Assembly (NCBI GenBank): GCA_025602915.1
Contig: JAHLJZ010000033.1
Span: 124,001 to 188,000 of the forward strand
DNA length: 64,000 nt
Origin: Paraphysoderma sedebokerense
Taxonomy: Eukaryota; Blastocladiomycota; Physodermatomycetes; Physodermatales; Physodermataceae
Direction of reading: 5' to 3'
Both the position numbers and the translations under genes were made by a program. Below the pieces are notes generated by a model. The model saw only the letters and a list, made by a program, of their open reading frames with translations, made no database searches and was not told the origin of the DNA. Every line of letters starts with the position of its first letter. The stretch's first letter is position 1. Positions 1-64,000 of the stretch are shown one piece after another.

Positions 1-2368
1 GCGGCAGCGTGGGATTTTGACCTTTTGGCCGGAAATAATAATACATCGCAAATATCGACTCTATCAACTAATGTAACTAAACAGCCATCCGTAGCTGCTG
101 CTAACATTGACCAATCGTTTGCAACCTTCGGTACACCCGTAGCATCCTCTCAAAACCAAAAGGCTGAGATGGATCTCTTAGGAGATTTTAAATCTCCTCC
201 TTCGATTAGCCAACCCGCTTTAACCTCTAAACCCTCTTCTATTCCTACCAAACCCGCAACCGCTAACCCTAATGACCCGTTCGGATTCCTTCCCGAATCA
301 GTAAAGACCACCCCACCACAACCACAACTTCCGCAAACCCCGAAGTCGACTGTTCCACCTAACACCATGGCACAATCTTCGCCACCAAATGGAACGGCGT
401 CAAATGATAATGTGGACCATTTAGTAGCTAAAATGATGGATATGGGATTTGACTCAGAGTCATCCCTGAAAGCTTTAAGAAGTACAAACGGAAATCTGCA
501 GAGTGCGGTCGATATGCTAGTGAATGGAAAGGTTACTCCAAAGGGAGCCCCAGTTGATTCCCCAAGGGAAAGAAAATACAGCGATACAAATGATGACGAT
601 GATTCAGATTTGTACCGTCAAAAACAGAAGTATTACGAAGGCGGCTCTCCGACGTCTGGTCGACGATACGGCAATGACGATAAAAGCGGTTCCGCTCAAC
701 AAAAGCTATCTCAATTGGGTACATCCGTGTTTAGCAAAGCTTCTAGCGTGTTATCTAAAGCCAAAGAGAAGGTCGCTAGTAAGGTTGAAGAAGTCAAAGA
801 AGCTGGTGGTGCCGCAGCTGTATTAAGTAATGTTGTTGGAGTCGTTCAAAGTAAGGTGGACACTTTCAAAGGCTCTCCCGCCAGGGGTAAAGAAAGTGAA
901 GATGCATTCGCCAAGTACAGTGGAGGTTATTCTGATTACAGTGATACATTTCAAGATAAACCGACTTATAATGGGTTCTCTAATTTCAAAGAAACTTCAC
1001 ATCCTTCAACCAACGACTTCACAAGCTCTGTTCCTCAACCTCAGCCGGCACCATCCCCTCCAAAACCGAAAATCAGTCGCCCACCATTCATCCCCATTGA
1101 ATCAGCAATACTTGATCTCGTTAAATCCGCCAAAAATAGCGGCAACGAGTCGTATAAACTTGGTCAATTTGCGGACGCTGTGACACATTATTCCACCGCA
1201 ATCAATTATCTCCCTCCAAATCATGTTATGTTGATTCAGTTATACAATAACCGAGCGGCCGCTAAATTGAAAACTGGTGAATATAAGACCTGTATTGCGG
1301 ATTGCGATCTCGTACAAACTATTATTGCATATTACGGTGGTTTATCTGTATCCTCGTCTGGCGAGGACGACTCGGATACCAAAATAGTGGATTCCAGTAC
1401 TGAGACGTCTATCACGATATCAGATTTAGTCAAAAGTTTAGTTCGAAAAGGAACGGCGTTGGAAGCTATTGAAAAGTACAATGATGCTAAGGAAGTGTAC
1501 AGAGAAGTACTACTGAAATTCGAATCCAAGAATAAGTTGGCAAACGAAGGTGTCTCTCGGTGTTCCAAAGCTTTGGCACCTTCTAATCCTGCTCCATCTG
1601 TCCCTCAGCCTTCATCTTCATCAAGCCAACCAGCTCCGTCAAACTCGAATCCGAAGGATGAATTGTTGTCGATGTTTGATACTACAAATAGCTTTAGCGG
1701 TAGCTCTGGAATCGGTAGTGGTATTGCTAGTCAATTACCCCCGGAGAAACAATCTACGGTAGATGTAAATGCTAGTAAAGCTGTTCAAGAAATTAGAGCT
1801 CAGGAAAAGGCAAACGAGATTGAAGCTGAGGAAAAGTTGCGGTTAAAAGATTACATTGATGCTAAGGTAAACAATTTTACAGCTCACTGTCTATTCTTTA
1901 TAATTCTATGTATTCCATTTCTTGTTTTGCGCCTTTTAATTTTCATCGTTCCGTCCGCTGACAATGTATTTGTCTTTCATACTTAGATATTGGCATGGAA
2001 AGCCGGTAAAGAGGCGAACTTACGTGCCTTGCTCTCATCATTGGAAACAGTGTTATGGGAAGAGCTCAAATGGACGAAAACAAATTTATCAGAATTAATC
2101 ACGCCTAATCAAGTCAAAGTTCGATACATGAAGGCTATTGCTAAAATTCATCCTGACAAGGTATGTCTCTTCATCTCTTACTGAATGGCAAAAGTTCTTA
2201 ATCCTCCGTTGACGGACTTCATACTGATGACTGCCCTCTTGTTTCCCCTGCAAAATCACATAGATTCCTTCAACTGAAACTACAGAACACAAGTTAATTG
2301 CCAATGCCGTATTTTCGATCCTTAACGACGCATGGGACAGCTTTAAAGCTCAAAATAACATGGCGTAA
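1..2368 (+). CDS. SWA2: Auxilin/Swa2-like clathrin-uncoating J-protein, 5' partial
   Basis: Exons 1-1866, 1987-2160 and 2264-2368; the frame is open at the window's left edge, so the start is missing; 714 residues are visible. In order: clathrin-box-like acidic motifs (DFDLL at the very edge, then DLLGDF and NPNDPFGF), a UBA domain around residues 130-170 with MDMGF, a low-complexity stretch, TPR-like helices around residues 355-500, and a C-terminal J domain with the diagnostic HPD in KIHPDK just before intron 2. This order (clathrin motifs, UBA, TPR, C-terminal J) is that of yeast Swa2/auxilin, which recruits Hsp70 to strip clathrin from vesicles. The second intron lies directly after HPDK. 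The gene converges on the CCDC57-like gene. Confidence 0.88.
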
Positions 2369-2905
2369 TCTTGAAAATATTAATTCCGTCCTATGCTATC
2401 CCGTCATGTATGAATCGAATAATTAAAAGACCCGAAAGGAATCGCTTCGGTGGTGATGTCTATTTTATGTATACCATCTATATTATTAAAAAAGAGAAAG
2501 AAATTTATATCATAGATCAAGTTAAACGATTTTCGGTTTTGGTGTCATGGTTTTGTTATCTGTATTGAAAGTTGCTTTTCCTTTTGTAAAGATTGTAAAA
2601 TAATATTGAAATCTGCTTTCTCTTGTTACATTTTCGCATAACTCTTTTCCCTGAATCCTTGCTTGGTTGAACAGATGAAAGTGAATGTCCCCGTATTCTG
2701 CAACATTATCATTACATGTCAATTTTCTTTCGTCTATGGACTTTAACGAAACTATACAAAAATAAATAATTTGTTCACTTTAGATAGGTAAACTGCTGGA
2801 TATAAAAGACCATAGCGTCATATTTACAACTAAGTAGTTTAGCGGTCCCTATGTAATCCTTATATACAATTTTCACAGCCATTCTCTATCTCTATCCAGC
2901 ATCGC
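2369..2905. other. Convergent 3' intergenic region
   Basis: AT-rich DNA of 537 bases between the stop codons of the auxilin gene (+) and the CCDC57-like gene (-). It should hold the two 3' UTRs. I see no supported gene, RNA or repeat in it. Confidence 0.6.
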
Positions 2906-5900
2906 TCAATCCGCGATGTCATTCCAATTTCTAATCCCTTTTTTACGCAATCCCAATTTCACCACCTCAACGTCATTAATAATTTTTTCTCTTTCATTTC
3001 TTATCCTCGGTTTCTCTTTTTCCATTGCCTTGTCTTTGTCTGACTTGTCAGTTCTTTGGGTCGTCGGTGGACCTGATTTTTTGAGTTTTATCGGTTCTTG
3101 GTCTGTAGTAGAGGGTTTAATAACTGCAGAGGAAAGTGTAGCCTTGGGTGCTGAATTTTCAGTTTTGGTTGAGGGAGACGATGTATTAGATTGATACGGT
3201 CGTTTGAGAGGTTGGGTTAAGTTTGACGGAGGAAGGATGGTAGAGGGTTTGAGAGATTGAAGAATTTGTCGTTTTGCGGATGATTTGTCGGGGACTTATT
3301 GTGCAGAGGGTCGGGTGGGAGAAGACAGATTAAAGTTACTACGGAACATAATCAAACGCCTTGTGTTGAAGCAAAATTTGATTGTATATCTACCTTGTAC
3401 ACCTACTTCCACTCCAGTTTGCTTTTTCCCGTCGCCAAACTCATCTTTCCACCATCTTAACTCCGCAGTCAATCTGTTGCTCAATTCCACTAACTTTTCT
3501 TTCTCCGATAATAATCCCATTATTTGGTTCAAGCATGACTGGAGCTTCTGCTTTAACATCTCTACTCTATGATCATCGCGTTGTTGCGATGGCGGGGCAG
3601 CAGCAAACTGAGGTGGGACAGGGTGATGTGGGTTAGGTATGACTGAATACTGGGGATAGAAAGGAGGAGCAGAGGACGGTGTGGGTGTGGGATGCGTAAA
3701 ATGGGAAAATGAGGTGGGGTTTTGCAATTGCGGTTGGATTGGTACAGAAGATAAAGTTGAAGCATGCTTAGTAGACGGATTTGAATGATGGTGAGCTGAA
3801 TTTAAGAGTAGTATTTCTATGATTGATTGCTTCTCGTCAAGTAATTTTTCTAAACTTGAAATTTTTTCTGTCACCTCGTCCGTTCCCTTCAGTGTGCTTC
3901 CAGGGTTACTATCAACTGGCGACAGAGAACGGGCTGGAGATTCTAACGAAGCAGCGGGCTGATTATAAATATCCACACCAAATAAGCATGTACGCAGTTA
4001 GATTTAGATAACATCCATTTGAAATTGAAACTACATCAAAATTACCTCTTGCTTTTCCTGATCCGACGGTGCCTCATCGGAACGACCTGGGACGCGATTT
4101 AATAATTCATTCTGCACACTCTCCATATCATCTCGCATTTGTTTAATAATACTACTTAACCGCTCATTCTATATTTTAATGTTCGTCATTACGGAAGAAC
4201 ATGTCAGACCGCATAATCGAGGCAAGTAATATAAATTTGATTACCTCTTCTTTCAAATCCAGCATTTCAGCTCTTATCCTTCCTTTTTCTTCATTCTCGA
4301 TCATCATCACGTCATCGCTTTCAGCTGCATTTAATTTGGGTAAATTAATAATCTGATCGTCATCGAGCGACATCATGGACTCGATTGATTCGATGTGGGG
4401 TAGACTGTCCTTTACATCATCTGTTATGTAGTCCGAACGACGAGGAGTATAATTCCCGCTGTTTGGCTGAGAAGATTGATGCGAATTATTGTTTGAAATC
4501 TGTAGCGGGATGACATCTGAATTGAGAGTGATGGGGTTTGCCTGTAACCAGGGTGCAAAATCCTAGTTAATGATTTACGTTACCGAATACGAAAGGGCAG
4601 TCTCAGTACCGTAGCGTTTCCTTCTCTTTGATTTTTCCAAGTCTGTCGTCTGATCGCATTCATCTCTCTCATCAGCTCACTATTTCGCATCTGTAGATCC
4701 TTGTTCACTTTGAACAGTTTATCCTTTTCCAATGTAATCGCCTTAATGCTGTCGTGATAATGAGAGATCGACTGTTTGAGTTGATTTAGTTGCTGGGATA
4801 GCTTCTGAAGAGATTGAAGGTGGAAAAAAATGACGAAAATATGTTATGTCAATTCCTATTGCATAAATTCCGAGGACTTTTCGCGAGGACGCAGTAGGTA
4901 AAGGAAGGAGAGCTCACCGTGTTCTCCTCTTTCTGTTGATATTGGTTGTTCTTGGCTCCTTCCAACTCAGATCTCCATCTATTCACATCCCCTTCTAATT
5001 GCCCTATGGTTTTCACTTTTTCTTCTTTCTCATCTTCTAAGCCTTTGATTATTTCGTACAAAACTTGCACTTCGTTGACCAACTTATCGATGTCGCTTTT
5101 CCATAGTTCTTTTATCCTTGATATCTCTTCCTCGTGAATTTTTTTTTGAGTGGTACTGCTCGCCAACAAAGATTCATACTTTTGAGTGGCTTGTGAAAGC
5201 GAAGTCGTTGCTGTACTCAGTGCTGATTCCAGGTTGCCAATACGAGATTCAAGGTAGAATGAGTGAGACGTTGATGTAGTCATAGCGGTACGAAGGTGCT
5301 GCAATTGTTGGGTAAGAGACTTGTGAAATATTTATATACGTTAATTAAAGTTGCTTCGCTTCGTGTTTGACTGTGGAAAGGATATCATCAAATACTTTGT
5401 TATTGTCCTCGACTCTCTCTTTCTCCGTCGATATAAGTTTTAAATTCTGGCACAACTCTTCGATCTCTCGGTGATTTGAATTTGAGTTCTCTCGCAATTC
5501 CATATTCTCTTTCGTCAATCGATCGATTTCGTTGGCCAAAACTTCCGACGATTTCATTGATTGAGATAAACTGGACTCCAATTTTGCGATTGTCTGGAAT
5601 TCTTATACGTTATTTTCATGCTAACTGGTACCGCATAACGAGGAAATGGAACATATACCTTCTCCATGGCCTCAAACTCAAACACCATATGCTTATTTTT
5701 CTTGTTCTGGTCGTCTAATCCTTTCTGAAGAGCCTTAATCCGATCCTATTCTCGCCATTGTACGTTCTATTAGAAAAGTGCTCTTAATGATCATAGAACA
5801 GGCATGATAAAACCTCATAATCCTTCTTCTCTTTCTGGACATGTACTTGACTCTGTTTCATCACCTCTTGTACTTTTTCATCGTACTGCTGGCTTTCTTT

Positions 5901-6428
5901 CTGCGTATTTTTATTTGCAGATGCTACATCTTCTTTCAATTGCGCTATCGTGTCTTTTAGTGATGCGATTTGGGTGGTACTGCACTTTTCGTTAATGCCA
6001 GTGTAAACAAATCGATCAATAAACTGAAGCATTACAACAACCGGCCCCATAGCAACTCATTCTCTCGTCAATAATAATACAACTGAATTTAATTACCAAT
6101 TTTTCCATCGTTCTTGCCACCACAGTTCCCTCTCATCTAACTTTTCTAATTCTTCGTCGCGTTGTTTAAGTAATTCTAGGTTGTATAAGAAATCGTCTTG
6201 CAGTTTGATGACGTGTTTCTGGAGTTCATTGCAGTTGTTACAATCCGTGGGATTCAGAATTATTAACGAGGTCTGAGGTGTGGTCATAGAGTAGTTAATG
6301 TTTGAAGGTTGATTGGGTGGAATAGTAGGTGTGGAGGAAGGTGGAGGTTGGGATTTTGACCTGATGAGTGATGTAGAGGTACAGTGAATTGACGAACGAT
6401 GCCGTCCGGGAGAAGACGACGACATCAT
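2906..6428 (-). CDS. CCDC57-like centriolar coiled-coil protein
   Basis: Multi-exon coiled-coil gene. Coding blocks lie near 6093-6428, 5784-5990, 5600-5750, 5345-5581, 4920-5304, 4600-4830, 4176-4560, 3394-3976 and 2906-3294. The last intron (3295-3393) is phase-consistent, and the final exon ends in RNWNDIAD. The start is taken as the first ATG (6428) after a Ser-rich N-terminus; an upstream exon is possible. The best clue is the N-terminal block LQDDFLYNLELLKQRDEELE, which closely resembles the start of vertebrate CCDC57 (LQEDFVYNLQVLEERDLELE, from memory). The rest is heptad-rich helix with Ser/Pro linkers and a basic C-terminal tail. CCDC57 is a centriole/centrosome microtubule protein. 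It lies 204 bases downstream of LRRC23 on the same strand. The identity rests mainly on one motif plus context; another basal-body coiled-coil protein is the alternative. Confidence 0.6.
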
Positions 6429-6632
6429 CAGTAATAATGATGGCAACAGGACTGGGATAAAGTTGGCAGATTATTAACAATGAAAAAGGTAGAGCAATAT
6501 GTGATCTGGTAGTGTTGGCTTTCAATGCCCAATGACCACAGGTGCGAATAGAGGTAACCTCGGATTCGGGCACGTTGCTTTAAGCATAGTATTCCAATTA
6601 TTCGGTACTTTCAATTGCAATCTAGAAACAGC

Positions 6633-8156
6633 TCATTCCTGTGTATTCTGTCCATCCGATGTTTCTGTTGATCCGTCTCCACCTCCACCCAAATCATTCC
6701 CCTCTCCGCTTTCATCTCCTTCTCCCTCTCCTTCTCCTTCTCTTCTAACCAATGTGTCTTCATCTCCATTCCTAACTTCGCCGCCTTCTACTTCCCCCGA
6801 GTTCTCTGCCGCTGTGTTTTCACTCTCTGCCAACTTAGCTGCAGCGGCTGCTGCAGCCGCGGCAATAGCAGCTTCGGCTTCCATCTGCTCCACTTGCACT
6901 CTTAGATCCTCGGCTTCCTCTCGCTCTTCCGGCGTTATCAATTCTTTATCCAGCTTGAGTAATTGGGGGATACGAAAAATAACTTGTAAACGGTAATCGT
7001 CTTGGCCGGATATTGGATTATCTATAGTCGAATCACGTCACATGGTTTCTGATTAGTCGTGATTTTTGGATCCTTGCGAATAGGGGCGATATACCTTGTA
7101 AAGCAAGTTCACGAAGCGAAGATATACATTTCAGCTTGTTAAGCTCTTTAAAATCAGTAATTTTATTGTTCCTGCCGTCATTCAATGTCATTATTAGCAT
7201 TCTCGATACGGTCGTTCATGAATTGCAGTCCTGTCAGCGTTAAAAGTAGAAAGTGATGATGTACCGTAAATTTAAATATGTCAAGTTTTTCATCCTTTCA
7301 CCAAAACCATCAAGCTTCTCTACTTTATTGTCTCGTAAATGTAGCCGTTCCAGCTTTTCGAGATGGTGTAACCCCTGAATACCAGTAATGTCGTTTTTCG
7401 CCTGTTAACAGAAATAAGAAATGGTCAGCATTGTCTATTGATCTTCTTGTCAGGAGACGTTAATTGAGGACATGTACAAGGTATAGAGCTTTCAATTGTG
7501 GTGCGTTAATGCTTGCAGTTGAAGTCAGCTGGTTTTCCCGGGCTTCGATGTGAGCCAATTCTGGTGCTTCCAGGAAGAAAAGTTCTTGAAGCTTGTTTTC
7601 TGGAATGCATCGTCGCACGTAAGTAGTTAATTCATCTTGTTTACATTGTGCGCTTACACGATAGACAATGCATCTCACTGTTTAGGTTCACCCATTTGAG
7701 ATTCATCCAGGTGCTTAAATCGCTTCCAGTGATCTCGTTTGCAGAAAAATTAACTTGTTGGAGGTACGCTTTCTTCAAAAAGACTTCTTTTGATATTTCT
7801 TGCAGTTTGTTGTGGCTCAAATTTAAAGACAAGAGGTGATCTTGAACGGTTAATCCGGGAATTAAGGTTGCGATTTTATTGTTGGAAAGGTCCTGTACGA
7901 GTTGTAGTTGTCAGAAAACGTAAAGATTATAATGAGTACTTAGCGCAAAGAATAACCAATAAATGTTATTTACGATATATCTAAGATGAGGAAATTCAGC
8001 TAAGGCATCAATGGTGCTGATTTCCTTGTTTGAGACATCAAGTCTGACAAATGCATGCGAAAGACCGGTAGATGTCGGTGCGATAAGAGATATGGAAGCG
8101 CCTATGATTTCCCCAGAGAGAGGTTTCTCTGTAGTGGAAACAATGTCTGTGGCCAT
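6633..8156 (-). CDS. LRRC23: LRRC23-like leucine-rich repeat radial-spoke protein
   Basis: The start at 8156 opens MATDIVSTTEK. The N-terminal segment TGLSHAFVRLDVSNKEIS then FPHLRY matches the LRRC23 family opening (GLAHAYVKLEV...HLRYVDIS). Several short LRRs follow over about six exons (for example LNLSHNKLQEIS near 7830, then WMNLKWVNL, then PQLKALYL, and a repeat near 7320-7360). The C-terminal cap is IPQLLKLDKELITPEEREEA, the LRRC23-type closing motif (MPYLERLDKEF...). It ends in a poly-Ala run of about nine residues and a Glu/Gly-rich acidic tail. LRRC23 is a radial-spoke-3 head protein of motile cilia. The gene is divergent from AK7 with only 226 bases between start codons. Confidence 0.85.
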
Positions 8157-8382
8157 GTCTTAATATATCGATGCTGGTATGACAGAGGATTGTCTACCGA
8201 AAGGAATGAAATAAACGGATCCAAAGCGAGGAGGGAAAATCGACGCGTGTGGTTCTGTTGTGTATGCTGATTTGAACATCCGCCTGCCAATCTTGGTATT
8301 GTGTACATACTAGTCTGTCGTTGACACTATTAACTCTGCGAGATCAGTTAACACATATCTAATTCCCTCTCCTTGTATATCA
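8157..8382. promoter_or_regulatory. Divergent promoter shared by LRRC23 and AK7
   Basis: 226 bases separate the ATG of LRRC23 (-) from the ATG of AK7 (+). Both products are axonemal, so one bidirectional promoter driving both during zoospore formation is the simple reading. I looked for a classic RFX X-box and did not find a convincing one. Confidence 0.6.
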
Positions 8383-11300
8383 ATGAAAGTATTCATTTCT
8401 GACCTCGACACTCCTGTCGGTCACAATCTATCCCGAATCCTATCATCCACTCTCGTCGGTTCTCGTCGTCAAAAAGATGACTCAGATGATTACACCTCAA
8501 ACGAAGACGGAAATTCACCCACTAAGAAGTCGCATTCCTATTATGAAATAGCTGGTACCCTATTCCACTCGGCCAACCCTGATGCTGAGGTGCCTCCTGA
8601 GTTGGAAGTCGATGGCATGGATCCGGCGGGGAAGAACAAGGAAATTAGGGAGTTGATGGATAAGAGGAGTAAAAAAGGCAAAGCCGGGAGTTGGGTTAAG
8701 GAAGTGATCCCGGTAAGTTCTGAAGTATTCAAGCATATTATGAACGAATGAGGGGCTACTCGGACCTGGATGCTTTTGAAATTTCAAACAACTTCCGATG
8801 AAATCTGACGCATACAATTGTCCGCAGAAAAACGATACAGAGAAAATTAAGCAGCAAATACTAGAATCAGATGTCGTAGTGTTTGATTTACTCCACAGCG
8901 TCTCTCAAGCAAACTGGGCCTTTGAAACTGGTATGAGAAAATGTTTTGAATTCACCTTGCCTATCCATCATGATTTACCCCGTTTATATCCGGATCACAG
9001 TGTTGCCAGAGAACATTGGGATGTTCGTGGATAAGCCAAAGATTGTGATCGCTATTTCTAGTATCATGACATGGGCTAAAACGAAGCCAGATCCGGTAAT
9101 TGTCCTTTCATCTTTCCGCCACTTGCGCAATATGTGCATCCTGCTTACGCTTACTGATTTACTCTACATAGGCTGATCCAGATGCACCATTTCTTGAGGA
9201 AGATTATCGCAAACGGCGAACGCATCCAAACTTTCGAGATCATCTGGCTGCGGAAAAAGCATTGAACAAATTGGGCAAAACAGATGCGTTCAAGACTTAT
9301 GTTGTTTCTTCTGGATTATGCTATCATCATGGAGACAGCGTTATACATCACATGTTGCAGGTACCAAAATTTAATTTCATCACCATTACTCTTGATCCTT
9401 AATGATAATTTTATCTAGAGTGCATGGTCAGGACAACCAGAACTTCCTATATATGGTGATGGGGATAACTTTTTGCCAATGATTCACTTGGACGATTTAT
9501 GTTCTATATTGTTGCAAGCTATCGAGACCACGCCTGACTTTAGATATATTGTGGCAATCGATGACGCTAAGCACACGTATTTAGAAGTAGCAACGGTACG
9601 TCCATTACTTCGGGTTATGACATACTACATACTGTCGATAACATTTTCTGCCATTACGCGAAAACCAACGATTTCCTGTGCGTTGAATCAACCACCTGTA
9701 GGCTATTTCCGAACTCCTTGGGACAGGCAAGGTCAAACTGATGCCCAAAGAGCAAGCGTTGCTACGTAAAGATTTTACTCAAACGGACTATGATATGTTG
9801 ACATTAAACCTGAGGCTAGAAGTGAGCAATGCTAAGAAATTGGGTGTGGAATGGAAGTCGGAGGTACGCACTCTGCAGTCTATTCGTTCAGATAACATTC
9901 TTAACTCCTCGAGACCCATGTATCGGCTCTGCAATTGTTCAAACAGGCTGGAATTATTGAGAATCTGCCAGCTCTTATCCGTCAATACAAAGAAGGCCGC
10001 GGGCTCACCCCATTAAAGATCATGATTCATGGACCGCCTGCCAGTGGGAAGACTACAATCGCGAAAATGATTGCTGAATATTATCAACTTCATTTCGTCG
10101 ATCCCGAGGTTGTAGTTAAAGAGGCAATCGATCGCTTGGTACATTTAATTTCCTTGTATTGGTTGTCTTTGGGTCAAATTGCGGAACTAATAATTTAATA
10201 AAGGAACGGCGAGTTCACCCACCCCCCCTCGGCCCTGATTCCACAGATGTTCAATCAGTCGAAGATACCGAACCAGTAGAGGAGGCTGAAAAGGAATTGC
10301 TAGAGGAGTTGCAGGAAGCTCTAAAAAATAATAACGGTGTATACCCAAAAGATTATGTCATCAGTTTTCTGAAAGCCAAGTTAAATACTATGCCATGTCT
10401 GAATCAGGGTTACGCACTAGATGGATATCCGACAACCTTAGATGAGGCATCGGCATTGTTCAAAGGTACTTATCGTTAAGACGTTTAGTCCTATTACTTG
10501 ATTCTCTCAAAGATAACGAAAACTGACACAAATAATATGCGTTATCTCAAACAGCTGAGGGCGATAGTGGCGTTCAGAATACAGAATCCTATATTCCCGA
10601 ATTTATCATATCTCTTGAGGCGTCTGACGACTTCATCAAGGATCGAATTATGAAACTTCCAGAATCAGAAGTAGAAGGGACCAAAAATTCGGAAGAAGGT
10701 AATTCGATGAATACTTATCACTCATTTCATAATTTGACACAATAACAATTGGAATCCCTCACACCTTACAGCATTGTTAAAAAGACTTGAAGAATATCGC
10801 GCCAAATCAACTGAGGAGGCAATCGTGCTGAATTTCTTTGACGAACTCGAAATTCACCCTCACTCTATTGACATAGAATCCGTATTAAGAGCTGGTAACG
10901 ATACCTCGACGACAGGCGGGTATGATGGGATTAACACAAAGGGACTAAATGCCAATCAATTGAATGAGAGGGTGTTGGAACGCATTAAGAAGTTTGTGGG
11001 GAAACCGCATAATTATGGACTTTCAGAAGAGGAAATTATCAAAAGGAAGAAAACGAGAGATTTAGAGAAGGTATTCATTTTATTTCCTTCAAGTAGACGC
11101 ATATGTTCGTCCATGGAATTCCGTCGATTTATTAAATTACATCTGATTGCCATAGGCTAAAACAGCAGAAGCAGCTCGTGAGGCGCAAGAAAGACTTGAG
11201 GCTGAAGAAATGGAACGACAAAATAAAGTCATGGAGGAATGGGTTCGTAATAAACGCTCCTCACTCTTGCATCATTCTTCAATTTGTAACATGACCCTTC

Positions 11301-11588
11301 ATTTTCAACCATAGAACATTCGAATTAACGAAGTTAGACAGCAAGAAAAAGAAGTATTGGAAACTCAATCATTGCCTTTGAGAAATTATTTAATGAAGCA
11401 TGTGTTGCCGACATTGACGACGGGATTAATTGAAGTTTGTAAAGTCAGACCCGAAGATCCGATTGACTATCTGGTAACTGTCTTAAAGCGCTGTTTTGTT
11501 TTCGCAGTAAGTTTATAAGGTACTGATGCTACATTGCGATATTTAGGCTGAATTTTTATTTAAAAATAGTGGGGGCCCAGAAATTTGA
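8383..11588 (+). CDS. AK7: Adenylate kinase 7 (axonemal, with Dpy-30 tail)
   Basis: Thirteen exons: 8383-8712, 8828-8930, 9010-9095, 9172-9360, 9419-9595, 9702-9863, 9947-10138, 10204-10465, 10555-10698, 10772-11070, 11156-11242, 11315-11473, 11547-11588; 743 aa, close to human AK7 (723). The N-terminal half is an NAD-epimerase-like domain ([43 protein letters not shown]). The kinase domain follows, with P-loop GPPASGKT in exon 7 and [13 protein letters not shown] in exon 8; the acidic insert between them is typical of AK7. Then comes a charged helix and a Dpy-30-like end ([20 protein letters not shown], then [16 protein letters not shown]). The family converts AMP and ATP to 2 ADP in motile cilia. 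All introns are phase-consistent and the frame is intact. Confidence 0.93.
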
Positions 11589-12184
11589 TGTACTTTTGAT
11601 TAATCAATCATAATGACACTTGCAGCAGTTAGGAGAACAATGTACATATATCGATTTGATTTGAAATAAATGAAAGTAACGAATCGAGACAGACGGATGA
11701 ATATGATTGTCACTGCACCGGAATGTTTGGAAATCGCTCTGTTTAGAGCCACCATCAGTAATTAATTATCACTCAAATCGCTTGTATAGGTTTTAGTGCC
11801 CCATGCATGCGACATATTACATCGAGCGGATTGTCCCATCCTCAATTTCAAACAAGCTTGACAATTTGCAATGTATATTTTGCCGATGCTTTCCGTGGCG
11901 GAAGCGACATTATGGTTATTACAACTGATTGTCTTTTCTTCCGTTGCCCTGTATTCGCGTAATTTGACTTGTGGATAAATTTCGTTCCGCCAATTTGGCA
12001 ATTTAGTGCAATTTGGAGCCGTGCCAACGAACAGATCCGATATCTAATAATGCGGAAACGGATTAGGAGCACACTACCATCTTTCTACCGATTAAAGAAT
12101 ATAAAAGGGGCCACATCGCTCGACAGAAAAACTTAAATTGACCTACAAATAGTCTTTCTTCGTATTAAGAATACAGAAAATCAA
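11589..12184 (+). promoter_or_regulatory. Upstream region of first 2H gene, duplicated at 13230-13715
   Basis: Past the AK7 3' end, roughly 11760-12184 resembles 13300-13715 block by block: a CATGCATG core, ACAACTGATTGTCT, TTCCGCC (about 11985), TGCGGAAACGGATT (about 12051), and a TATA-like ATAAAAGG at about 12101, some 85 bases before the ATG. The promoter was therefore copied with the gene. No gene is supported here. Confidence 0.65.
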
Positions 12185-12926
12185 ATGTCTTCAATTATAC
12201 TTGCTCTCCTCGCCATTCAATTTACCGCTACCGTCTTCAATCCATCCGGGTTATTAGTGAACGCCGTTCCCTCCCGTGGTGTTTTCTCCGTTAAAGACGA
12301 AATTTTTCAAACCCAGAAAGTGAGATTTCTTAACACCAATCCTTACTTGTCGTTACGTGTGCCTTTTAAGCCCGTCGAAGAATTATTTAATGAAGTTCAG
12401 AAAAGTAATTTTCATGTGCCTGGAAGAAATTTGAAGAACAGCGGTGAAGGTAAATTTTTATTCATGTTACAATTATTGAAAAAGTAGAGTGTTGAATCCT
12501 AACAATCTATTTTTCTTTTTTCTTATGTGTATAGCTCATATAACAGTCATTTCTCGGTCCGAATACAGACGATTACAACCTATTATTTCCATTTCGGAAA
12601 TTAACAAAATCGCCGAATCCAGTAAAATTCAATCTACCCCTTTCACTATTAAGTGTCTTGGACGGAGCCTATCCTTTGCCTCTGACCCATCCGGACCCGC
12701 AGCCGAATCGGTTTACCTCATCATCGATGCGCCAGGATTAACCGCGATTCGACAAAAAGTTTGGCAGGAGTACGTAAAGAGAGGTGGAAAGCAAGATGAC
12801 TTCAAGTGGGACCAGTACTATCCGCACTTGACTGTCGGATACAGCCCTAAAGATTTGCATTTCGAAGAGGGGCTCAAAAAAGATGAGGCAATTTGTGCGG
12901 CCAGAGTCGATGTTGTTAAATCTTAG
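12185..12926 (+). CDS. Secreted 2H-phosphoesterase-like protein, copy 1
   Basis: Exons 12185-12449 and 12535-12926; 218 aa. The hydrophobic N-terminus (MSSIILALLAIQFTATVF) looks like a signal peptide. Two HxT motifs about 100 residues apart, AHITVIS (around residue 90, right at the exon junction) and YPHLTVGYSP near the C-terminus, are the signature of the 2H phosphoesterase superfamily (2'-5' RNA ligase/cyclic phosphodiesterase fold), whose members open 2',3'-cyclic phosphates or cleave 2'-5' bonds. Between them are a predicted core strand, IKCLGRSLSF, and a long helix (RQKVWQEYVKRGG). The substrate cannot be read from sequence. A near-identical architecture is repeated at 13716. An extracellular or ER location is inferred from the leader only. 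Confidence 0.75.
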
Positions 12927-13715
12927 ATGTCGATGAGTTTGTATGTGTTGTATCGATTATATATTTTTGTAGTAAATTTAGAATCATAGAAGTATATACG
13001 GAAAAAAAATCATTTCGGACGTGGTCTTGATAAATGAAAGATAGATGTAAACAAAAGTAGTTGAATACACAAGAATGTGAATACAATAGATTCATTTAAA
13101 TTAAAAGTGTAATGCCGTCATGCTTCACAAATAGCGGAGACCTTTCTTTTCTAACCTGTGATATCCTGCCGCAGGAAGCTCATTTTAAGATCCAAAAGCG
13201 TGAATTGCTCAGATACCAAGTATTCCGGTGGTCGCCGTTGTAGTAGTGTGGCCCAAATATATTACGAATGCATTATTTTTGTACTGGGAACAATTCAGGA
13301 CAAATATTATCGATGGGACAAATCACTTAGCCTTTAGAGCCGCATGCATGCTAATGTCAGATCGAACAATATTGTCGCATCCAATCTTTTGTAGTAGTTT
13401 GGCAATACTTATCATTGGTTTACCGACACTTTCCGTTGGCAGACACTACAACTGATTGTCTCAGCAGGGCGGTGCGGCCGGATCGTCCGACTTCGACGTG
13501 GAAAATTGTGTTCCGCCTGTTTAACAATTTAGCGCCATGAGAGACGTTCCAACGAAGGGATCCGAAATCTGATAAGTGCGGAAACGGATTGGGAACACAC
13601 AGACAGCGCAGTCTGCAGTTGAGAGTTATAAAATTATGAATCGCCTCCTCTGACAGACATTAGAACGCAAAACATTAGAAAGGACTCAAATACAGGCAGC
13701 CAAAAAACCCGAAGA
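12927..13715 (+). promoter_or_regulatory. Intergenic region and duplicated promoter of second 2H gene
   Basis: The 3' UTR of copy 1 comes first, then the second promoter copy. Conserved with the first: CATGCATG, ACAACTGATTGTCT, TTCCGCC at about 13511, GTGCGGAAACGGATT at about 13576, and a TTATAAAA box at about 13626, 90 bases before the ATG. Spacing of these blocks is retained between the two copies. No other gene is supported. Confidence 0.6.
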
Positions 13716-14462
13716 ATGTCGTTCGTAATACTCGCTATCCTCGTTATCCATTTTACCGCAACAATTTTCAATCCATCAGGAATTTCGGTCGGTGCTGTTC
13801 CATCTAGGGCTGTTTTTAATGTCAGAGATGAGATTTTTCAAACGCAAAAAGTTCCCTTCATCAGAAATGAAGCTTACTTGTCGATGAATATTCCTTACAA
13901 GCCTGTTAAAGAGCTATTCGATGACGTTCAGAAAAGTAATCTTCATGTACCTGGAAGAAATTTACTCAACCGTGATGAAGGTACCGTATTGCTTTCTCAT
14001 CTATTTCTGATTTAGTTTCGTATGTCCGCAACATTGCCTTTAACAACTTCTGTCCTCTTGGCTTCCTATAGCTCATATAACCGTGATTACGCCCCCGAAT
14101 ATAAGCGTCTACAAAAGTTTATTTCAATGTCAGAAATTAATAACATCGCTGATACCAAAAAGATCCAATCTACTCCTTTCACTATTAAATGTATTGGACG
14201 TAGCTTAGCTTTTATTTCTGGGCCGTCAGAACCGGCCGCTGAAACTGTTTACCTAATTGTAGACGCACCAGCTTTGAAAACAATTCGAGAAAAAGTTTGG
14301 CAAGAATTTGTGAAGCGAGGTGGAAAGCCAGATGACTTCAAGTGGGATCAGTATTGGCCTCATGTGACTGTTGGATTTAACCCTCGAGATTTGCACCTTG
14401 CAGATGGGGCGATTAAAGATGAAAGAAGTTGCGCTGCTAGAATCGAAGTAATTAAATCTTAG
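13716..14462 (+). CDS. Secreted 2H-phosphoesterase-like protein, copy 2 (frame broken as read)
   Basis: Tandem paralogue of 12185-12926 with the same intron position: exons 13716-13980 and about 14072-14462. The leader (MSFVILAILVIHFTATIF), the VPGRN segment and the second motif WPHVTVGFNP are all kept. Splicing at the conserved site gives AHITVIT, but from there the frame differs by one base from the downstream EYKRLQ frame. The stretch from the HIT codon to the EY codons is 23 nt here and 24 in copy 1, and it contains a run of five C. So either one base is missing in the assembly or the copy has lost function. The two exons sum to one base short of whole codons. I found no alternative acceptor that restores both motif and frame. 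Confidence 0.6.
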
Positions 14463-14933
14463 ACAAACATATCATTGTGTTTATTGACTCTTTTCCGTCG
14501 TTTGGTGTATTAGTTTTAGAAGCGTCATGAAAGAGTGATCGTTTGGAACGTGATGAATTAATAATAGAAGTAGAGTGTCATTGGAATTAAAATAGCGAAT
14601 TCAATAGAATACTTGACACTAGATAAATTCATCTCATTCGTAAATGAATGTAAAAATTTAGAAGGCAGTAGCCATGGAAGATGAGATGCAATTCAAATGA
14701 TTTAATTTTCACATGATCGGAGATGGAAGAGTATAAATTGCAGTCGCCCGATTTCATCCACTGCCACGGAGCAAAAAGGGTCCTCAATTCCATCTCTCGG
14801 ACACAGCATTCGACTATCTTATATATATATACTTTCTGTAATCCTCATCTAAATCTTATCCATTAAACAGCTTCTCTCATCGACATATCATCTTCTTCTG
14901 CCACTGCATTCCTCCAGTAGTCACCCTGCTGTT
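14463..14933 (+). promoter_or_regulatory. 3' UTR of second 2H gene and ETF-QO promoter
   Basis: 471 bases. A TATA-like GAGTATAAATTG lies near 14730, and pyrimidine-rich sequence runs up to the ETF-QO ATG. No gene is seen. Confidence 0.45.
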
Positions 14934-17172
14934 ATGTTGCTTCATCGCCTACTTAAATCCTCTGCTCGAAGAACCGTCTCCTCCTCCTTTCAGTCCATCT
15001 CGAGACAATCTCAACCTCTACCATCTTTCACCCTCCCTCGATTCATCAGCAACACCACTCCATCACGATACGCTACCGAATCAACCGATGATATACTCAA
15101 ACAAGAACGGTTCGTGGACAACGCTGACGTTTTAATTGTCGGTGGTGGTCCCGCGGGATTGTCTGCCGCTATCAAACTCAAGCAATTAGCGAATAAAAAT
15201 GGAAAGGATATGAGAGTTTTAGTCGTTGAAAAAGGAGCTGAAGTCGGAGCTCATATGTTGTCTGGTAATGTCTTGGAACCAAGGGCTCTGAACGAATTGA
15301 TTCCCGATTGGAAAGACAAAGGGGTAAATTATTCAATTTAGCGCTGGACGCCAATTTTCTTTTCTCTTATTAGAAATACAAATCAAAGTCACCTATCATA
15401 TCATTATTAATGTTATGCTTTTCTTTGTTCTCTTTGATATCCGTTTGTGTCTATGGTTACGTAACAGGCGCCACTTCATACACCAGCACTCAAAGACGCA
15501 ATGTACTATCTGACCAAAAATTCAGCTATTCCCCTTCCTCATCCACCTCAGATGAACAACAAAGGAAACTACATTATTTCTCTTTCCCAATTCGTTCGAT
15601 GGCTTGGTGAACAAGCTGAAGAATTGGGTGTCGAAATCTACCCTGGAATCGCCGGGGCCGAAGTGCTTTACAATGAATCTGGCGCTGTAGTGGGAGTAGC
15701 TACAAATGATGTTGGAATAGGGAAAGATGGAAAGCCCACCGACAACTTCGAACGCGGCATGGCAATTAAAGCCCCAGTGACACTATTCGCCGAAGGTTGT
15801 CACGGTTCATTGACGAAGACGCTCATCAGAAAGTTTGACTTGCGAAAAGGAAAGTCCCATCAAACCTATGCGATTGGATTGAAAGAAGTGTGGGAAGTAC
15901 CAGAGGATAAGCACGATATGGGATTAGTTCATCACTCTATTGGTTGGCCGATGGATTACAAAACTTATGGTGGAAGCTTCATGTATCACTGGACGGACCA
16001 GCCTGAAAATGGAAAGAAATTAGTCAGTGTTGGTTATGTCGTCGCCTTGGATTACTGGAATACGTATATGAGGCCGTATATGGAATTTCAGGTACGTATA
16101 TTTATTAGCCGTTCTTGGTCTGAGAGAGGGCAGGTATTAAACTTGGACATCTGATTTTAACAGCGATTCAAACATCACCCTGAGATTAAGAGATATCTCG
16201 AAGGTGGAAAATGTTTACAATACGGCGCTCGCGCTCTAAATGAGGGTGGATACCAGGTGAGTGGGTTGTCAGCTTATTAATAGTCTGGATGCAAATTTTG
16301 ACCGACGTAAATAGTCGATTCCTCAGCTCGTGTTCCCTGGCGGCGCTCTCATCGGTTGTACTGCTGGTTTCCTTAATGTTCCTAAAATTAAAGGAACGCA
16401 CACCGCCATGAAGTCTGGTATTTTAGCTGCTGAATCCGCATTCGCTGCGATTGAAGCCAACCCGCAAGAAATCCCTGAAGGTGGAACGCCTAAACCACTT
16501 GATATCACCCCATACGAATCAGCACTTCATAACTCTTGGGTTGCTGAAGAACTCAAGGAAGTTCGAAATTGCCGTCCGTCATTCCACACCAAACTCGGTT
16601 TATGGGGCGGCGTCGCTTACTCCGGATTGGAAACCATGATACTTAAAGGCAAAGGACCATGGACTTTTGATCATCCAGTGAAAGATTACGAATCATTGCT
16701 ACCTAAGGAAAAATGTCCCCAGATCGAGTACCCTAAACCTGATGGAGTAATTAGTTTTGAATTGTTGGATAATTTAGCCAGAAGCGGAACCAATCATAAT
16801 CACGATCAACCAGCTCATTTGAAACCTAGAGATCCCGAGATGCAAGTTCGAGTCAATTTAGATGTTTGGGATGGCCCTGAACAGAGATTCTGTCCCGGTA
16901 CGTTTCGTTTGAGTTTCGCATTATTTCGTTATGCCACCGAGTCCGCCTAATTTGTCTCTTCCTATATTCTTTCGCTTATAGCTGGTGTATACGAATATGT
17001 CGAGGTCGATCAGCCATATACATTATCCAACGGAAAGACAACAACGAAGAAATTTCAAATTAACGCACAAAACTGTGTTCATTGTAAAACATGTGATATC
17101 AAAGATCCTAGCCAGAATATTGATTGGACCGTCCCAGAGGGTAGCGGAGGGCCTAGTTACACTTTGACTTAA
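14934..17172 (+). CDS. ETFDH: Electron-transfer flavoprotein-ubiquinone oxidoreductase
   Basis: Exons 14934-15323, 15468-16091, 16164-16256, 16315-16897 and 16982-17172; 626 aa against 617 in human. The N-terminus is Ser/Arg-rich with few acids ([19 protein letters not shown]), a mitochondrial leader. The FAD-binding motif is [14 protein letters not shown]. Family blocks follow: [73 protein letters not shown]. The C-terminal 4Fe-4S ligands are intact: FCPAGVYE with [13 protein letters not shown]. The enzyme passes electrons from ETF (fatty-acid and amino-acid dehydrogenases) to ubiquinone at the inner membrane. The matching ACAD fusion lies 3 kb downstream. Confidence 0.97.
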
Positions 17173-19984
<2,812 letters not shown>

Positions 19985-20341
19985 CTACCTCAGGAGGAAA
20001 CTAGGCCGCAAGTGGACATTAGTGGATCTAAATTGTAGGAACCTAAGAATAATTTTGGGTGTAGTTGGTGCTGCTGCAAATGTTGTCCATCCGAAATGAT
20101 AATAAATACTGTATTTCTAGTGGTAATAGGCTGAAATTGCATCGGTGACACGTTGATTGAAATTTCATGTGGGGTCAAAGTGAATTTGAAATCCGTTCCA
20201 AGTCAGCCCGATGCGGACAATCAACAGAGCGAGGCTTGGAAATCAGGTGTGGCTAGCAGTATTCCACATCCCATCTCATCCACAAACTTCACATCAACAC
20301 ACTTTTCCCTCCGCTCTCATCTCGCACATTCACACCTCATA
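19985..20341 (+). promoter_or_regulatory. Intergenic region upstream of cytochrome b5-ACAD
   Basis: 357 bases. The reading frame of the next gene stays open upstream to about 20153, but the peptide there is Ser/Pro-rich with no conserved feature, so I place the start at the ATG at 20342, just before the cytochrome b5 fold. The CT-rich run before it fits a 5' leader. Confidence 0.5.
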
Positions 20342-22256
20342 ATGTCCCTCAAAACCTTCTCTTTGGCTGAAATTTCCAAGCACAATAACGAAAAAGACTG
20401 CTGGGTTGCTCTAAGGGGCAAAGTTTACAATCTCACCGAATTCATCGACATCCATCCTGGTGGTCGAAAGATTATCCTCAAGCATGCTGGTAAAGATGCC
20501 ACAGAATTCTGGAACCAATTTCACAACCCTCAACTCCTTGAGACCATGGGCAAGAAATATTGCATCGGCACGCTTGCGGGGTCTGCGACCGCCGAAGACG
20601 TTGCTCCGGCAACTGAATATTCTGATGAAGATGCTCCCTTCGGTGACCTTATTCCTTACGCTGATCCCTCTTGGTATCAAGATTTCCATTCGCCTTATTA
20701 CAAGGCTTCTCATCGCAAACTTCGGGCTTTTATGCGTGCTTTCGTCGACAAACATATTCAACCCTTCACTCACGAATGGGACGAAGCCAAGCAATTACCC
20801 AGGGATTTGTATATAAAATGTGGCAAAGCTGGTTTATTGCATGTTCTTGGTTCAACTGATGATGTCGATCCCAAATATGTGGAGTATCCGTTGCCAGCGG
20901 GTATACCTGCCGATGAATGGGACATCTTTCATAAGTATGTTGTTGTCGATGAAATGAGCAGATGCGGAAGTGGAGGTGTCTTTTGGGGACTTGCCGGAGG
21001 TATGTTTATCACTTTGATTTGGTCTTTGTGCATGCAGAACACACGAATCACAGTATATTTGGAATGTTGAATCTCGACATTTCCGTATCACAACAACCTC
21101 AACTCAGCACTCTTCCGTCACTGACCTCATTGTTACTTTTGGTTCTGCGTCACTCGTATACTAAGGTCTTGGCATCGGTTTACCTCCCGTCGTCACTTTC
21201 GGTTCTGACTTTATCAAAGATAAAGTCGTGAAAGATTGTCTTAGCGGAAGAAAGAATATCTGTTTATGTATCACTGAACCCTCCGGTGGTAGTGATGTCG
21301 CGAATCTTCGCACTGAAGCAAAAAAGACTCCAGATGGCAAACACTATATTGTCAACGGTGAAAAGAAATGGATCACAAACGGTGCTTTCGCTGATGTATG
21401 TCTTCTTTTCTAGATAAGTTGTTTCAAGATGCGATGCTGACGATTCTCAATCACGGTGATATAGTACTTCACTGTCGCAGTCCGTACTGGTGGGGAAGGA
21501 ATGGGCGGTGTCTCGATGTTATTAATTGAAAGAAGCATGCCTGGTGTGACTACCCGTCGGCTTGATTGCTCTGGTGTATGGGCCTCTGGTACTGCATACA
21601 TTACCTTTGAAGATGTTAAAGTCCCGGTTGAGAACTTGATCGGAGAAGAGAATAAGGGGTTCAAGGTAGGTCTATTTTTTGCCCCTTATCTCGTTTTGAT
21701 TAGGTCGCACCATTATTGAGATAGACGCTAATTTATGCTCCTTCCTTCAAATCATTCATAGTACATTATGTACAATTTCAACCACGAAAGAATGGGCATC
21801 GTGATGCAGTGTGTCCGCTTCTCACGAGTTTGCTTCGAAGAGGCAATGAAATGGGCCAACAAACGTAAGACATTCGGTAAAAAACTCATCCAACACGACG
21901 TAATTCGAAACAAATTAGCACATATGGCTCGGCAAATTGAAGCGACCCAGGCTTGGATGGAACAATTACTGGACCAATCCACTAAGATGTCACCCGAAGA
22001 AGGCATGATTAGATTAGGTGGGCCCATTGCTTTATTGAAAGCTCAAAGTACAGTGACATTCGAATTTTGCGCCAGAGAAGCCGCGCAGATTTTCGGTGGT
22101 TTAGCCTATACCAGGGGCGGTCAAGGTGAGAAAGTCGAGAGATTGTACAGAGAAGTGAGGGCGTATGCTATCCCAGGTGGATCTGAAGAAATTATGTTGG
22201 ACTTGGGTATTAGACAAAGTTTGAAGGTTGCAAAATTCTTGGGCGCGAAATTATAA
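20342..22256 (+). CDS. Cytochrome b5-acyl-CoA dehydrogenase fusion
   Basis: Exons 20342-20999, 21166-21395, 21465-21665 and 21762-22256; 527 aa. Residues 1-80 are a cytochrome b5 domain with the haem-ligand block FIDIHPGGRKIILKHAGKDA; the haem histidines are in HPGG and in the downstream WNQFHN segment. The rest is an acyl-CoA dehydrogenase: CITEPSGGSDVANL, NGEKKWITNGAFAD, ERMGIVMQCVRFSR, KRKTFGKKLIQHDVIRNKLA, AREAAQIFGGLAYTRGG, and AIPGGSEEIMLDLGIRQ. This fusion is a known fungal ACAD type, thought to use the b5 domain for electron transfer. The protein has no clear mitochondrial leader, so whether it works in mitochondria or peroxisomes is open. Substrate length cannot be told. Confidence 0.93.
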
Positions 22257-22612
22257 AATATCGATTGGGCTTCAAGAACTAAATTTTATTCGATATATTT
22301 GTCATAACATTATTCTCCCAGAAATAAGTTTTCCCTTTTGTATTCATGTTCATTAAATCAGCTTTATAATCCTGTTCATATGGATTATGTTTCATTTCCA
22401 TGGCTTCATCCATCGAGTACTTGCGTAAATTCGCTGTCCGGATCTTTTACTGGAGTGGACAGAATGCAGTTTATATGTGGACTCTCCAACTTAATCCATA
22501 TTAGAATTCACCAGGGCGCGTAGTTACTCGGTAACACTGCACATGTGACGAACAAACAAGATTTCAATTGGTGTTCCTAGCGGAATTTGTATGCAACTAT
22601 TCGACAGTAGAT
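22257..22612. other. Intergenic region before the Rpr2-type gene
   Basis: 356 bases; AT-rich 3' UTR of the ACAD gene followed by a short promoter. No feature recognised. The next frame is open a little upstream (from a TTG at 22568), but the first ATG is at 22613. Confidence 0.45.
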
Positions 22613-23461
22613 ATGGACACCATCTCGTCTGCAAGGTTAGACTTTCTGTGGAAAGCGTCCCACGAATACGCTTGTACTATTCCCCAACTCTCCTCATATT
22701 TGTTACAGTCCTTTCAGAAGTATTCTCTGGATCGGGAGGTCGAGATTTCGGCGACCGCCAAACGTACGTTCTGTCAACGATGCGGTACCATATTCTTACC
22801 CGCTGTTACTAGTAAAACTAGGATTCATAAAGATAAGTCCACCAAGAAACAGCGAAAATTAATCAAAACAAAACGGAAGAGCGATAATTTAGGTCCAAGT
22901 AACGATGTCCGTGCAGTCAGGAGGGATACTGATCACAAAAGCCCATTGCCATTGCGTAATTTGACTAAAAGTCGAGTTATAGTCCTGCATTCAGATCATT
23001 CTTCGTCGAAGGCAATAAATCAAGTAAAGAAATTGGAAGAAAAACAGCAAAGCTATATGTCAGTATCATGCCTTCGTTGTCGGACGATTAGCCGGTATCC
23101 AGGATTCAAAGAGAAGCAATCAAAAATTAGTGCGTCTTCGAAGAATAATACTCATTTGAAAGCAATACCCTCCTCGAAGCAATCCGCCGCTTTTACGAGT
23201 CAACTGCCAGCGAAAAGTTCGTCACAAGCGGTTTCCAAAACCGTTACCTCTCATCCGTTGCAACCAGAGAAAAATGCAAAATCCGATTCGATTTTGTCTT
23301 CTCCGTCTAGTAGACAGAGTTCTGTAACAGCTGATGCTTCCAAGGCTGCGAGAAAGAAACAAAAGAAGAAAAGTACCCTCCAGGGCTTACTTAAAGCTCA
23401 GAAAGAGTCATCAGGAAGAACTGACGGGTTGAAGTTGAGCGATTTTCTTGCCGATCTTTAA
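22613..23461 (+). CDS. Rpr2/Snm1-family RNase P/MRP subunit
   Basis: Single exon, 282 aa, starting MDTISSARLDFLWKASHEYA. The helical N-terminus is followed by FCQRCGTIFLPAVTSKTRI, and later by CLRCRTISRYPG: two CxxC pairs about 100 residues apart, as in the zinc ribbon of Rpr2/Rpp21/Snm1 proteins. The two pairs are separated by a long Lys/Ser-rich insert, and the C-terminal 130 residues are low complexity with KKQKKKS basic tracts. The family binds the RNA of RNase P (tRNA 5' processing) or RNase MRP (rRNA processing). The long insert and tail fit Snm1 (MRP-specific) slightly better than the shorter Rpr2. Which enzyme it serves is unsure. Confidence 0.75.
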   Translation: MDTISSARLDFLWKASHEYACTIPQLSSYLLQSFQKYSLDREVEISATAKRTFCQRCGTIFLPAVTSKTRIHKDKSTKKQRKLIKTKRKSDNLGPSNDVRAVRRDTDHKSPLPLRNLTKSRVIVLHSDHSSSKAINQVKKLEEKQQSYMSVSCLRCRTISRYPGFKEKQSKISASSKNNTHLKAIPSSKQSAAFTSQLPAKSSSQAVSKTVTSHPLQPEKNAKSDSILSSPSSRQSSVTADASKAARKKQKKKSTLQGLLKAQKESSGRTDGLKLSDFLADL

Positions 23462-23695
23462 TAGACCATGTATTCTTCATTGTGAATAGAGATAAATGTA
23501 CATAAGTTGTTGTAAATATTGATCAAGACAACTCTAGTATTAATAATCTTAGTTCAAAAAGAAGTATGACCCCTACAGCCAGGGATTACCCCGTGCCCTC
23601 TCCGCTATTATTTCCATGATTCAATAACCTGATATTTTCTAAGTGCCAGTTCTTACATTCGGCACCAACATCTATTTATCTCATTTTTTTGTGCT

Positions 23696-25450
23696 ATGCA
23701 CCACTTTGGTTCCAGATTATTTAGTGCCGTCGATATCTACGGCTTAATAACAGTCGTCATTTTAACCTCCACGTCTGTGGCCTCGCTTTTACGTGGATAC
23801 CAGGTCGCCAAACATCCCCATGAAATCCTCAGCAGGTTATCGCTTTGCATCGGCATTATAATCGCCTTCGTTTTCTGCACCATTCCGCTTCTTACGTATC
23901 ATCGCGATTCTCCTGTTCTTCGCTGCTCTCTTTACAATATTATCGATAATTTCTTTCTACCGCTTTATTTGTTCATTGTATGGCTTGATGCGTTCGTGTA
24001 TTCGCATTCTTTCTGGTTAAATCAATATATTTTGAAAAGTCGGTTCACCGAACCAAACAAAAAAGTTAAGTTTCATTGGATGCTGAAAGGTGTCTTGAGA
24101 ATTCAAAGTTCGATTCCTTCTTTTCCCGCGCTTTTTAAAAAATTCCGGGAATTTTGGAAACCGAAAATAGACAGGACTCAAGTGGATAGGACGCCAGACG
24201 TCGAGATGCAAACAGAAGATACAGTAGAATCAAATACGAGCGCTTCGAATGGGAAAGAGTCCACGACATTATTAAATCAATATGCTCCACGAATTTGCCT
24301 CCTTGATGAGAGATACATCATTGGCTTTGTTGTACTAATGATGACTATATTCTTGGTTATTACAGTATCTTCAATATGTGTGGTTTGCAATTCCGATAAT
24401 GCCATTCGTGAAGGTGTCTCATTGTGGGTAGTTGTGGTTGTGTTCACTTTCGCGTCCTTCATACTTTCGACATTTGTGCGCGCGAATGGTTGGGATTATC
24501 AAGGCATCAGTCATGTTGCTACTTGTGTTATTTTATGCATTTTCGCTGTGGTTTCTGTAATTGTTTCGGTGCAAGAAAATTCGGATCCTTATCATATGGT
24601 TAGGGATTTTGTGATTATGACTGCTCTACAGTCAATCCACCACGTTTATGTGACAATACCCTTGGTTCGAGATCTCATTCGGCGTAAGCAAAATCCTCGA
24701 CGACCCGTAACCACAGAAGAACTCTATGATGTGATATGGACTAAGAACTCTCGAATCGCCTTCATCTCTTTGATGGCCAGGAACTTATCTATTACTGAAT
24801 TTATGTTTTGGCAGCATTATCATGCGGTTTTACAGCCCCATATAGGATATCGAACGGGAAGACAGGCGAGAATTTCCATTGAGCATTTACAGGAAAATTC
24901 GGATGGTACCAATATGACGTCGGCGGTAGGTTTGAAGAAGAAGAAATATATTCTGGACCTCTCGAAAAGAGAAGATTTGTCGTTCTCTTCTTCCTCTTTT
25001 GTACGGCCCGCGTCCGTACAAGGTGGTTCAACTTACTCGACGGTTGATATGCAAAAGTCACATCCCCATTCAAATGACATCCTTACTAGAGCAGATGCAC
25101 CCTCAACGGAGACGCCAATTTCCAATCCGTCGGTCGGATATTTAAGCTTCATTGATGATTTTCACAGTTTGGATCGACAGGCGCAAGTGCAATGGCTCTA
25201 CAACACATATGTGAAGGCAAGCGCACCTTTGAGAATATATTGCATCAAAAAAACAACTCGAAAGGTTATTCAAAAGCAGATAGAAGAAGGGAATCTGAAG
25301 CTGGGGATATTTGAGGCAGTGAAGTCGGAGATTCAGAATTCATGGATGCGCGATGGTGGGTTCCTTGGGAAAGCACTCGGCCAAAGCAACGGGAAGTTGA
25401 AGATGGAAGTAGACCAGCAGAATGGACTCGAGGCAACAGCCGTTGAATAG
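23696..25450 (+). CDS. Seven-transmembrane receptor with C-terminal RGS domain
   Basis: Single exon, 584 aa. Seven hydrophobic helices can be placed near residues 13-31, 50-70, 80-108, 205-230, 240-262, 272-293 and 303-323, with a charged cytoplasmic loop (about 110-200) between TM3 and TM4. The C-terminal half carries an RGS fold split by a Ser-rich insert: SLMARNLSITEFMFWQHYHA at the start of the domain and PLRIYCIKKTTRKVIQKQIE then LKLGIFEAVKSEIQNSWM at its end. RGS domains speed GTP hydrolysis by G-alpha, so a receptor and its brake appear on one chain, as in plant AtRGS1 and some fungal receptors. The ligand is unknown. A signal peptide is not evident. Confidence 0.85.
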   Translation: MHHFGSRLFSAVDIYGLITVVILTSTSVASLLRGYQVAKHPHEILSRLSLCIGIIIAFVFCTIPLLTYHRDSPVLRCSLYNIIDNFFLPLYLFIVWLDAFVYSHSFWLNQYILKSRFTEPNKKVKFHWMLKGVLRIQSSIPSFPALFKKFREFWKPKIDRTQVDRTPDVEMQTEDTVESNTSASNGKESTTLLNQYAPRICLLDERYIIGFVVLMMTIFLVITVSSICVVCNSDNAIREGVSLWVVVVVFTFASFILSTFVRANGWDYQGISHVATCVILCIFAVVSVIVSVQENSDPYHMVRDFVIMTALQSIHHVYVTIPLVRDLIRRKQNPRRPVTTEELYDVIWTKNSRIAFISLMARNLSITEFMFWQHYHAVLQPHIGYRTGRQARISIEHLQENSDGTNMTSAVGLKKKKYILDLSKREDLSFSSSSFVRPASVQGGSTYSTVDMQKSHPHSNDILTRADAPSTETPISNPSVGYLSFIDDFHSLDRQAQVQWLYNTYVKASAPLRIYCIKKTTRKVIQKQIEEGNLKLGIFEAVKSEIQNSWMRDGGFLGKALGQSNGKLKMEVDQQNGLEATAVE

Positions 25451-25767
25451 TCCAAATTGTATAGCAATGAACTAATATACCCAATGATACGGACATAGTA
25501 TATCTTCTGTCGTCCTGGTGCGAAAGTCATCTTCTATATGAAATGTGCGGTGTGTGAACTTTGTCGGACGTGAGAACGGATTGACCAAATTCCATCGTTC
25601 CTTCTTCCCGAGAGTCCACATCAATTGAGATTGAGCCGCAAACTTTGGACTTGCAATATCTGGGAAATTCTCTTGCTACTCCCGTATATAGTCACACCCC
25701 TTACCTTCCGTTTCCCTCTTCTGTCCCTTGCATCGATCTTCCCATCGCATTTAGAATTTCATAGACC
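25451..25767 (+). promoter_or_regulatory. Intergenic region upstream of USP gene
   Basis: 317 bases of 3' UTR and promoter. Pyrimidine-rich runs (CTTCCGTTTCCC and similar) precede the USP start. No gene seen. Confidence 0.45.
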
Positions 25768-28700
25768 ATGGACTATTCCTCACAGCTCGAACTGGCCTCT
25801 GCTATCCTAGCCGAGAAGTCGGCCGGAGCGAAAGTTCAGGCAAAGTAATACCAGCACACCATCAGATCTATCTTTGGTATTGGAATGCATGTACTAACTC
25901 TGATCTTTTTGATCTTGGCTTCTAAAGAACGACATCCCTCTCCGCATTTGACTCCAACGATTCGCTTCCTCTTCAGTCCATTGGCAAGTCAATGAACGAC
26001 ATGAACTCTTCTAATAATTCCAACTCAATATCCCGGAAGGAATCAAAGGCATCTCTCGATGTGATCTCAGAAGAAATAGAGTATACTCCTCAAGTAAACT
26101 TAGACGTGACAGATACTGTCGAAGTCGGTGAAACGCACGAAACTACACTTCAATCAGATTTAGATCATAATATCAAATTAAGTCCACATTATGTTGACTC
26201 TTCCGGATTAGAATGGAACGAAGCCGTTCAGCATTATAGAATGAATTTGGTCCCTCAGGATGACAGCACTCCGCCTTTGCCTCCGAATTCAGGGTCCGAC
26301 GACGAACAAGAACTTCAAAGAATCTTAGCAAAACCAACTACCGAAATAGATAATATAATAGCAGATGCAGATTCCTCTATCTCATCTCTCGATGTAATTC
26401 CGAGTACGGATTTGAGCGCAACATCACCTATTCCGGGCATTTATCCATCCCAACCAATTTCAGCCTTTGACGCATTAGGCGAGTTAGAGCACGAAAATCC
26501 TCGGGCATCCTTAGTTCAGTCTGAGAGCGATAATTCATCGTCCGTCGAAGGCGGTTCTGAATCATGTAGCATAAAAGATTCCTCGCAGAATCCAAGCAAT
26601 GAACTCCGCTCCAACACCCCGACTACCGCCGAGTCCACTCCTCCCAATTCCACTCTAAATTTGTACGACATGCAACAACTTTCAAATCGTCTCTCATCAT
26701 CTCAGCAAGAATCAGGTGTAACGTCCGGCTCTGGCTCTGGCTCGAGTTCGTCACTCTCTGAAAGCGGTAGAACTTCTTCCTTGAGTTACAATGTACGATT
26801 ACACGCTTGTTACATCAGGAATGATAGGATATTTACCTTTTTATTTATGTTTTTGCTTTTTGTTGTTTGGGTTGATTCAGCCATACGTTACCGTTCCTGG
26901 TCTCACGGGACTACAAAATATGGGTACGTTGATGTGCTTCAAAGTTGTGCTCGTGATTGTATATTCAAATTCCTTGGACCCTTAGGTAACACATGCTACC
27001 AGAACACCATTTTACAATGCTTATCTAAGACAGTACCTCTGATCGAATATATTCTAAGTCTCGGTTATCTAAGTGATATCAATCGAGACAATCCCTTGGG
27101 TAGCAAAGGGGTCTTTATCTCAGCTTTCGCAGAGGTCATTAATCAGATTTACGGGGAATCACCGTATTATACGCCAAGTGACTTCAAGGTGACCTTTCCC
27201 GTTCATTTCTATAAATATTAGGTGTATAGGTCGCGCTGAATTGTGAGCATTCTTGCTAACACGATTTTCAGACTACGGTTGATAAACTGTCGTGCACTTT
27301 TGATGGAAACGATCAACAGGATGTGTTAGACTTCCTTGAATTCTGCTTGGATAAGTTGCACGAGGATTTGAATCGAATCTTAAAACGCCCGTACAAGGAG
27401 ATTGGAGATTATGATGACTCTATTCCTGACGAAGTAAAATTTTCGTTTCAATCTTGCACTGCTAAGTTCATGTAAACTGATGGGTTCGTACCCTCTCCAA
27501 TAACAGGTTCATTCGAGAAATCAATGGGACTACTTCAAGTCTAGAGAAGATTCCATCATCATTGATCATTTTCAAGGACAGTACAAGTCAACATTACGTT
27601 GTCTTCAATGCGACAAAGTCTCTAAGACATTTGATCCTTTCCGGGTACTGAGTGTTCCATTACCAGAGGAACCGGAAGTGTATCAGTTCATCATGATCTA
27701 TGTAAATGGATCTATGATCAGGGTAAGGACTCTTGATACTGCTTTGTCTATCTTATTTCATCCCCAGTAATCAATAATTGTGCTGTCCATTTCAACAGTA
27801 TGAAGCACAGGTACCTCAAAATGCTACGGGTGCCTATTTGAAGCAATTGATACTGGATTACTCTGAACCAAAGTTATCTGCTGAAGAATTAATTGTAACT
27901 TGTGCAGATGATTTAAGTCTGTCTGTTATTGATGATGCAGATATCATTTCACGTACAACACGCGGCAACTCAATTCTAGCGTAAGTCTCCTTTTTGTTAA
28001 GCAGAATGAAACCCTGCGATTAATTCTTCCCATCTTTGGTAGATACCAAATCCTTCCACAGTACGTCAAAATCGTGGTATCGCATTACTTCCACAGAGGT
28101 AATGGTGATTGGTGCGGTCAACTCATTCCAATGGTCCTCAGCATCCAGCCTGGCCGTGTAGAAAAATTCTCGCATCTCTATCGACATGTATATCGACGCC
28201 TGAAGTAAGACCTCTTATCTTATTCATGTGTGGAGAGTAATGTACTAAATGGAACTGTTAATACCAGAGCGATAATTTCCTTTGAGGAGATCGACGATAC
28301 TGCCTCGCAAGAACCTGCCTTCTTTATTTATCCAGAGAACGACGTACGCCATGATTACCTCCCACTTACCGAATATGATCCTCCCGAAACAGAACCGAGG
28401 CCGAGGCAAATAAATTGGGATGAAAAAGTAGCGTTACTAGATGGTCAAGAGTTTTTCGTTATTTGGAAGCCAGAAGTTGCATCAAAAATGATTCCACTGC
28501 GTGAGAAGGTGAGCCCACTTTTGTCTACAGAATTGAGTTGGTTTGAAGCGGGTTCTAATCGTATTTAACTCTGCAATTAAACGTTGTTAGGTGATTGATG
28601 GAAATCCGTCCGTCCTATCTCGACAGCCAATTATTCCAGCAGACGGCTTAAATTTGAATCATTGTCTGCAACTTTTCGCAAAGGAAGAAGTCTTAGAAGG

Positions 28701-29875
28701 AGATGAAGCTTGGTAGGACTTCACATGTTCTGGTATCCTCTAGTGCCTCACAGCTAACATTATGCTGATTCTCTACAGGTATTGCCCTCGTTGCAAGTCA
28801 CCGCAAAACGCGAAGAAGCAACTATCAATCACACGATTGCCTAATATACTGGTGATAAACCTAAAACGCTTCGCAGTGATGAACGGCATGTACGGCTACC
28901 CGATCAGACAGAAGTTAGAGACATCCATAAGCTTTCCTCTAAAGTTCGTAATCTTATTTCCGACACATTGAATTTGTGTTCAGCTATTAAACTTCGACCT
29001 TTCTTCACAGAGATTTGGATATGTCAGAATATGTCGAAAATTTCGAAGGCAAAAACGAGGATTGTATATACGATTTATATGCCGTCGCGGTTTGTACTTT
29101 ATTTCTGTCAATCCCTTCAGCTCACATACAGATGCTAATGGATGATACCTTTTCCCTCTGTCCTACCAATCAGAACCATTGGGGCTCGATTTACGGTGGT
29201 CACTACACTGCCGCATGTAAATATAGCCAACTATTTTCAGCGAGCGGCAAAGATACCCCCAACTCTACCGACTCGAATGTCAATTTGGACGATATTTGGT
29301 TTGAATATGACGACTGGAAAGTCGAACGAATTGATAATCCCGAAAGTGTCGTTTCCAAACAGGCTTATTTATTATTCTATCAGCGTCGAAATATGGCTAA
29401 ACCTCAAAAGCAAAATAGACATAGGCACATGGATTTGTCAGACGCCGAGTTGCAAGACTTAACCAAGGAGTTGATGAGAGGCTTAAGCATTCACGAAAGT
29501 GAAATGACCTTGGTGGCAAATGAATCGGATATAGCCCCCTCCAATGTTATGGATGATGCCGTCACCGATGAAACTTTCATGACATTACCCAAAGATGATT
29601 TGCCCTCCGTTATCGAATCCCAGCCGCATTGGTCTTCAACCTCTGCCCATATTTTTCCTGATTCATTGAAATCACATTCGGCCGACTTGCCGACTGCTGC
29701 TGAATTGAACACTGTATCCTCAACATTGATCAGTTCTGATAGCGTCGACGAACTTCTCGAACAAGTCAAATCAGTAGGTTCTCCTCACCCTCTGTATTCA
29801 CCTCCCCCAACCAGACGTGTCGTTGTAAATCCTAAAGCAAGCGTGAGCATAGAATCGTTAGCGGAAGAAGCGTGA
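25768..29875 (+). CDS. Ubiquitin-specific protease (USP/C19 family)
   Basis: Thirteen exons: 25768-25844, 25928-26792, 26881-26923, 26986-27188, 27272-27433, 27507-27722, 27799-27980, 28043-28204, 28268-28508, 28591-28712, 28779-28943, 29011-29089 and 29174-29875; 1072 aa. About 310 N-terminal residues are Ser/acidic and disordered. The catalytic Cys box is GLTGLQNMGNTCYQNTILQC, split by an intron within the MGN triplet. QQDVLDFLEFCLDKLHEDL follows. Zinc-finger pairs are LRCLQCDKVSK and WYCPRCKSPQNAKKQ. The His box is NHWGSIYGGHYTAAC and the end is QAYLLFYQRRN. A long insert (exons 7-9) with a ubiquitin-like stretch lies between the two catalytic halves, as in Ubp12/USP4/USP15. It removes ubiquitin from substrates. 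Cys and His are present. Exon 11 ends at a weaker GTTCGT donor. Confidence 0.9.
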
Positions 29876-30404
29876 ACATTTTAGAAGTAAATCAACTTTC
29901 TTGCACGCTGCCTTTTTTGCTTTGAACGGTGTCAGTCGGTTTTGCTTTTTTGTATGTATATAAAAGATATATGTTTGAACACCTAACATCTTGAAAATGT
30001 GATCTGAAATTTGTAATTGTCGATGTGATGCTTTTATATTTGAATGTGAACATATACTCTGTATCCCTGGATGAAGCGGCGTAGATGATGATATAATAAA
30101 CTGATTTATAACTTTCACCGTTGGTGGGCCGTCATGTGTTCACAGATATATGTTTGAAATCAAGTTTAAGCTTAGCAAGCAAATTTTATTTCAACACATG
30201 GTAGTAATAATTGCGATTTCGAAGAATCAAGGGATATACAATACTATTGCCGCTTTTCAGATTTCAGACAGGCGGAAATCTTCACACTCTCCGAATACAA
30301 TTTTAATCCTACATATTATACTTGACACAACAAAAACAAGCCATACTTCTATATTTTCGAATCTGACGTGTAAACAAAACGGCCAAATTACAACGAAAGC
30401 CAGA
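29876..30404. other. Convergent 3' region between USP and Ufd4
   Basis: 529 AT-rich bases between two stop codons facing each other. It should hold both 3' UTRs. No gene or RNA recognised. Confidence 0.55.
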
Positions 30405-33400
30405 TTACGACAAAAGGAAACTTCCTTGGCCTTCTTTGATTGCCGTCAACAATTTCTTTTTCATGACTTCCAATGAAGAGTAATCCGGTAGTTTTAGATA
30501 ATTCACACAGGTCATAACGGAGGGTAAATAATCGTCGGCTGTTAATGGTGATTCAACGGATTTTCGAACGATCGTGAACGCGGGATTTAAGTTTTTGAAA
30601 CCTAGAAACCACGGAAAGGGTGTAAGAATAAAGACGTGGTGAAACAACTTGAAAAGTGCATAATGGAATACTTTACCTCCAATCGGTAGTTTAGGTGAAC
30701 CCGTCAACCATTGCGAGAATTCTCGTTTTTCAGCACTGCCTAATTCTGATAGAACTGTAAGCAGATTTTTAATGGTTTTGCTGTTCATCGTGTAACCATG
30801 ATCTGCTTTGACTGCTTCAGCGAGGGCTAACATTGGAAAACGAAGGACGTTAAGTTACCAAAATATCAAGTTAAATATGACAGAGTTTGAATACAAACCA
30901 TCATAACTCCAATCTTCTTCACCGCTACCAAACATCATCGATAACTCTTCTTCTGTGAACAATTTCAAATCGTCAACCGGAAACACCAGATTAAAACCTT
31001 CTTTGAACGATTTAAATTGTTTCTGGACACCAGTACCCACTGTCGTATTGATAACGCCTTGTATGTACTCTTCAATGTTAAATATTGTCACAGAGATTTC
31101 GGATCCCTTTGGCTAAATCCACGTGTTAGTTATTCTTTTATTTCGAAGAAGAAAGAGTGTTAGATAATTTGAATTAACATACCTTCAACTCTACCTCGTT
31201 GTATCCCGGTAAAGTAAAGTCAAGACACAAATCATCAACAGCAACATCCTTGATTCTGATTTCTTTAACCTTTGATTCTTTATCTGCGTTACTGAGCGTG
31301 TCATCAGCATATACTTTTTTCTTAAGCACAACATATTCCTGAAGACTGACGAGTGATTTGTGCAATTGTGGGTCAATGTCCTACATTAAAAAGTAAATGT
31401 ATAAGTACCATTAACGTTACTAAATGCGAGTAAAACAATTCACTACCTTTAGTGCGTACAACCCAAATGACGAGCTAGGGGAGAATAATCGTTTGAAAAA
31501 GAATATACTGAATGGAAGATCAATCAATCGAGAATCAAGCATTGCCTTCGCGCAAAAAGTACCGAGCGTTTTCCAAAGCTCTAATCTGTTCCTGTAGAAA
31601 GGTAAGACATAATTGTGAGTAACGCATCAGAAAATCTGAGCTTAGCAATGGTTCAGATATACTTACTTTCCGTCTTTCGTATCCGCAAAGTCTGTCGTCA
31701 TCGGCGATGGAAACAATCCCAACGCGGAAATGACGTACTCTCCTTCCGATGGTTGCTCATCTCTCCACATATTCAAGCCCTTCTTCCTAAATTCTTTTGA
31801 TACAGAGGAATAAAACTCTAGTGTAGGACCTAATCCAGTGCCTACTTCTTCAAAATATTCAATCTCTAGCATTGACCTTTCCGGACCAAACATATTCATG
31901 ACCTTTTTGGCTGCTTCGAGCATCTTTTGTCTCTGAATTCTAACTTTCTGACGTTGCACTCGGCCAAGAGGGGGCTGCTCGTCTCTTCTGTCGGACCCAG
32001 TTCGACTGTTCCAACGCTGAATAATTGAAAGGCGTATTAATACTTGTTATAACACCAAGGCGAAAAGAACACAAAACTTACATTAATAGACCGTGAATAA
32101 CCGAAAGATGTACTTTGTAAGAACAACTGTCTTGTTTCAAAGGGAAACAAGAAAGGGAGTTCTTTCGGCAACGACAATGCCCAATCTGGCAAGCACGATG
32201 AAGCAACCAAAAGCGGTTCCTCCAGTTGTCTATTCAGCTTGGCTGTGAGTTTAGGATTAATGAAATATGCCGGCGGTAAAACAGAGATTGCACATTTATC
32301 AGACTAAATAAAAGTAACATTTAGTATAATTAATCTACCAATAGGCGCAAAGAAAAATTCCGATGATACAAACCTGAAATAAATCTGTGCCCTGCGAATT
32401 GAGATTGTAGAGAGATCGAAGAATTACCAAGACATTAGCAAACACTTCGTCTTTAGCCAATGACATCGGTAATTCTTTAGTGAATAGATTACGGTTGGAG
32501 TCAGCTGAATCACAAAGCGAAGATGAAGATAATGACGTCGTCTTTTTGGGTTTTGGTCCAGGTACTCGCTTGTACTTCACAGTATATACATTAGACCAGA
32601 CACTTCTTGATTTCGTGGGGAGATCTGGAGTGGAACATAAGATTACATTAAAATCAAACTTAAAAGATATTATACTCTTAAATACGTACTTTCTTCAAAC
32701 ATATGAACTGCGGCGTAGATTGTTTTGTCCGATTCAACTGGTATATCACCAATTGAAAACTCAAGATGCCAATCTTGACTCGAAGACGGCGCCATGGTGG
32801 ATGACAACGATGGATGGGGAAGCCCCGAACTGGATCCTTTGGATCGTTTCCTACTGCCGCTGGTTGGCGGGACAGATGAACTCGATGTCGAGGGTCCAGG
32901 AGTAGAGGTTGCCTCAGGTTCTTTCGGTTTCTCTTTATCATCAGGCGAGGGCGATGTCACCGGTTTCTCTTTATCATCAGGCGAGGGCGATGTCACCGGT
33001 TTCTCTTTTTCTTCTTCCTTAGACGGGGTAGATGCTGCAGCAGCTGGGACAGTATCGCTGGATGAAGATTCAATAGGGGTTCTGGCATCGTCCGTTTTCA
33101 AATCGACAACGCTATCTCGTCGCGGTGTATCTGTGTCACTTGCATTACTAGACAAAGACCGTCGTGCACCAAAAATGCTATCCAACAACTAACAACCGTA
33201 GAAAGCCATGTCAGCTCAAAAAAAAGAAGACTTAAATAATCACAACACAATACATACATCGGTTTCACTATCTTCGTCACTGTCGATCTCACCATCACTT
33301 GTCCCACCCAGTACTTCACTCACGCGAGACGCAAAAGACCGTAACTTGTCTTTCAGCCTCGATTCCGCCCTTTGCTGATTTGCAGATGACCCAGTTGAAG

Positions 33401-36400
33401 GAGACTGCGGTCCCCGAGCTTGACGACTTCCAATTCGAGGACGAAGAAAATCGTCAAGGGCACTGAAAGTTGCAATAGCGTGAACAGAAACGAGAATGTT
33501 GTTGCATGTTCTAGGTACATCGGGGTCATCTAGCAGGGAAAAATGGTCAAGATGCTTGATCGCGACGAAAGGAGGTAATATAATTGTAGGTACCAGAAAC
33601 CAACTTAATTTTGACCTGTCTCGCCAGCATACTAGTGCTTCCAACTCTTCCGTCGTCCATGAAGGAGCCACTGCCTCCGGTAATTGTAAACGGTTCTAAT
33701 CTTGAAGTTAACTCTTGTAACCGTTTAATTAAGTGGGCAAAAGGACGGTGATTATCCGATTTTGCGTCCGCGGATTCATTCGACATGAAGATATCAGCGA
33801 ATGACTTCAGCCGGTCAATTTGGTCGGTGGCATTATGTTCTAAATCTCAACTAATTCAGTATACAAAGTGACCAGAAGTAACAAAACATATAAGAAGGAG
33901 TAAATTACCATCACCTACGGCCGTAAAAAATTGGACCAAAGCCAACAACACTCCACTTCCTAAAAACTCAAAAGAGCTCATCGTATCTTCACCACTGCGT
34001 AAGTGATCTCTCAATTTTAACAACGCTGAATTAACAGTTTGAGATCCCCGTTCAGCTTTCGTTTGACTTACAACCTCAGCAATTTGCTTCAAGTCGTTCA
34101 TGATAGTTTCTGCTTTTGTAACTGTAGCCTGATGATTATACTTTTTCATAAAGTCTTTCGAAGTGTGGATAATCCAGTCTCTTATCTGCGCTGAGCCGAG
34201 ACCCGGTCCATCACCAGAAGAATTATATAAAGCATAAGATGAAGAAGACGGATTAGGGGAAGCTAAACTGGTGTAGTAAGGCGATGAACGAAGGAGTGTG
34301 AGAGTTTGGTTTTGGAGTTTTTGGATGTTAGTTTTAAGGGATTCAAGGCGAGCTTTAGAAAATTCTGAACCCTGTGAGGTAGCCGTGATATTGTCGGATT
34401 CGGTGGGAACGGAACCAGACGACGAAGCTTCTGCTGATGTCGGTACTTTCGCTTTGCCTTTCTGTTTATCGTCGGATTTGTCTTCGGTATTATCAGACAT
34501 TCGCTCATCAGCTTCAACTGATTGTATAGCATCCGTTTCCTTTTCTGTGTCTGCTTTCTCTATTTCCTTTTTCTTCTGTTCCTTCTTACTGTTCCTTTCA
34601 GCATAACTCTCTGCCTCATCAACGGCTTCCGTGGCTTCTAAAAGTGCTTTCTGTAATTGATCCAAATTCTTTCGCAACATGATGTTGGAATTGTCATCTG
34701 TTTCCATCAATTCGTCACCCTGATCCTGAGCACTTTCCTCTGATTCAGTCAGCCCGCTTGGAGGTCGACTTTTAACAAGCTGTCTAGCACTGATTTTGAC
34801 CTTGTTCAGGTTCTTTACGAGACTCTCTAACTGTCGCGACATTGCCAAAGCGACTGTCGATGATGGTGGGTTAGAAAATGCTGTGGTCGGAGATGCTACG
34901 GTGGGAGCATCCGTGGAAGTTGTGGCAACATTCGCGCTATCTACGGAGGTGTTACTGATGGATTCAATTTCGTGCATTACACCTTGTCGGCGGAAATGTG
35001 TCTGGTATATCTCCTAATGTTCAAAACAAGAAGTTAGTAATGCTTATTTGACATTGATGATCGATGAAAACGTACGGGTAATTTTTCCATCATTAAGCTT
35101 GCCAATTGCAAAGCTGCAACTACCAAGGTGGAGTGTTCTTTCTGAGAAAGTATGTTTGCCAAGAAACTGGCAAATGCAACGTTCTACATAGCGATTGGGT
35201 TAGATTACCAGCCTAAAATCGCCGATAAATTGTGACAACGCACCCTCACTACACCGACTAATCTTTTCTCCTCAGTCCAGCAAACAATTTTCAAAACTGC
35301 AGTCATGACCCGTTGTCGGACTCTCAAATTGACGCTCGCCTCAAAGACATGGATTAGAAGGGGTAAAAAGACCGAATTGAATTTTGTTACGATATCCATA
35401 TTTTCATGTAGTAACTTGACACGTTGATCGTTCAAAGCTTGGACAGACATGACCGTCGAATCAGAGATCGGGCGGGTAGGTGAAGCGGGGAGCTCATCTT
35501 CACTGTATGAATCGTGATCTTCTTCGGAACTGATTTCTTCGTCATGGGGATAACCCTCCGCGGGATGTTCGTCTCCGTTGTTATTTTCACCCTCTTTTTC
35601 TACATCCTCCCCCTTGGCTTTGTCTTCAGTGGAGTCAACCGGTTCTTGCTCATCATCACCTTCATTTCCGGTTTGATAATCCACATCCATTGCATCCTTC
35701 TTCAATTCCTTTGCTTCAGTTTCTTTCTTGTCTTCGCTGTGTTTTGAATTAGCCGAGTCAGCAACTACATCTGAATCGTTTACATGTCCTTCGACTTTGG
35801 CTTCAGACTTTTCAGTATGTCTGCTCCCGGCGCTATCTCCAGCAGCAGCAGCAATTCCGTTCACCAGAGCACTCTCCGCAGAATTTAATTTAGTATTAAA
35901 TATACCATCTTTTGGTAGCGCTGGTAGAATCTCACTAACAACGCCCAAAACGTCCACTATCCATTCTTTTGGTCGGCTCAGAACGGCATTCACGAGATCG
36001 TATTCTTCCATTTGATCAATCTCATCTACTTGATCCTCGGAGTCGTTATCAACGTCTGTGACGTTAAAGTCGGCACTACTACGACCGGTAATAACCATGT
36101 GCAACGTTTCGACTAAATTGAGTTTGACTAGCGAGAATGAAATATTCGGAGATGATCTCGTAACCGTGGAAAGAAAGCGTAGCAAATGTGTGTGGATCGG
36201 GGTGTTTGAAATTTGTGTGCTGGAGGATACCGTTGGCGCTGACGAAGGTGTTGATGGGGTTTGAGGAGCTGCCGAGGACGTGGATGCTGCCGAGGTTGAT
36301 CCGGACACAGAAGCCAGAATCTCCAGAATTTTTTTCAACAGAGAATCGCTCATTACGCCTTCCAATTTATCGACTTTCCAGCGTAAACCTTCAGCTATTC

Positions 36401-38595
36401 GCACCCAACAGAAACATGAAGACTCCAAAACTTTTTGATCGGAGCTGTTTAGTGTAGTTTGGAGAATTGGGGCAACTTCCTTTAATTGGTCGTAACAATC
36501 CAGAGGAATATTGCGGCAGCAGTTAGCTGCAGTCGTCATTGCGCTTCGTTGAGTATTTGTACTGAAAAAATCGAGATATTGAAGCAAAGCGACAAGTCCA
36601 CCCGACTTCACGATTGCAGAGGGGTATTCGACGGAAATCTTTTCAAGTGTCTACACATACATATGGCAGCATTTGTTAGAAAATTCAAAGAAGAGCGAAG
36701 AAAAAGGCGACATACACTAAGGACCACTTCAGCTAAATCAATATATTCTACATTTTGTAACTTCCCCACCAAATGCTTGACTCCTCCAGCGTAAACAATA
36801 TTTCCGGCTGAGCCAGGCAATGCTTCCATTAAATTCGTCATACACCGACACGCAAGAAGCAATAACTCTGGATTCATGCCCTGTCCGTCGGCGCTACCCA
36901 TTCCCCCACTCATGTCGATACCCAGGGCAGCGGGATCAAGCAAGCCAGCTTGAATCATTTCCCGAATTTCGGGATCAAGACCTGGAGGGAGTGATGGGCC
37001 GCTTCCGCTGGAGCTCTTCGCTTGCGTAGCCGGATCAAGTATTCTCACAAGCTGTTTAACCAGTCCATCAATGACATTACGGGGAGGTCGGTTTTCTTCG
37101 GTGGGGGACGGTTCTGTTTCTGATGATGAAGAGTCGTTACCAGAACCCATAGTCCCGGATGTTAACATTGTGACCCCTATCAACTGCTCTTCAGTGGCCA
37201 CTGAGAGAGCTTCAGCTAATTCTTGAAGCGCAACTAATTGAAACGACTGATCATTAGAGCTGAGTTGTTGATAAATAGTTTTGAGACGGTTGGTGAGGCC
37301 CGACGAACCCCCGACTGAATAACTGCCAAGTCCCATCAAAAAAGAACGGAAAGACGAAGCCTCGGTGTTTTGAGAGGCCGAAGGAGCAGCGGTGTCAGCG
37401 GCTGGAACGGAATTTACATTGATATTCGGACTAGCGTCTGTTCCAGTAGGGTTATTGGTTGGATCGGCCGGTTCTGGTCCAAGCGAGGGACTCGTTCGGC
37501 TTTTCATTCTTTTGGTTCTCTTTCTGTTTGATTTAATTGTCGCCTGAGCTGCTCCCTCTTCTTCGTCGCTCGAAGCCATATTACCGGTCTGTAACTTTTC
37601 GGGAGAGCTCTGCTTTCGTTGTCGACTAGATCGTCGAGAATGTTTGTTCTCTTCCGTATTTGTTGTCAACTTTTCTTGACTACCGGAAGAGGATACTGAA
37701 CAATTGTCGTCTTGTGAATCCATGACAACCTTTTCCTTTCCTTTTGCTGATATCGGAGTGGGAACTTGTCTAGTTTTTTTATTGGAATAAGAGGATGAGC
37801 GAGTGGAGGAACGTGTGTTACCGTCGTCCGTAATTGCAGCTTGAGGCGAGTTTTTCTTCGATATCGGTACCTTCTTTCTGCGCTTACTTGATTTTGATTT
37901 CGAGTTGTCTTGAGTGTTTGGACTGTCGAGAGGAAGGTTGTGTTGGTCAAGCAAGAGCTGATCGAGTTCTCTTTTTCGTTTACGATTCGAGACGGAAGAA
38001 GTAGACGTTGAGGACGCTGGAGTTGTCGAAATAAAACTCGGTAGAGAGACTGGGGCCAAAGATTCAGAAGTGGAAACGGCTGTGCTACGAGTGGATCTTT
38101 TCGAAGTTTGTGGAGACGAGGGACCAGAAGCTCGTTTACGAGTTCTGTTGGATCAGGTCGTGCCGATTAAAAATTATAAATGAATGAGATAGCGAAAATA
38201 AAAAGATTGATGTTGTCAGATCGAGTTATGTATTTGACGCAAGATTTCAATTTTCCATCCAATATACAATTCATAAAAAAGTCTAAGCGACCGCAGAAAC
38301 AATAAAACTAAGAAAAACATGAATTGGAACAATTGTCGTATTACCGTTTCGAGCTCAAAGAAAAAACCGGTGATATTTCAGTAGGCTGTGTAGCTTTTCT
38401 CTTTTTGGTCTTGACGGTAGGCGAGGCCGATGGAATTCGCAAATCTAAAGTTGAAGTGTTGGTTGACGACGAAACAGATGACGATGCGGTTCGACGAGAT
38501 GAGCGACGAAGGGTAGATTGTTCAGAAGAGGTAGTTTCAGAGGGCTTTTCAGATAAATCAGAGTCGGTTTTGAGAGATGGGAGTTCAGTTTCCAT
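30405..38595 (-). CDS. UFD4: Ufd4/TRIP12-type HECT ubiquitin ligase
   Basis: Very large minus-strand gene. Exon 1 is 38345-38595 (METELPSLKTDSDLSEKPSE; an in-frame stop lies just upstream) and exon 2 begins at 38144. The N-terminus is a Ser/Lys-rich disordered region, then armadillo-like repeats (FQLVALQELAEALSVATEEQ, and the NVEYIDLAEVVLSVCRLFLR stretch), then acidic linkers. The HECT domain is at the C-terminus: EVGTGLGPTLEFYSSVSKEF near 31850, ELSMMFGSGEEDWSYDGL near 30920, and the catalytic Cys in LPSVMTCVNYLKLPDYSS near 30500, ending EGQGSFLLS. The Cys block and tail match TRIP12/Ufd4 closely. The enzyme polyubiquitinates ubiquitin-fusion and N-degron substrates. I see no WWE domain. The frame appears intact. 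Confidence 0.93.
32926..32997 (-). repeat. Perfect 36-bp tandem duplication in Ufd4
   Basis: Two identical 36-nt units (32926-32961 and 32962-32997) encode PVTSPSPDDKEK twice in the disordered acidic linker; a third, diverged unit begins just after. The length is a multiple of three, so the frame is kept. Its perfect identity suggests a recent slippage event. Confidence 0.9.
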
Positions 38596-38798
38596 TGACT
38601 TGGATCTAGGTCGAATAGGGGATTGGACTTAATCCATGGATGGAGAAGTGGAGGGTGTGGATGGATTGTGTGTGGGACGGGGATGAGCGGGAAGAGTGGA
38701 GAGAGGGAGTGTCGAAGAAAGGAGTGAGATGGAGAGTATGTCTGGGCGGTATCAGACGGAATTGGAGGTGGAATGAGCGAAAAAAGTCGAAATATTAA

Positions 38799-39308
38799 TT
38801 AACGGTGAGGGAACGGCCGCAGAGACAGTTCGCACGCTTTATTCGTCGGTGGACACACTTTTACACTGCAATACACATCTACCATCCACACCGCTCCATC
38901 CCCGTCCACATTGCCAATTGCCATACGTGCTCTCGTAACCACAACTCTCACCCCACTTCTGTTATCCAAAGGCATGTATTCAGTATATCTATATTCGGGG
39001 CTGCCGATCTGAGCCAGTGAACAGTCCATACTCGCGTTCACCCATTCACCATGCCGAGTGAACGACTTCAGTGCAATCCTCATCTGCACATATGTCATTC
39101 CACCGTAAACTGCATCACAACTGGGAATCGAATATATCCAAGTAGTCCCATCTGGACCCGAGAATACCGGCTCTACCTTCACTCGGACATGTTCGGCTTT
39201 CAATGCCAACTGTTCTGTTGTCAAATAGAGGCGTAGTGGATTTGCACTTGAAAATAGGGAACTGGCAGGAAAGATTAACGCTGCTCGATTCGGCCTACGC
39301 TCATTCAT
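38799..39308 (-). CDS. Orphan 169-aa protein of unknown function
   Basis: Open frame from ATG at 39308 with a balanced globular composition (Val/Tyr/Trp strands, seven scattered acids and bases per 50 residues, several Cys). Segments such as GTTWIYSIPSCDAVYGGMTY and AVWMVDVYCSVKVCPP suggest a beta-rich fold. I do not recognise a family. It lies on the same strand as Ufd4, 204 bases upstream of it, and divergent from the carbonic anhydrase. It might be one exon of a longer gene, since no clear promoter is visible, or a chance ORF, but the length is unusual for this AT-rich DNA. Confidence 0.5.
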   Translation of the reverse strand: MNERRPNRAALIFPASSLFSSANPLRLYLTTEQLALKAEHVRVKVEPVFSGPDGTTWIYSIPSCDAVYGGMTYVQMRIALKSFTRHGEWVNASMDCSLAQIGSPEYRYTEYMPLDNRSGVRVVVTRARMAIGNVDGDGAVWMVDVYCSVKVCPPTNKACELSLRPFPHR

Positions 39309-40204
39309 AAGTACGTCCGTGATTCAACACTGGCCGTCGTCCGCAGAGCCGGAGTTGGTAGACATAGTTTTGCATGGACCTTGGCTTTCTGAGGAAGCGT
39401 AACTGTTATGTTCAAGTTTAAACAGTATTTAATTTCTAGATTACCAATCTAAATCATGTATCTATGTATACTCTAATTCCATATGTGCGCGCGAAAAAAA
39501 TGATAATTTGTTGCCGCCCTAGCTTCGAATGTTCGAATCCGCCCATCTGACATTTGTTCATATTGACGATGATACCAACTTGCACGACTTTGAGTGATGG
39601 AATACGCACGTTAAACATGTCGAAACAGTGCAGAACAAATCGGAGAACCGCGGCCTAGGTGGTGTTAAGGTGACGTTGATACCGCATCGAGTGCAGCCCC
39701 TTCGACCGTAAGCTAAGATCTTCACCACTCGTCTATGTTGATTGTCCGATCAAAGGCCCGCTTATTGCGGAAATGTGTTATTCAGTTCCGCCTATATCAT
39801 ATACTTTGAAATTTAATTTATTTTTCTACTGGCAATATACCACTTCTTGATTATAATATCGATAACCGAAATTACTAAATCTGCGAAGAACCAATCGCGC
39901 AAATAACATGACCGCCACTTAGCGCACCGGCGCCATGTCGTTGCCCTAACCAATGCATCATCGAACGCATATGATTGATCGAATTATCACTTGAAACTCG
40001 AGGAATCTCCTGGCTATGTTTCTGGAACTTGGGACAATCTATGAGGTGCTTGCATAATCCTGTAACAAATCTAAATCAATGAATAGGGGCAGCGAACGGA
40101 ATTCTTTTTAGCCATCGGAGAACTCAATAGTCTGTGAATCTATTTTGCCCTTTAAATATCGAACCGTCCTGTTCGCAATACCCCCTGGAGTAAGAGACCG
40201 AAAT
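39309..40204. promoter_or_regulatory. Divergent intergenic region upstream of carbonic anhydrase
   Basis: 896 bases. Near 39767-39791 a GCGGAAA and a TTCCGCC lie about a dozen bases apart as an inverted pair, the same words found in the promoters of the two 2H genes. A GTTCGAATCC near 39530 resembles a tRNA T-loop but has no matching arms. No gene seen. Confidence 0.5.
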
Positions 40205-41426
40205 ATGACAATTGCAAAGACTTTAAGTGCCGTCACTCTCCTGTGCTTGATCATTGCACTGTCGCAACCAGCGTTTGGAGAGATAGGCGTAGTGAAAGCT
40301 GACTACGATTACGTTGGAAGAAAGGTGCGTTCTATAAACCTGAATACTTGGTTTATGAACTAGGTGCCCAGATGATCGGACGACTGACTTTTTTGCGTCT
40401 TTTTTTACATACTGCTTCATATCTCGACGCACATTGGCAATCTTCGCATGATAGAGTCCCGCAAATTGGCATCGTCTAAAACCAGAGTACGCTATTTGTG
40501 GCAACGGAAAGTTCCAGTCTCCTGTCAACTTTTATGTCAGCCAAACCAACGCTCGGCCAGAATCCGCTATCATCAACTGGAATAACTTTGCAAGCTCCGT
40601 TGAACTGCTTAATACCGGCAAATCAGTTGATTTCACATTTAAAGGCAATAGTAGTGGAACCGTTTCATTCGCCAATGTCCATTACAAGATGGCAAATGTG
40701 AGTTCAGATGATTTCTTTTATAAGTACCCTTAAGACGTATGACTATGGGCCTGATCAGATCACTATATGTAGATTCATTACCACTTGCCTAGTGAACACT
40801 TATTGGACGAGCGACATCACGAAGGAGAAATTCATTTCGTTCATAAAAGTGACGACAATAGGTTACTCGTAGTTGGATTCTTCCTTGATGTTCACCCCAA
40901 CGCCGCTCCTAATCCCTTCGTCGAACAATTTGTCCCTCGAGTATGTTTATATATGGATTCGTTTTGAAATTTAAGCATGTTTGAGGAGAACTTAATGCTG
41001 ATCAACATGTCATTCTTCTATAGTTACCGATGAAACCTGGTCAAAAGCAAGTCATCGAACGCTTACAATTTAATCATTTCTCGTCATGCGATTTGAGTCA
41101 ATACTTCACCTACAAAGGGTCACTCACTACTCCTCCATGTTCTGAAAGTAAGTACCTTTTAAATGCACTATATTACTTGAAATTCATCTCGATAAACAGA
41201 CAATTAACCAAACGCATTTTAATCAGACGTCCGTTGGATCGTGATGCGACAACCGATAGTTATCAATCCCCATCAATACGAGATCCTAAAAAATTCAGTC
41301 CCGTATAATGCTCGTCCCGTACAAGTGAATGAGGTATTATCCACTTATTCTTTCTTTGCCGCATATTTTACATGTTATTTACTGTGCTTCATTTAGGACG
41401 TGGAAAGTCGCCCGAAATCTGGATAG
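40205..41426 (+). CDS. Secreted alpha-carbonic anhydrase
   Basis: Six exons: 40205-40324, 40455-40697, 40773-40940, 41024-41147, 41227-41333 and 41397-41426; 263 aa. Signal peptide MTIAKTLSAVTLLCLIIALS with cleavage probably after QPAFG. Exon 2 opens SPANWHRLKPEYAICGNG then KFQSPVNF, the alpha-CA start. The zinc ligands are visible: two His in HYHLPSEH and the third in GEIHFVH. The substrate-pocket threonines are in YKGSLTTPPCSE, followed by VRWIVM. Two Cys (in AICGNG and PPCSE) can form the family disulfide. It interconverts CO2 and bicarbonate outside the cell or in the secretory path. Length and active site look complete. Confidence 0.95.
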
Positions 41427-42363
41427 ACAAAATGCAGCTCTGTAAGAAGGTTAGATCTGCGTAGAGTCGTAGATGTTGATCGTTGTTGTATACTAGATTA
41501 TACATTACTGCAAAGCAGCAGATATTACTAGACATAGAGTTTGTAACACTACATTTTTGTTCATGAAATGTGAAAGAGATTTAAATATATGACATAATTA
41601 AAACCGTTATCTCTCATCCACTTCATCCGCTTACGTCAACACATAAAATGTGCAATGATTTGTCCCTGACACATACAGAGATGCATTGTCGTAGCTCGCA
41701 AGAAGAAAGGAAGAAAAAGTTATCTGTAATAAGGCATGATGCAACAGCCGGCCTAATAATTTAACGGAAATTTCTCACGTCAACGCTGTTCTTCCAAAGT
41801 TTTGGATCAAAATAATAAAAATAGCTAAAATTATTCTGTCCTGAATCGAGCGGCATGCAAGACAAATCGGCCCCCCTAAATCATGGATATTGAAGCCCGC
41901 CAAAAACATTACTTCGCACACTTCAAAAAATCCAACAACATGATTTATACTCGAAACCACCACACATTAAAAATTAGCAAGAAATAATATACGAGGTTCT
42001 CTTACAGACTTCTCCACGATGAAGAGTCTGCCTTTTAAATCTCGACTGAAGAAAATTTTTTTTTCTTCAGTTGTTATACCCATGCTCCGTTAGTAGAAGC
42101 GTCGGTTTAAAAGGACGACGACAACCACTGCAAGGTCTACACCCTGCATCATGGGAGAGACGTTGAGACGTCAAGATTTTTAAATAGCAAGATCTAAATT
42201 TATTTTAGAGGCATAACAAAACTGATGGAGGAAGAAAAATTTTGAAGAAGGCCGAATGGGACATCGTGATACCGTGACACTAGGCATTTTGAAATTCTGT
42301 TCGCTTTTCGGAGTACTTTATAATGACATATTGATCTAGGGCTGGCATAGGGTATTAGTCGAC
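41427..42363. other. Intergenic region between carbonic anhydrase and PEX12
   Basis: 937 bases without a supported gene. It contains one strong hairpin (42045-42071, listed separately). ORFs here are short and lack codon structure. Confidence 0.55.
42045..42071. repeat. Inverted repeat, 11-bp perfect stem with T5 loop
   Basis: ACTGAAGAAAA at 42045-42055 is exactly complementary to TTTTCTTCAGT at 42061-42071, with five T between. It lies about 290 bases before the PEX12 start. It could be a transcription-end signal or a structured RNA element; nothing else identifies it. Confidence 0.7.
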
Positions 42364-43955
42364 ATGAATTTTATGAATACACTTTCATCCTCGTCGGATG
42401 TATATCGACCGACCCTATTCGAGTTGGTTGCTCAGGACAAAATGTCGGATCTATTGAAACCGGCGTTACGATTCGTCCTTGTCGTAAGTACAGTCGACCG
42501 TCCCTTATTCTATATTCTGCAGAGCGCCAGAAACAATATAAGCTTTCTTTATGACTGCGTTATTGACGGAAGTTGAAATGTCTTAGGTATACGCCCAACG
42601 TTACCCTCGATATCTATTGCGTCTTGTGAACTACCATGACGAATTCTACGCATTGTTGATGTGGATCATTGAAGGACATTATTTAAAAGAATACGGTGGA
42701 TCGTTTTCTGAGTACTTCTACGGTTTAAAAAGATCGAGAAGCGTGAAAATTGGTAGGTCAGATAAATTGACGAGAGGCGACAAAGTGAGGTCGTTGTTGG
42801 CTTTGGTATGTTGCCGTTAGATTTTGTTTAACTAGAATAGGTAGAGAACTGATTGATATATTTAATTTGTTGTGGTTATTTGAATGTATCAGGTAGCGCT
42901 TCCCTATGCCAAAGGGAAATTAGATGAACTGTACGAAAATGTGAGTGGTGGAGCGGCCGCTGCCATATTCGGGCAATCAGTTGAAGATACAGACGAGACA
43001 GGAAGTGAAGGTCCAGAAAATGAATCTATATATGTAAGGGTATAGTGTCTCTCTCTATATTCTTAATTTCGTTTTGGCGGGGCCTTGCGTTTATCTAACT
43101 GATATCCAGACTCAGGAAGTATCATTCCAACGAAGATGGTTGAAATTTATGTCTCGGCTCAAAACAAAATCGAAAAAACTATTTAAAATAACATATCCTT
43201 GGATAAACGCTGCATTTCATGGATCCAAGTTACTTTATCAGATCGGATATCTCTATAATCTGACAGATTATTGGACTCCGTGGCTTCATTTGCTGAGGAT
43301 AGAAGTAAAACGAATGAGTTGGGAAGATTATGTATGTCCTCTGAATCTATATTTATCTTGACTTTGCGTCGTATTTTAATCTGCCGATCTTCCGTCAGCG
43401 CGAAATGTATCAAAAACAACTTCAATCCGGCACCTCTTCTGCCGCGCCATCTTCCTCTCGAAGATTTTTCTTGCTCACGTTACTTTCAAAGGGAATAGAT
43501 TTTTTGAAAATATTGTTACCAATGAGTTTATTCTTTTTCAAATTTCTTGAATGGTGGTACAACACCGATTACTCTCGTCAGCAGAAACGTCAAGAACCGA
43601 TACCAAAACCTCCCGAACTTGCTCCCGTAAGTTCCCTTCCGTCTTTATATTTCTTACTTGTCCTTATTGTTTCAGACTCGTTCTACGTAGTTTCTATTAA
43701 TTCTAACGAGTGTCGCATTACTCTGAACAGCCACACCCCAAAGGACTTCCCCTCCCTCAATCAGACAACACCACTTCCGCGACCTGTCCCATTTGTCAAA
43801 AACCCGTCACAAACCCCACGGCCACGACGTCAGGTTACGTTTTTTGTTACCCTTGTATATTTAAGTATGTAGAAAAAGAAAACAAATGCCCTGTAACCTG
43901 GGAAAGCTGTACAGTTGAAGAATTGAGGAGACTATACGACGATGCAGAGGAGTAA
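42364..43955 (+). CDS. PEX12: Peroxin-12 (peroxisomal RING E3 subunit)
   Basis: Six exons: 42364-42483, 42587-42805, 42893-43033, 43110-43331, 43399-43626 and 43731-43955; 384 aa. The N-terminus [20 protein letters not shown] is the PEX12 opening. Helical blocks follow ([35 protein letters not shown]; a hydrophobic FFKFLEWWY segment). The C-terminal RING-like domain [20 protein letters not shown] then [10 protein letters not shown] and CPVT keeps only part of the usual Cys set, as is typical of PEX12. With PEX2 and PEX10 it forms the ligase that ubiquitinates the import receptor PEX5. Confidence 0.94.
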
Positions 43956-44128
43956 AACTTTACAATGGTCATAAACTTGTGCTGTATGTTATTCGTTGAT
44001 ATGCCAGTCCAAGTACAGTACAAATACATATTTATCAAAGATCAAGTAAAATATGACTAGAACTATCTTGATAATTACTACCAGACAAGACAGCAACCAA
44101 AGATGAGAACTACCCATTGATTAAGAAT

Positions 44129-47100
44129 CTACGACGATAAATCAACCACCGGTAAAGCACAGTTTTCCTTTCGAAACACCCTCGGCTCATTGTCTTGCGG
44201 CTTAGCAGACTTTAACATATCAGTAACCCATACTACGTTATCTTTTGGTTTCCCCGGTAATTCTGGTTCCACTCTAAATTTACCTTTTGATTTCACGGTT
44301 TTCGGAGGTGATTTCATTCCTTTGTCATGTAAAGGGTGATGTTCCCCTTCTATAGTTGTGTTAAAAGATTTTTTTACGAAATTATTATGAGGCAAGGAAG
44401 GACCAGGAAATTCAGAAGGTTTTTCAACGAATCTAGGGTTTTTTGAAACAAATGCAGATGTGGCGATATTTTTGTGTCGCTGAATTAGAAGAGGATCATA
44501 GGCGCCTGGTCCTGGCGTATTTGCTAAGATCAGCAATTATTTGCCAGTTTTAGAATATCGAGGTAGGGAGAAAAAAACGAATGAACATTATTGCAACTTA
44601 CGCGCAGCCGCAGTTGAATCGTGTCCGCTCTTGTTTGACAGAGAAGGTGCGGACGCAGTTCTACGAATAGCTGCAACTTTGCCTTTTGATTGCAACGCGT
44701 CGTAAGCATGTAAAACATCGTATGCATTTGGCGGTGGTGTTTCTGTGCAGTGTGCACGTAAGTCCAGGTAAAAACCAGATTCAATGATAAACAGCAATTT
44801 CATATTTTGTCGATGTTGCCACACAAACCTTTCTCCGGCCCCTCCAAAAATCTTGACGTCTGTGTCCCGAATGCGGGAGTTGGCTGCAGCGAGTCGGACC
44901 CGATATTATACTGACGAGCCGATTTTCTGTACCGATTTTTGGATTTAGATTTCTTCGAGGATCGCTTTATACTGTTGTCGTAAACTGCAGGACCTGGCGA
45001 TGTATTTTCCTAATGTGTATATCAAGAAAGAGTTAATTATCTCGTCTCGAATCGTTGAAATAAGGCAACTTGAGATTAATCTACACTGTTCTTAGAATAG
45101 CAGAATCTTTCCGACTTGAGTCCAAACGCATAAGATTTTGACCTCCTAAGCGGTTTTTTGGGTCCATAGATCGTTGCGTCCCCTGGATTGTAAGAGTTTG
45201 GTGCTGGTAAATTATTAGTTATATTAGACTTGAATCCAGTAAATCTTTTCGCGGAAGAATCAAATGGTTGCGGCGCAAGACGTGTCGGTTTTCTCTGTTT
45301 GCTTTCTGATGGTCCATTATAGGCGCCTAAAAGCATATTTGATTAATTCTCGATGGAAACCCCAGAATCGACTGAAGAAGTTCGGGTAACGAACCAGGAC
45401 CGGGGTTATCGTCTTGTAAAGTTTTAACAATACCAAAGGGATTCGTTGAAGCATTCTCTATTCTACCGACGCATTTGGCTATAATAACAAGTTTGGCAAA
45501 TTTGTCAAGAACTGAGCAGCGTCAAAGCGTTACAGTTGTTACCACTAACCAAAACTCGCGCCTCTGTTTTTATTGTTGAGCATTGAAGGCACAACGTAGC
45601 TTCCAGGACTGACAGTGAGGTAGAAATCAGTAATCACATAGAGGGACATTGGACGGGGACCTTTGGATTTTGCATACCCTGGCAGGTTGTGCTTTGCGGC
45701 TTCATTCATAACGATATCACCGAAACGCATTGTAGGCGTTGACGGGGTCGATTCATTCACTGGTTTGTTATCTAACAAAGCTTTCGACGCTTTAGCGACA
45801 TCGTATGCCCCCGGCCCTAAAAAAGCGCGCCAGTATATTTATCGTTAGAATACTGTATTACGTTCTGAAAAAGTTAGACCAAGTGAAAGTACCGGGTGAA
45901 GAGGAGGGTTTAATGATACAACGTTCGGTGCGCGATTTTGAGAAGTCAGTACCATTGCGTCTTTTGTAAGGCAGAGATGTTTCAATATTGTAATATGCAG
46001 GTCCAATCTACGGATAAAAATGAAAAACAAGCATTATGATTCAAGCATGTCAACTTGCCCACTCATAAAACGTTTTGAACGAAAAGACAACACATACGCT
46101 GTTATCACTTTTTTCTACTTGTCGCGGTACAATATCCCCATCTTCTCAAAAAAAGCAAAAACCAGGATAACGTCAGCCGATTTATCAACTATCCAAAATC
46201 AACCGTTAGCAAAAAAAAAACCCTACCATCATTTTCTACATATCCGTTACTATGCGATCTATACGGAATACTCGGTGGTAAATGTTTTCTTTTCCAGATT
46301 ATCTTTGGTTTCTTACTAGCTTGAACGGAAAATAAAGTTGGATCTGCAGTCGACGGTTTTGCTATTATTGATTGAACGTTAAGTCCTGATTCTGGTATCG
46401 TTAATCTTCCATCGTGAGTATGAGGTCGCAGAGTTGATAATTCTGTATTGTAATATGTTCCTGGTCCTTGTGATTTGTTGAACGAAAAAAAAAGAAAGGA
46501 AGTATGCAAAAGATAAAGAATCAGCAGAATAGAAAGTTCAATATCCATCATTAGTTCACGCTACGAATTTCGGTTCGCGAGTCAACAATTCTCAAAACAC
46601 ATACCAGGAGTAGACGATTGAGGTTGCTCAAACCTATTAATCTACAAAAGTAACAAAAGAACAAAAAAAAACATCATGTCAACACCCAAACTAAAAGCTA
46701 ATCATGACCGGTATCCACATCGCCTTTTTTTCTTAAATCCAGCTAAAGTTATTTCACACTCCAGGTCACATTTCATACATACATTAGATTTTCCAAATGA
46801 CACAGATTTAGCGGTTTTTTGAATATCAAATAATTCAATGTTGTAAGCACCAGGAGGCGGGGCTGCAGATTTCGCTAAATCGTCAAATATCGTTTTTCTA
46901 TCTGACACATTCGAAAATGGAGTTGTAGATCTACAATTCAATAAAACAAGACGTCATACAAGTCAGTTGAATTTATCCAGGTGAAATATTTACATCAATG
47001 TACAATCAAGTGAGTTAACTTGAAAATACTGAATTCGAAGAGCTCACCGTTTGATCGGTTTTGGTGTTATCAGGGTTTCATCAATGGTGTAACTACCGGG

Positions 47101-47333
47101 ACCTAAATTTGGGTTAGTAGATTTGTTAGGTTCCAAGAATTTACGTTCAGATCTTGAGTACATATTTTGGAGAATTGCTGCAGGTCTGATTTGGAATTGT
47201 ATGTGGAAGCTTGAGTTGAGATTATTCAAGTTGGACCGACGTCTTTCGTGGTGGCCCGTCTGGTTCGCAGATCCCCGGGTTATCTAAGGCTGAACTTTTA
47301 AACAGTTAAGAGTACATTATGGTACACATGCAT
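44129..47333 (-). CDS. PG-rich (Shippo/STPG) repeat axonemal protein
   Basis: About a dozen small exons, each with one or two PG-rich repeats. Motifs, from N to C: GPGSYTIDE (near 47090), PPPGAYNIE (46850), GPGTYYN (46450), GPAYYNIE (45990), GPGAYDV (45800), SPGSYVV (45600), LGAYNGP (45330), NSYNPGD (45190), SPGPAVYD (44990), PPPNAYDV (44730) and GPGAYDP (44500). Spacing of about 40-60 residues and the invariant PGxY fit sperm-tail PG-rich repeat proteins (STPG2/ODF3 type), which bind inside ciliary doublet microtubules. The last exon ends LPVVDLSS. The start at 47333 is a guess: an ATG in a tiny exon spliced to the acceptor near 47284. It lies 76 bases downstream of DRG1 on the same strand. 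Confidence 0.75.
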
Positions 47334-47408
47334 CTATAATAATGATTGGAAAAGTTTTCTTTGGTTTATTCAAGTCCGCCGATATTCTTTTCATTCACAG
47401 TATTACTT

Positions 47409-49500
47409 TTAGCTTTTTCTTACAATTTGGACAACGTCTTCATTCTCCACTTTATGTGACAGCCCTACTTTCTGAGGCGAATGCTTCGTCGAAGTACCCT
47501 AAAAATTTGAATACATGTGAGCAATGACCGTAATAATCAGTATCAGAGGGAAGGGGAATACAATCAGGTCGAAAAAAGAATGGAAACCGATTCTTCCTGG
47601 CTCGCGATTGTGAAAGAATACAAAATGAACGACTTACCCAAACCAATGCATAACGAAACTGTTCAACAAGAGTCCTATGAATCGCATGACAAACATGCTC
47701 AACCGTCGCTCCTACATTTCGAAGAAACCAATTAGACCATATATCCAACACATAAATAAATTCAAATAAAACTCATCACAGAGCCACTGACTCACCTTGT
47801 CGTAAAATTAATCCTTCATCCAAATCCGGATACTCTACATAATCAAGCACAAATCATTCAATACGGGGTTACACCAAGATCTGTTCAGTTAAATAGAAAA
47901 TATCGTATGATGCTTACGACCCCGTTTTTTGGTATAAATTCTGAGCAAGTTCAACGCTTTCCAGATTCGGTCGACTAAATGATCCAAATTTAACTGCATT
48001 TCACAACTGTATCGGGCAATCATATAACATCAAAGTTAATTTCAGTTCGCAAATCATGTAAAATACGTTAAACTAAAATAAAAAAAGTACCTGAGTACAA
48101 CTGTATTCGGTTGTCGCGCCAAATTGTCAACCTATGAGCGAGTATTAAATTCAATTTAAATATCATGGAATAAACGGAAATCTAACGATCAAACTGGAAC
48201 AAAAAGACACTTACTTCTTCTATACTAATTTGATCAATTTTATTATAAGCGTATAAACACGGAAGATATTTTCGATTTCCGAGAACGACATCCACAAAGT
48301 CATCTAATTAAGGTTAAAATCAGTACCGTGTAGTGAACACTTCGACCGAATCAACGATTCAATACTGGTGGTACATACCGACAGAACAATCTTCTCTTAT
48401 CAGTACTTCTGCATTGTGAATACGGTAATCGTGTAGAATAGAATAAACTAATTTTTCGTTCAATTTGGTCAATTTAACGGTACTGTTGAAATGAATTCCA
48501 CCGCCTTTTTTGACTCTGAAGTAAATATTCGGTTTCGTTTTGTTTAATCGTAACCCTACGGCTTCTAATTCCTTTTCAAGAAGGTCTCTCTGATTTTTAG
48601 CTTTTGCTGTTATCCAAAACAAAAATCAGACGAAAAAACAAACAATAAATCAATAATCTCATAACTATAGCACCATCTAAGCGTCACCAAGGCGCAAACA
48701 CAGTTAAAACAACAAAAACCAAAAAGAAACAACAACATACTAGCATCCAACACCATCAACACCAAATCAGCCGTTTTAGCAACCGCCACCACTTGTCTTC
48801 CTCTACCTTTCCCACTTGACGCTCCCTCAATGATACCCGGTAAATCCAACAACTGAATATCGGCCCCATGATACTTAATTTTCCCAGGTACACAAGTCAA
48901 TGTAGTAAATTCGTATGCCGCTGCTTCGGATTTAGTTTCAGTGATGGTACCTAGTAACGTTGATTTACCGACGGACGGAAACCCAATCATAACGACTCGA
49001 GCGTCTCCGCTTTTCATGACATCGAATCCCTAGAATCCCGAAAAACCAAAGTGGGTACATTAGTGAATCGTCAAGACAACACGATATCAGAAGAACCATC
49101 TTTCAACCAAAAACGTTCTCATGTTTCTAAACTATTTGTAATCAAAAGATATATTACCTCTCCTTTACCACCACTCCCGCCTTGAGGTTCAAGTAACATG
49201 AGCCGATACTTTGCCAATTTAGCCTTCAACAACCCTAAATGATGTTCCGTCGCTGTAATATGTCCAACAAATAAAATTAGTATCCCGAATTAAAAGATAT
49301 TTCATGATGCAATGATTTTTGTAAAAGGTATATCGATCAAAATGAAACAAGTACCTTTGTTTTTCTGGGTCCGATTGATTTCGGCCTCGATGTCCGAGAT
49401 TTTTTCTAATTCATATGGATGATGATTTGTTAGAAAACACAACATCAATAGACAATTAATTCTTTTGTTCTAGTTACCTAATATACCCATCTTTCTGAAT
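47409..49500 (-). CDS. DRG1: Developmentally regulated GTP-binding protein 1
   Basis: The first exon is only 13 nt (49488-49500, encoding MGIL). The next gives [17 protein letters not shown]. The G domain follows: G1 GFPSVGKST and G3 [19 protein letters not shown] near 48800-48990, then [19 protein letters not shown] (48570) and [20 protein letters not shown] (48420), then G4 [10 protein letters not shown] near 48240. The C-terminal TGS domain includes [20 protein letters not shown] near 47700. A last exon opens [12 protein letters not shown] and ends VVQIVRKS (stop at 47409). DRG1 (Rbg1) with its Dfrp partner works in translation on ribosomes. The frame is intact throughout. Confidence 0.93.
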
Positions 49501-50027
49501 TGTGATGTATGTAAATGATTGATGCAAAGGGAATTGAAATACGAAATCTAAAGAGTTCTTAAAACCACGGGTCGCCGTGTTTGTCAAGTTGCGAAGCCAG
49601 GGAAGTGATATATGAGAAAATAATCACAATAACTTTATTTTTAGTATCAAAGAAATTTTATATACAATTTCCAATGTTCCAATTCTGTCATAAAATCACA
49701 CAAACAGTTTTTTTAAACATGCGTTGGTTGAAGTTTGCTGTGAAAGATCTTGACCCAAGAGCTTCAATCATAGAAATTCAACAACTAAGAACACAAAAAA
49801 AAAGAACTGAATACGAGACAAAAAAGTGAAAAAGTCACGAAAAGAAACCAAACAGTTTCTAGTTAAAGAATTACGTTGTTTAAAGGTTTATTTAAAAATG
49901 AATAATGTCGATGATTGGGAATGAGCGATAGAGACACTTTTGAGAATGAAATAGTTTGCATGAGGAGACCCAATTCCTCAAACATCAACTCAACGAAAAT
50001 AGGAATCAACCAAATCTACAAAACTTC
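49501..50027. other. Intergenic region between Cdc4 and DRG1
   Basis: 527 AT-rich bases holding the Cdc4 3' UTR and the DRG1 promoter, since both run on the minus strand. No other feature recognised. Confidence 0.5.
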
Positions 50028-53000
50028 TTAATCGGCAAGTTCATCCGCTTCTAACCCGTCGTCGCCAAATTCATTAATGGAATTAATCGCGTCCACGTCA
50101 ATTTCAACGCCTAAATTGGTTAATTCATCCTCCTCCTCATCTTCTCCGTCGTGATCCATTGCGTCCATATCTTCCTCTTCCTCATGATTCTCTTGATCCT
50201 CATCGTGTACGCTTTCGTTATCCTCAGGCCACACAAAGTCACCGATGCTGGTGACAGCTCCATTACTGTTTACGACTGCTCGATTTCTACTCGATACTCC
50301 AGAGGACGAACCGTCAGCAGCTAACGCTTCATCTTCACCGACGTCGAAATCCATAACTACGAATTCTGTCCTTCCGTTTCGCTGAACGGCACTTACAAGC
50401 CATCGTTCGTCACAGCGCAGTCTCCATACTCCGTTCACACCGCTCACTAAATCACGCACGACTTTGCCTGATTTCAGATCCCACAGTTTAATATGTCCTT
50501 CAGAGCCAGAAATGACTTTATAATTATCGAATTGGAAACATGTGATGGCGCCGTTGTGTGCTTGAAGTGTGGATTGCAGTGAGTTGTCCTCGGTGGACCA
50601 AATACGAAGTGAAGCATCGGCGGCAGCGGATATCAGATGTTTGGGGGTAAGCTCGAGAAGACCAACGAGTGAAGCGTGACCTGCAACATCGGGATTAGTC
50701 ATACATTCTAATAAGGAGCCAAAACAGAAATACATTCATACCGTCCAAGACAGCCAAACACTGCCCAGTAGTAACATCCCAGCACCTTACGCTGGCATCC
50801 ATACTTCCACTCCAACATTTTGAAACCCCGTCATATACGATACTGTAAACTTTTTGAGAATGACCGGTCAATCTCCACAGACATTCACCTTGAGCAATAT
50901 CCCATACTCGAACAGTGCAATCGTACGATCCAGAACAGACAATATTTCCATGGCCAGCCAAGGCGCGAACAGAATGTCCGTGACCAGAGAGTGTGCGGAT
51001 AAAATACGGGTTCGATGAACCTGACTCATCCGAGTGTTCAGAGGCGAGGTACGGAGAGTCCTTTTCAGGATTGGGAAGTTTCCACACTCGCAGAGTAGCG
51101 TCTCGAGATCCGGTCACGATAATAGGGAAAGAAGGTGAATTTTTGACTGGTGGGGCAAGGTATGTTGACGACACTGCGTAACCCGTTTTTCGGTTCATGG
51201 ATAACGATGATGAAGGCACAGGGGATGGTTCAATAATCTGCAGGCAACGAACGGTAGATGTGTGACCGTGGAATACATGGGTACATCGACCAGTCGACAT
51301 ATCCCAGATTCTCACAGTGCGATCGGTTGATCCCGAAACCAGTGTATTCCCAACATACTGTAAAGCCCAAACACCGCCAGCGTGTCCTTCTAAGACACGA
51401 ATTAAATCTCCTGTGCGGATATCATAAATACGAATAGACTGATCGTCTGACCCGGAAACAATCTTCTCGTCATCAAACTGGAGACAAGTGACAACATTGT
51501 GCTCGTGGCCGGAAAAAGTCAAATTTTTGGAGCGTCCGTTCATCCAATTATTGCGCATCACATGAATTCTTCTATATAAGTGTTTGTATGGGTGCGGGGT
51601 GGAGGGAGGTAACGCGGGGTTCGACTTGGGAACTACTTGGAGCAATATGTATTAAGTTTAGGCATTGAAAAATCAGAAGAAAAGGAGGACATACTGTTCA
51701 TTGTAGATAAGCTAGCGGCAATTTTTTGATCAATCTGTTCGTCTATATTGTCAGACGGTATACCAGCCAACATCTTTGCCTTCTGTATCTGATGAATATC
51801 CGTTGGGTTTTGAACTTTAACAGCACTTCCTTTACCATCGTAATCCCAAAAGCCATCTAAAGCACCTCTCATCCTCCATAGTCTACCATCACCGTCAGCC
51901 AGGGCTCTCCATCGCTTACATACTCTGGCTACACGGCACAGCGATTTATAATCTAGGAGGTCTAATATATGAACACCGATTTCGAATGGCAGCAGTCCCA
52001 AGAAATCGCGTTTGAGTGCTGGATTGACAACAGATGAAACGACTTGAAGAGTTCCAATAGACGATCGACGAAGAAGTTGAAGAAGTAGATATGACTGTAG
52101 TGATTGTGGCAGAGTATCATAAACAGACAGAAATCTCGGTAATTGTGTGAGTGTAACCAAGGGTGATATATCCTTGAATGGACTTGTGTTTTTCGAAGAG
52201 GATTGGTTGCCGGAGAGTGCCAACAACTCTGCACCGGTTGCGTCTATCATATCTTCGTCATCACCGGAGAGCGGATCCGAAGGAGAGCGAACTGGGGAAG
52301 GAGGAAGTTGGTCGTCTGATCCATGAGACTGCGTGAGGAATGGGGATATAGGTTCTGCTGGAGGGGGGTTGCCATCAGTACCTTTGACGGCTCGTTTCTT
52401 GTGGGGTGGAATAGAGGGTAGTATTGGGGCATCCATTTTCCGTGGCAGCATTGACACATCCACAGAAGGAAGTTTCTCGCTCGGTCTTCTGGAGGAAGAG
52501 CCTCGGGCGGCAAACAGGTCGGCAGTGCTCGATAGATCTGAGTTGGATCCGGTTGAACCCATAGATCGCTTACGTTTTCGCTGTTGATAGTATAGATGCT
52601 GTTCCATCGAGAATGGAATGGATACTGACGGGAGTGACGCTGACCAAAGAGTTGACTGGTCCGCCGGAGCAGATTCCTCTTGCGAAGCGGTAGCTTGAAG
52701 CTATAGGGAGGAGACATGACAAAAGCGTTGTGGAATGGGTCAGCCAATGTAGCAAAACACTGATGAGATTACAAAGAAACATATTGGTACAGAGCAGAGG
52801 CAATCCCTGCGATATTTGTAGCCACACGAGAGCTTTTCCCATGACCAAAGATACTGCCCTACCAACACAACACAGAGATATTCTGACTATGTTGCAATGG
52901 ATTGGCAGTAGTAGCCAGGACGGGGACTCTAACTATCGACAAAACAGGGATTGGAAAGCAGAGTTCTTACCTTCCCATCTTCTTCTTCATTGCAGTGCAC

Positions 53001-53402
53001 CTTCAATCCGTCAAACGAAACAGTGAATGATTTCAAGATATCGGGAGTTTTGGAATTCGCCAAGGGATAGTTTTTGTGATCATACATGAGATTTCTCGGA
53101 GGAGGCTGAAATATTAAAGGTGGATAAGCGGTAGTCGTTACGGTAGTGGTTGTTGTTGTGACTGTTCTTGTTTTGGTGGTAGTGACCGGGGGCATCTGGA
53201 TGAGAACCGAGGAAGAGGGTGAGGAAGGGAGGGGTATTGAGTTTACTTCATCGATGTTTTGTTCGACGTTGGCAGCGACGGAGTGGTCGTGAGAAAAGGA
53301 CTGTAGGGAGGAGTTGTTCATGTCCGAGAGAGCGGCAGAGTGTCGAGGCGAGGTCGGAGTGGGAGGGACAAGCGGGGACACAGGATGAGAGGGAGAGCTC
53401 AT
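50028..53402 (-). CDS. CDC4: Cdc4/Fbw7-type F-box WD40 protein
   Basis: The start at 53402 is MSSPSHPVSPLVPPTPTSP. Exon 1 carries a polythreonine/valine tract (TRTVTTTTTTVTTTAYPPL) seen in fungal Cdc4 and Pop proteins, and an intron of about 270 nt follows. Exon 2 holds KRKRSMGSTG and disordered sequence, then the F-box (LLPFEIGVHILDLLDYKSLC then RVCKRWRAL) near 51900-51990. At least seven WD40 blades follow (VSGSDDQSIRIYD; VSGSTDRTVRIWD; VTGSRDATLRVW; CSGSYDCTVRVWD; WSGSMDASVRCWD; ISAAADASLRIW; VISGSEGHIKLWD). The last exon ends in a Glu/Asp-rich tail. As the SCF substrate receptor it binds phosphodegrons; the arginines in SIRIYD and TVRIWD-type blades are present. Confidence 0.92.
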
Positions 53403-55374
53403 CTGCAGGAAGGGCGGGAGGGGAGTGAGGATGTAGCTGTATAGCGGGAGAGGAGTGGAGTTGGGGGTGGGTGAAACGTCGAGGGCGTATTTAATATAGC
53501 TTAAGGTGCGGGGAGAGTGATGGATCAGCGAAATTAATTAAACGGCGGGCGGGCAGGGAGTCTAAACTCTAGCTGGGATTGAGAGTGAGAAGCGTGCGAG
53601 ATTAAACCCTTGTGAGTTAGAGTGAGAGTGAGAGTGAGACTTAAGTGGAGTGGAGTGAGTGTAGTTAAAGTGGAATAGCACTGTGACTGAGTTCCCAATT
53701 TCCCACGGGCAAGACGGCAACCCGGCAACAACTCGCTTCCCCTTTTGTCTTGCCAATGAATCCGCACTCCCTTGTCCCCGTGCGCCCTTTGCCCTTCGCT
53801 CTCTGCCCCGCCCGTTGCGTTGCCTCTTGCACAACAACTACCACCACCCCCAACTGCCCTACCTTATGTTCCTCACATTCTATCCGCATCCTGTGCTCAC
53901 CTCCCTCTCGCTTCAATGGCCCCTTCCCACTCACCAGTTGTCACGCTTCAATCAACCCCAACGAAAACTCTGGATCAAACTGGCCCATGTCCGAATTGCA
54001 CAATCTTCCACCTTAACATTCTCATATTATTTATTCCAATATGATATGTAATACCATCATTACCCATGTCCGCTGGCGGTAGCAGACGGGTAAAAAGAAA
54101 ACTTTTTTTTCACTCCCACAATGCAGCATTGTGCGTCCACTTCCCCGCACCGCACTCCAGCACTAATTTAATAAATGCAAGGAGGCTCATCAATCTGCCA
54201 CTCATTACTCGAGCAGCGGAATCGTAATTATTAATACGCAAAATCTACCGCCACAATATCATACATATACTTTTAAGGACCATCAATACATTAGAGTACT
54301 GCGCACGCCACATACACCACTAATTTGATTTGAATGAATGAACTGCGCTGGACTGAGATTCAAAATCATTCTTTTCCAAACCCAAGCTACTGATAATCAT
54401 CGGAAAAAATATTAAAATTTTTTAAACAACGACGGGTGTAAAATATACTCCACACGCATGTCGTGCCATAAGAAGTAATCAATGTGACCGCGCCTCTCAA
54501 CATGGATTACACAAGCGACAGCCTAAAACGGTCGAGTGCGAGATCAGATTAAAGCTTGGATTTTCTTCATTGCAAACGACAATAGAGACGGTTGTCATAA
54601 GATAGGCCATCTCAATGTCAGCTGGATGATTGCGCACATCGCAGCATGTTCAAAGCTGGTAATTTAAGAAAGAAAAGGGTGATTGTGATTGGGACGGTGA
54701 TCAGCGACATTCCAGCATGATTAAAGGAAACAAAACTGCCGCGTTGTTTGGGTGCAATAGATGTCTTGGTCCTAAAGAGCCAAAAGCCTAATATAGACAC
54801 AAGACGGAAAAACAGTTGAATCAAAGACATAAGGCAGTTACTTCGAGTGCGCAAGTTTTATGGTTTTATTACCTTAACCGATCACAGGCAGCAATTTCTT
54901 CACAGGTTCATGAAAAAAGCTTCAACTATCCCATGCGCGATTGTGACCAGTCCTACGATGGAATGAAAACCTTGATTTATCCATACCAACCAAAAATCCA
55001 GTTTCATGAACGAATACCGCCTATGGCTCTATGCTGGCCAATCGCGGAACTGGGTGGCATGACGCAAAACTTCTGCCGATATTTAAGTTTAAACCACACC
55101 AGACACCTGTACGTTAAATCAGTAAAACAGGAAACCGAACCTACGACGATATCTGAAATTCAGATAATCTATGCCAAAACCGCGCACCAGAATTAATTGC
55201 CAGAAACGATGCTTTCACCACCAACTGGGCAAGATTGAATCCCAACATGGTTAAATCAATCCTCAATGTGGCTGAATACAGGGCGTGAAATTTCTGTTTT
55301 AGTCCGCTCCTCGCGACGTTCAATTTACCTTCCATACACATTTGTTTATACAAACAATCTTTAACATTCACATC
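53403..55374. promoter_or_regulatory. Long divergent intergenic region between Cdc4 and ACBP
   Basis: 1972 bases, the longest gene-free stretch here. Next to Cdc4 it has a GA/GAGT simple repeat (about 53615-53640, AGTGAGAGTGAGAG) and a GC-richer block near 53700-53960 that is open in several frames, which I read as composition rather than coding. The middle is AT-rich. It must carry both promoters. No RNA gene recognised. Confidence 0.55.
53621..53640. repeat. AGTGAG simple repeat
   Basis: Three tandem AGTGAG units (AGTGAG AGTGAG AGTGAG), with related GAGTG words just outside, in the leader or promoter of Cdc4. Confidence 0.7.
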
Positions 55375-56333
55375 ATGTCTGACGCTGCATCTACTGGAAA
55401 CGTAAGTAGTGTGCTTTTTTACTGAGGTCGGAGTGAAGCTTGGTGTTTGGCTTGTGTTGTTGATGCGGAGCGAAAAGTTGGACTGAAGTTGGCCGCTCGG
55501 CACAGTTGTTGTTTTGGATTCAAAATGTTATTTTTTAATTGTGGAGAATATCTTATATTACAACTTGTGAAGGGTTTTATTGGGTTTGATTGACGGCGAT
55601 GTTCAGTGTCTTGTTTTTTTCGTAGAAAGTGATCTGCAGAACTGATGTGTTGTTGATAAACAACTTTAATTTGTGTTTTGGACTGGTGTCTGTGGCACAT
55701 TGAAAGTCCAATTTGTCCATTTCTGCGGCGACTTTTCACTTTATTGAATGATTTTTGATATTATTTGTGTTCTTTTTAAAATACTTTGCCGGAAAACGAA
55801 GGACTTTACATTCATCAGACACGACCGCAGCAGACTAACCGTCGTATGTTTGCACGATTTTTGTCGTATAGGCCGCTTTCGTTAAAGCTTCCGAAGAAGC
55901 CAAAACTTTGTCATACAACCCCAGCAATGACGAACTTTTGGAACTTTACGCCTTGTTCAAACAAGGTATCGTCGGTGATAACAACACTAGTACGTAAACT
56001 GATGCTTATTCGTATCTTTTTCGTTCAGACATTTGACTGGGGTGGAGTTCAAATGAGAGATTCCGGAAGCTTTGGTTGCTCTTGATATTTCTATTGTAGT
56101 AATCCATCTTATCGTTTCTTTAATCAGCCCGCCCTGGTATGCTCGATCTGAAGGGCAAAGCCAAATGGGACGCCTGGACCGCCAAGAAAGGTAAAAAGAT
56201 TACTGCTTATCTTCGACTCATTACAGTAAATGCGTGATGTACTTACAATTGGAATCTCTTGAATCAAGGTATGTCCAAGGAAGACGCCCAAGCCAAGTAC
56301 ATTTCTCTTGTCGAAGAATTGAAGAAGAAATAA
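55375..56333 (+). CDS. ACB1: Acyl-CoA-binding protein
   Basis: Exons 55375-55401, 55872-55989, 56128-56190 and 56269-56333; 90 aa, the family's usual size. After MSDAASTGN the core reads [20 protein letters not shown], then [26 protein letters not shown], and [19 protein letters not shown], which contain the acyl-CoA-binding tyrosine and lysine positions of ACBP. It binds and carries long-chain acyl-CoA in the cytosol. The first exon has only nine codons and is followed by a 470-nt intron, far longer than the neighbours' 50-150 nt; long first introns often mark strongly expressed genes. Confidence 0.95.
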
Positions 56334-56868
56334 GTTTAATGTATTTCTAGAAATTGCAGAATAGTCTAGGATAGTGATTGGTCTAGAGCCATTAGGAGTG
56401 TTTGACTTTTCTGGATATAATAAAGCAGAGTTTTTTCTACAATCATTTGGATTGGCGGGGAACGCGGAAGTGGTAATTATTGAAGGGAATGGCTTGGCCG
56501 ATGATTCGTGGCATTCCGCGGGGCTGTGCCATTGTTCCCTTTCCAATGTTCCTTTGCTCCATGTCCATCTTCTAGATTTTTCAGTTTATTGCATCACTCG
56601 GATTATCCTGGAGACTACCCATTCGTATATAATTGCACTCTTCCTTTGGCATCGCACTTTTTGATTTGCCATTGCCATTCGTCTGCGCTATTTTCGTCTT
56701 TTCGATGCACGCAGCGGCTGCACCCAGCACTGTCTGAAACATTGTCACCCAAGCCTTTCCTACCAATTTACTACACTTTTTCATCTTCCGGACCTCCGGT
56801 GATACTTTCTAGTACTTTTATTCCGTCTTTTGTGATAAGCAAAAGTAAATTCTCATTAATCTCGGCCG
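56334..56868 (+). promoter_or_regulatory. Intergenic region between ACBP and the LysM gene
   Basis: 535 bases: ACBP 3' UTR, then a mixed region with pyrimidine-rich segments before the LysM start at 56869. No gene recognised. Confidence 0.45.
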
Positions 56869-58746
56869 ATGATACATCGACTTGATAAATTAGACAGCGG
56901 AAAAGAATTTGAAGCATGCGAGATAATGTACAACTTGACATCGTCTACTATGAATTCAGATATACTAGAACCAGACTCTCGCAAACTTCGGCAACGAAAC
57001 AATCAGGTTGCTGAAACTCGAAATGGAGGGAATGTGTTAGATTATTATTATGGCAATGGCCATGGTTACATCGATGGAGTGGAGAATACGAGTCATCAGT
57101 ATTTTACTCCTCACCAAGAACTGGACTCTGATAATGACAATGACTCGAGAATATCGACTACCAGTTCTTCCGATATTTCAAGTGCAAGACTGGGAGTACA
57201 AGATATCTTGCAGAGACTGGATAAGTTGGATATGAATTCTGATAAGAGTTGTGAAGATGGAGTGTATGGTGGCGGGTTTGCGGGGAAGGAAGAGGAACTG
57301 GAAAAACTGAGAAATAGGTTTGGAGTGCATTTGCATTTCGTTAAACCAACTGATACGGTACAAGGATTAGCGGTTTTGTATGGGGTCGAGGTATGTGTAT
57401 AGGGGAAATTCAGTTCTGGCTACCTCCGCAATTTTCGTTCTTTGGTTTGCGAATTTTTGTGTCTTGTACACTCTGCTGATGTGGTTTTGTTCTACCGCTT
57501 TTAGGTTCCGAATTTGCTGAAGAAAAATAGGCTATGGACAAATGACTCTATTCATTCGAGAAAATATTTAATCATACCGAACCAAACATCCGCCGCTGCG
57601 TATCTTTCTAGACCCCCACCCTCGACGGGTACTTTAGAATCATCATCATCGTCGTCGTCGAGGTTTCAGCAGGAACCGGACATGTACGAAATTAATTCAA
57701 ACAATGTCAACGGAGATACCACTTCCGATTTAGAATCAGCAACTGTTTCGTCCAAATTACAATCAATCGATAACTCTATTTCAGATACAATCCAGAAACT
57801 AGAACAACAAGGATTTCAAAACCTGCGAACAAAGTCAACAAGGTCCCAACCTCATTCACATTCGCCTCCAACTTCGCTATACCTATCTCAACCTCTACCA
57901 TCATCTCTTTCCCATTACGACACCATGTCTCCACAGTCTACCTCAAATATACCAATATCATCTCAACCAACCCCCAATGCCACCCGTATCGGACACCCGC
58001 CGTCTGAATCATCCTCATCAACGACACATCAGTACCATTATCCACCTACGAATGTTAGTTTTGCACAAACGCCACTCCTTCGGGATACCGATATCAACGG
58101 GTTACTTTGTTCGACGCCCATTCCTCCGAATCTCGCTACCCCGTTCACACAAATTTCCCAATTTGTGTCCGATACACTCGACATCAATAATCCTAAATAT
58201 CGATACCAATCTATTACCCCCGTGAATTCTAAACCTTCGAATCAAAATTTAACCAAAGTCGAGAAACTAGTGTTAGATTGGGTCCTCAATTCTTCTAGTT
58301 CTCCCAGTTCTGGTGGCTCAAGATCTAAATCTCAAAGTCGCGGCAGCAATCGATTACAAAATCCTCGTGCTGTGCGTACTTCTAACAGTCTAAATCAGAC
58401 ACCTAGACGGCCTAAAGGGGTGGTGACGGAGGATTTGTTAGGATTGGATTCAGGAAGTGACGGAACGGAGGGTAACAGTCCCAGCTCCTCGACGACGCCT
58501 CGGTCTAAGAGTAAAGATCTGTTGCGACGGTACTATCAGTTAGATGGACCCGATAAAACAAATGAAATTGATGATCTAATACAATTCGACGATGATGGTG
58601 ATAACGACACTGGTAACAATGAGGGTGAAGTGAGTTGGACGAGTGCTTTTGTAACTGGTAACGGATCAGGGTGGACTGATACCGAAGAGACAGAAGTGTT
58701 GGATACCGTTGAAATGACGGTGTTGAGGAAACGTAAGGTAAAATGA
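56869..58746 (+). CDS. LysM-domain protein (LysMD-type, probably intracellular)
   Basis: Two exons, 56869-57390 and 57505-58746; 587 aa. One LysM domain, HFVKPTDTVQGLAVLYGVEV then NRLWTNDSIHSRKYLIIP, spans the intron around residues 155-200. This TVQGLALKYGV/NRLYTNDSI wording is that of animal LYSMD1/2 rather than of secreted chitin-binding effectors. There is no signal peptide or membrane span. The rest is Ser/Pro/Asn-rich disorder with two acidic C-terminal patches. The role of LYSMD proteins is poorly known, so I give no function. Confidence 0.8.
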
Positions 58747-59063
58747 ATCAATAAAATGATATTGCAATGTGTACAGTTTATAAAGAAAAGAGAAAAATGT
58801 ACTTTTCTATAGGCAATGGGTAATGTAATAAGATAAAAAGAAATTCTGTATTTATGTTTTTATGTTGAGAAAAAAATTAAACCCAAAATCCAAACCTAGT
58901 TTCAATCTTGCACTCAAAAGATGAATTGGAAGCATAATCCATTTTCCCAGGTGAGACAATATCAGAAATTTCGGCCCTAACACCGGGCGCCAAAAGTTTC
59001 TCCTAATCATCTATGAAATTCCGTCAATTCTCTTCACACTTCAACCTAAAATCTACTACCAGG
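58747..59063 (+). promoter_or_regulatory. Intergenic region before OGG1
   Basis: 317 bases of AT-rich LysM 3' UTR and OGG1 promoter. No feature recognised. Confidence 0.45.
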
Positions 59064-60985
59064 ATGTGGAGATCCCTACTCACACCACCAGAAGAACTAA
59101 GATTAGATCTAACGCTTAACAGCGGTCAATGTTTCCGATGGGTGAACGTATGGTCTTCCAAATTCCAGTTTTGATTCATGACCCGCCCAACCATGAACGG
59201 GTGAAACAACTGTACTAATTCATTTTTAATGATTGATGTAGACGGGAGAAAACGAATGGACAAATGTATTAAAAGGGCGGATAGTAACACTCAAACAGAC
59301 ATGTATGTATTGATGATCTCTTAATTGATTTGGCTTTAAGACAGATTGTCCTAACCTTGGAAACTTGGTACCGTCGGTTGGGTTTCGTCGTTGGGAATGT
59401 AGCCGATGATGCATTATTTAGGGTACACCCAACCATTCAAAATCAAGATAGTAGTACCGATTTAACGAAATTGTCAGATGAAATGTTCAATATTTTGATA
59501 GATTATTTTCAGTTGGACGTAAAGTTGGGAGAATTGTATGAAATGTGGTCTAATTCGGATAAAAATTTTGCGGAAATAGGGTGTATCATGAAAGGAATCA
59601 GAATGATGAGACAAGGTAAGGAGGGTGGAAGAAGATGATTTTAGAGTTCATTGTGTTAGAGAGGAAGTTACTCACTGTTTCGTTTTCGATGCATGGTGTT
59701 GTAGATCCTGTGGGTTTGTTATTGGTTTTTTTTTCTTTGTGGTTTTTTGATTGAGGTAGGGCGGGTCAAGGATATTGATTGTTTTATACGTTTAGAGAAT
59801 GTGTTTTCGTTTATCTGTTCTTCAAACAACAATATATCAAGGATCACAGGAATGGTACTTGTCTTTTCGGCCTCTCTGCTGCCAATACGGGTTGATTTTG
59901 TCTAACGTCATGTCCTTCAGGTCCACAATTTATGTAAACATTACGGTACTGTAGCCGGCAAGCTGGATCTTGCATCAGGCCCACAAACATTTTATAACTT
60001 TCCCGCCGTTTCTGCCTTGGCCGGTCCAGGGGTTGAAGGTATCCATTTTACTTCCTCTTTTTCCGTGCGACTTGGTTTCTATTCCTTATCAAATGTTCAT
60101 TTACAGCGGAACTTCGGGATTTGGGGTTTGGATATAGAGCTAAATACATAGCACAGACAGCTCAGTATCTCGTTAATAATCACGAGGACGGTGAAAAATG
60201 GTTACACTCTCTCCGCGATCTACCATACGAGGAAGCTCACGAAGAATTACTAAAATTATCCGGCGTTGGACCCAAAGTTGCGGATTGCAGTTTAGTATTC
60301 AATCCCTTTACTTAACCCTCCTTTACCTCCCTTTCTTGTGAATTTCCTATTCATGTACTGACAATAATTTATATGCCCAGTCTGTTTAATGTCACTCGAT
60401 CAACATGCCGCTATCCCGGTTGATACTCACGTGTATCAGATAGCGCATAGAGATTATGGATTTAAATTATTAAAATCTAAAACGTTGACAAAGAAAGCTT
60501 ATACCGATATTGGAGAGTTATTTAGAAAATTGTGGGGTCCGAAAGCCGGGTGGGCTCACTCGGTATGTTGACGAGAAAAATTCGAATTTTATTTTGTTAT
60601 TGTGTTTTGTTAACCCGGTGATAAAAAGGTTCTTTTCACGGCGGATTTGAAATCGTTTCAAGAACGGTTGTCTCCGGTTAAAAAGGAAGAATCAGCGGAT
60701 ATCATTCCTTCATCACCGACACCTGTAACTGTGACGAATGGAATTGAAAATGTAAAGGTTGAAGAATTCCCGATGTCGCCGTTGTCGTCGGTACCTTCTG
60801 ATAATGAAGTTAGTAAGGATTCTTCAGTGGAGGATGGTGTCTCTGGGAAGGGGAATGGGGTAGCGGGTGATGTTACTGTGAAAATGGAGGCCGTGGAGCA
60901 AACGAATGGAAATCGCGTTCTCAAGAAAAGAAAATTCAGAAAAGAAGTAGTAATAGAAGAATCGAAAAAGTCTAAAATCAATTAG
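59064..60985 (+). CDS. OGG1: 8-oxoguanine DNA glycosylase/AP lyase
   Basis: Nine exons: 59064-59147, 59242-59302, 59403-59615, 59705-59713, 59796-59854, 59921-60038, 60107-60289, 60381-60562 and 60629-60985; 421 aa. The N-terminus LRLDLTLNSGQCFRW is the OGG1 opening. FSFICSSNNNISRITGM (exon 5), LRDLGFGYRAKYIAQTAQYL (exon 7), the HhH motif LSGVGPKVADC with the catalytic Lys, and IPVDTHVYQIAHRDYGF with the catalytic Asp are all present, then WGPKAGWAHSVLFTADLKSF. Exon 4 is 9 nt long and supplies residues of the conserved DPVE before FSFICSS. About 105 residues beyond the usual end form an acidic Ser-rich then basic tail (KKRKFRKE), a likely NLS. It excises 8-oxoG from DNA. Confidence 0.94.
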
Positions 60986-61194
60986 ACTAAAAATTATGTT
61001 GCGATAACTGACTTAGGTTCACGCTATCTGTAGATAACACTTTTCATTGGGTAGTCACAGTTACCATAGAAAATAATACACCACAGCTTTACGCTTTCGT
61101 CGATATAAATTGTATTTTACTATAAAGTTTTGTTTCATCTGGCAAGATAAATTACAATGACAACCGCTACTTTATGCAGAGTTTTCAACCGAAA

Positions 61195-63859
61195 TTATCC
61201 CAACCGAACACTCTTCGATACACCAATCTTAATACCTGTCAGTTCACCGGCATAGCTACCTTCTTGTCCCTTCACGACAGACTTGAAGCTACTCAATTTC
61301 TTCATCTTCTTATTATACTTATTCCTATGTTTAACTCTAGGATTACGTTGTTCTTTCTTTCGTTTAGGTGTTAATCCTTTGTTCTTCAAAATAGCGTAAT
61401 TAATTTCTCGTTTTCCGTCCATTTCTTCCGGTTCTTCAAGAGTATCGTAATACGCGGATGATTTTGCTTCTAAATAAGCTGTTTTCGATTTTGATGCAGA
61501 TCGATTAGAAGCGGCGTTGGCGAAGGTATTGTAATATGATAATGGATCAAAGTCGGGATCTGTAGACGTAGACGATAATTTAGACGATTTAGATGAGGAT
61601 CCGTGAGGTTTGGGTTTTTTGGAAGACTTTGATTTTGGATTTATATCGCCGATACCGTCTTCAAAGTCATCGTATTCTTCATCGTCTAATAAGTCACCGA
61701 CAATATCGGATATGTCGCCATTAATCTCGTCATTTCCGTTTTCGTTTTCCTCTTCACCATCGCTAAACCTCTCTGCATCTTTCTCCATTTGTTCTATTTC
61801 TGATTTGGACTTATCAGCGTTCAACTTAAAATCGTTTCGTCGATCTCTATAAGGTACATCATCGTCACCACTGATGCCATTTCGTTTGGCTTGTTTCTTT
61901 GCTGCCTGTTGACTTATTCTTTGCACAACTTTTCGAAGTGATCGGGCTGTTTGGTCTGGATTTGACGGTTCATCGTCGCTAGGAAGGTCGTCGTCGTTGA
62001 AGTCATTCTATAGAAAGACGATATAAGTTGGTTTACTTTTCTGTTAAAAATTAAAGTGACTGTGAAAGAAATCGTACCTCAGTTTTATTCCGTCCGTCAG
62101 AAGCGATTGCTTTTTTCTTAAGTTTTTTAAATTCAGCCTCATATTCAACTTCCTGGTTAAACTTGACTTTCTTTTGTTTCTTTTGTTTCTTCTTTTTCGG
62201 TTCATCTACTAGCGCAATACTTTCAGCTGCACTGCGTTTTTTGCTCTTCGCGTCAGCTGCAATTGCTTTCTCCATTTGTGTATCAGACAATTCTTCCTCA
62301 ACATCGCTGTTCAATGCACTTGAACCTTCTGATTCCTCATCCATGTCATTACCATTCAATTCACCCTTTCCGTATATCACTTCGTCCATGTCAATTTCTC
62401 CCGCTTCATGCATATCTTCCAGCTGTTCCATCACTTCGACTAACTTTGAAATTTCATCCATCAACCAAGTTTGCTTTTCTTCAATCTTTTCAATCTTTTC
62501 CAAAACTTCTCGAAGGCGAACGAGAGTATCGATAACCGGATGAGACTGGATGCTTGATTTACTTAAAGTCAAGGTGTGAAGGACGAAGTAAAATGAAATA
62601 TTTAAAAGGTAGTTAAGAATAGTGTAATATTTCGTGCGAAGGTATTGGGTGACTTTAGAATCTGGTGATTCTGTTTTCTTGGCGCTTTAAACACAAAATA
62701 CGTTGTCAGTAACCTAGTATCAAATAATCCTGTAATATGAGAAAGAATAAGATCATTACATATGAAATAAGGGGGTAATTCCGTCCTTCAATTCTTCAAA
62801 TCGTTCCTGGAATTCAACAATCAGTTCCAGCAACTCTGGACTTTGACTGTCAAGAATATCCAACATTTCGGCTTTCGACAGGTTGGTTTTGATCTGCTTC
62901 GTGATTATTTCAGTTTTGTCATCATCGCTGAAAATAAGAATAGCTTGTTCAGTAAATCCATTAACCAATGAATATGTATAATGAATCATTAAACAAACCC
63001 AAAGGAAATGCTGTCAATTTCTGCGTTCAAAGCATCCATCAATTGTCGCTCCATGCTCATTGCAGATTTGGTAGTTGGCTTAGTCTGTGCTAGTCTGGCA
63101 CCAAAACTATCATCCGCTTCTTCATCTTCCATAAAATCCGCTTCTTTCATTGACTTGAGACGTTCCTTTTGTAATCGCAATGCTTCTTCTTCTTCCTCCT
63201 TGGCTAAACGATATACGTCAGTTACAATGGCTAATGATCATTTCATTATCCGATGGATGATAATTTACCTGCTTCTTCATCAGCAAAAGTATCATCGGCA
63301 TTGTAAAAATTCTTTCTACTTCTTCCCCAAGCTTTTAAATCGAAATCGTCTCCTAAAGAGTTTTTAGTCGTAAGTCGAAATTCCAGGTATCAGCATTCAG
63401 TTAAAGTATCTTTACCTGGCTCAGCGTCTTCCTCGTCCGATGATTCTTCACTCTCACTTGGTAAATCCAGCCCGAACACTTCATCATCTTGCTCATCTAT
63501 TAAGAAGCCAAATTATCAGCATAAAACTTTGAGACCAAGGAAATTATAAATCAGCATACCAGAATCATGATACGTCGGCTCACTATCTATCGAGATTTTC
63601 TGACGTTGTTCATGAACTGCAATCCAAAATAAGTCATAAATGCATTGAGCACAATAAATTAATCAGTTAATATTAATTTACACACAATCAAAGAAGTAGC
63701 AATCAAGATAATGGTTGGATTTGAGTACATACATTCGTCTTCAGAATTGTTGCCAATATCGTCCCAAGTATTGATTGCCTTGGATGTATAGCGAGTCTTA
63801 TCCGGTTCTGAATCGACTTCGGTCTGCTTTCTTGATTTCGATTTTCTTGGTCTGCCCAT
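61195..63859 (-). CDS. SAS10: Sas10/Utp3 small-subunit processome protein
   Basis: The start at 63859 reads MGRPRKSKSRKQTEVDSEPD, followed by INTWDDIGNNSEDE, the Sas10 opening (WDDIEHDSEDE-type). Acidic stretches DEVFGLDLPSESEES lie near 63450. The Sas10/Utp3/C1D domain follows: SKAEMLDILDSQSPELLELI near 62870-62820, then helical blocks to 62050, and charged low-complexity linkers (DDDEEYDDFEDG). The C-terminal Sas10 domain is REINYAILKNKGLTPKRKKE then NPRVKHRNKYNKKMKK, ending KSVRLG. The protein works in 18S rRNA processing. It is convergent with OGG1 (209 bases between stop codons). Several small exons; the individual limits were not all resolved. Confidence 0.9.
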
Positions 63860-64000
63860 TGTAATTCCGTATGATGTCGACTATGCAGCTGTGGCAGAAC
63901 AGTAATGGGTCCATTAAATTTCCTTGATTACTGGCACGTGACTCGTTGCTGTCAGAAATTGGATGTCGGTGTGGAGTTATCTCCATCGCAAGAGTTAACA

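Follow-up and report, generated by a model that had tools for sequence, protein, structure and literature searches.

The tandem gene pair and its surroundings

The window, i.e. the complete 64,000-nucleotide stretch of DNA analyzed here, is contig 33, positions 124001-188000, in the 27.3-Mb assembly of Paraphysoderma sedebokerense, a blastocladiomycete. It holds a tandem pair of genes, copy 1 and copy 2 (Table 1), and the boundaries assigned to the pair in the first-pass annotation (12185..14462) are exact, reaching from the start codon of copy 1 to the end of the copy 2 stop codon. The spliced translation of copy 1, a product of 218 aa, is 100% identical to the NCBI protein BKA69DRAFT_1125459 (P0001), and its splice sites match that protein. 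Contamination with bacterial DNA was ruled out by the GT-AG introns, which occupy the same position in both copies, and by the eukaryotic neighboring genes. P. sedebokerense is described, in the portion of the literature consulted, as a pathogen that attacks the green alga Haematococcus. Upstream, the pair is flanked by an adenylate-kinase-like P-loop gene identified by weak matches (window 9905-11160); the gene on its downstream side encodes an ETF-ubiquinone oxidoreductase (14934-17172).

Table 1. Positions in the window of the two gene copies and their features.
Feature	Position	Strand	Remarks
Copy 1, whole gene	12185-12926	+	Two exons
Copy 1, exon 1	12185..12449	+	88 codons + 1 base; identity with P0001 / BKA69DRAFT_1125459
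Copy 1, intron	12450..12534	+	GT-AG, 85 nt; splice consistent with P0001
Copy 1, exon 2	12535..12926	+	Identity with P0001
Copy 1, leader (residues 1-27)	12185..12265	+	Hydropathy 2.41; (-3,-1) site at 27; model confidence low at 11-30
Copy 1, first HxT (H90-I-T92)	12537..12545	+	Sequence; 206/206 aligned rows
Copy 1, Cys129	12654..12656	+	Candidate disulfide partner; alignment
Copy 1, second HxT (H186-L-T188)	12825..12833	+	Sequence; 206/206 aligned rows
Copy 1, Cys209	12894..12896	+	Candidate disulfide partner; alignment
Copy 2, whole gene	13716-14462	+	Layout as in copy 1
Copy 2, exon 1	13716..13980	+	Leader at 13716-13796
Copy 2, intron	13981..14071	+	GT-AG, 91 nt; position as in copy 1; junction fits P0002
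Copy 2, exon 2	14072..14462	+	Frame broken in assembly shortly past first HxT
Copy 2, first HxT	14074..14082	+	Sequence
Copy 2, second HxT	14361..14369	+	Frame differs from that of first HxT in assembly
Copy 1, upstream region	11755..12151	+	Like that of copy 2; contains GCGGAAACGGATT at 12052-12064
Copy 2, upstream region	13295..13692	+	Like that of copy 1; contains GCGGAAACGGATT at 13578-13590

In the assembly, the two HxT motifs of copy 2 lie in different reading frames, the break falling just past the first motif, and the assembly thus encodes no single copy 2 protein with both. The earlier claim of two HxT motifs about 100 residues apart in both copies therefore stood for copy 1, where H90-x-T92 and H186-x-T188 are 96 residues apart, and for the protein P0002; for copy 2 as assembled it applies to the DNA but not to a single frame, a break that the first-pass annotation left unmentioned in its reasoning. 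P0002 (218 aa) derives from two public contigs of at most 1002 bases each, differs from copy 2 in 4 of 209 compared residues (2/88 and 2/121), and carries both motifs (H90xT92 and H186xT188) in an open reading frame that runs without an intron across the predicted splice junction of copy 2. An intact copy 2 thus exists, as an allele, a strain variant or a transcript, and since the frame is intron-free a transcript is the best explanation, which suggests that copy 2 is probably expressed. The broken frame could instead mark copy 2 as a pseudogene, in which case copy 1 alone would be functional. This is improbable in view of the near-identical P0002 known from other contigs, the strong purifying selection in both exons and an exon 2 that is otherwise open.

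Between the copies, dN/dS was 0.224/1.78 in exon 1 (NG86), and 0.176/1.47 (NG86) or 0.191/1.27 (YN00) in the portion of exon 2 that can be compared, i.e. a ratio of 0.12-0.15 at near-saturated silent sites. The copies have accordingly diverged under purifying selection, and the combination of a low ratio and near-saturated silent sites indicates that both have long been kept by selection. Approximately 400 bases upstream of each copy are alike (local score 227; highest score among 60 shuffles, 63), whereas introns and 3' flanks were no more alike than shuffled sequence. This pattern points to a tandem duplication of long standing, after which a putative promoter region stayed conserved. The upstream likeness persists despite the state of the silent sites and the unlike introns. 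An exact search of the genome placed the 13-mer GCGGAAACGGATT in only two places, both upstream of the pair, and a regulon sharing this motif was accordingly rejected; allowing up to two mismatches, the window alone yielded the same two places and no others.

Family assignment and predicted fold

The Pfam family PF22547 (2H-SAK; cut-off 27 bits) matched copy 1 with 71 bits over profile positions 2-124 of 124, and the exon 2 frame of copy 2 alone reached 48.1 bits against the same cut-off. Both HxT motifs are invariant in all 206 aligned rows, which comprise 70 locus rows preselected by the double-HxT pattern and 136 database proteins collected by likeness to the query, a choice of rows that biases the count; in the database proteins, both motifs are kept in 136 of 136. 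The predicted models are confident and put the two HxT motifs, as expected, on strands spanning residues 90-94 and 186-192 of a predicted two-lobed 2H fold, and the structural neighbors of the copy 1 model are mostly 2H enzymes. The initial description as 2H-phosphoesterase-like is thereby supported by profile and models alike. No Pfam domain other than 2H was found within the 218 aa. The pair is consequently 2H-SAK by family and 2H by fold, in the form of single-domain proteins.

Conversely, the impression that no described family has this layout was mistaken, as 2H-SAK is an existing family and the relatives P0054 and P0114 are named 'Swiss Army Knife 2H ...' in UniRef. What stands out is the probably exported single-domain form and its presence in two tandem copies in a parasite of algae. 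Further searches added little: a sequence search of PDB returned only interleukin matches at chance level (E 0.47 and worse), a profile search of PDB returned none, and the fungal proteins matched nothing in NCBIfam. A viral fold library gave 440 matches, five of them with E <=0.001, and the named ones among these five were 2H proteins of phages and giant viruses. Among the literature matches listed, as far as their text was available, no publication dealt with an exported 2H-SAK or with 2H-SAK in Paraphysoderma, and the main text of PMC9123766 contains neither "effector" nor "ribonuclease" nor any word beginning with "secret".

Export-type leaders and a pair of cysteines

Both copies start with a hydrophobic core (best 12-residue hydropathy 2.41 in copy 1 and 2.75 in copy 2), behind which residue 27 marks a cleavage-like (-3,-1) site. 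In copy 1 the leader is most hydrophobic at residues 4-15, and the cleavage-like site reads V-N-A|V. For comparison, the hydropathy of 2.41 was reached by 6 of 122 open reading frames in the window and by 19 of 1105 in shuffled sequence, 15 of these 19 also having a (-3,-1) site (ATG-started frames of at least 60 aa in both cases). In the alignment, the fungal leader occupies the place of the lipoboxes or Sec leaders of the bacterial relatives, and the sequence that comes next is similar to the mature N-termini of several of these. The signal-like segment noted initially is thus a Sec-like leader by heuristic rules, and it directly precedes one 2H-SAK domain.

Heuristic rules of our own, distinct from SignalP, assigned export-type leaders to 107 of 118 relatives (109 of 120 with the pair included). 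A second, likewise heuristic rule set assigned them to 118 of 134 proteins and to 63 of 70 that come from named genomes; both sets score some start-site errors as leaderless. The known settings of 2H enzymes are intracellular, namely RNA repair, splicing and conflicts between viruses and their hosts. The premise that they normally act there, from which the first-pass annotation started, does not fit this exported bacterial branch. Collectively, these observations support export of the fungal proteins.

Of the 206 rows, 178 have two cysteines, Cys129 and Cys209, whereas 21 have neither, seven only the first and none only the second. A Fisher test of this co-occurrence was set aside, since it ignores kinship and the presence of each cysteine corresponds to only two changes on the tree. 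The co-occurrence would nevertheless suit a disulfide formed in an oxidizing compartment, and a Cys129-Cys209 bond is possible. Both cysteines are missing in a sub-branch consisting of L061, L062, L064, L073 and related sequences (Legionella, a Riflebacteria bin and some Bdellovibrionota).

Relatives and probable bacterial origin

A search with the pair alone returned 20 proteins, of which the named ones, the pair aside, belong to Gorgonomyces haynaldii and bacteria, the others being nameless. The profile of three returned 566 proteins, and among the best 120 of these all named ones, except the query, were bacterial. As such searches detect only relatives with shared short words, further eukaryotic members may exist. 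Among the matches listed, one further zoosporic fungus is named, the chytridiomycete Gorgonomyces haynaldii (P0131, EDD86DRAFT_208704), whose protein has the cysteine pair in addition to the two HxT motifs; the other named relatives listed are bacterial. The listed start of P0131 gives only a short and weak leader.

The nearest named relatives are bacterial and mostly have export-type leaders. P0121 (Bacteriovoracaceae), which matches copy 1 with 36% identity over 206 positions (120 bits), P0012 (Bdellovibrio sp. HCB337), P0114 (Peredibacter starrii) and P0054 (Candidatus Uabimicrobium amorphum) all consist of a leader and one domain, are 198-213 aa long, and share the invariant residues and 36-40% identity with copy 1. 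The exported bacterial proteins usually have the two cysteines of the pair as well, P0054 having only the first. They differ from the fungal pair in their lipoboxes or Sec leaders and uninterrupted open reading frames, as opposed to a eukaryotic-type leader and an intron.

Bacterial and archaeal genomes, one per species, yielded 75 loci, 50 of them from Bdellovibrionota by title, and the remainder from Legionella, a Coxiellaceae MAG, Uabimicrobium, Ignavibacteria, Kapaibacterium, Elusimicrobia, a cyanobacterial bin and others. Scores above the cut-off were obtained in 44 of 191 genomes sampled from the phylum of a Bdellovibrio (two known beforehand included), six of 185 from the class of Legionella (one known beforehand included) and one of 199 from the phylum of Uabimicrobium (the one known beforehand). 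No conserved operon partner was found at the bacterial loci, the widest neighbor cluster covering 14 of the 75, with the query family itself covering 71.

Trees were built from 103 rows (quick) and 68 rows (careful) chosen from the 206, without inferring a root; five of the 75 loci lacked a clear double HxT and were not extracted, and the quick tree, the first, did not include the extracted loci L021, L049, L076, L082 and L083. The pair grouped with P0121 in the quick tree (SH-aLRT 93) and in the careful one (bootstrap 95, SH-aLRT 56, not starred), with the deep branches of the trees being tentative. Gorgonomyces stood apart from the pair in the best trees, and the fungi came together in 0% of 200 bootstrap trees. 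With the closest known relatives being exported proteins of mostly predatory bacteria, a bacterial source of the gene is suggested, and perhaps also a use on prey RNA. Alternatively, an ancient eukaryotic exported 2H-SAK may have been kept in a few zoosporic fungi, with no transfer from bacteria, in line with the relative in a zoosporic fungus of another phylum and with a single fungal clade that the AU test does not reject (p-AU 0.45). We consider this unlikely, considering the separation of the two fungi in the trees, the far larger bacterial diversity and the mere two named fungal species among the matches listed, which include the best 120 of the 566 from the profile. Bacterial origin by transfer, a possibility that the first-pass annotation did not bring up, is the best reading of these sequences and is supported by them.

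Comparison with the canonical SAK and other 2H systems

A genome-wide profile and protein search revealed only one further relative in P. sedebokerense, a canonical SAK (C106, locus L003; contig 106 of genome G000, at ~8684-8983 and downstream), with 56.8 bits for 2H-SAK and 97.4 bits for PTP-SAK. The order at this locus is a 2H-SAK exon, weak TPR matches below the cut-off and a PTP-SAK phosphatase domain. Its 2H-SAK domain is like that of the pair, but the protein is multi-domain. Descent of the pair from it is unlikely, the identity to copy 1 being 21% over 105 positions (24 bits), and P0121 being much closer. The SAK name was taken from multi-domain proteins, and Swiss-Army-Knife RNA-repair proteins carry partner domains such as PTP-SAK in one chain; the pair shares with this family the sequence profile, both HxT motifs and the fold, but has no such partner, only a single domain behind an export-type leader.

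With RNA-repair proteins having lent 2H-SAK its name and a canonical member in the same genome, the pair could conceivably serve the fungus itself in extracellular RNA-end healing or self-protection, acting in its wall or secretory pathway to trim cyclic nucleotides or the ends of RNA, with no part in feeding. The pair, however, lacks the partner domain and is remote from the canonical SAK, and repair enzymes would be expected where RNA works rather than outside, which makes this role very unlikely.

Among other 2H proteins, the 2',3'-cyclic phosphodiesterases of the LigT/ThpR and CNPase types are intracellular and share approximately 10-15% identity with the pair, which lacks Arg130 of LigT. 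Acb1 (PF23474), an anti-CBASS phage protein, acts inside the host cell, and the pair scores below its Pfam cut-off (15.3 of 27 bits). If the secreted protein entered or met the alga and destroyed a signal of the host there (2',3'-cAMP, 2',3'-cGMP or a cyclic dinucleotide) instead of serving in feeding, its role would be like that of Acb1 or of viral 2H phosphodiesterases. Given the low Acb1 score and nearest relatives that are bacterial and live in a different setting, such signal removal strikes us as improbable. Lastly, the fold of CpdB, a periplasmic 2',3'-cyclic phosphodiesterase, is unrelated to 2H. Its job resembles the one proposed here, namely the handling of cyclic nucleotides beyond the cytoplasm.

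Proposed function and significance

The reading we favor, with a probability of about 0.5, is that of an exported single-domain 2H-SAK phosphoesterase, derived from bacteria, which gained an intron, was duplicated and would open 2',3'-cyclic phosphates outside the fungus. Computation establishes the family, the fold, the invariance of the motifs, the purifying selection on the two copies, and nearest named relatives that are bacterial and mostly have export-type leaders, whereas secretion of the fungal protein, the direction of the transfer, the disulfide, the cyclic-phosphodiesterase activity and the nutritional role are what we infer. The fungus or an ancestor would have taken the gene from bacteria, probably of a kind living on other cells, whereupon it would have acquired a spliceosomal intron and been duplicated in tandem together with its promoter. 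The leader would be cleaved near residue 27, and the protein would fold in the secretory pathway, possibly with the Cys129-Cys209 disulfide, and work outside the fungus or at the interface between parasite and host. His90 and His186 would act as general acid and base while the threonines hold the phosphate. T2- and A-type ribonucleases generate 2',3'-cyclic ends, and the substrate would be such cyclic phosphates, on nucleotides or RNA 3' ends, left by RNases acting on host RNA; opening of the ring would make the products usable for phosphatases and transporters. A substrate of the kind suggested initially, RNA or 2',3'-cyclic phosphate, is accordingly plausible.

The histidines of 2H proteins are thought to serve as general acid and base, with Ser/Thr helping to hold the substrate (PMC7026655), and the activities of 2H enzymes include the opening of 2',3'-cyclic phosphates to 2'-phosphates (PMC5283653). 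In Bdellovibrio, the breakdown of prey RNA sets in at an early stage of predation, and a negligible amount of this RNA remains by 3-4 hours (PMC2797640). The literature consulted yielded no measured activity for any member, and no widely conserved bacterial neighbor at the 75 loci lends support to the ring-opening role.

More broadly, the exported 2H-SAK might be a common tool of cell consumers and cell dwellers, i.e. Bdellovibrionota, Uabimicrobium, Legionella/Coxiellaceae and the alga-parasitic fungus, which would have got its gene from one of them. It would act beyond the cytoplasm of the consumer and dismantle cyclic phosphates derived from prey RNA, either as food or so as to silence signals of the prey. 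Bdellovibrionota are predatory and Uabimicrobium engulfs its prey. The loci in Ignavibacteria, Kapaibacterium, Elusimicrobia and the cyanobacterial bin speak against a shared tool, as these groups are to our knowledge not known as predators, and we hold the idea, both for the tool itself and for its purpose, only tentatively.

The exported branch is commonest here in Bdellovibrionota, while in the algal parasite it is intron-bearing and duplicated. The pair thereby offers a clear test case for transfer from bacteria to a fungus, as well as an easily expressed candidate for the handling of the 2',3'-cyclic phosphates of digested prey RNA.
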